The notes under the pieces are model-generated. The model made no database searches. It was not told the origin of the DNA and saw nothing but the letters and a program-made list of their open reading frames with translations. Below are positions 1 to 22,539 of a stretch of DNA of 22,539 nt, piece by piece. A program made the position numbers and the translations under genes. Source of the DNA: a virus. Where the stretch lies: IMG/VR virus record IMGVR_UViG_3300017782_000247, positions 1 through 22,539 of that record. One strand, written 5' to 3'. Within the stretch, counting starts at the first letter, position 1. The number at the start of each line of letters is the position of its first letter.

Positions 1-544
1 AGACACTTGCTAATTCCTCTTTCGCATAATTTTCTAAATCAAATCCAAGATTTGATATTTTATCAAAATTATTATCTACGTCCAAATTATTAAACTTAAC
101 ATCAAAGGCATTATTGTAAAATACCTTTATAAATTCAGAAAAAGTTTTTATTTGATTGTTATTGTACAGTGTTAAAGGCTGTTTAAAATTACCTAAATTT
201 GACCTCTTTCCAGAAAAGCAAATAACAATGTTAAATTCATTCGTACTATTGGGATAAAAAAATGATTCAGAACTCATTTCTAAATTAGTAAAGACATTAC
301 CAGAAGTATTAATATAAAAGTGAAAGGTGTTTAATAAATTAGATGCATCAAGATCCCTTAATGATTCTAAAAAACTTCTGTTGTCTTTGTTTACGTAAGA
401 AAATGCACTAATGGAAAAAACAGTTTTTTTAGTTTTTTCTATATTGTACATAATTTCATTCTTAATATGTAATCTATCTACAATAAGTCTGTTTTTTTGG
501 TAATTTTTTATTCCAAGATCAAAGTTAAAGGAAGGTGCAATCAT
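1..544 (-). CDS. Partial gene; amidase-like (T7-lysozyme/PGRP) fold without zinc ligands, probable baseplate hub accessory
   Basis: The frame is open from an ATG at 544 to the window edge (181 codons; C-terminus missing). ATG overlaps the gp5 stop as ATGA, and AAGGAC lies just upstream, so the two genes are translationally coupled. Residues about 40-180 line up with the T7 lysozyme/amidase_2 fold from memory: VFSISAFSY against IFVHCSATK, FHFYINTSGNV against YHFIIKRDGTV, FNIVICFSGK against NSIGVCLVGG, and SNLGFDLENY against ACPSFDLKRW. The three zinc ligands of T7 lysozyme (His17, His122, Cys130) appear to be replaced by non-ligand residues (Ser/Ile, Asn and Asn/Leu), so an enzyme is unlikely. 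The position after gp5 suggests a structural role at the hub, perhaps peptidoglycan binding. The coding call is strong; the fold assignment is inference. Confidence 0.8.
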   Translation of the reverse strand, partial: MIAPSFNFDLGIKNYQKNRLIVDRLHIKNEIMYNIEKTKKTVFSISAFSYVNKDNRSFLESLRDLDASNLLNTFHFYINTSGNVFTNLEMSSESFFYPNSTNEFNIVICFSGKRSNLGNFKQPLTLYNNNQIKTFSEFIKVFYNNAFDVKFNNLDVDNNFDKISNLGFDLENYAKEELASV

Positions 545-1008
545 ACTACTTGTCCTTCAGTAGTGACAGGATTTTCTGTTGTTTCAACAGAAGTCGATTC
601 GCCCTGACCCGGACCAGAACGATTAAACTTAATTATACTTTGAATATCAGAAACTGAATCAACAGGACTTGGTGTAATTCCCGGAAGAGAACCTAAAATG
701 CAGGGATGTTGTCTGTGACGATCCATCCAAAATCCTACTACAAATGAACCTACTTCAAGACCCATCGTCTCTCCGATATCATGAACATCAGCCCCTGTAT
801 TTGGCATGAGTACGGTAGCTAAAGGCAAGTCTGCTAAAGGTGCTAATTCGTCGTGTAATCCTAAAATACGAATTGCAACACGCAATAGTGTATCAGCATC
901 TCTAGATTCTTCTGCCGTATACACTTCATCAACGTATGCAAAAAACCAAGTAAAATTATTGCCATAAAAATCTGACTGAAAACCTGCAAGATCAGTATTA
1001 TTACTCAT
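541..1008 (-). CDS. gp5: gp5-like baseplate hub protein, OB-fold domain only (no lysozyme)
   Basis: This 155-residue protein resembles the N-terminal OB-fold domain of T4 gp5, the central spike base that sits on the gp27 trimer. Residues about 20-111 carry the landmarks: WFFAYVDEV, LLRVAIRILGLHDE, then GSFVVGFWMDRHRQHPCILGSLPGI, matching the gp5 pattern of a barrel ending in 'V-G-F-x-D ... P-x-I-L-G-x-x-G'. After residue 111 there is only a short Ser/Thr/Glu-rich tail, whereas T4 gp5 (575 residues) continues with a lysozyme and a beta-helix. Neither is encoded here or immediately downstream. It lies 29 bases after gp27, its structural partner in T4, and overlaps the next gene by ATGA. The hub role is well supported by both sequence and context. 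Confidence 0.85.
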   Translation of the reverse strand: MSNNTDLAGFQSDFYGNNFTWFFAYVDEVYTAEESRDADTLLRVAIRILGLHDELAPLADLPLATVLMPNTGADVHDIGETMGLEVGSFVVGFWMDRHRQHPCILGSLPGITPSPVDSVSDIQSIIKFNRSGPGQGESTSVETTENPVTTEGQVV

Positions 1009-1037
1009 ATTATTTTACTTCCCTCATAGGTTTACAT

Positions 1038-2294
1038 TTAACCTCTCTGACCATCAAGACCCAACTCAAGCTGAGAGTATACCTCTCCGTTAGTTGTCAC
1101 ACTATGACGTATTGCGAGAACTAAGTAATTTCCAGTAAGTTCAGGATCCAAAGGTCTGTCAGGATCTTTAGTGTTTATTGGATACACCATTTCAACGATA
1201 TCACCCGGACCAATATCCACACATCCATACGTGCTAATAGAAACCCTTTTATTCAAAAATCCTGCTGCAGATGTCTTAGGTTTTAAATATGCGTCTTCTA
1301 AATTGGGTTTTTCAAAATAAGTCTCATCATCATTTCTCGGCTCATATATAGTTCGTGTCTCTCTTGGAGATGCCATTAGTTTTCCAATTTCTGAAACTAA
1401 TGGCATTTGCCGTGATTCCATAGAAACAGGTTGTGTCAAGTCTTTTGTAAACGTGCAAATTTTATTAACAAACCCTATGTCAACGTATTCTTTAGATGTA
1501 TAGCCTTGCTGCAGCATAGAGTGAGCATCAAACCCTGACTCTTGACCAAACACTAATATTTTAGCAATTTTATCTCCATTGACGTACTGTGAATCAATTA
1601 TATGAGCAGCACCAGTCATATTATATTCTGTCATCACATATCTATATTTTGGACCTGCCTTTGCCAATTCACTTACCTCATCAAGAAAAAATTTAGGTTT
1701 TCCTGATTTAAATCTTTCGTATAATACAAACATATTATTTCCTGTCCCACCTGCCCTCTCAAGCAAAAAAGAGATTGCTTGCATGGGTGTTTGACGTGGA
1801 ATATCAATGTTTACTGCTGGTGATGAAAAAGCATTTATCTGCAAGTCGCCTTTGATATATTTGCCAAAAACATATTTTATAATGTTTGTGCAGGTTTCCG
1901 GGTTGTTTTTAAATTTCCATTCTTGAACTTTCTGTGAGCTATTGTATATGTGCTCTTGGCTCATACAAATAAGCTCTACCCCCAGAGCCTTTCGACCATT
2001 AACCATAGCCGTCTTTGTGCTATTAATATGAAACGAACCATCAATCGTTTCACCAGCACCATCGGTTATACTGACAGCTAAAGCCCGGTCTCCATCAATA
2101 CGGCCATTTCGAAGTATTGCATCTTCGTCAGATATAATACAACTTAATGTCATAAAGGGATGATCTAGAGAAGAATAGGCTTTTAGAGAAGAGACGTACT
2201 GTGTTATGTCCAAGCCACCTCCACCACCAAAAAGATTAACAACCTCCACCTTAAATGCTTTTTGGCCTTTGGCTGGCTCTAAAAAGTTAACCAT
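1038..2294 (-). CDS. gp27: gp27-like baseplate hub subunit
   Basis: This 418-residue protein is close in length to T4 gp27 (391), which forms the trimeric ring that continues the tail tube into the baseplate and holds gp5. Features consistent with this are the opening FKVEVVNLFGGGGGLDITQYVSSLKAYSSLDHPFMTLS split over residues 14-50, a 'phage tail protein D' style first barrel, and a C-terminal barrel with GDIVEMVYP and GNYLVLAIRHSV typical of late hub domains (GNYLV..I.H...). It overlaps gp53 by 8 bases and is followed by gp5, the usual gp27-gp5 partnership. A 13-bp perfect inverted repeat lies within the coding region (1370-1406). Assignment rests on context plus domain pattern rather than an alignment. 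Confidence 0.8.
   Translation of the reverse strand: MVNFLEPAKGQKAFKVEVVNLFGGGGGLDITQYVSSLKAYSSLDHPFMTLSCIISDEDAILRNGRIDGDRALAVSITDGAGETIDGSFHINSTKTAMVNGRKALGVELICMSQEHIYNSSQKVQEWKFKNNPETCTNIIKYVFGKYIKGDLQINAFSSPAVNIDIPRQTPMQAISFLLERAGGTGNNMFVLYERFKSGKPKFFLDEVSELAKAGPKYRYVMTEYNMTGAAHIIDSQYVNGDKIAKILVFGQESGFDAHSMLQQGYTSKEYVDIGFVNKICTFTKDLTQPVSMESRQMPLVSEIGKLMASPRETRTIYEPRNDDETYFEKPNLEDAYLKPKTSAAGFLNKRVSISTYGCVDIGPGDIVEMVYPINTKDPDRPLDPELTGNYLVLAIRHSVTTNGEVYSQLELGLDGQRG
1370..1406. repeat. Perfect 13-bp inverted repeat inside gp27
   Basis: Arms ATGCCATTAGTTT (1370-1382) and AAACTAATGGCAT (1394-1406) are exact reverse complements around an 11-base loop. It encodes part of the protein around residues 297-308, so it is under coding constraint. 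No T-run follows on either strand. The CCATTAG core recurs in the inverted repeat at 5388-5419. Function unknown. Confidence 0.85.
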
Positions 2295-2835
2295 TAAATA
2301 ATCTCTCCACCTCTTCTTGCACTTGATCTATGAAAGATGGATCAATCAAGTCGATGTTTCTCAAATTATCATTTCTTTCTTCATGGTACTCGAATGCCGT
2401 AACAGGATTCCATCCAGTTCGATCAATAGAAATCGTTGCATCAACAAAATCAGAATTAGAATATCTACTAAAGGTATCTTGATTAATTGTAAAACCGTAT
2501 TTTGGATTACTATAATGTAATATCGTTTCTTTAGCTGCAGGTACAGACCCATATTTCTGAATGTAAAAGTTTGTCAACTGCTTATAAGACTTAGGCCACT
2601 CATTATATACATCTAAAATTTTATTAGACATCAAAACAAGCCAAGAGAAAAACACACTTCCATAGAAGTTAAATGCAACTTCTTCAGGCGATTCATCATC
2701 CTCAACAGTATATTTTAAAAAAGCGTTTGGATTATTAAAAGCGTCATCAACCACTTTTGAAGATACCATAAGATTTCTTGCAAGCTTACCATTGTATTCT
2801 ATTATTGGTAAATTCTTAAATAGACCTTTTGACAT
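2287..2835 (-). CDS. gp53: gp53-like baseplate wedge subunit
   Basis: The 182-residue product matches T4 gp53 (196 residues), a wedge protein that links the inner baseplate to the hub. The diagnostic stretch is residues about 40-75: the acidic VEDDESPEEVAFNFYGS followed by VFFSWLVLMSNKILDVYNEWP, which is the LysM-like 'D.p..iay.lYG....wWlil..N.i.dp...wP' pattern of the gp53/W family. After it comes LTNFYIQKYGS, also typical. Start ATG at 2835 overlaps the gp48 stop as TAATG and its end overlaps gp27 by 8 bases, so gp48, gp53 and gp27 form one operon. Confidence 0.85.
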   Translation of the reverse strand: MSKGLFKNLPIIEYNGKLARNLMVSSKVVDDAFNNPNAFLKYTVEDDESPEEVAFNFYGSVFFSWLVLMSNKILDVYNEWPKSYKQLTNFYIQKYGSVPAAKETILHYSNPKYGFTINQDTFSRYSNSDFVDATISIDRTGWNPVTAFEYHEERNDNLRNIDLIDPSFIDQVQEEVERLFNG

Positions 2836-4112
2836 TAAGCAAATCCACTTCTACTAGCCTGATAATCACCTCTGACTCTACTGGTTATTTCCATAATTGT
2901 TAATGACAACGCCACAGAAGTAGGAGCACCAGACTTAAAAAAGAATGGTGAACCAGAAGCAGAATAGTCTACAGTTATATCAGTTATAACACTCTCAAAT
3001 ATTGGAAAAATAATGAGACCGTTTGGCGATCTAATATCAAAACGTGTCAATATTGATGGGTATCTAATAATATTTAAAAATGGATCAATAAGCTCTGGAT
3101 GACTGTGTTCTTTTAGAAGTTGTATAACTTGAAATATAGATTGTGTCCCTGATTCTGAATCTGCATATAGCTTCCATCTAAAATTAAATGTTCTCGGCAT
3201 GACACCAGAAAACTGCTGAACCATGCTATTGTTGAACGCAGTATTAAATCCTTGCACACCCGCCATATTACCAACAGCGCCTATCAAGTTATTTAAATTT
3301 CCCGGCTGTTCATAAAAGCCTTTAGCTTGGTTAAACAATGCCTTCATCTGTGACATACCGCCCTCTATATCGGGAGCTTGTTTTTCACCTAAAGCTCTTA
3401 GAGTTGTTGCAGTAGCATTCATTATGGCATCTTGAATTGCACCACCAGCGCCTTTATGCTTACTCTCGTAACCAATATTCATATTTTCCTGAAGGTTATC
3501 AGGTGTGGGTAGACCGATTGTTCCAGACGAAGAAGATACAGAACCACCACCTCCACCGCTACCTCCTGCTCCCCCTACTCCTGCGCCAGAGGATCCAAAG
3601 CCAGTTCCTCTAAGAATTGGACTATCTAATCTCTGTACACCCGAAGAGTCACTTCTAGTACCACCTCTCTCAAAAGACGCTGGTGAACTTACTCGATTAG
3701 TTGAAAAACCACTATTAGAGTCTCTTTCTCTAAGTCTTTGTAAGTATGCTTCTGTGGTATTTTCCTTACTATCATAATCCACAGAGAACATCTCTTTTAA
3801 CGTAATAATATTATCACCCTTTATTCCTATAGAGGATGATCTATTGGTACAATTTCTGGCGTCAATAATTTGAGGTACTTTACGTCTACCAGATTTTTTA
3901 GACTTATTTTTTCTCTTATTACTGTAACCTTGTGCAGCACTTTTATTTCCAGATTTTTTATTAGGATTTGAAGTGACATAACTTCCAGATCCGGTTTTTA
4001 CAAATCCTCCGCTAGAAGTAGTTACTAGATTAGTCCCACTCGGCTTAGCATTAACAGATCTGCCGACGCCCGGACGTATAGTATCGCCAAAAGTATCAGG
4101 TCTTCTAACCAT
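2835..4112 (-). CDS. gp48: gp48-like baseplate tail-tube cap with long disordered N-terminal extension
   Basis: The last ~120 of 425 residues carry the gp48/gp54 signature: PRTFNFRWKLYADSES (residues about 306-321), then a 'HPELIDPFLNIIRYPSILTRFDI' element and a final VITDITVDYSASGSPFFF ... ALSLTIMEI strand pair. In T4 gp48 caps the baseplate and starts the tail tube. The first ~220 residues are low complexity: a Lys/Arg/Ser-rich patch (about residues 52-80) and a Gly/Ser linker (GAGVGGAGGSGGGGG, about residues 176-190), both absent from T4 gp48 as I know it (364 residues). AGGAAG lies before the ATG. It is the first gene of the leftward baseplate operon, with a late-promoter box about 92 bases upstream. 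gp54 is an alternative name. Confidence 0.8.
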   Translation of the reverse strand: MVRRPDTFGDTIRPGVGRSVNAKPSGTNLVTTSSGGFVKTGSGSYVTSNPNKKSGNKSAAQGYSNKRKNKSKKSGRRKVPQIIDARNCTNRSSSIGIKGDNIITLKEMFSVDYDSKENTTEAYLQRLRERDSNSGFSTNRVSSPASFERGGTRSDSSGVQRLDSPILRGTGFGSSGAGVGGAGGSGGGGGSVSSSSGTIGLPTPDNLQENMNIGYESKHKGAGGAIQDAIMNATATTLRALGEKQAPDIEGGMSQMKALFNQAKGFYEQPGNLNNLIGAVGNMAGVQGFNTAFNNSMVQQFSGVMPRTFNFRWKLYADSESGTQSIFQVIQLLKEHSHPELIDPFLNIIRYPSILTRFDIRSPNGLIIFPIFESVITDITVDYSASGSPFFFKSGAPTSVALSLTIMEITSRVRGDYQASRSGFA

Positions 4113-4135
4113 TTGTCTTCCTACTAAATAATTAC

Positions 4136-4573
4136 ATGCCAGCTAAAAAGGGTTACTTTAAACCAAAAAATTACAGTAAATATAAAGGAGACCCAACTAA
4201 GATTATTTATAGGAGTAGTTGGGAAAAGATGTTCATGGGATACTTGGATAACAACCCAAGTGTCGTTGAATGGTCTTCTGAAGAGTTTTTTATACCTTAC
4301 AAAAGTCCTGTGGACGGACGTGTGAGAAGATACTTTCCTGACTTCTACGTGAAGAAGAGAAACAAACAGGGCGGTATTGATATTCTTGTTGTAGAAATCA
4401 AACCAAAATATCAAACAGAAAAACCAGATAAAGTTAAAAAAATAACTAAGCAATATGTAAATAAGGTTAAGACATACGCTATTAACGAGTCTAAGTGGAA
4501 AGCTGCAGAAAGCTTTTGCAAAGATCGAAAGTGGAAGTTTCAGATTTTAACAGAGAACGAGCTAGGACTCTAA
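4136..4573 (+). CDS. gp4: gp4-like head completion protein, TnsA/PD-(D/E)xK nuclease fold
   Basis: This 145-residue protein resembles T4 gp4 (gp50/gp4), which completes the filled head before the tail is attached. Residues 25-70 contain YRSSWEKMFMGYLDNNPSV and WSSEEFFIPY ... GRVRRYFPDFYV, strongly conserved in T4-like gp4. A nuclease core is visible: PD at 68-69 and E87-I-K89 in VVEIKPK, giving a PD-(D/E)xK arrangement as in TnsA-like endonucleases. The gene is divergent from gp48 with only 23 bases between the starts and no good ribosome binding site, and it is directly followed (no gap) by the next gene. Confidence 0.88.
   Translation: MPAKKGYFKPKNYSKYKGDPTKIIYRSSWEKMFMGYLDNNPSVVEWSSEEFFIPYKSPVDGRVRRYFPDFYVKKRNKQGGIDILVVEIKPKYQTEKPDKVKKITKQYVNKVKTYAINESKWKAAESFCKDRKWKFQILTENELGL
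4204..4211 (-). promoter_or_regulatory. T4-type late promoter box (TATAAATA) for the leftward baseplate operon
   Basis: The minus strand reads TATAAATA exactly, the consensus late promoter of T4-like phages recognised by the gp55 sigma with gp33 and the clamp. It lies inside gp4 on the opposite strand, with the predicted start about 85 bases upstream of the gp48 ATG. This is the only perfect copy I found on the minus strand, and it is placed at the head of a late operon. gp33 is encoded in this window; gp55 would lie elsewhere. Confidence 0.7.
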
Positions 4574-5236
4574 ATGGCAATAACCTTAAGATCATTTAAA
4601 GAGACTGTCGAAAAGGTAGTAGGAAAAAAGCCAAAAGACGTATTCCACTCAATTCTTGTCGAAGGCTTAGAACAAGAGATTATCCCTGCTCGAACCAAGA
4701 AGGCACGACAATACTATCGTGGTTTCGGAAGCATGTCCGCACAAAGTTCTAAAGATACAATATTTAAAAACAAAGATAGAATCGCAAAGCTTCCAACTAT
4801 TGGAAAAATGTATTTTTTTCAATACATCCCAAAAATGATTAAAGAGCTACCATATCACGATAGGTTGCCAATGATCTTTCCAATAAACACTATAAATAAT
4901 GGGATAATGGGCATCAACCTACATTACTTACCGCTCGAACCCAGAGCAGCTTTGATGGATGCACTTTACACTTTGTCTAGTGACAATTCATACGATGATA
5001 AAACAAGGTTAAGAATAAGCTATGAGATTTTGAAGGTTGCATCAAGGTTTAGCATGTTTAGGCCGTGCATAAAAAAGTATCTGTTTAACCACCTTCAATC
5101 ACCATTGTATGAAGTTAAATCATACGAATGGGATATTGCCCTATTCTTACCAGTTGAAATGTTTGCTGTTGGAAATGCATCACCGAATCCGGGTATCACT
5201 GGAATCGCACAAAAAGAATCGCTCGATAGGATATAA
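4574..5236 (+). CDS. Conserved T4-like structural-type protein, unassigned
   Basis: This 220-residue protein starts on the base after the gp4 stop, so it is translationally coupled to gp4. I recognise the pattern from marine T4-like phages (LPYHDRLPMIFPI, GINLHYLPLEPRAALMDALY, RPCIKKYLFNHLQS, EWDIALFLP) but not a proven function. There is a basic N-terminus with KTIKxxR-type segments and no signal peptide or membrane segment. In T4 the neighbour of gene 4 is gene 2 (DNA end protector), so a gp2-like role is possible from position only. A perfect TATAAATA box lies within the gene (4891-4898). Confidence 0.85.
   Translation: MAITLRSFKETVEKVVGKKPKDVFHSILVEGLEQEIIPARTKKARQYYRGFGSMSAQSSKDTIFKNKDRIAKLPTIGKMYFFQYIPKMIKELPYHDRLPMIFPINTINNGIMGINLHYLPLEPRAALMDALYTLSSDNSYDDKTRLRISYEILKVASRFSMFRPCIKKYLFNHLQSPLYEVKSYEWDIALFLPVEMFAVGNASPNPGITGIAQKESLDRI
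4891..4898 (+). promoter_or_regulatory. Possible internal late promoter (TATAAATA)
   Basis: Exact TATAAATA on the plus strand inside the preceding structural gene, about 340 bases upstream of the tail-tube-like gene at 5238. It could boost tube protein and gp26 expression relative to gp4. It also encodes residues TINN, so chance occurrence in AT-rich coding DNA cannot be excluded. Confidence 0.4.
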
Positions 5237-5237
5237 G

Positions 5238-5909
5238 ATGGGCTTTAGTATAGAACAATTTAAAGGAAGATTTAAAAACGACTTTGCTAAAGCCGCTTTG
5301 TTTGAAGTCTTTTTCGCAAGCTTTGCCGATCTTAGATTTCAAGCCACTAGTGCTTCTCTACCCGGATCGAGTATTGTAACCGATACGTTTTCTAATGGTC
5401 CGTACAGGCCATTAGAAAAGGCAGTATCAAGATCTTACTCAGGCGTTGGCGTGACCTTCATATTAGACAACGAAGGGCGCTGTCTTTCAGCGCTGAACCA
5501 GATGATGGATAGCGTTGTAGATCCTGACGGGTTTGTTGGATATTCTTCACAATACGAATCTGCAGTTAATATAAAACATTTCAATCAGTCAGGTGGTGTC
5601 GTAACTAGTTACACACTTAACGATTCATTTGTATCGTCTTTGTCTGATGTAACACTTGATTGGAGTAGTGGAGACGCTATTGCAACGGTATCTTGTATTA
5701 TAAAATTTAGATCCTATTCTATGAGTGCTTTTGGTGGAGGATCTAGCACCATATCATCTTTTGGTGAAAGAGGTTATGTTAATAAAGTCGAAATGCCTGA
5801 TAGAGCACCCATTATTACTGAAAGACCAAAAATCGGAAGCACTAGCTCTGGTTCGCAGTCGGGAAGACCACCAATTGGAAGTATTAGTTCTGGACCACAG
5901 ATTGATTAA
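5238..5909 (+). CDS. Tail-tube-fold protein (gp19/gp54-like)
   Basis: I chose the ATG at 5238, one base after the previous stop, giving 223 residues; a longer frame from 5109 would run through the preceding gene. The core (about residues 1-175) has the tail-tube barrel pattern: RFQATSASLPGSSI, then GPYRPLEKAVSRSYSGVGVTFILD, a helix LNQMMDSVV, and a late DVTLDWSSGDAIATVSCIIKF strand pair. Members form or initiate the inner tail tube. The last ~45 residues are a low-complexity tail with two imperfect copies of P-x-IGS-x-SSG-x-Q, which tube proteins normally lack. It is not clear whether this is the main tube (gp19, 163 residues in T4) or a tube initiator such as gp54. Confidence 0.8.
   Translation: MGFSIEQFKGRFKNDFAKAALFEVFFASFADLRFQATSASLPGSSIVTDTFSNGPYRPLEKAVSRSYSGVGVTFILDNEGRCLSALNQMMDSVVDPDGFVGYSSQYESAVNIKHFNQSGGVVTSYTLNDSFVSSLSDVTLDWSSGDAIATVSCIIKFRSYSMSAFGGGSSTISSFGERGYVNKVEMPDRAPIITERPKIGSTSSGSQSGRPPIGSISSGPQID
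5388..5419. repeat. Perfect 11-bp inverted repeat inside the tail-tube-like gene
   Basis: Arms TTTTCTAATGG (5388-5398) and CCATTAGAAAA (5409-5419) are exact reverse complements around a 10-base loop, early in the coding region. The same CCATTAG core is present in the gp27 repeat at 1370-1406. Role unknown. Confidence 0.8.
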
Positions 5910-5919
5910 AGGATGAAAA

Positions 5920-6609
5920 ATGTTACCAAAAATTCAGACTGCTGTTTTTAAGACAACGATTCCGTCTTTAAACAGAGAAATTTTATTGAGACCCTTTTTA
6001 GTTAAAGAAGAAAAAATTCTTCTTATGGCCAAACAGTCAGGCGAAAAGGATCAGATTTTTATTGCTATCGAACAAGTTATTCAGAATTGTGTTGTTGATG
6101 AAGCTTTAGACATAAGCAAGCTCCCATACTACGATATTGAATATCTCTTCATCCAGCTAAGAATTAACTCTATTGGCGATTTCATCGAATTGGAAATTAC
6201 TGATCCAGAATCTGGCGAGAGAAAGAAAGCTACTGTAGATTTAAACGACGTAAATGTCGTATCTTCTGATGTTGGTAACAAAGTAATTCTTAATGAAGAT
6301 ACTGCATTGATTATGAAGTATCCTACGCTAGATGAGATTTCTAAAGTTACAGCAGAAAATGATGTTGAAGCATTTTTTGATACGTTGAAGTATTCTATCA
6401 ATTCAGTTTTCCATGACGATCAATCATATGAATTCTACTCCTACTCAAATGAAGAACAGATCGAATTTATTGATTCGTTAAGTGTATCGAATATTGAGCA
6501 ATGTAAAGATTTTATTTCTTCTATGCCTTCAGTTGAAGTTGAAGCAAGATGGAAAGATGAAAAGAAAGATAAATCATTAACGTTGAAGGGTATCAACAAT
6601 TTTTTTTAA
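5920..6609 (+). CDS. gp26: gp26-like baseplate hub assembly protein
   Basis: The 229-residue product matches the T4 gp26 family (208 residues; T4 base plate protein family). The N-terminus is diagnostic: TTIPSLNREILLRPFLVKEEKILLMA (shown here only in part, residues about 12-38), followed by DIEYLFIQLRINSIGDFIEL at about residues 68-87. In T4 gp26 acts in hub assembly and is needed with gp51 and gp28/29. AAAGGA six bases before the ATG is a good ribosome binding site. The gene ends on eight consecutive T's followed by TAA, and the -1 frame continues into the gp51-like frame, so a longer fusion product of about 290 residues is likely. Confidence 0.87.
   Translation: MLPKIQTAVFKTTIPSLNREILLRPFLVKEEKILLMAKQSGEKDQIFIAIEQVIQNCVVDEALDISKLPYYDIEYLFIQLRINSIGDFIELEITDPESGERKKATVDLNDVNVVSSDVGNKVILNEDTALIMKYPTLDEISKVTAENDVEAFFDTLKYSINSVFHDDQSYEFYSYSNEEQIEFIDSLSVSNIEQCKDFISSMPSVEVEARWKDEKKDKSLTLKGINNFF
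6600..6606 (+). promoter_or_regulatory. Putative -1 ribosomal frameshift site T TTT TTT before the gp26 stop
   Basis: In the gp26 frame the last codons are AAT TTT TTT TAA, so a canonical heptamer T_TTT_TTT sits directly before the stop. Slipping one base back puts ribosomes in the frame that encodes the gp51-like segment to 6791 with no stop between. A short GTTG/CAAC pairing lies downstream (about 6614-6629), but no strong stimulatory stem was seen. Confidence 0.6.
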
Positions 6610-6791
6610 TACTGTTGGGTCATAACAACCTTAAAAATTACTTCAAACTAATTTTTAATATGGCCCAGCATCATGGATACAGTATATCAGACATTGAAAA
6701 TATGATACCTTTTGAACTTGAATTATATTCTTCCATGCTGATTGACTATTTGGAGCAAAAGAAAAACGAACAGGAAATGGCTAGAAGATAA
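6606..6791 (+). CDS. gp51-like hub assembly segment, probably expressed as a gp26 frameshift extension
   Basis: Sixty-one codons in the -1 frame relative to gp26, ending at TAA 6789-6791, which overlaps the next ATG by one base. The encoded pattern NYFKLIFNMAQHHGYSI followed by DIENMIPFELELYSSMLIDYLEQ is strongly protein-like and recalls the small assembly protein that follows gp26 in T4-like marine phages. The only ATG in frame (6660) would cut the conserved NYF..IF start, and neither it nor the TTG at 6615 has a ribosome binding site, so frameshifting from gp26 is the simplest route of expression. The name gp51 is from position; T4 gp51 is much longer (249 residues). Confidence 0.65.
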   Translation, partial: LILLGHNNLKNYFKLIFNMAQHHGYSISDIENMIPFELELYSSMLIDYLEQKKNEQEMARR

Positions 6792-9022
6792 TGGCAGACG
6801 ATTTACCACCAATTCCACAGCAAAGATCTTATCCCAAGATGCTGGCTAGTGAAAAATTAATTAACTTTATAAAAGATAAAGAAAAATTTTATTCTGAGCC
6901 TTACAGCGATTTTAAGCAATGGAGCATTGGCTACGGATCTTATGCAGGAAAACTAACTGGCGATCCAACAATAAAATCTATAACAAAAGATGGTGCTGAT
7001 AAACTCCTAAAACAGGAGATAAAAAAGTATGAAGCAAATGTAAACAAATTTAATACATTTTATAATTTTACACAAAATGAATTTGATGCAATGGTTTCGT
7101 TTGCTTACAATCTTGGTAGCATTAATCAGCTAACAGATAATGGTAATAGAAGCAAAGAACAAATACTTCAAAAAATGCCCGATTACAACAAGGCAGGTGG
7201 AAAAGTTGCAGGTGGCCTTGTAACTAGAAGAAAAGAAGAGGTCAGCATTTTTAAGGGAGAAAACACTCCTAAAGCATATGATGATAGTAATGTAGCTGCT
7301 TCATCACTTAGAGATGAAAATGCAGATGATCCTATAGCTAAAATTATTAGCAAAAGCAGGGATGGAAAAAGTACGTCAACAAATGAAGATCAAGATTATC
7401 CTGTATTAACTGAAAGGACTGAACAACTGAAAGGAGAAGTAGCAGGTGGATTAGTTAGCCTTGCTGCAAACATGTTTCCCGATAGGGTTGCTGCTGCTAT
7501 CACTAGTTCTCTTCCTTCAAATATTGCAAGTCTACCATCGGCTTCTAAAATTTCAGGTGAAATTTTGGAGTCAATACGATCCGGTGAAGGGGTTAAGTCA
7601 TTTACTTCGGCTGTTGAAAAGATTTCTTCGGCAGATACTCCCGTAGGCAGACTTCAGGCTATCGGTGATATTGCAACAGAATATGAAGCAGACATCAAAG
7701 CTCTTTATCCCGACTTAGGAAATATAGATTTTGATGAAGTTATTCCAGAAATTATAGATCTTTCCATTACAGAAAGTCCTAAAGAAAGAATAATAAAAGC
7801 AATAGAATTAGCGGAAAAAACAGGAATAGGCTTAGAAGAGATTGATTCTTTAAGTATACCCGGCTTTCCTTCCATAAGAGAAATGGTAAAAAATCCAGAT
7901 AAAATTCCAGATGTCAAAGACAAACGTTTTGGCATTCCTGTACCGGGAGCAAAAATAGACAATTATCTAAGAGATCTTTTGGGGTCGGACGATATTGCTG
8001 TTCAAAAAGAAGCAATTGAAAATTTAAAAAATTCAGCAATTGGTGGGCTTTTTGAAGGATACCAAGCTGAAACTTTTTTAACTGGATCTCTAGAAGATAT
8101 TGTAAAAACACCACTCGTAACAGAGCAGCTTGGTAATTTACCCGAAAGACTTCTTACTGCAGAAAGACCTAAAGCAATTGAAACTGCGTTGACACGATTT
8201 GCTGGTGATATAATTTCTGAAGAGACTGATGGAGCTATAGACAGGAACACCTCTCAAACACTTCTTGCTGGTGGTACAGAAGAAGAAGCTAAAAAAATGA
8301 GACAAACAATTGGAGGTATGGCCCTAGACAATTTCATCGAATCAAATCCAAATCTTGCAGGTATCGTTCAATGGTTCTCGGAGAACAAAGAAATAATCAC
8401 CCTGCTTGGTTCTGCTGGCGCTCTGGCGGGTCTGTCTGGTCTTTTAGGTGGTGGGGCTTTAGGAGGATTTGCAGCAGGTGCTGGTGGTCTTGCTGGCGTT
8501 AGAATGCTTCTTGGTAAAGATGGTTATGATGAGTTTCAAGACATGATCAAGACAGCAGCATCTCCAGTGTTTGACTTTGCGAGCGAAGCTTTAGAATCCT
8601 CTGGATTGGCTGATATTCCGGTGATTGGCGCAATGCTCAAAGGAACTGTTGGTATTGGTAAAGAGAATCCATTAGCGGCAACTGCAGCACTAACTGGAAA
8701 CTTTAGTATGGCGGCTGGTCTTATGGCAGGACAATCTGGTATCGATATCTTCGATCAAGAAAAGACGGCGGCTGGTCTTCTGGCAGGTTTGACAGACAGT
8801 TTTAATGGCTTCTCAACGCAGGTTCAACAAGATCTTGCTGCTGTAGGAAATACAAACGACGACCAAAGACAAACGCCTACTAGTAAAGATGGCAATCCCG
8901 CAGAGCAAACTGGACAACCAGCGGCTGGATCACAAAGGTCTATGTATGATCCATTAGCGGTAACAACGTATCAAGGATTTGGATATTCCGGCCCCGGCGG
9001 AATTGTGAGCGGCGGAACTTAA
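6791..9022 (+). CDS. Tape-measure-like tail protein with N-terminal GH24 lysozyme domain
   Basis: 743 residues. Residues about 17-155 are a glycoside hydrolase 24 lysozyme: catalytic E31, D40 eight residues on, then SIGYGS where the family has TIGYGH (T to S, H to S), then TQNEFDAMVSFAYNLG and GGKVAGGLVTRRKEE, all family hallmarks. Middle residues 200-530 are helical and acidic; residues about 533-572 form a Gly/Ala-rich hydrophobic stretch (TLLGSAGALAGLSGLLGGG and on) of the kind tape measures insert into the membrane. It directly follows the gp26/gp51 pair, the place a tape measure holds after its frameshifted chaperones in many tailed phages. T4 gp29 (590 residues) has no lysozyme. Enzyme domain: strong; tape-measure role: inference. 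Confidence 0.82.
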   Translation: MADDLPPIPQQRSYPKMLASEKLINFIKDKEKFYSEPYSDFKQWSIGYGSYAGKLTGDPTIKSITKDGADKLLKQEIKKYEANVNKFNTFYNFTQNEFDAMVSFAYNLGSINQLTDNGNRSKEQILQKMPDYNKAGGKVAGGLVTRRKEEVSIFKGENTPKAYDDSNVAASSLRDENADDPIAKIISKSRDGKSTSTNEDQDYPVLTERTEQLKGEVAGGLVSLAANMFPDRVAAAITSSLPSNIASLPSASKISGEILESIRSGEGVKSFTSAVEKISSADTPVGRLQAIGDIATEYEADIKALYPDLGNIDFDEVIPEIIDLSITESPKERIIKAIELAEKTGIGLEEIDSLSIPGFPSIREMVKNPDKIPDVKDKRFGIPVPGAKIDNYLRDLLGSDDIAVQKEAIENLKNSAIGGLFEGYQAETFLTGSLEDIVKTPLVTEQLGNLPERLLTAERPKAIETALTRFAGDIISEETDGAIDRNTSQTLLAGGTEEEAKKMRQTIGGMALDNFIESNPNLAGIVQWFSENKEIITLLGSAGALAGLSGLLGGGALGGFAAGAGGLAGVRMLLGKDGYDEFQDMIKTAASPVFDFASEALESSGLADIPVIGAMLKGTVGIGKENPLAATAALTGNFSMAAGLMAGQSGIDIFDQEKTAAGLLAGLTDSFNGFSTQVQQDLAAVGNTNDDQRQTPTSKDGNPAEQTGQPAAGSQRSMYDPLAVTTYQGFGYSGPGGIVSGGT

Positions 9023-9033
9023 TCGCCGCTCAC
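9005..9033. terminator. Perfect 10-bp hairpin between convergent operons, bidirectional terminator candidate
   Basis: Arms GTGAGCGGCG (9005-9014) and CGCCGCTCAC (9024-9033) are exact reverse complements around a 9-base loop containing the stop codon of the tape-measure-like gene. It is GC-rich in an AT-rich region and sits between convergent genes ending at 9022 and 9041. No T-run follows on either strand, so it may act as an mRNA 3'-end stabiliser or a factor-dependent terminator. Confidence 0.65.
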
Positions 9034-9040
9034 TGATCAC

Positions 9041-10015
9041 TTAGTCATCATCCATCAATGACTTAAAGACAGATAAATCATCATCGTCATCAGAAGAAAC
9101 TTTCGGTTCTACATCAAACGGAATGTCGTCATCTAAGAATTCAGACGCAGACTTTTCACGATAGCTATCTCGATAAGTCGATTCAGGTGCAGACTTTTGC
9201 TCTACAGGCTTAGCCTCAACCCGTGGCTTGGGCTTTTCTAGGGAACCTGTTGGAGAAGTTCCTAAAACCTTGAAGAACTTTTCTCTAAGCTCATCGTATG
9301 ACTTAAATTTGTCTGGGGAAACAATCTCTGCAAGAGAATACTGTGTTTTCCAGATAGCGTCTAATTCATCATCGTCCTCAGATACTGAAGATGGGCTTTC
9401 AAATGTAGAGTCATCATATCTCCAATATTTTCTACCACCGTCTCCGGCAATCGAACTGATCCGAATGCGGAAGTTTGCACCTTCCCAAAAGTCAAAAACG
9501 TTTACAGCTTCGTCATCATCATAGATTGGCTTTAACTTTTTGGCGATCATGTCATGGATCTTTTTACCGTACTGATAAAGGAAAACCTTTCCTTCATTTT
9601 CTGGATTTACAGGATCTTTAACGACCAAAATGTTTGAGTAATAGACAAGGCGTCTTTTCTGATCACGGGCCTGTTTACGTTCAGGAGAGTTGTCATTTTC
9701 AGACATATTCCAAAGCTTGGAATTGTATTCTGAAACTGGATCTGGCTCACCTCGACCTAGAGTAGTTCTAGAGTTTTCAACGTAGTATCCACCCGGACCT
9801 TTAATAAAGTGGTTCCAAAGATGGACTACAGGAGACTCTTCGCCCTCTGGTTCTGGTAGGAATCGGATAATGAATTGTCCATTACCATCCTTACCAACTG
9901 AAGGTTTCCAGAATTTTTCTTTATCGTCGTCATAACCACCGTTAAGGCTTTCAACCTTTTTGACGAGATTTTCCATGCTGGATTTACGCTTAGATTTAAG
10001 TTCTTGTATGCTCAT
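9041..10015 (-). CDS. gp32: gp32-like single-stranded DNA binding protein, zinc ligands lost
   Basis: 324 residues (T4 gp32: 301). It coats single-stranded DNA in replication and recombination. Landmarks are NGQFIIRFLPEP (45-56), VHLWNHF (64-70), YSNILVVKDPVNPENEG and KVFLYQYGKKI, close to the T4 core, then FWEGANFRIRI and SPDKFKSYDEL. In T4 zinc is held by His64, Cys77, Cys87 and Cys90; here His69 remains but the cysteine positions read ENSRT and DPVSEYNS, so the zinc site is gone. The N-terminal basic segment (LKSKRKSS) corresponds to the cooperativity domain and the Asp-rich C-terminus (SSDDDDDL ... SLMDDD) to the partner-binding tail. AAGGAAC precedes the ATG. Last gene of the leftward replication block. 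Confidence 0.93.
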   Translation of the reverse strand: MSIQELKSKRKSSMENLVKKVESLNGGYDDDKEKFWKPSVGKDGNGQFIIRFLPEPEGEESPVVHLWNHFIKGPGGYYVENSRTTLGRGEPDPVSEYNSKLWNMSENDNSPERKQARDQKRRLVYYSNILVVKDPVNPENEGKVFLYQYGKKIHDMIAKKLKPIYDDDEAVNVFDFWEGANFRIRISSIAGDGGRKYWRYDDSTFESPSSVSEDDDELDAIWKTQYSLAEIVSPDKFKSYDELREKFFKVLGTSPTGSLEKPKPRVEAKPVEQKSAPESTYRDSYREKSASEFLDDDIPFDVEPKVSSDDDDDLSVFKSLMDDD

Positions 10016-10036
10016 TGTATGTTCCTTGTATGTGCT

Positions 10037-10603
10037 TTAACCACTGTAGATATCATAGATATAGCTTTTGTATATTTCTGTGCGAACGCTGATAAATGGT
10101 CGATACTTTATCAGCTTTCTATTTACATCATCCCAAAGTGGGTCTTTGAGATGACTACCCCAATACTTACAGCCGTCGATCAATTTATCGACTACCGACA
10201 GCGTGTCAAGGGATATCTTACCCGAAAAGTAATCTGAAATTATTTCGGGGTAGCCTTCTTTGACGATGATCGCTTGGTCGAAGTTTTCGTACTGCTTGAT
10301 TTCTTCTTTGAAGCTGTAGTCGAAGCTTTGCTGGTACTTTTGCCACCTTTTGTGGATTTGCTCACCTCTTTCAGAGAGGATGTCGGTGACGAAGAAATTT
10401 GGATCATTTGCGAGTACAGAAACAAGGAGAGTCTGTACGCTTGATTTGCTGGCCATTTTACTAAAGAGATAATTATCTCTGCGATTTTCGAAAGACTTTT
10501 CATTTGCCCTTACCTTTCCGTTGTATTTAAAAAAATCATATTCATCCGAAGTGAAGTGTCGTTTCAGTGCTAAGTAGAGCTTGTAGCATTTGAATGGTGT
10601 CAC
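10037..10603 (-). CDS. gp59: gp59-like helicase loader
   Basis: 188 residues (T4 gp59: 217). In T4 it loads the gp41 helicase onto gp32-coated forks and recombination intermediates. The N-terminus reads CYKLYLALKRHFTSDEYDFFKY then NRRDNYLFSKMA (partly shown), matching the T4 pattern 'YKLYLMIKQH... YDVIKYNW... KRRDKYFFQKL'. The start is a GTG at 10603 that overlaps the gp33 stop (GTGA), and gp32 begins 21 bases after its end. The order 33-59-32 is the same as in T4. Confidence 0.88.
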   Translation of the reverse strand: MTPFKCYKLYLALKRHFTSDEYDFFKYNGKVRANEKSFENRRDNYLFSKMASKSSVQTLLVSVLANDPNFFVTDILSERGEQIHKRWQKYQQSFDYSFKEEIKQYENFDQAIIVKEGYPEIISDYFSGKISLDTLSVVDKLIDGCKYWGSHLKDPLWDDVNRKLIKYRPFISVRTEIYKSYIYDIYSG

Positions 10604-10833
10604 AATATCGCCGTATTTGCTTCCTTATGAAGGAGATTATACCTTTGACTCTCAAGTTCCAGCTTAATTTTTAACACTGGATTTTTCTTAATCATCTTAT
10701 ATATAATTTCTTCTTCAAGATTTTCACGTTTCATAATCTCCATGATAGCTTCCATGTAGGTTATGTCAGAACCAATTACCATATCTTCAACGGCAAGTCC
10801 AAATTTTCTGTATGTTTCTACTGCATTTTTCAT
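10600..10833 (-). CDS. gp33: gp33-like late transcription co-activator
   Basis: 77 residues, shorter than T4 gp33 (112). It bridges the host RNA polymerase flap and the sliding clamp to switch on late promoters. The sequence is small, charged and helical (EDMVIGSDITYMEAIMEIM, NLEEEIIYKMIKKNPVLK), and its place directly before gp59 and gp32 is conserved with T4. The extreme C-terminus, KEANTAIL, ends in hydrophobic residues that could serve as the clamp-binding tail. The presence of gp33 fits the TATAAATA boxes found in this window. Confidence 0.75.
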   Translation of the reverse strand: MKNAVETYRKFGLAVEDMVIGSDITYMEAIMEIMKRENLEEEIIYKMIKKNPVLKIKLELESQRYNLLHKEANTAIL

Positions 10834-10841
10834 ATATTATT

Positions 10842-11567
10842 TCAAATGAGACCTAATTCAAGTCTTGCCTCAAGATACTCCTTTACAATCCCACTTCTTA
10901 CAACATCGTTTATTCCCATTTCTACGTGAGTGAACGAAGGCATCAATCGAATTATTTTAAAAAGATTAGTGATTCCACTTTCTTCCTGACCCTTTGTAAC
11001 AAAGTCAGATTGTCTAAAATCACCGCAGAACAAAATTCTAGAACCCTGCCCCATGCGAGTAATGACCGTTGATATTTCATGATCATTTAAATTTTGAACT
11101 TCATCAATTATGACAACATGATTATCCCACGTTACTCCTCTTAGAAATGATGTTGGAGCAAACTCAACCATCTTTCTCATTTTAAGCTGAGTGTATGCAT
11201 CATCCCTGTCAAAAAGCTTGGAACATATTTCATAGTAAGGTTCTTCATAAGATCTCATCTTATCCTTTGCGGATCCGGGGAGAAAGCCAACTTCTCTAGA
11301 TGAAACAGCACTTCTTACAATAAGAACCTTTTCAATATTAGATTCTGACAAAAGATCTTTAAGTGCCAGATAGAGACTAATAAACGTCTTACCAGTACCC
11401 GGAAGTCCGTGAACAAAAATATGTTTTTTCTGGAAATATTGACTGAAAATCTTTTTCTGGTTTTCAGTCTTTGGTCTTACGTTTTCAAGGTGTAATGTCT
11501 TTTCAAAAGTTTGTCTTTTCTGCTCTTTAATGTAATTGGCATTTTTTTGTTTAATTTTTCTAGCCAT
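10842..11567 (-). CDS. phoH: PhoH-like P-loop ATPase
   Basis: 241 residues, the single-domain phage PhoH form. Walker A is GLPGTGKT (54-61) and Walker B VVIIDE (151-156). Other family marks are RSAVSSREVGFLPG after the first strand and ILFCGDFRQSDF with a DxxQ motif. The biochemical role in phages is unsettled (RNA-associated ATPase or helicase suggested); the gene is very common in marine phages and is not confined to phosphate-stress contexts. It ends 8 bases before gp33 in the same operon. Confidence 0.93.
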   Translation of the reverse strand: MARKIKQKNANYIKEQKRQTFEKTLHLENVRPKTENQKKIFSQYFQKKHIFVHGLPGTGKTFISLYLALKDLLSESNIEKVLIVRSAVSSREVGFLPGSAKDKMRSYEEPYYEICSKLFDRDDAYTQLKMRKMVEFAPTSFLRGVTWDNHVVIIDEVQNLNDHEISTVITRMGQGSRILFCGDFRQSDFVTKGQEESGITNLFKIIRLMPSFTHVEMGINDVVRSGIVKEYLEARLELGLI

Positions 11568-11575
11568 TCAAAATC

Positions 11576-11809
11576 CTAAAATGTATTAACTGTGCTACCT
11601 TTGTGGGCCTTTTTAGTTTCTCTTAATAGATCCCTAAAATTATCATCCGGTTTTATTCTTCCCATTGTATGGGGGTCCGTAAATCCGGGGGTAGCAAGAC
11701 AAAGTTGAAGATTTTTATTCTCTTCTAGATATTTCTCTCTATCTGAGAAAGACATAATTTCTGATGAAATTTCACCCGTGTCTTTATCTTTAAACGTGTA
11801 TAATGGCAT
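11576..11809 (-). CDS. Small conserved protein of marine T4-like phages, FmdB-like N-terminus
   Basis: The chosen start is ATG at 11809 (77 residues, MPLYTFKDKDTGE...), because it overlaps the stop of the upstream 51-codon gene as TAATG; a GTG nine bases earlier is possible but less likely. The opening MPLYTF-K-x-x-x-TGE recalls FmdB-type zinc ribbon proteins, but the cysteine pairs are missing. The C-terminal part has FRDLLRETKKAH, a motif shared with FmdB-like phage proteins as I recall them. No membrane segment. Function unknown. Confidence 0.75.
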   Translation of the reverse strand: MPLYTFKDKDTGEISSEIMSFSDREKYLEENKNLQLCLATPGFTDPHTMGRIKPDDNFRDLLRETKKAHKGSTVNTF

Positions 11810-11964
11810 TAGTTCCACTCATCCCTGTAATCATCTATGTAAGGATCATTCTTTTTCCTACTCAGATTCTTTTGTCTTTTATGTTTTTGAAAACTAATGT
11901 CCTCAAATTCGTCATAATATTGTTCTTCAATTACATCTGATTTTTTATTAGATCGTCTTTTCAT
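11809..11964 (-). CDS. Small charged protein, 51 residues
   Basis: Reads MKRRSNKKSDVIEE ... DPYIDDYRDEWN and ends at TAA (11811-11809). Its ATG overlaps the stop of the upstream gene (ATGA, 11964-11961) and its stop overlaps the downstream ATG (TAATG), so it fills the gap exactly and is translationally coupled at both ends, which is strong evidence that it is translated. N-terminus basic, C-terminus acidic and aromatic; no cysteine and no membrane segment. Function unknown. Confidence 0.72.
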   Translation of the reverse strand: MKRRSNKKSDVIEEQYYDEFEDISFQKHKRQKNLSRKKNDPYIDDYRDEWN

Positions 11965-12380
11965 TGGAATAGGTCCGGGAAGGCTCTTTCTGTTAGTTTC
12001 TGGGTTACATTTTTAACCGGAATATCTTTGTCTTTCATTCCAACTAAAATTTTAGCATCGTCTTTATCTACAGTCTCTAGCATTCCAATAAACAAACTTT
12101 CTCTCTTAAGATCATTAATGTTCTTGTTTCCGCCTTCAATAAAAAGATAAAGCTTTTTAGAATGATAATAAAGATTTCCTTGTTGATCAGGAAAGTCGTT
12201 TTCTTTGTAGGGAGGTGTACCCTCCGGTAGAAGAAACTTAATTCTCGGATCAAATGCATATTTTAAAATAGCTCTAAGAGGGTTGTTACCTCTGTAACTA
12301 CGCATAACCTTAACACGGTCTTGGAACGAAGCTTGCTCACCAATCTCATGTAAGATTTCAGATATACTTTTTCTAACCAT
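11961..12380 (-). CDS. Conserved phage protein of unknown function (DUF6433-type, from memory)
   Basis: 139 residues. I recognise the arrangement from cyanophages: NNPLRAILKYAFDPRIKFLLPEGTPPY (in part), a 'KLYLFIEGGN' element, KRESLFIGMLETVDKDDAKIL and a final ERAFPDLF. The central pattern 'R..LF...LE....eaa.l...Kdk' is typical of the family I believe is called DUF6433. No catalytic motif is evident. It overlaps the neighbours by 8 bases upstream and 4 bases downstream, so it belongs to the same leftward operon. Confidence 0.85.
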   Translation of the reverse strand: MVRKSISEILHEIGEQASFQDRVKVMRSYRGNNPLRAILKYAFDPRIKFLLPEGTPPYKENDFPDQQGNLYYHSKKLYLFIEGGNKNINDLKRESLFIGMLETVDKDDAKILVGMKDKDIPVKNVTQKLTERAFPDLFQ

Positions 12381-12801
12381 TGTCTTCCTTGTTTTTCAAA
12401 TATTCTTTAGTAATTTCAATCAATTTGTCTCTATATTTATTATTTACAGAAACGAAGAGGTGTGTATTGATGCCGTCCTCAGTATATCCAATCGGATCAT
12501 ATAAATTGTCAAATACAATAGACAGATCATAATCAACATTTTCAAGAAGACAAAATACTGCGTAAAGAGACTCTTTTACCATTGCTAATCTAGGCTGAAG
12601 ATCGTTAAAAAATCCTTCGTCTTCAGTATCAACACCATCCATATGCCCACTTCTTTCTATGATTCTCATTAGAATCCCAAAAAGCTCGTTAGACATCTCA
12701 TCACAATAAGACGATTTGAGACTCAGAATATTCTTATCAACATCAGGAATATTCTGAGTCTCAGCGGATTTACCAAAACTAATTACATTATTAGAGTTCA
12801 T
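12373..12801 (-). CDS. Hypothetical protein, 142 residues
   Basis: Not recognised beyond being typical of small marine phage proteins. Soluble, acidic, no signal peptide; residues about 35-60 and 75-95 look helical, and YCDEMSNELFGILMRIIERSG is the most conserved-looking part. It overlaps the glycosyltransferase end by 11 bases and the next gene by 8. A 17-bp perfect inverted repeat lies within its first 30 codons (12717-12763), which could affect its translation or the relative expression of genes on both sides. Confidence 0.82.
   Translation of the reverse strand: MNSNNVISFGKSAETQNIPDVDKNILSLKSSYCDEMSNELFGILMRIIERSGHMDGVDTEDEGFFNDLQPRLAMVKESLYAVFCLLENVDYDLSIVFDNLYDPIGYTEDGINTHLFVSVNNKYRDKLIEITKEYLKNKEDNG
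12717..12763. repeat. Perfect 17-bp inverted repeat near the start of a gene
   Basis: Arms at 12717-12733 and 12747-12763 (TGAGACTCAGAATATTC and GAATATTCTGAGTCTCA) are exact reverse complements around a 13-base loop. One more G-U pair is possible outward. On the minus strand it begins 38 bases after the ATG at 12801, and it is translated as ETQNIPDVDKNILSL. No T-run follows, so it is not an ordinary intrinsic terminator. Confidence 0.9.
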
Positions 12802-13747
12802 TTCTTTCCCATAAAATATTATTCAACATCTGATTCCATTCTTGAATTCTAACATCCCAAGAGTAGTAATTATCATAGTATAGTTTCTGCTGGACGATCA
12901 TAGGCTCAGCATCATCTTTATTCGCTGTTAGCGTCTGAATCATATTATCCAAAATGCTAGTAAACATATTTGCATGCTTATTGTGGCTTGGTGTCCATTG
13001 ATACGTAATTCCCCAAGATGCAGCAGTTTCAGGAAGAGCCGCATAATTTGGCGCAAGCATAAGACACCCTGCATCTAAAGCTTCGATTGCACAAAGACAT
13101 GATGTTTCAGGCCAAATGTTTGGATACGCAAAGATGTCAGCCTTCGCCAAAGCCTCTCTAACAACAGAGTTAGGTTGTGTTCCGTGATAATTAATCTTGG
13201 GGTGCTGTTTGCATTTATCAAAAAGATCTTGATAAGGCTGATCACGTTCAGACCAACCGTAAAGATTGAAGCTAGAGTAAACATCAAGCTCAATATTTTC
13301 ATGCTTTTCCGCAAGATATTCAAAAGAAGGAACCAGAAGTTCTAATCCACGATGTGGTGTGGAATGATAAATCAACCTAACAATTCCATCCTTTGGTTTT
13401 TCTTCAAACTTAATTGGTTCGATTGCATTTTTAATAACATAACAATCCTCCCAATTAAGACCATAAGTATGAATGTATTCATTCATTTGCCAGTTTGAAA
13501 CAAAAACAAACTTTGCAAATCTATCTCTACTTTCTTTGTCTGCTAAATGCTGGGACTCTGGATCGTTAGGTAAATCGTGAAGCCACAATACAGGGATCTT
13601 ATCTTCTTCAATATCCCGTACTCTAGAACAAATAATCTGAAATTTGTCTTTTAATTCTGGTTCAAGTCTTTCAGCTAAAGCAGTTGCCATGAGTTCAGTC
13701 CCGCCCATAGCATTCTCACTCAATTCATTTCTTTCAATTTCTACCAT
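12791..13747 (-). CDS. GT4-type glycosyltransferase (GT-B fold)
   Basis: 318 residues. The C-terminal Rossmann half has ADIFAYPNIWPE and the EX7E motif (E214 and E222 in PETSCLCAIEALDAG), where GT4 enzymes bind the sugar nucleotide; LIYHSTPHRGLELLV (about residues 125-139) is the 'GR..P.KG...l' interdomain region. The N-terminal acceptor half is short and begins with the GGTE loop (residues 15-18). Donor and acceptor are unknown: DNA base modification, virion glycosylation or a host cell-wall/LPS target are all possible. It starts 1 base after the glutaredoxin stop region, in one operon. Confidence 0.85.
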   Translation of the reverse strand: MVEIERNELSENAMGGTELMATALAERLEPELKDKFQIICSRVRDIEEDKIPVLWLHDLPNDPESQHLADKESRDRFAKFVFVSNWQMNEYIHTYGLNWEDCYVIKNAIEPIKFEEKPKDGIVRLIYHSTPHRGLELLVPSFEYLAEKHENIELDVYSSFNLYGWSERDQPYQDLFDKCKQHPKINYHGTQPNSVVREALAKADIFAYPNIWPETSCLCAIEALDAGCLMLAPNYAALPETAASWGITYQWTPSHNKHANMFTSILDNMIQTLTANKDDAEPMIVQQKLYYDNYYSWDVRIQEWNQMLNNILWERNEL

Positions 13748-13748
13748 T

Positions 13749-13991
13749 CTATCCCTTAAGTAGCATTCTATTTACCGATTCAGTTAATTCCTGATAACCA
13801 CCAACTTTCTGACCATCCAAAACAACAATAGGAACAGTCTTTACACCGGGAAACATCTCAAACAACTCAGTTTTAGAAACATCTCGGCCCAAAACATACT
13901 CCGTATATGTATGACCCTTTTCAATAATTAGTTCTTTTGCTTTTACACAGTAAGAACAATTCTCTTGAGTGTACACAACATAGTTATTCAT
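13749..13991 (-). CDS. grx: Glutaredoxin
   Basis: 80 residues, the usual size. The active site is CSYC (C12-C15) after the first strand VVYTQEN, the cis-proline is in KTVPIVVLDG, and GGYQEL is the glutathione-binding element. It reduces disulfides using glutathione, and in T4-like phages such proteins can serve the phage ribonucleotide reductase. It is the first gene of the leftward block 9041-13991, so promoter elements for this block should lie in 13992-14052. Confidence 0.93.
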   Translation of the reverse strand: MNNYVVYTQENCSYCVKAKELIIEKGHTYTEYVLGRDVSKTELFEMFPGVKTVPIVVLDGQKVGGYQELTESVNRMLLKG

Positions 13992-14010
13992 TTCTTAACT
14001 CCTTATTTGT

Positions 14011-14018
14011 CATAAATA
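14011..14018 (+). promoter_or_regulatory. Late-type promoter box with one mismatch (CATAAATA)
   Basis: CATAAATA differs from the T4 late box only at the first base. It lies in the sole divergent spacer (13992-14052) with the predicted start about 29 bases before the Ntn-hydrolase ATG. A candidate for driving the rightward 14053-19808 block. Confidence 0.45.
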
Positions 14019-14042
14019 ACAATAAACCTATTTAATGTCAAC

Positions 14043-14047
14043 AGGAG
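14043..14047 (+). promoter_or_regulatory. Shine-Dalgarno AGGAG that fixes the Ntn-hydrolase start at 14053
   Basis: AGGAG lies 5 bases before ATG 14053. It would be inside the coding region if the ATG at 14035 were used, and that ATG has no comparable site. This places Cys at residue 2. Confidence 0.75.
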
Positions 14048-14052
14048 TCAAC

Positions 14053-14916
14053 ATGTGTGTTGTAGTTGCAAAATATCTACCGGAATATGGTTGGGTTCTC
14101 GCAAAAAATAGAGATCGTAACTATAAGCCTGTTGTTTCTATTAAACAGTCAAATAGAAACGGTATACAAAGACTGTACATGCAAGATGATAAGACACGTT
14201 ATACTGAAGGTGTAAATGAATATGGCGTAGCTATTCTTTCTGCATCTATCATGGTCAAGAAAGATGAGAAAGAAGGTGTTGCTGCTGGTTCTGATGATCA
14301 ATCTGAAAGAACATATTATGCACCTGATGGTATCAGAATAAGAACTGCTCTCTTTAGAAAGACCGCAAAATCTGCGTTGAATACTCTCATTAAACTACAG
14401 ATTCCCGGCAATACACTTATTGCGGATGATAACGAATGCTATATTCTTGAAGGAGCATTTAAAGATTATCACACAACAAATAAGAAGTATGAGTACACTT
14501 TCAAAAAACTAAAAAAGACAGACGGTATCGTAAGAACTAATCACGGAATTGATATGCCTTGGGCTGGTTATCAGAACAATAAAGATAATCCGCACGAAAA
14601 AGCTTCTCGTAAGTCTTCAGAGACTCGGATGGCGATTGTCTTAAAACAATTAAAATCGATCAAGACACCAGAAGACATGCTACAAGTGCTTTCTTCCAGA
14701 CCAGAAAAAGATCCTCAGATGAACCCTATTCGTATGGATGAAAAAAGAAAGGCAATGAAGACTACAGGTCAATTGCTGTGTATTCCTAAAGAAAGAACCC
14801 TTCATTATCGCCCAACTTATTCTGAAATAACCCTTAAGAATTATAACACTCTTAATAATCAGAAAAGTAAGACATTTTTCGAAGTTATTTCCTCACGCAA
14901 ACTTTTTGATATTTGA
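14053..14916 (+). CDS. Ntn-hydrolase family amidohydrolase (choloylglycine hydrolase/penicillin-V-acylase-like)
   Basis: With the start at 14053 the protein has 287 residues and begins MCVVVAKYLPEYG, so removal of Met exposes Cys2 as N-terminal nucleophile. The motifs that follow fit the linear amide C-N hydrolase fold: WVLAKNRDRNY (N19, D21; compare 'GRN-x-D' in bile salt hydrolases), EGVNEYGVAILSAS (compare 'DG-N-E-GL'), NTLIADDNECYILEG and RTNHGIDMPWAG. Such enzymes cut small amides such as acyl-homoserine lactones, penicillin V or conjugated bile acids. The substrate is unknown here. The ATG at 14035 is in frame but would bury the Cys at residue 8. No signal peptide, so it acts in the cytoplasm or after lysis. 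Confidence 0.82.
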   Translation: MCVVVAKYLPEYGWVLAKNRDRNYKPVVSIKQSNRNGIQRLYMQDDKTRYTEGVNEYGVAILSASIMVKKDEKEGVAAGSDDQSERTYYAPDGIRIRTALFRKTAKSALNTLIKLQIPGNTLIADDNECYILEGAFKDYHTTNKKYEYTFKKLKKTDGIVRTNHGIDMPWAGYQNNKDNPHEKASRKSSETRMAIVLKQLKSIKTPEDMLQVLSSRPEKDPQMNPIRMDEKRKAMKTTGQLLCIPKERTLHYRPTYSEITLKNYNTLNNQKSKTFFEVISSRKLFDI

Positions 14917-14925
14917 GGATATAAA

Positions 14926-15492
14926 ATGATTAAAAAGATTCTATTTGTAATAGCGTTCTTCATGTTTCCTAACATTGCATTTTCACAAACTGATCCAATA
15001 GTAACTGAAAATTACACAGAGAGTACTGTTGATACAACATCAGAATCTACATCGACTATAATTTCAGCACCACCTTCTGCTATTTCACCAAGTATAAATT
15101 CTTCAAATTCAGACTTATGCACAATCGGAATTTCGGGGGCTGTGCAAACACAAATCCTTGGCATATCTGCTGGATCCACCATCAGAGACATGAACTGTGA
15201 AAAGCTTAAAAATGCTAAGACACTATATGATATGGGAATGAAGGTGGCAGCAGTATCAGTAATGTGCCAAGATCCTAGAATTTTTACAGCTATGATGGAT
15301 GCAGGTACACCATGCCCTATCGATGGAATGATTGGCGAACAGGCAAAGACTGAATGGGATAAGCCCATTAACCAAGAACGTAGACCAGACGCACGAAATA
15401 GTGGAGGCATTAATGTTGACCCGGACACTCGTACTACTCTCATCGGCAGTGCTGTTGTTGTTGGCATCTTGGCGTTGCTCTTGGGCGGATAG
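14926..15492 (+). CDS. Exported protein with C-terminal membrane anchor, marine phage family
   Basis: 188 residues. A clear signal peptide (MIKKILFVIAFFMFPNIAFS, cut before Q21) is followed by a Ser/Thr-rich low-complexity region (about 25-65), a conserved-looking core with five cysteines (LCTIGISGAVQT, DMNCEKLKNAKTLYDMGMKVAAVSVMCQ, GTPCPIDG) and a final hydrophobic segment TTLIGSAVVVGILALLLGG. I recall similar proteins in T4-like cyanophages, without known function. GAGGAT precedes the ATG, overlapping the previous stop. The last 80 bases are also read in another frame as the signal peptide of the next gene. Confidence 0.85.
   Translation: MIKKILFVIAFFMFPNIAFSQTDPIVTENYTESTVDTTSESTSTIISAPPSAISPSINSSNSDLCTIGISGAVQTQILGISAGSTIRDMNCEKLKNAKTLYDMGMKVAAVSVMCQDPRIFTAMMDAGTPCPIDGMIGEQAKTEWDKPINQERRPDARNSGGINVDPDTRTTLIGSAVVVGILALLLGG
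15403..15407 (+). promoter_or_regulatory. Shine-Dalgarno GGAGG that fixes the overlapping start at 15413
   Basis: GGAGG five bases before ATG 15413 and inside the upstream gene. It supports initiation within that gene in another frame, and so the overprinted signal peptide. Confidence 0.75.
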
Positions 15493-16327
15493 TATATATG
15501 GTGTAACAAACAACGCCGCACAAAATGCACTTTCTTGGTCAATGACTGGAGTGCTACCAGACTTTTCAGCACCAACAGTTACATTACAAGTAAATGGTGT
15601 TGTCTACTACTACGTTATGACAAAAGAAACAAATGATAATGCTAAGGTCTACGTGCGTAACGTAGATACGGTCAACGGTGGCTACATTTTTGAAGAGGTT
15701 GATGATTGGTCAGGATTACCAAGCAACTCAATTCAAAAGAATTTTAGGTTTACCGGAATACCGGGTGAGCAATGGGGACAGGGTAGTATTACTGTAGAAG
15801 GTGATGGAACTGTCACTGATCCTTCTATGACGTATTCATACAGAATGGATATCGCAGAAGATTCATTAATATGTATTAATCCTCTTTCAAATCCATCATG
15901 TCCCGGTTTTTTGGATGCTGTTTATAAATACCTAAACAGTATTACTGAGATAAACGCCGACAATGACCTTTACGAATACTGGCTAGAATTACAAGAAGAA
16001 AAAGGTGTTAAAAACGAAAGTGAAAACTTAGTTGTTTTAGAAGAATCAAACGATGAACTTCAAACACTTTTAATGACAGACCCTTCTGTTGGTGGATTGG
16101 TTGACCTAAAACAACAGAATAACACCTTTAAAGAACTTTCTAATATTACTCTAATTAATCCATATTATGATGTTGAGTTTGATAGTAATGAATATTCTGA
16201 TAAATATGAAATCGAAGATGAACAATTACCTGATAATAACAGGGCGTTGAGGCAACTGGCACGAAGTGCCAAATATTATTCTATGGTACGCTCTCAATAT
16301 GATAGAGAAGAATTAACCGGAGAATAA
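15413..16327 (+). CDS. Exported protein of unknown function whose signal peptide overlaps the upstream gene
   Basis: Starting at 15413 (GGAGG five bases upstream) gives 304 residues. The first 26 form a signal peptide: MLTRTLVLLSSAVLLLLASW then RCSWA, cut before DSIYG. An earlier ATG at 15332 would add 27 residues that hide the signal peptide and has no ribosome binding site. The mature protein starts with a beta-rich region (VTLQVNGVVYYYVMTKE, GSITVEGDGTVTDP), has two cysteines (ICINPLSNPSCPG) and ends in an acidic helical part with ALRQLARSAKYYSMV. It overlaps the previous gene by 80 bases. Function unknown; probably acts in the periplasm or at the cell surface. Confidence 0.83.
   Translation: MLTRTLVLLSSAVLLLLASWRCSWADSIYGVTNNAAQNALSWSMTGVLPDFSAPTVTLQVNGVVYYYVMTKETNDNAKVYVRNVDTVNGGYIFEEVDDWSGLPSNSIQKNFRFTGIPGEQWGQGSITVEGDGTVTDPSMTYSYRMDIAEDSLICINPLSNPSCPGFLDAVYKYLNSITEINADNDLYEYWLELQEEKGVKNESENLVVLEESNDELQTLLMTDPSVGGLVDLKQQNNTFKELSNITLINPYYDVEFDSNEYSDKYEIEDEQLPDNNRALRQLARSAKYYSMVRSQYDREELTGE
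15923..15930 (+). promoter_or_regulatory. Possible internal late promoter (TATAAATA)
   Basis: Exact match to the late box inside the preceding gene, about 400 bases before the pilin-like gene at 16331; it also encodes part of VYKYLN. It could give separate late expression of the pilin- and chaperone-like pair. A chance match is quite possible. Confidence 0.3.
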
Positions 16328-16330
16328 AAA

Positions 16331-16828
16331 ATGTTAAGAACTACTTTCATGCTATCTGCTATTTTTATAGCAGGAATTTCTAGTGCAGAAAATGTTCCGA
16401 TTACAGGAAACGTGTCCTCAAAATGTAGCATTTACACGGATACTGCTGGCGTATATGGAAACCCAACTCCCGATTCGTTAAGCACAGATCCTGTGGATGG
16501 AGGAATATTCCCTGTCGTTCGTTTCGACGTTACATCAGCAGACTATTATAAGGCTAAAGTTTCTTGGCCACAATCGTTTGCGTCTTCCCCAACTTTAACT
16601 GATGCTCTTAATTGGGACGGAGAAGTAACAGTATCACAGACATCTAATGCAGCACAATCTGGTTACGAAACTGATAAAGTTGAATACGAAAACGTAACTG
16701 AATATGATCTAACGCAGTCTGGTGCTGTATGGTTTCAGATCGATTCGGAAGTATCCTACGGTGCAGGAAAGTCTTTTCCGGGCGGTCAGTACTCTGCAAA
16801 TATAACCGCAGAGTGTATTGCAAAGTAA
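16331..16828 (+). CDS. Exported pilin-like / spore-coat-U-like beta protein
   Basis: 165 residues with a signal peptide (MLRTTFMLSAIFIAGISSA, cut before ENVP). The mature part looks like a small all-beta subunit: VPITGNVSSKCSIY at the start, alternating hydrophobic strands (VVRFDVTSADYYKAKVSW, GAVWFQIDSEVSYG) and a C-terminal strand YSANITAECIAK. One cysteine near each end fits the disulfide that links the first and last strands in fimbrial and CsuA/spore-coat-U domains. GGAG nine bases upstream is the ribosome binding site, and the stop overlaps the next ATG (TAATG). The pilin comparison is inference; the export signal is clear. Confidence 0.82.
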   Translation: MLRTTFMLSAIFIAGISSAENVPITGNVSSKCSIYTDTAGVYGNPTPDSLSTDPVDGGIFPVVRFDVTSADYYKAKVSWPQSFASSPTLTDALNWDGEVTVSQTSNAAQSGYETDKVEYENVTEYDLTQSGAVWFQIDSEVSYGAGKSFPGGQYSANITAECIAK

Positions 16829-17202
16829 TGAAGACCTTCATTGTAGCAGTGGTGACATTATTGATGTCTACTACCGCTAATGCCCATGAATGGACACCCA
16901 CTTATCCTAAATTTAGTCCATCCTTCCTAGAAGGCGTGGTTACAACAACTATGACTCTTTTTAATAAAAGAAAAGACATAGAATACTATGAGGTTTCTGT
17001 ATTTGACAAAGACTGGAAAACAATTCCTTTTGCGGCAAATTATAAAATAGTGAACGTACCATACTTAGGTCGTAAAACTATTAAAATTTACTTAAGAGAG
17101 ATAGATTGTGATCGTATTGAATACATATGTACGTCTTCTAAAAGAGTTTTAGAAGACAGCGTTTCATCTGGAATTGATTCTAGAATATGTTCAAAGGTGT
17201 AG
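16828..17202 (+). CDS. Exported small protein resembling the N-terminal domain of periplasmic pilus chaperones
   Basis: The start at 16828 overlaps the pilin-like stop (TAATG) and gives 124 residues with a signal peptide (MKTFIVAVVTLLMSTTANA, cut before HEW). The mature part has an Ig-like pattern: FLEGVVTTTMTLFNKRKDIEYYEVSVFDKDW, then NYKIVNVPYLGRKTIKIYLR (in part) and ICTSSKRV. This follows PapD-type first domains (a 'v.l.N.....y..q..v....' strand pair, then 'pp.....pg....vRv.l'). The second Ig domain of a true chaperone is absent. Coupling to the pilin-like gene supports a partner role. An 11-bp inverted repeat lies near its 3' end. Confidence 0.8.
   Translation: MKTFIVAVVTLLMSTTANAHEWTPTYPKFSPSFLEGVVTTTMTLFNKRKDIEYYEVSVFDKDWKTIPFAANYKIVNVPYLGRKTIKIYLREIDCDRIEYICTSSKRVLEDSVSSGIDSRICSKV
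17133..17157. repeat. Perfect 11-bp hairpin with 3-base loop in the chaperone-like gene
   Basis: Arms GTCTTCTAAAA (17133-17143) and TTTTAGAAGAC (17147-17157) around GAG. It lies 45 bases before the stop and about 50 bases before the next start. No T-run follows; an RNA stability or attenuation role is possible. Confidence 0.8.
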
Positions 17203-17204
17203 TT

Positions 17205-17639
17205 ATGAACAGATATAATTTTATTAAACTAATTTTATTGTCTCTAGTAATTATTTTGTTTTGGTCTTCTGTCTCATTTGGACAATCAAGTAGTTCTTTA
17301 AATCTATCGATACCGACTGCTCCGGGAAGTTACCAATCAGACAGATTCAAAGCTGGTGATCTAGACTGCACTAACGCAATTGGTTCTGCTACTAATTTAG
17401 AATTTGGCGTAACAGGAATTATTGGTAGAGGATATACAGATCCTCTGAATGGTTACGTTGACTCAAGGGTAGGTGACGTTGGTGTTTTTGCTCGAATTAT
17501 TATTCCATTAGGCAAAAAACCTAAGTCTAGAGTGGATTGCAACAGGCTATATGAACTTGAACTGCGAAAAAAGCAGCTTGAAGTAATGAGACTAGAACAA
17601 GAAATTCAACAACTTAGAGCCTTACAATTTCAAGGCTAA
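17205..17639 (+). CDS. Exported small protein with C-terminal coiled coil, marine phage family
   Basis: I prefer the ATG at 17205, two bases after the upstream stop, with AAAGGTG in front (144 residues); ATG 17187 is possible and adds six residues. The signal peptide ends at SVSFG before Q. The mature part has GDLDCTNAIGSATNLEFGVTG, VGVFARIIIPLGKKPKSRVDC and a helical C-terminus LRKKQLEVMRLEQEIQQLRAL that should form a coiled coil. Two cysteines could pair. The motif FARIIIPLG recalls outer-membrane-barrel-like strands, and related proteins occur in cyanophages as I recall. Function unknown. Confidence 0.8.
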   Translation: MNRYNFIKLILLSLVIILFWSSVSFGQSSSSLNLSIPTAPGSYQSDRFKAGDLDCTNAIGSATNLEFGVTGIIGRGYTDPLNGYVDSRVGDVGVFARIIIPLGKKPKSRVDCNRLYELELRKKQLEVMRLEQEIQQLRALQFQG

Positions 17640-17650
17640 TGGAGATAACT

Positions 17651-18094
17651 ATGTACGAATATAAATGCAAAATTCTTAAGGTGGTTGACGGTGATACTGT
17701 AGATATTGATATAGATCTTGGATTTGGTGTGTGGATGCACAAAGAAAGAGTTAGAATGATGGGTATTGATACCCCAGAATCTAGAACAAGAGACTTAGTA
17801 GAAAAACAATTTGGTCTAGCTAGTAAAGATAGACTAAAAGAAATTCTTCCCGTTGGGTCTTCTCAAATTCTAAAAACTGAAATTGATAGAAGTGGAGAAG
17901 ACGCAAAAGGTAAGTTTGGTCGTATCCTTGGCGACTTTTTGATTGAAGAAAAAAGAGCTACAGAAATCCTTATCGAAGAGGGTCATGCCGTTCCTTATCA
18001 TGGTCAGAGCAAGGATGACGTTCACGTACAGCATATGGCTAACAGAGAGCGTCTTATAAACGAAGGTAAAATAACTCTTGAAGGAGAAAAATAA
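17651..18094 (+). CDS. Staphylococcal-nuclease-type (thermonuclease) nuclease
   Basis: The start at 17651 (GGAG six bases upstream) gives 147 residues; an ATG at 17639 is in frame but lacks a site. All catalytic landmarks of the SNase family are present: VVDGDTVDI (D15, the calcium ligand), R35 in RVRMMGIDTPE, D40, T41, E43, and R91 in KFGRILGDF. It cleaves DNA and RNA in a calcium-dependent way in the family. There is no signal peptide, so unlike its exported neighbours it should stay in the cytoplasm. Plausible roles are host DNA breakdown or nucleotide scavenging. Confidence 0.92.
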   Translation: MYEYKCKILKVVDGDTVDIDIDLGFGVWMHKERVRMMGIDTPESRTRDLVEKQFGLASKDRLKEILPVGSSQILKTEIDRSGEDAKGKFGRILGDFLIEEKRATEILIEEGHAVPYHGQSKDDVHVQHMANRERLINEGKITLEGEK

Positions 18095-18324
18095 TGGAAA
18101 ATAAGAAAGAAATTCAACAGCCTATCGATATGCCAGAGGGCAAGATGGAGCTTTCGCTTAGAGTTCTGAGCAATGAACTAATTGGTATCAAGATGTCTGT
18201 CGATGATATGAAAATGAAATGGGTTATTATCGGAGTCGGTGCTATTGGTGCAATGCTTTGGGCAGCAGCAGCATTTGGTCCACAACTCACTTCTGCCTTT
18301 AGTAGCACAGGCTTAGGAGGCTAG
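18094..18324 (+). CDS. Small single-pass membrane protein
   Basis: 76 residues. A charged N-terminal half (residues 1-42) is followed by one hydrophobic segment WVIIGVGAIGAMLWAAAAF (about 43-61). The ATG overlaps the nuclease stop as TAATG. The pattern MELSLRVLSNELIGIKMSVDDMKMKW is familiar from marine T4-like phages. Size and topology would suit a holin-type or phage membrane accessory role, but nothing shows this directly. Confidence 0.78.
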   Translation: MENKKEIQQPIDMPEGKMELSLRVLSNELIGIKMSVDDMKMKWVIIGVGAIGAMLWAAAAFGPQLTSAFSSTGLGG

Positions 18325-18325
18325 T

Positions 18326-18655
18326 ATGGCCGGTAAAACATTACAACAAGATTCGATATATAATCAATTCGATGTTGATGGTGACGGTGTACTAACCGAC
18401 GAAGAAATGGCTAGAGGTGAGAAACTTATTCAGATTGAGAATGAAGATAAGAGACAAGACGCACAAAGAAACATGGCATGGTTTGCATTGGGTGGAATGT
18501 TACTTTATCCATTTGCAATTATCCTAGCTAGTGTCCTTGGATTTGAAGGTGCATCTGGTCTTTTGAAAGATATTGCACCTACATACTTTGTATCTGTTGC
18601 AGCTATTGTTGCTGCTTTCTATGGTAAAGAGGCTTTAACAGCAAACAAAAAATGA
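18326..18655 (+). CDS. Membrane protein with a perfect EF-hand, holin-like candidate
   Basis: 109 residues. Residues 16-27, DVDGDGVLTDEE, are a textbook calcium-binding EF-hand loop (D1, D3, D5, G6, hydrophobic 8, T9, E12). They are followed by a charged linker and two membrane segments (MAWFALGGMLLYPFAIILAS, about 50-69, and FVSVAAIVAAFYG, about 88-100). TAGGAGG five bases before the ATG is an almost ideal ribosome binding site, suggesting strong translation. A single EF-hand in front of two membrane helices could make the protein calcium-responsive. Holin or envelope sensor roles are speculative. Confidence 0.85.
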   Translation: MAGKTLQQDSIYNQFDVDGDGVLTDEEMARGEKLIQIENEDKRQDAQRNMAWFALGGMLLYPFAIILASVLGFEGASGLLKDIAPTYFVSVAAIVAAFYGKEALTANKK

Positions 18656-19275
18656 TTTCAATTTACGAAGATACAGAAGAAGATCTATATTGGAAAACTG
18701 CGGACCCAGATGAACTGTGGGTGGTGGATAAACTTATCCTATCACGTAAACTTGGTTACATCTGTGGTCCGGTAGGAACTGATGTTCCAGAGCCAAATCA
18801 TTATATTGTTAGACCATGTGTTAACGCACTCGGTCTTGGTCTTGGTGCTAAAAAACTTTGGATTGAAAAGTATACGTTAAACTTAAATGTTGGCCACTTT
18901 TGGTGTGAGTGGTTTGAGGGTAGACATCTATCAGTAGATTATGAGTACGGCCAACAGTCTCTTTGCGTAGAAGGAATTAAGTCAGAAGATACATTTGTTA
19001 AATGGGATCGATGGGTAAAGACAGACGATCAAGTACCTTTTCCTGAACTATTAGAAGAGTTTAAAGATAAGCCCAAAATAAACTGCGAATTTATTGGCGG
19101 AAAACTAATTGAGGTGCATTTTAGATCTAATCCTGATTTTCGCAAAAACATCTCAGAATTTATTCCTGTCTGGAAAGAACAACAAACATCTCCTCCAAAT
19201 GGGTATGATTACATAGAAGACCCTGACATTCATGATAGAATAGGAGCATTTGTGAAATGGCAGAAAAAGATTTAG
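18652..19275 (+). CDS. Conserved marine-phage protein, possibly ATP-grasp-like
   Basis: 207 residues; the ATG overlaps the previous stop (ATGA). I recognise a pattern common in marine T4-like phages: ELWVVDKLILSRKLGY, GPVGTDVPEPNHYIVRPCVNALGLG, GHFWCEWFEGRHLSVDYEYG and INCEFIGGKLIEVHFRSNPDF. The 'YIVRP...G.G' glycine-rich loop and the late 'C-E-F-I-G-x-K-L-I-E-V-H-x-R' acidic strand resemble the nucleotide- and metal-binding parts of ATP-grasp ligases, but the protein is shorter than most of them. If right, it would join a carboxylate to an amine or thiol using ATP. Confidence in that is low. Confidence 0.82.
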   Translation: MISIYEDTEEDLYWKTADPDELWVVDKLILSRKLGYICGPVGTDVPEPNHYIVRPCVNALGLGLGAKKLWIEKYTLNLNVGHFWCEWFEGRHLSVDYEYGQQSLCVEGIKSEDTFVKWDRWVKTDDQVPFPELLEEFKDKPKINCEFIGGKLIEVHFRSNPDFRKNISEFIPVWKEQQTSPPNGYDYIEDPDIHDRIGAFVKWQKKI

Positions 19276-19808
19276 GTGACGAATTAGAAAAATTAGAAGA
19301 TGGTATTGAGAATCTTAAAAACAAACAGTTTAAAATTCTCGGAATAAAAGTTACTGCAATTACTGCGGGTGCAGCATTTGGTGTTTTCAGTACTGTTATT
19401 GGTGGTCTTTATGGCGCATTCACTGTTTACAACGATTACATGGATATGAAAGATATGATAACAACATATGTTGCACCAGATCTTTCAGGTATCGAAGAGC
19501 AGCTTTCTGTTATTCAAGAACAAATGAATGCAACTGAAGATGCAGTTCTTCAGGCTACTGACTATGCCAGAGATATTAGAAATGATTTAAAGGGCGATGT
19601 TATCAGAGTAGAAGACTTGGTTGACCGTCTCAAAGATGACGTTAGATCATCCGAAAAAGAAATTAGAGAAATGATCGACTTGGCGGATCAAAGATTCGAC
19701 AACAAACGAGATCAGTTATATCAAGACACAGATAGAGAAATGAGAGAATTAGAAAGAAGAATGAACGATAAAATACAGATGTCGTTAGACAATCCACTTT
19801 CTAACTAA
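19257..19808 (+). CDS. Membrane-anchored coiled-coil protein
   Basis: 183 residues, overlapping the previous gene by 19 bases. An acidic N-terminus with a short helix (LEKLEDGIENLKNKQF) precedes one hydrophobic segment, about residues 28-55 (VTAITAGAAFGVFSTVIGGL and following). Residues about 75-178 are a long, highly charged helix with heptad-like spacing (VEDLVDRLKDDV, EMRELERRMNDKI), so a rod-like trimer or dimer is likely. It could form a spanin-like or envelope-spanning structure, but there is no lipobox or signal-arrest sequence of a known type. It ends in an 8-base overlap with a convergent gene. Confidence 0.83.
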   Translation: MAEKDLGDELEKLEDGIENLKNKQFKILGIKVTAITAGAAFGVFSTVIGGLYGAFTVYNDYMDMKDMITTYVAPDLSGIEEQLSVIQEQMNATEDAVLQATDYARDIRNDLKGDVIRVEDLVDRLKDDVRSSEKEIREMIDLADQRFDNKRDQLYQDTDREMRELERRMNDKIQMSLDNPLSN

Positions 19809-20061
19809 TAATTTTATTGATAAGATCTTCGAACTTCTCTACTTTATCTAATCTATCAGGCCAATAGATATAATCTTTTTCAGGATTCTTTTTTAGATTT
19901 GAGAGTAAAGGAGATATAGCGTTGTATAATTTGTTTAGCTTTTCTTCATACGTCGAAGCTGCAGATGATGCTTCTTCAGCTTCAGCAGTTGCCTTCTGAA
20001 ATGATTCTAGTTCAGATTCGTCTACCGCACTGAATCCAAAGTCAAAGAAATCATTAGACAT
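19801..20061 (-). CDS. Small conserved phage protein, helical
   Basis: 86 residues, starting FFDFGFSAVDESELE. An acidic N-terminus is followed by an Ala/Glu-rich helix (EAEEASSAASTYEEKLNKLYNAI) and the motif LLSNLKKNPEKDYIYWPDRLDKVEKF, which I recall in cyanophage genomes. It is probably dimeric through the helix. GGAG lies nine bases before the ATG. The convergent arrangement with the preceding plus-strand gene leaves no room for a terminator between them. Function unknown. Confidence 0.8.
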   Translation of the reverse strand: MSNDFFDFGFSAVDESELESFQKATAEAEEASSAASTYEEKLNKLYNAISPLLSNLKKNPEKDYIYWPDRLDKVEKFEDLINKIIS

Positions 20062-20101
20062 TACGTGTACTCCAGATAGAATAAAAAATTATTTTCTGAC
20101 A

Positions 20102-20509
20102 TTATGCCCATACTCTATATGGTGTAGCAGGATTAACACCATATGTAGTATCAAGTGCTTCAGCATCTACTCTTCTTGCATCACCAACAATGCGAAGATT
20201 TACATGCCAACCTGATTCAGCAGCCGTTTCAGGATATTCATTACCCTCAGAATCAGTAAGAGTAGCACCTGTTGGTTTGTAAATAGTGCCTATAATATCA
20301 AACGAATAACTTTCTGAATGCATAACCAAATATGCATCACCATCATTCTCCATGATAGGATCACCTGTTTCAGAATCAAACTGTAACATCCCATCACCAT
20401 CAACAGACTGCACTTGTGGCTGATAAAAGAAAGGTGCCAATGCAGTATTCATAGCAGCTTCATTTGTAAATTTAAAGTTAAAATCAGTTTTGATTACTTC
20501 TTCTGACAT
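20102..20509 (-). CDS. Hypothetical protein downstream of the adhesin
   Basis: 135 residues, not recognised. It begins with an amphipathic stretch (KTDFNFKFTNEAAMNTALAPFF) and has a beta-rich middle with DGDGMLQFDSETGDPIM and a C-terminal VNLRIVGDARRVDAEAL. It lies 31 bases after the partial adhesin on the same strand, with AGGAG about 11 bases before the ATG, further than ideal. Position suggests a fibre-associated or fibre chaperone protein. Its AT-rich composition is unlike the adhesin, so it likely belongs to the resident genome. Confidence 0.78.
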   Translation of the reverse strand: MSEEVIKTDFNFKFTNEAAMNTALAPFFYQPQVQSVDGDGMLQFDSETGDPIMENDGDAYLVMHSESYSFDIIGTIYKPTGATLTDSEGNEYPETAAESGWHVNLRIVGDARRVDAEALDTTYGVNPATPYRVWA

Positions 20510-20540
20510 TAGCTGGTTAGCTCCTGTAGTTGTGCATTAG

Positions 20541-22539
20541 TTAGCTAGTCGCAGTTACCAAACCAGCATCTCCAATATCACCTGCAAATTGCCTGAAGGT
20601 TCGGATTGTTCCCATGAAGTCATGGGCGATCTCAATGTTCGAACCGGACAAGTCTGGGAGTGCCGTAGGGGTTATATTTGCAGTGAGTGCCACACCGTCC
20701 ACTGCGCCGTTTATGAAGGTGCTGCCGTGGCGGGAACTGATGTTGAACGGGACTAAGGTGCCGGGCGAGTAGGGACTGCCAGATGTCGATACGTTGTCGG
20801 TCACGCCCCCTGCCTCTTGGCTGAAGAATGGCCTGCCCACATCCGAGCTGTTCGTACTCAAGTTCATAATGAGGATTTCGTTCTGGAAATCTAGACGCCA
20901 TTTGGCGCCAATTGTGGTCTCGTATGCGCCCTCATTCGCATAAGTTATGCGGCCATCCATCTGAATCGAGACGGAGAGGGGGTTGATTTCTCGGACTGAG
21001 ATGTTGTCACACTTGGTCGTGTTCCCAGCAGCAATTGCATTCTGGCTTATAATGATTAATGTGCTGGTCGCAGTTGCGGTAAAGGTGGTTGTGTAGACCC
21101 CTGCACCTGACGTTGTGATGGACGATAATGTAGCTCCACCTACTGAATTTCTAATCAGAACATTTGGCGTTCCGGTTGTCGTGGAGATGAAATCAACAGA
21201 GACCGAGTAAACCTGCCCAATAACAGTTGGTATAGCTTGATATGCTGCTGCATTGCCACCATTCGTAGGGTCGTTTACCACTGTTAGTTCACCTGACACA
21301 GACGAGATTGTGACAGAATGACCTTGGTAGTTGTACCCAGTCCACCCCGTCGTATCAGTGTCAAACGTCCCGTTAGTCACCAGCTCACCCGAGAGATACT
21401 CAGGTTCCGGCCAGCCAAATGCTGCTGGAGGAACTGCAAGTGTTTGTGCTGCTCTAGTCACTGTAGCACCTGAAGTGGGAATGTAAGAGCTTGCAGTTGA
21501 ATTTTCTTCTAGTTGAGCGCCAAAAACTTGAATCGATCCAGCTTCTAGACTTGTGAAACGCATACGAGCCGTATCCGGTGTTCCAGATGGAACAGTGCCA
21601 CTTATAGTAAATCTCTGCCATTCGGACGTGAGCGTAATAGTTTCCTCAACTGAACCAAGACCACTGCCGCTAAACAAAACAGAAAACTTGACGGAACTTG
21701 ACGTACCTGCCTTTGCCCATATAGAGGCGGTATAAGACTCACCCACAGAGCAGCTTGGCCCGATAAATCGTAAAAGATCATTGGTTCCAGCAAATGTAAC
21801 TGTTCTGCCATTGGTCTGACCGTCAGGCGACGAAGTTAATGTACCTGATATGGTTGCATCCGTTTTCAGCCACGCAGCATTTGCAAAGTCCTCGCTGTAC
21901 GTCACCAAGTTGGTCCTTGCTTCACTCTCAATGAGCAGCCCCTCGTTGACCCAAGCACTACCACTGTAAACATGATGGCCTACACGGGGAAGACGTTTAG
22001 CTGAGCCTGAAGTAGGAACGTAGTACTCAAAGCCTGTTGCAGTGCCGGGGACTTGACCCATACCGCCGAGGTCCGAGCGGTAGATGTGTGCGCCGAATAC
22101 GTAGGCGCTTGTTCCAACACTTTCAGTGTTTGATTCATCACCTACCGACAAATGTACCTGAAAATAGCTTGTGGTGTCGTTGGCGATTTGTGGTGCTTGG
22201 AGGAGATACCAGCCGTTGCCCACGGGTGTAATCGAGGTGTCGGCTCCGGCGTTGCTGCCTTTGACCCCATTCTGAATGTCAAACCAAGTATGGTAAGGAG
22301 ACGATGAGTTATTATGTGCAATCGCCACCCATTGATGATCAACGTACTTCATGAAAATTCCGTAAGTGTATCTCACATCAGTTGTTACGTTCGTGTTTAA
22401 CCGTATGTGACTGCCGTTTGCAGTATGGCTTAATTCAAATACATTAGATGACCCGTCTGGGGCTTCGACATCCGACACAGAAGTCAAGGTAGATGAAGAT
22501 GTCAGCCATGACTGCGAGAAATCATCACTGTCTTCCACC
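20541..22539 (-). CDS. Partial modular adhesin / tail fibre with repeated jelly-roll (CBM-like) modules
   Basis: The frame is open at the right window edge, so the N-terminus is missing; 665 residues are visible. At least three related beta modules follow one another: the first runs from the edge to about residue 165 and ends VFGAHIY, the second (about 205-350) opens with ARTNLVTYSEDFANAAW and ends QVFGAQLEENSTASSYIPTSG, and the third (about 385-515) opens ELVTNGTFDTDTTGWTGYN. The last ~150 residues are LamG-like and end GTIRTFRQFAGDIGDAGLV. The 'TYSEDF..AAW' and 'SYIPTSGA..TRAA' signatures are typical of spike/fibre proteins in alphaproteobacterial prophages as I recall. The gene is GC-rich compared with its surroundings. 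Confidence 0.82.
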   Translation of the reverse strand, partial: VEDSDDFSQSWLTSSSTLTSVSDVEAPDGSSNVFELSHTANGSHIRLNTNVTTDVRYTYGIFMKYVDHQWVAIAHNNSSSPYHTWFDIQNGVKGSNAGADTSITPVGNGWYLLQAPQIANDTTSYFQVHLSVGDESNTESVGTSAYVFGAHIYRSDLGGMGQVPGTATGFEYYVPTSGSAKRLPRVGHHVYSGSAWVNEGLLIESEARTNLVTYSEDFANAAWLKTDATISGTLTSSPDGQTNGRTVTFAGTNDLLRFIGPSCSVGESYTASIWAKAGTSSSVKFSVLFSGSGLGSVEETITLTSEWQRFTISGTVPSGTPDTARMRFTSLEAGSIQVFGAQLEENSTASSYIPTSGATVTRAAQTLAVPPAAFGWPEPEYLSGELVTNGTFDTDTTGWTGYNYQGHSVTISSVSGELTVVNDPTNGGNAAAYQAIPTVIGQVYSVSVDFISTTTGTPNVLIRNSVGGATLSSITTSGAGVYTTTFTATATSTLIIISQNAIAAGNTTKCDNISVREINPLSVSIQMDGRITYANEGAYETTIGAKWRLDFQNEILIMNLSTNSSDVGRPFFSQEAGGVTDNVSTSGSPYSPGTLVPFNISSRHGSTFINGAVDGVALTANITPTALPDLSGSNIEIAHDFMGTIRTFRQFAGDIGDAGLVTATS

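Follow-up and report, generated by a model that had tools for sequence, protein, structure and literature searches.

An amidase-like protein without zinc ligands in the lysozyme slot of a three-gene T4-type spike

Gene order at the left edge of the window

The window, by which we mean the whole 22,539-base stretch of viral DNA that was analysed (an IMG/VR record), comes from an aquatic group of T4-like bacterial viruses. Its left edge carries, on the minus strand, a row of baseplate genes that ends in the gene under study (the focal gene). The features of this region, with their basis in brackets, are:

2835 to 4112, minus strand: gp48 baseplate tail-tube cap (phrog_230, 1e-21)
2287 to 2835, minus strand: gp53 baseplate wedge (Pfam PF11246, 4e-9; phrog_232, 1e-41)
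1038 to 2294, minus strand: gp27-like hub (tail) protein (phrog_350, 3e-31)
541 to 1008, minus strand: N-terminal OB-fold domain of gp5, encoded on its own (155 aa; Pfam PF06714, 2e-7; phrog_430, 1e-17)
541 to 544, minus strand: four-base stop/start overlap (ATGA) of the gp5 OB gene and the focal gene (sequence)
544 to 2, minus strand: focal gene, a 181-aa protein with a predicted amidase fold and no zinc site (ORF, homology, ligand alignment)
431 to 544, minus strand: N-terminal extension of the focal protein, residues 1-38 (FNFDxGVKNYKKNRLIVDxIHLKNEIL), not present in T7 lysozyme (11-member alignment)
2 to 430, minus strand: amidase-like part, residues 39-181, with the predicted element order b-a-b-b-b-a-a of T7 lysozyme (AF2 model, pLDDT 40; hhalign)

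In the 99% identical contigs L002 and L003, a stop codon follows directly after residue 181 of the focal protein; the gene is thus not truncated, and the window misses only the last bases of the stop codon. The overlap with the gp5 gene that had been noticed in the original prediction comprises exactly the four bases 541-544 and recurs in L002, L007, L009, L012, L022 and L024. As it is missing in L025 and L042, a frameshift fusion of the OB and focal genes was considered and rejected.

The contigs L002 and L003 also reveal what lies downstream, namely a 220-aa needle protein, a 214-aa protein without family matches, gp25 and gp6. The complete order in L002 is gp48, gp53, gp27, gp5 OB, focal gene, needle, an M15-like protein (described below), gp25 and gp6, with overlaps of four and eight bases. 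The 220-aa protein weakly matches the beta-helix part of gp5 profiles (phrog_24638, phrog_27932 and phrog_430, E 0.002-0.004). A position of the focal gene between gp5 OB and gp5 beta-helix was found in L002, L007, L009, L012, L022, L024, L025, L037, L038, L041 and L042, where the sequences of L025 and L041 start within the OB gene, and is common to all relatives with a complete region (L007, L009, L012, L022, L024, L037, L038 and L042). In these relatives, the beta-helix needle of gp5 is encoded next. What is a single OB-lysozyme-needle protein (gp5) in T4 is thus spread over three genes here, with the focal gene in the lysozyme slot. No match to Phage_lysozyme (Pfam), i.e. no GH24 lysozyme, was found in this slot.

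The needle proteins themselves vary between 190 and 276 aa (e.g. L022:4487-5293, L038:6012-6812, L007:4994-5824), and some have low-complexity tails (PAGSTATSSAVTSSSGTSGG; VETDPVGPAGGPVPV repeats). Elsewhere in the window, a gp4-like head-completion protein (4136-4573, plus strand) matches the TnsA N-terminal endonuclease domain (PF08722, 2e-23), and a 293-aa protein (14035-14916, plus strand), which is conserved in a 119-kb relative (L119:1848-2729, minus strand), has a weak match to acyl-CoA:6-APA acyltransferase (PF03417) that lies below the cut-off at E 0.012.

Resemblance to T7-lysozyme-type amidases and loss of the zinc site

The original prediction had aligned the sequence after gp5 by eye with the T7 lysozyme/PGRP amidase pattern, and the motifs on which it relied are present in the focal protein (FHFYINTSGNV at residues 74-84, FNIVICFSGK at 104-113 and GFDLENY at 167-173). 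We compared an alignment of 11 distinct members, in which the window protein is 41-59% identical to the others, with a profile made from 13 phage amidases, T7 lysozyme among them. The hhalign score of 31.5 (P 2e-4) exceeds the maximum of 23.7 in 400 column shuffles (mean 11.6, s.d. 2.05), as well as the scores of reversed alignments (up to 17.1) and of eight other families of the same phages (9.6-16.7), and it holds at 25-32 when members of either side are left out. Among 1,823 unique ORFs scored with the 13-sequence amidase HMM, focal-family members were the two best after the 13 true amidase ORFs (best E 0.01), and 9 of the 13 focal-family ORFs fell within the first 25.

Structure comparison had been proposed as a check alongside profile comparison. 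The AF2 model of the focal protein is poor (mean pLDDT 40) and does not allow coordinates to be interpreted, but its predicted elements (strand 43-51, helix 58-67, strands 73-78, 84-86 and 104-112, helices 135-144 and 170-180) follow the T7 lysozyme order. When the PDB was searched with this model in Foldseek, N-acetylmuramoyl-L-alanine amidases took the first four ranks and made up 13 of the first 29 rows, while only 38 of 177,635 distinct PDB sequences match an amidase profile; as no single row is significant (best E 0.09), it is this enrichment that constitutes the evidence. In VIA, five of the six rows with Z of at least 2 were AmiD, AmpDh2 or AmpD, with a best amidase Z of only 2.3. The N-terminal third (b1 and the strand of H17) is aligned less securely to the amidases than residues 72-181.

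Several other searches were negative. Neither Pfam nor PHROGs gave a match above cut-off for the focal family, and no individual member matched Pfam. A PDB profile search with the family returned no amidase, and its neuraminidase matches were at chance level (E near 1). Tblastn of the phage collection with the focal protein yielded nothing credible (best E 0.4), and a scan of bacterial and archaeal genomes found no relative. The missing Pfam and PHROG matches, the poor AF2 model and an identity to the amidases of about 14% (hhalign) would fit a coincidental resemblance of a protein with some other fold. We consider this unlikely in view of the calibrated profile-profile score, the ORF rank test, the amidase-led, unbiased Foldseek result and the matching element order. 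Profile comparisons and the predicted model thus support a resemblance to T7-lysozyme/PGRP-type amidases beyond chance, and the homology proposed in the original prediction was borne out at this level.

The zinc ligands of T7 lysozyme are His17, His122 and Cys130 (T7 residues are numbered here without the initial Met). In the hhalign alignment of the 11 homologues, His122 aligns with D157 of the focal protein (P or S in two members) and Cys130 with N165 (G in one); strand 43-51, in which His17 comes to lie, is free of His in all members. The earlier observation that the zinc-binding positions are not His or Cys therefore extends to the whole family, none of whose 11 members has either residue at these positions. 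Whatever the exact alignment, H26 is the one His shared by at least 10 of the 11 members, and it lies outside the amidase-like part; the one Cys conserved to this degree, C109, aligns with a non-ligand Cys of T7 lysozyme. Lys128 of T7 aligns with I163; K162 (R in one member) is one place away, within alignment error. The catalytic Tyr46 is replaced as well: It aligns with F74, which is invariant in 11 of 11 members. In T7 lysozyme, the exchange Y46F alone abolishes amidase activity (PMC8124813). With ligands and catalytic Tyr lost in every homologue, the sequences make it very unlikely that the focal protein is a zinc amidase, in agreement with the dead amidase that had been predicted.

We also sought less degraded intermediates, using four neighbour genes as bait, and recovered largely the same few contigs, with the zinc site gone in all. 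With about 17 contigs from four independent scans, the group is small, the nearest locus outside it (L056) ends before the focal gene, and an HMM search of T4-like outgroups with 24-41% gp25 or needle identity found no focal homologue.

Other hydrolase-like domains of the tail

A second degenerate hydrolase fold is encoded two genes after the focal gene, outside the window, in the 214-219-aa protein between needle and gp25 (L002:5216-5860). Its model has a good core (core pLDDT above 80), and the first VIA rows are the zinc DD-peptidase 1LBU (Z 12.0), VldE and Hedgehog, all of which have the M15/Hedgehog fold; the next row has a Z of 7.1. The hhalign score against M15 peptidases is 25.1, compared to a shuffle maximum of 20.6. 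The M15 motif SxHxxGxAxD reads ADQIQGNAVV in this protein, which indicates that this fold has lost its ligands, too. Its dN/dS is 0.09-0.25 for close pairs. At the equivalent place, Sinorhizobium phage phiM12 and Rhizobium phage RHph_I1_18 have an M15 domain in which the motif is intact. As a separate observation, gp5 of Caulobacter phage Cr30 (L016:11897-14002) matches an M15 peptidase profile (E 6e-6), which raises the possibility that M15 domains next to the needle are widespread among T4-like phages infecting Alphaproteobacteria.

A candidate for an active wall enzyme lies on the other strand of the window:

6791 to 9022, plus strand: protein of 743 aa at the tape-measure (gp29) position; GH24 lysozyme domain at its N-terminus (Pfam, PHROG, position)

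This protein matches Pfam Phage_lysozyme at residues 29-150 (2e-22) and the endolysin family phrog_7 (1.5e-32), and it adjoins gp26 (PF12322, 2e-45), as in HTVC008M and phiM12. E31 and D40 are in place in its GH24 domain, with Ser at the Thr position. The domain is likely the active wall enzyme of this phage. A relative (L007/L118) has an Amidase_2 domain at the same place (L118:948-3845, minus strand; Pfam 4e-22).

The N-terminal module at the tape-measure position is exchanged among close relatives, being GH24 in the window, Amidase_2 in L118 and another domain in L119 (L119:8272-10476, minus strand). A SleB-like second domain in the L118 and L119 proteins, a by-eye impression, found no Pfam support and was dropped.

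The distribution of these domains suggests that wall cutting may have moved from the spike to the tape measure. Whether this extends to a spike stripped of its enzymes, in which both hub hydrolase slots have become structural and cutting has passed to an exchangeable tape-measure N-terminus, is in our estimation an evenly balanced question.

Role of the focal protein and comparison with other spikes

For close pairs, the focal gene has a dN/dS of 0.05-0.12, which indicates that the protein is kept by selection. Conservation is highest in residues 1-38, with a mean majority fraction of 0.85 as compared to 0.57-0.69 elsewhere. Such an N-terminal peak is the pattern of an interface that binds OB domain, needle or gp27 and not that of a retained catalytic groove, which points to a structural role. 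Our best explanation, to which we assign a probability of roughly 0.6, is a structural hub or spike protein built on a T7-lysozyme/PGRP amidase fold, the zinc site having been lost already by the group's ancestor. The protein, a chain of its own whose gene is flanked by separate genes for the OB domain and the beta-helix needle, would most likely pack beside the needle and under the OB/gp27 torus via its conserved N-terminal extension, and could act as a collar or adaptor. Opening of the wall would then probably fall to another, active enzyme, namely the N-terminal GH24 lysozyme domain of the 743-aa protein. We infer presence in the virion, a position in the spike and a division of labour with the tape-measure protein from what was observed: the order of the genes, the kinship of the profiles, the missing ligands and catalytic Tyr, the purifying selection and the GH24 domain.

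The main rival to a structural role is peptidoglycan binding as in PGRPs, whereby the dead amidase groove would grip the wall and position the spike or the tape-measure lysozyme. Non-catalytic PGRPs provide an exact precedent, since they have the same fold, lack zinc and bind peptidoglycan (PMC8124813), and the hub slot usually holds a wall-acting domain. However, the equivalent of T7 Tyr46 (Y78 in PGRP-LB) is invariant even in non-catalytic PGRPs (PMC8124813) and is Phe in all 11 focal-family members, and conservation is lower in the amidase-like part than in the N-terminal extension. By analogy with PGRPs, we regard wall binding as possible but considerably less probable than a structural role. 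Of the two roles that the original prediction had left side by side, peptidoglycan-binding and purely structural, the sequence evidence leans towards the structural one, and a part of the spike or hub is the interpretation we favour.

It is more doubtful still that the protein is a non-virion assembly factor, a chaperone or hub catalyst translated together with the spike genes. The overlaps with the OB and needle genes suggest that the focal gene is probably translationally coupled to them, and hub assembly factors such as gp51 are known from T4; against this, the gene's neighbours are structural genes of the baseplate, its slot is exactly that of a structural gp5 domain, and genes of the gp26-gp51 type sit elsewhere in this phage. 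That the protein still hydrolyses the wall by some other catalytic chemistry, or has an unrelated activity, would agree with the strong purifying selection but is highly improbable, with no conserved His at the site, the catalytic Tyr replaced and zinc ligands changed to Asp and Asn.

The gp5 protein of T4 is the textbook cell-puncturing device, one polypeptide that is cleaved once and holds its lysozyme beside the needle. A structural role of the focal protein would mean that in a three-gene spike, in which the enzyme slot holds a conserved, zinc-less amidase fold, this position matters structurally even without catalysis. The split spike also provides a natural experiment on the function of the needle-side domain. 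That wall cutting can pass from one tail protein to another is furthermore suggested by the degenerate M15 fold nearby and by the lysozyme at the tape-measure position.

Modular gp5 proteins and zinc-free amidase folds are each known. The open literature, as far as our incomplete coverage reaches, yielded no inactive amidase or pseudoenzyme in a baseplate, and we did not find the combination of both in a split spike described there. For the hub of phage A-1(L), lysozyme, endoglucanase and peptidase domains have been described (PMC10966104), and gp5 of cyanophage Syn1 has no enzyme match in the focal slot.

T4 gp5 is a single chain of OB fold, lysozyme and beta-helix that undergoes one cleavage, after Ser351, and its lysozyme domains lie next to the needle (PMC3004832); the T4-type gp5 of PX29 likewise has its lysozyme between OB and needle. 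The spike described here shares this module order and the neighbours gp53, gp27, gp25 and gp6, but consists of three genes instead of one, and the GH24 lysozyme is replaced by a predicted, degenerate amidase fold. With T7 lysozyme (gp3.5) and Amidase_2 (PF01510), the focal protein shares FHFYINTSGNV / YHFIIKRDGTV, FNIVICFSGK / NSIGVCLVGG, Q131 / the conserved helix Q, GFDL / SFDL and the predicted element order. It differs in its N-terminal addition of about 38 residues, its location in a spike operon, a similarity below the Pfam cut-off and the replacement of all three zinc ligands and of Tyr46. An amidase-type fold without zinc and with a non-enzymatic role, as predicted here, also characterizes the non-catalytic PGRPs (PGRP-LC, -LE and -SA), which, unlike the focal family with its Phe, keep the Tyr and bind peptidoglycan.

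The hubs of RHph_I1_18 and phiM12 resemble ours in that gp5 is divided or rearranged into modules and an M15 peptidase lies beside the needle, but the catalytic motifs of their enzymes are intact (phage tail lysozyme, GH, M15 SxHxxGxAxD). A T4-type gp5 with a T7-type amidase domain, finally, is found in Vibrio phage VP-1 (1016 aa; L194:250-3300, MH363700.1), whose single chain combines OB (3e-8) with Amidase_2 (3e-12) and ends in an S74 chaperone domain. In contrast to the focal protein, the amidase ligands of VP-1 gp5 are intact, and the domain follows the beta-helix region in one fused chain. Such a protein is a possible model for the source of the degenerate amidase.

Follow-up and report, generated by a model that had tools for sequence, protein, structure and literature searches.

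A putative -1 frameshift at the end of gene 26 linking gp26 and gp51 of T4-like phages

In lambda G/GT and in the other tail assembly chaperone (TAC) genes that use frameshifting, the chaperone gene lies between tail-tube-like and tape-measure genes and has a -1 slip close to its 3' end; a short and a long form result, the latter with an extra C-terminal domain (Xu, Hendrix and Duda 2004; PMC5009743). According to the review by Atkins et al. (PMC5009743), G-T frameshifting is widely conserved except in T4. The T4 proteins gp26 and gp51 are listed as hub assembly chaperones; gp51, whose function is unknown, is essential but does not form part of the particle (PMC3004832). In addition, the gp51 proteins of cyanophages and marine vibriophages have been reported to miss about 200 N-terminal amino acids, and Aeromonas phage Aeh1 to be without gp51 (Sullivan et al. 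2010, PMC3037559). In the part of that paper's text available to us the word "frameshift" was not found, and no paper reporting a gp26/gp51 frameshift was found in the open-access literature, with subscription journals mostly not covered. A chaperone function for these proteins is not a wholly new idea, since the record of Acinetobacter phage Stupor names gp26, gp51 and gp28 "tape measure protein assembly chaperone".

The gene 26 locus and its putative slip site

We analysed a stretch of viral DNA of 22,539 nucleotides, here called the window (Table 1). Its gp26 scores 155 bits against PF12322, for which the curated cut-off is 24.5, and the 3' end of the gene reads ATC AAC AAT TTT TTT TAA, with the stop codon at 6607-6609 and a run of eight T in all at 6600-6607. 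A sequence-only reading of this DNA had noticed that T TTT TTT is followed at once by the stop and had suggested a programmed -1 frameshift into a gp51-like frame of 61 codons. Both observations hold: the heptamer meets the stop at 6600-6609, and nearly all of the -1 frame can be aligned to phrog_634 ("baseplate hub assembly catalyst", gp51) with E=3.2e-21, covering positions 58-113 of the 121 in the profile. In the genes of the window, with their roughly 6,300 codon positions, in-frame T TTT TTY is present twice, and only the occurrence in gp26 adjoins a stop. This rarity, along with the conserved position of the heptamer across relatives, argues that its presence at the end of gp26 is not due to chance.

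Table 1. Features of the gp26/gp51 locus in the window
Feature	Position	Strand	Basis
Tail-tube-like protein (gp54/gp19 type), upstream gene	5235..5909	+	phrog_45 "tail tube" E=7e-26
gp26, short form of tail assembly chaperone, 229 aa	5920..6609	+	PF12322 E=2.3e-45, phrog_150 E=4.7e-48
SD-like element GAAGGG within gp26, 9 nt upstream of heptamer	6585..6590	+	sequence
Putative slippery heptamer T TTT TTT	6600..6606	+	sequence; same place in relatives
gp51 domain, -1 frame, 61 codons + stop (6789-6791)	6606..6791	+	phrog_634
Putative long form, 290 aa (229 + 61)	join(5920..6606,6606..6791)	+	base 6606 re-read
5' arm of predicted 12-bp stem, 6 nt past heptamer	6613..6624	+	fold of 6607-6676
Predicted inner 10-bp hairpin, 6631-6640 with 6649-6658	6631..6658	+	fold of 6607-6676
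3' arm of predicted 12-bp stem	6659..6670	+	fold of 6607-6676
Candidate tape measure protein, 743 aa, N-terminal phage lysozyme domain	6791..9022	+	PF00959 E=2e-22; position, length

The window was compared with 190 loci from IMG/VR and public phages (191 sequences), and a gp26 profile search of this set returned 206 gp26-type open frames. In this first survey, 175 of the 206 open frames, and 175 of 176 single-gene loci, had in-frame T TTT TTN at 0-3 codons upstream of the gp26 stop. The sequence-only reading had named conservation of the heptamer and the -1 frame in related phages as a check on its proposal, and this check was passed. Of the 31 open frames without the heptamer, 30 come from the T4 lineage, in which 26 and 51 are genes of their own, and the remaining one from Pseudomonas phage Cygsa01. 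PhiW-14, Bhz51, Aeh1 and SRB7757, which were found after the first survey, have T TTT TTC too, and the frameshift site is present in KVP40 and phiAS5. Concerning Aeh1, the gp51 reported missing is an unannotated -1 frame after T TTT TTC (L199, 2660-2870).

From the heptamer-bearing loci we drew 96 representatives with less than 80% identity. The first Phe codon of the site is TTT in all 96, compared with 67% elsewhere in gp26 (naive P ~4e-17), and the codon before the Phe pair ends in T in every one of them (naive P ~1e-20), while the second codon of the site is TTT in 49, TTC in 45, TTA in one and TTG in one. These P values are only naive, since the representatives share ancestry and were chosen among loci that have the heptamer. 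Even so, which positions are fixed and which are free is as predicted for tandem tRNA-Phe slippage.

Signals of two kinds flank the heptamer, and the comparison establishes them as parts of a conserved cassette. An SD-like tetramer is present within 18 nt upstream in 60 of the 96 representatives, compared with 37.0+-3.9 expected from synonymous resampling; the tetramers mostly end 8-11 nt ahead of the heptamer, and close to the site GAG is overrepresented relative to GAA (P=1.2e-5). Downstream, the RNA of the window at 6607-6676 is predicted to fold with -21.1 kcal/mol (z -5.4), the stem beginning 6 nt past the heptamer. Among the relatives, 70-nt segments starting 0-6 nt past the heptamer have a mean z of about -2.3 to -2.4, compared with -0.5 to 0.0 for segments away from it, and the anomaly is confined to the region just downstream. 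A stem of at least 7 bp starting 3-10 nt past the heptamer was found in 73% of representatives versus 32% at control places. The stem partners differ between lineages; across 22 window-type relatives, 75% of an 11-bp register is paired, compared with 25-39% for slid registers. Covariation of the stem is weak in these 22 relatives (three pairs with double changes, not above shuffles), which may be expectable where a stem overlaps coding sequence, and Rfam gave no relevant match. A stimulatory-type RNA structure is predicted at canonical spacing, although stimulation itself, like any role of the SD-like element, is inferred.

In the E. coli dnaX cassette, an SD lies about 10 nt upstream of the heptamer and a stem-loop about 6 nt downstream. 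The layout in the window is alike, whereas dnaX has A AAA AAG and is another gene with another purpose. Unlike sites of the lambda G/GT type, the gp26 sites have T TTT TTY 0-3 codons from the stop, with an SD-like element and a stem-loop present.

Short and long forms as two genes in the T4 lineage

In coliphage T4, gp26 and gp51 belong to the same families as in the window, but they are encoded by two genes on opposite strands, and thus no frameshift is possible between them. T4 gp26 matches PF12322 along its whole length. In T4 gp51, which has 249 aa, residues 1-201 match PF12322 (E=3.9e-52) and residues 147-246 match phrog_634 (E=1.2e-23). We also built a profile of the fusion, gp26 plus the -1 domain, solely from frameshift phages. 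This profile runs unbroken through the junction onto the gp51 proteins of Aeromonas phage 31 (2e-18), Krischvirus (3e-15) and Stupor (3e-14), and also spans the junction in gp51 of T4 (3.5e-11) and RB43 (1e-9), whereas its alignment to T4-lineage gp26 proteins ends at or before the junction. The comparison demonstrates continuity between the fusion and T4 gp51. Judged from these profile matches, T4 gp51 is a full gp26 followed by a C-terminal -1 domain, and the two T4 proteins are the counterparts of the short form (gp26) and the long form (gp51). The "short gp51" of cyanophages and vibriophages (PMC3037559) is the same -1 domain, and the part it misses is gp26.

When a tree was built from the gp26 part, T4-lineage proteins of both forms fell in one clade (100), beside KVP40. 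The simplest reading of this tree would be an ancestral frameshift followed by duplication within Straboviridae, although the exact place of the duplication is uncertain because of long branches. The sequence-only reading would have been refuted by related genomes in which gp51 has its own start. Apart from the T4 lineage, whose gene codes for the whole long form, no such case was seen, except possibly K475, YC and Cygsa01, which have TAATG at the overlap.

The Pseudotevenvirus RB43 (L103, 3501-4794) carries the long- and short-form genes in tandem on the same strand with the long one first, whereas those of T4 are opposed. In one T4-like contig (L095, about 3980-4760) gp51 is split into two frames, reflecting either a sequencing error or a real change. 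In the alignment, the gp26 proteins of KVP40 (L097, 1656-2504), Astolliot (L098, 1707-2504) and phiAS5 (L099, 2435-3214) have a mid-protein insertion relative to the window.

The -1 frame and alternative explanations

Among the 93 representatives with a complete -1 frame, this frame extends for 56-69 codons from the heptamer, and a PxE motif is found at -1 codon 36 in nearly all of them, with no insertions. Substitutions in -1 codons 7-19, past the gp26 stop, number 101/68/254 at codon positions 1/2/3 in 66 independent pairs, and 21/9/43 in the 11 pairs in which neither member has a start codon in the first 20 codons. The third-position excess, seen also in the start-less pairs, means that the -1 frame is coding ahead of any possible start. 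Taken together with the phrog_634 match and the fixed register, the comparative evidence indicates that the -1 frame is protein-coding from the heptamer onward and under purifying selection. ATG, GTG and TTG are absent from the first nine -1 codons in 48 of the 93 representatives and from the whole stretch before the PxE motif in four, and an SD-like sequence combined with an early start occurs in just one. In the window, the only possible starts before the PFE motif are TTG 6615, ATG 6660 and ATG 6702, each without an SD-like sequence, as had been said of the possible -1 starts from the letters alone.

These counts bear on the possibility that gp51 is a separate small gene, with its own start used through termination-reinitiation or coupling at the gp26 stop. 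Public records do annotate gp51 separately, yet the annotated starts vary from phage to phage; and while about a third of the representatives have an ATG among the first nine -1 codons, some of them overlapping the gp26 stop, conserved residues and coding periodicity appear already upstream of the candidate starts. The TAATG of Cygsa01, K475 and YC, which lack the heptamer, would suit an own start, but such a start needs no T TTT TTY, no upstream SD and no following stem, and in T4 gp51 the domain is fused. For heptamer-bearing phages we rejected an own start or coupling, given how few starts there are and that coding extends upstream of them; overall a separate gp51 gene appears improbable.

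Slippage of RNA polymerase on the T run, with length-changed mRNAs encoding the fusion, is a still weaker candidate. Eight T, as in the window, are enough to allow transcriptional slippage, but the run is just six T in 47 and seven in 37 of the 96 representatives, which is short for slippage, and transcriptional slippage was rejected on these lengths. What stays constant is the phased heptamer, the free third base of the second codon, the 3' RNA structure and the SD, which are marks of the ribosome; we consider polymerase slippage very improbable. Lastly, it could be argued from the absence of expression data that no fusion is made and that the -1 frame is merely a leftover, decayed or without relevance. 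Purifying selection on the frame, a register fixed across very distant phages and the essential nature of gp51 in T4 (PMC3004832) make this scarcely conceivable.

Some phages have the -1 domain without the heptamer. In Ackermannviridae (PhiSH19, phiEa2809, YC and IMG/VR relatives), Vibrio K475 and Cygsa01, the -1 domain is contiguous through the stop, and T TTT TTY is lacking (L193 2760-2990, L200-L213, L194, L195, L196 and L107). The Kuttervirus-type junction ATT TTC ATT TAA TTTTTGAAATTGATTT is strongly conserved and is an overlap without ATG.

Inferred chaperone function and the proposed mechanism

In the window, a tube-like gene, gp26/gp51 and a long gene follow one another, an order that fits tail assembly chaperone loci. 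No sequence similarity was detectable between the gene at 6791-9022 and T4 gp29; genes at the same place in HTVC008M and phiM12 are annotated as tape-measure-like. The tape-measure identity of the gene is an inference that rests on position and length. We also observed that the gp5-type OB protein of the window (541-1008) has only 155 aa with no lysozyme domain seen, and that the candidate tape measure protein starts with PF00959.

The AlphaFold model of gp26 has a pLDDT of 90.7. A Foldseek search of this model against the PDB gave no significant match (E about 0.7), and a search of the PDB with the gp26 sequence profile gave nothing useful. With VIA-align, the N-terminal domain of gp26 matched 3fgx_A (Z 8.1) and the HK97 TAC 2ob9_A (Z 7.8), the next unrelated entry having a Z of 4.2. 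Residues 1-85 superpose on 2ob9_A over 83 residues at 3.6 A with 8% identity over the aligned residues, and gp26 has further domains. The structural comparison brings out a resemblance of the predicted N-terminal domain to the HK97 tail assembly chaperone, which is suggestive and at the edge of the noise level of the tool. No match of gp26 to any other TAC family was found in Pfam or PHROGs scans. For a model of T4-type gp51, Foldseek found no significant match in the PDB, and a second look placed HK97 TAC only at Z 3.7.

Although there are no translation data, sequence comparison gives strong support to the view that T4-like phages, marine and other, very probably make a second, longer tail chaperone through a slip where gene 26 ends. 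We are confident that gp26/gp51 is best viewed as one gene read two ways, in which a -1 slip would add the gp51 domain, and that the T4 lineage duplicated the gene and lost the slip. The programmed -1 frameshift suggested earlier for the window gains support from the SD-like element, the 3' stem-loop, the coding periodicity of the -1 frame, the in-frame long form represented by T4 gp51 and the suggestive TAC-like fold of predicted gp26. Most ribosomes would reach the gp26 stop and produce the short chaperone of 229 aa, comparable to lambda gpG. Some may pause at the slippery run, through SD-like contact about 9 nt upstream and the strong stem-loop 6 nt downstream, whereupon two tRNA-Phe would shift back by one on T TTT TTT, bypass the stop in the -1 frame and append the gp51 domain, giving a gpGT-like long chaperone of 290 aa. 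Both chaperones are presumed to act on the tape measure protein encoded next; the chaperone function, including binding of the tape measure, is inferred. In the coliphage T4 lineage, duplication of the gene and loss of the slip would have left gene 26 for the short form and gene 51 for the long form. That slippage occurs, and at what rate, is likewise inferred. U_UUU_UUU is a weaker slip site than A_AAA_AAG in E. coli (PMC5009743), and the efficiency of frameshifting may therefore be low.

If this interpretation is correct, most T4-type phages, including abundant marine ones, would join the general G/GT scheme, as far as sequence evidence reaches. It appears likely that most T4-type phages inherited the G/GT frameshift from a common ancestor and that coliphage T4 lost it through duplication, that T4 genes 26 and 51 both derive from a single frameshifting chaperone gene, that the function of gp51 is that of gpGT, and that the T4 "exception" vanishes. 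This would explain the approximately 200 aa missing in cyanophage gp51, the apparent loss of gp51 in Aeh1 and the need of T4 for both gp26 and gp51. It would also imply that many public records give gp51 a wrong start or omit it. Overall, the gp26/gp51 locus provides an example of a recoding event that was apparently replaced by gene duplication.

Follow-up and report, generated by a model that had tools for sequence, protein, structure and literature searches.

The window, i.e. the whole 22.5-kb virus record that was analysed, belongs to a T4-like marine phage as judged by its T4-type genes, such as the one for a single-stranded DNA-binding protein at positions 9041-10015. Cultured phages are distant from it; for the protein encoded at 1038-2294 the search gave only a 22% match, to a protein of a Synechococcus phage. 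Between positions 14926 and 17639 of the plus strand five genes, g1 to g5, lie in series and overlap or abut each other (Table 1). The overlap of g1 and g2 amounts to 80 nt, and g3 and g4 are joined by a stop/start overlap with the sequence TAATG. The ATG at 15413 was chosen as the start of g2; it leads straight into a signal peptide, unlike the TTG at 15332 further upstream. An alternative start of g5, the ATG at 17187, adds six residues and nothing more.

Sec signal peptides were predicted at the start of all five proteins, in agreement with the original prediction of five consecutive exported genes. Out of the 34 genes of the window a crude screen, which looked for a charged N-terminus, a hydrophobic segment and a cleavage site with small residues, flagged g1 to g5 and one further gene, g0, which was a weak, uncharged false positive. 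The signal peptides are retained in distant relatives, though the sequence letters differ.

Table 1. Genes and sequence features of the exported module and its marine sixth gene (positions in the window).
Feature	Position	Strand	Description
g1	14926-15492	+	188 aa; signal peptide, Ser/Thr-rich linker, conserved Cys-containing domain, C-terminal hydrophobic helix
g2	15413-16327	+	304 aa; predicted to be exported; unknown fold; two invariant cysteines
g3	16331-16828	+	165 aa; exported pilin-like protein (AlphaFold2, Foldseek, family alignment)
g3 residues 20-32, ENVPITGNVSSKC	16388-16426	+	Putative donor-strand extension and first Cys (hhalign, motif)
g3 residues 152-165, GQYSANITAECIAK	16784-16825	+	C-terminal strand, Gly at -14, second Cys
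g4	16828-17202	+	124 aa; exported single-domain PapD-like chaperone (AlphaFold2, PDB matches)
g5	17205-17639	+	Predicted to be exported; two-Cys beta-rich region, C-terminal coiled coil
g10	19257-19808	+	One TM helix and coiled coil; ends in NPLSN; sixth member of the marine unit

The conservation of this arrangement was determined in viral contigs. A first scan revealed 34 g3 loci and a scan for g4 revealed 44 loci, while use of the g3 alignment raised the number of g3 loci to at least 593. Neighbourhoods were counted for 90 distinct IMG/VR g3 loci, the denominators being the loci with enough flank. In these, g1 was present in 78/78, g2 in 82/82, g4 in 84/84, g5 in 83/83 and g10 in 76/78 loci, and the order g1-g2-g3-g4-g5-g10 was invariant. 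Other neighbours were variable (g0 in 9/68, g6 in 19/67, g7 in 24/67 and g8 in 29/57). The median dN/dS relative to the window was 0.06-0.25. Because g1 to g5 are constant and keep the same order while their neighbours come and go, the grouping is not due to chance; g1 to g5 are one conserved operon. The co-occurrence of the five genes across marine phages was thus confirmed. The limit of the proposed module to five genes did not hold, since g10 is part of the marine unit too and the trio g3-g4-g5 spans different phage groups (see below).

Searches with g3, g4 and g5 in Pfam, PHROGs and the PDB returned no named family and only unnamed PHROGs. No match was obtained when the g3 and g4 of the window itself were compared by tblastn with 50,697 cultured phage records; a link to Vibrio phages was found when divergent relatives served as queries. 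Concerning the other genes, the g1 domain occurs in pelagiphages and roseophages too, a g10 relative is present in HTVC115P, and g2 showed no similarity to the exported Mosig protein.

The AlphaFold2 model of g4, calculated from the family alignment, had a pLDDT of 88.0 and a pTM of 0.74. Its top matches in the PDB (Foldseek) were the chaperones FaeE, DraB, SfaE, FimC and Caf1M. Eleven matches reached E ≤ 0.001, and ten of these were PapD-family chaperones; the family also supplied 29 of the best 32. With an E-value of 2.2e-4 and TM-scores of up to 0.63 the comparison revealed in g4 the fold which the N-terminal domain has in PapD. g4 consists of one domain, which matches one domain of the two-domain chaperones. 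According to its model, g4 is a single PapD-like domain at the fold level, as had been proposed for the 124-residue protein from the sequence. Profile comparisons of g3 and g4 with bacterial pilins and chaperones revealed no link past the signal peptide and the donor strand. The chaperones of Vibrio phages related to g4 aligned weakly, over most of their length, with E. coli K-12 chaperones. This alignment, no more than a lead with its probability of only 8.8%, placed GKACAKLRLYW on SRIKLFYRP, and the phage proteins end shortly past the strand so aligned; of the chaperone anchor residues Arg8 and Lys112, it contained no clear counterpart of Arg8.

The g3 model, also based on the family alignment, reached a pLDDT of 89.2 and a pTM of 0.77 and was less confident over residues 20-32, the putative donor-strand region. 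Its best match in the PDB was CfaB (4y2l; E-value 1.2e-3, probability 1.00, TM-score about 0.4), and no match was obtained at E ≤ 0.001. The best 50 matches comprised 12 chaperone-usher pilin chains, and other beta-sandwich proteins were also present; the PapG pilin domain, FimG and CsuA/B were among the matches. Taken alone, this fold result is suggestive of a pilin-like domain in g3. A comparison of g3 with viral structures added no information. The outcome named beforehand as speaking against the proposal, predicted structures with no Ig-like or pilin fold, did not arise; the models resemble chaperone-usher proteins.

Further evidence came from the presumptive donor strand. The g3 profile aligned weakly (hhalign, 24%) with 16 E. 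coli K-12 pilins, and the sole aligned stretch was the donor strand, in which phage AENVPITGNVS-SKCSI came to lie on FimA GGTVHFKGEVVNAACAV. A motif was written in two versions. The strict one (hydrophobic-x-hydrophobic-x-G-x-aliphatic, three or four residues, Cys) was found in 27 of 36 marine g3 proteins and in 9 of 16 K-12 pilins, and in 1 of 1,520 other ORFs. The loose one occurred in 30/36 marine g3 proteins, in all six Vibrio-phage relatives, in 13/16 K-12 pilins and in 2/1,520 other ORFs. The motif was defined after inspection of the alignment and the background ORFs were not restricted to exported ones, so that these counts describe specificity and are no blind test. All 42 phage g3-type proteins carry a Gly exactly 14 residues from the C-terminus, a position that is nearly invariant in K-12 pilins, and all 42 contain exactly two Cys in the mature protein. 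The penultimate Tyr of bacterial pilins is absent from them. Of the original description of the 165-residue protein as a pilin or spore-coat-U subunit, the pilin-like part is supported by the moderate Foldseek result and the motif. Membership in the spore-coat-U family was rejected, with no SCPU match in Pfam for any of the 36 members of the g3 alignment.

The modest E-values of the Foldseek matches (1e-3 to 1e-4), together with the lack of a Pfam or PDB sequence match, could also be read as a coincidence of small beta-sandwich folds. Nevertheless, two adjacent genes independently resemble two proteins which work as a pair, two divergent phage families have both retained the g3/g4 pair, and the donor-strand motif is rare among other ORFs. 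We consider a mere coincidence highly improbable.

The second of these phage families was found in Vibrio phages. Three adjacent genes of the Vibrio phage pVco-14 are the counterparts of g3, g4 and g5. Its g3 type and its g4 type each matched 179 records, Vibrio phages throughout, and its g5 matched 183 Vibrio records. Comparison of the marine with the Vibrio family profiles gave E-values of 3.7e-9 for g3 and 1.5e-8 for g4, both over nearly the full length, and of 2e-13 for g5. Judged by these profiles, a homologous trio recurs in Vibrio phages, namely siphophages and T5-like phages numbering about 179, which are unrelated to the group of the window. The carriers inspected were 59-60-kb phages (two of them Queuovirinae), 79-85-kb siphophages and T5-like Demerecviridae. 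The module is more widespread than the window by itself could reveal, and the trio g3-g4-g5, common to different phage groups, is its mobile core.

Homologues of g5 were also detected in Klebsiella, Raoultella, Stenotrophomonas and Erwinia phages and in a Vibrio jumbo phage. The profile of the marine g5 matched that of this group with an E-value of 1e-18. Where inspected, in Klebsiella, Erwinia and Vibrio myophages, g5 adjoins two exported proteins, one of about 110-130 aa and one of about 155-170 aa, which correspond in size to g4 and g3, respectively. A comparison of these neighbours with g4 and g3 established no homology; the likeness is one of size and export. The main text of the paper on Klebsiella phage Kp24 contains no proteomics terms (PMC9700779). 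A g5 scan that covered 84,980 species of bacteria and archaea, each by one genome, yielded only six contigs, from three MAGs. Each of the six carries further cassette genes; therefore, they are probably binned phage contigs. At this search sensitivity the g5 family looks confined to phages.

In the inspected Vibrio phages the trio is located directly 3' of a fibre-like gene of 770-860 aa without a signal peptide, and in VF16 g5 is fused to a non-exported N-terminal domain. Such a location would suit a decoration of the virion, in which the proteins, produced in the oxidising periplasm, would attach to head or tail fibres after lysis. However, a fibre linkage is missing in the marine T4-like, Klebsiella and Erwinia phages, the neighbours there being variable or non-structural, and we regard this explanation as quite unlikely. 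In pVp-1 and Ceto the trio is followed by holin and endolysin genes, and relatives of g1 in other phages are found near lysozyme or peptidase genes. These positions would be compatible with a lysis module whose exported proteins disturb the outer membrane late in infection. That is very unlikely in our opinion: Pfam and PHROGs searches with g1 to g5 found no similarity to lysis proteins, the relative L067 possesses a separate spanin-like pair, and VF16 has an annotated Rz-like spanin. Two-component spanins (Rz/Rz1), which combine a coiled-coil protein of the inner membrane with a lipoprotein of the outer membrane, are, like the module, small exported phage proteins with a coiled coil, but g3 and g4 are predicted to be beta-sandwich folds. 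With no lipobox seen in g1 to g5 and with the spanins of L067 and VF16 encoded apart, a spanin identity of the five proteins is unlikely as well.

The closest known system is the chaperone-usher pathway of the FimC/FimA type, including the alternate CFA/I and the archaic Csu systems. The phage module shares with it a pilin-like and a PapD-like exported protein side by side, the donor-strand motif and the Gly at -14 of g3. It differs in that its chaperone has a single domain, that g3 lacks the penultimate Tyr and pairs its Cys residues differently, joining the start and the end of the domain unlike in FimA, and that an extra constant partner, g5, is present. Furthermore, the carriers are lytic phages. 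An usher (PF00577) was found in none of 13 phage records, six of which were whole Vibrio phage records and the marine ones fragments, while the E. coli control was positive. Since two defining features, the usher and the two-domain chaperone, were tested and not found, the module stands outside the chaperone-usher pathway. The mode of action of g3 and g4 is probably still like that of a chaperone-pilin pair. A search of the open-licence literature for a phage-encoded pilin/chaperone system yielded none; as far as these papers go, such machinery is known from bacteria and no description from a phage was found.

For an usher-less pair, classical pilus secretion by the known route is impossible. 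This speaks for another possibility, in which g3 and g4, as exported Ig-like proteins, act by a route other than donor-strand exchange, e.g. a pilin-mimicking periplasmic inhibitor which jams host pili, secretion or receptors. Bacteria have pilin-like terminators and inhibitors of this kind, e.g. FimI, and 7b0w is among the Foldseek matches of g4. Yet the pair is always accompanied by g5, and the donor-strand motif points to the chemistry of a polymer. In addition, chaperone-usher pili are not known from marine hosts with streamlined genomes. Consequently, an inhibitor of this type seems unlikely to us.

The best reading of the data is an usher-less chaperone-pilin module of the phage, the assembly of which would alter the envelope of the infected cell, and we give it an even chance of being correct. 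Once exported, g4 would lend a strand and complete the open fold of g3 (donor-strand complementation). The N-terminal strand of g3 itself would then serve to hand this subunit on to a second g3, to g5 or to g2 (donor-strand exchange), and the product may be a small assembly in the periplasm or the outer membrane. g5, a constant companion of the g3/g4 pair, is proposed to replace the usher as an anchor or platform. In the marine version g1, g2 and g10 would be accessories. More tentatively, and with a probability that we put clearly on the lower side, the module may represent a new, self-contained class of fibre or surface system. Phages would use it to form a structure resembling a pilus on or in the envelope of the infected cell; the chaperone would have a single domain, and g5 would provide a coiled-coil platform instead of an usher. 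As part of that same tentative reading the system would be common to T4-like, T5-like and siphovirus lineages and possibly to jumbo phages.

As to its role, the module would most likely, albeit on weak support, alter the envelope of the infected cell and mask receptors against other phages or the released progeny. Three points speak for such a role: the envelope is the destination of the proteins, the module occurs in phages of unrelated hosts, and in Vibrio phages it adjoins fibre genes. Phage T5 has Llp, a receptor-blocking lipoprotein which reaches the envelope and whose gene lies near those for receptor binding. The resemblance is a functional analogy only, and no similarity to Llp is known; Llp is a single lipoprotein, whereas several proteins in which no lipobox was seen make up the module.

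An exported fibre-type system of marine phages has been described before. Pelagimyophages and HTVC023P-type phages carry a curli (type VIII secretion) cluster, the function of which is debated between sibling capture, superinfection defence and lysis control (PMC7029224, PMC9599517, PMC9004378). Phage curli and the module have in common that they are exported, fibre-type and borne by marine phages, that the operon is kept and that several phage families share it. In contrast to curli, g1 to g5 show no similarity to CsgG, CsgF or curlin, for which no Pfam match was obtained. HTVC008M contains the curli cluster, a different set of genes, and lacks g1 to g5. With no match to a curli component and a curli-bearing phage devoid of the five genes, a curli identity of g1 to g5 was rejected.

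Should the preferred reading be true, lytic phages would bring along a periplasmic assembly line of their own, reduced to a pilin-like subunit and a one-domain chaperone. Hundreds of marine virus contigs and also cultured Vibrio phages would contain this line, which would be a second phage-borne exported fibre system alongside curli and a minimal, usher-less model of donor-strand chemistry. The cultured carriers allow a direct study of the candidate roles, i.e. receptor masking, superinfection exclusion, aggregation and virion decoration.

The gene upstream of the five-gene module, g0, weakly resembles acyl-CoA:6-aminopenicillanic acid acyltransferases, and its match to the Pfam AAT family (E 0.012) was below the cut-off. 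It was found near 9 of 68 relatives with sufficient flanking sequence and lies outside the conserved unit. The staphylococcal-nuclease-like gene that directly follows the module accompanied only 19 of 67 such relatives. The neighbouring gene g8 shares 72% identity with gp021 of phage HTVC008M, where gp021 adjoins the tape-measure gene.

Within the module the reading frames of g1 and g2 share 80 nt of one strand (15413-15492). From this stretch g1 takes its hydrophobic C-terminal helix and g2, in a different frame, its signal peptide. Such an overlap is common among the relatives (median of 64 nt between the aligned parts), in many of which TTG appears to be the g2 start.

Clusters with g1 were observed in the pelagiphages Mosig, HTVC115P and HTVC023P. 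They lack g3-g5; after g1 come genes for a large, acidic exported protein and for TM/coiled-coil proteins, several of the cluster proteins ending in NPL[SA] as g10, the sixth gene of the marine unit, does.

In Vibrio phage VF16 g5 alone is retained, joined to an N-terminal domain without a signal peptide, and a small lipoprotein-like ORF lies 3' of the fusion. Several Vibrio phages likewise carry g5 and then a small lipoprotein-like ORF of the SCTINLQIDTDYA type.

Features flanking or related to the module (L-numbers: comparison phage loci, each with its own coordinates)
Feature	Coordinates	Remarks
g0	14035-14916	upstream of module
Staphylococcal-nuclease-like gene	17639-18094	Pfam SNase, E 6e-11
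g8	18326-18655	EF-hand-like motif, two hydrophobic stretches
g1-containing clusters	L073 1250-4313; L074 5845-8966; L173 5767-8346	Mosig; HTVC115P; HTVC023P
g5 fusion	L078 4764-5475	Vibrio phage VF16
Small lipoprotein-like ORF, SCTINLQIDTDYA type	L077 7068-7280; L079 5359-5517	after g5
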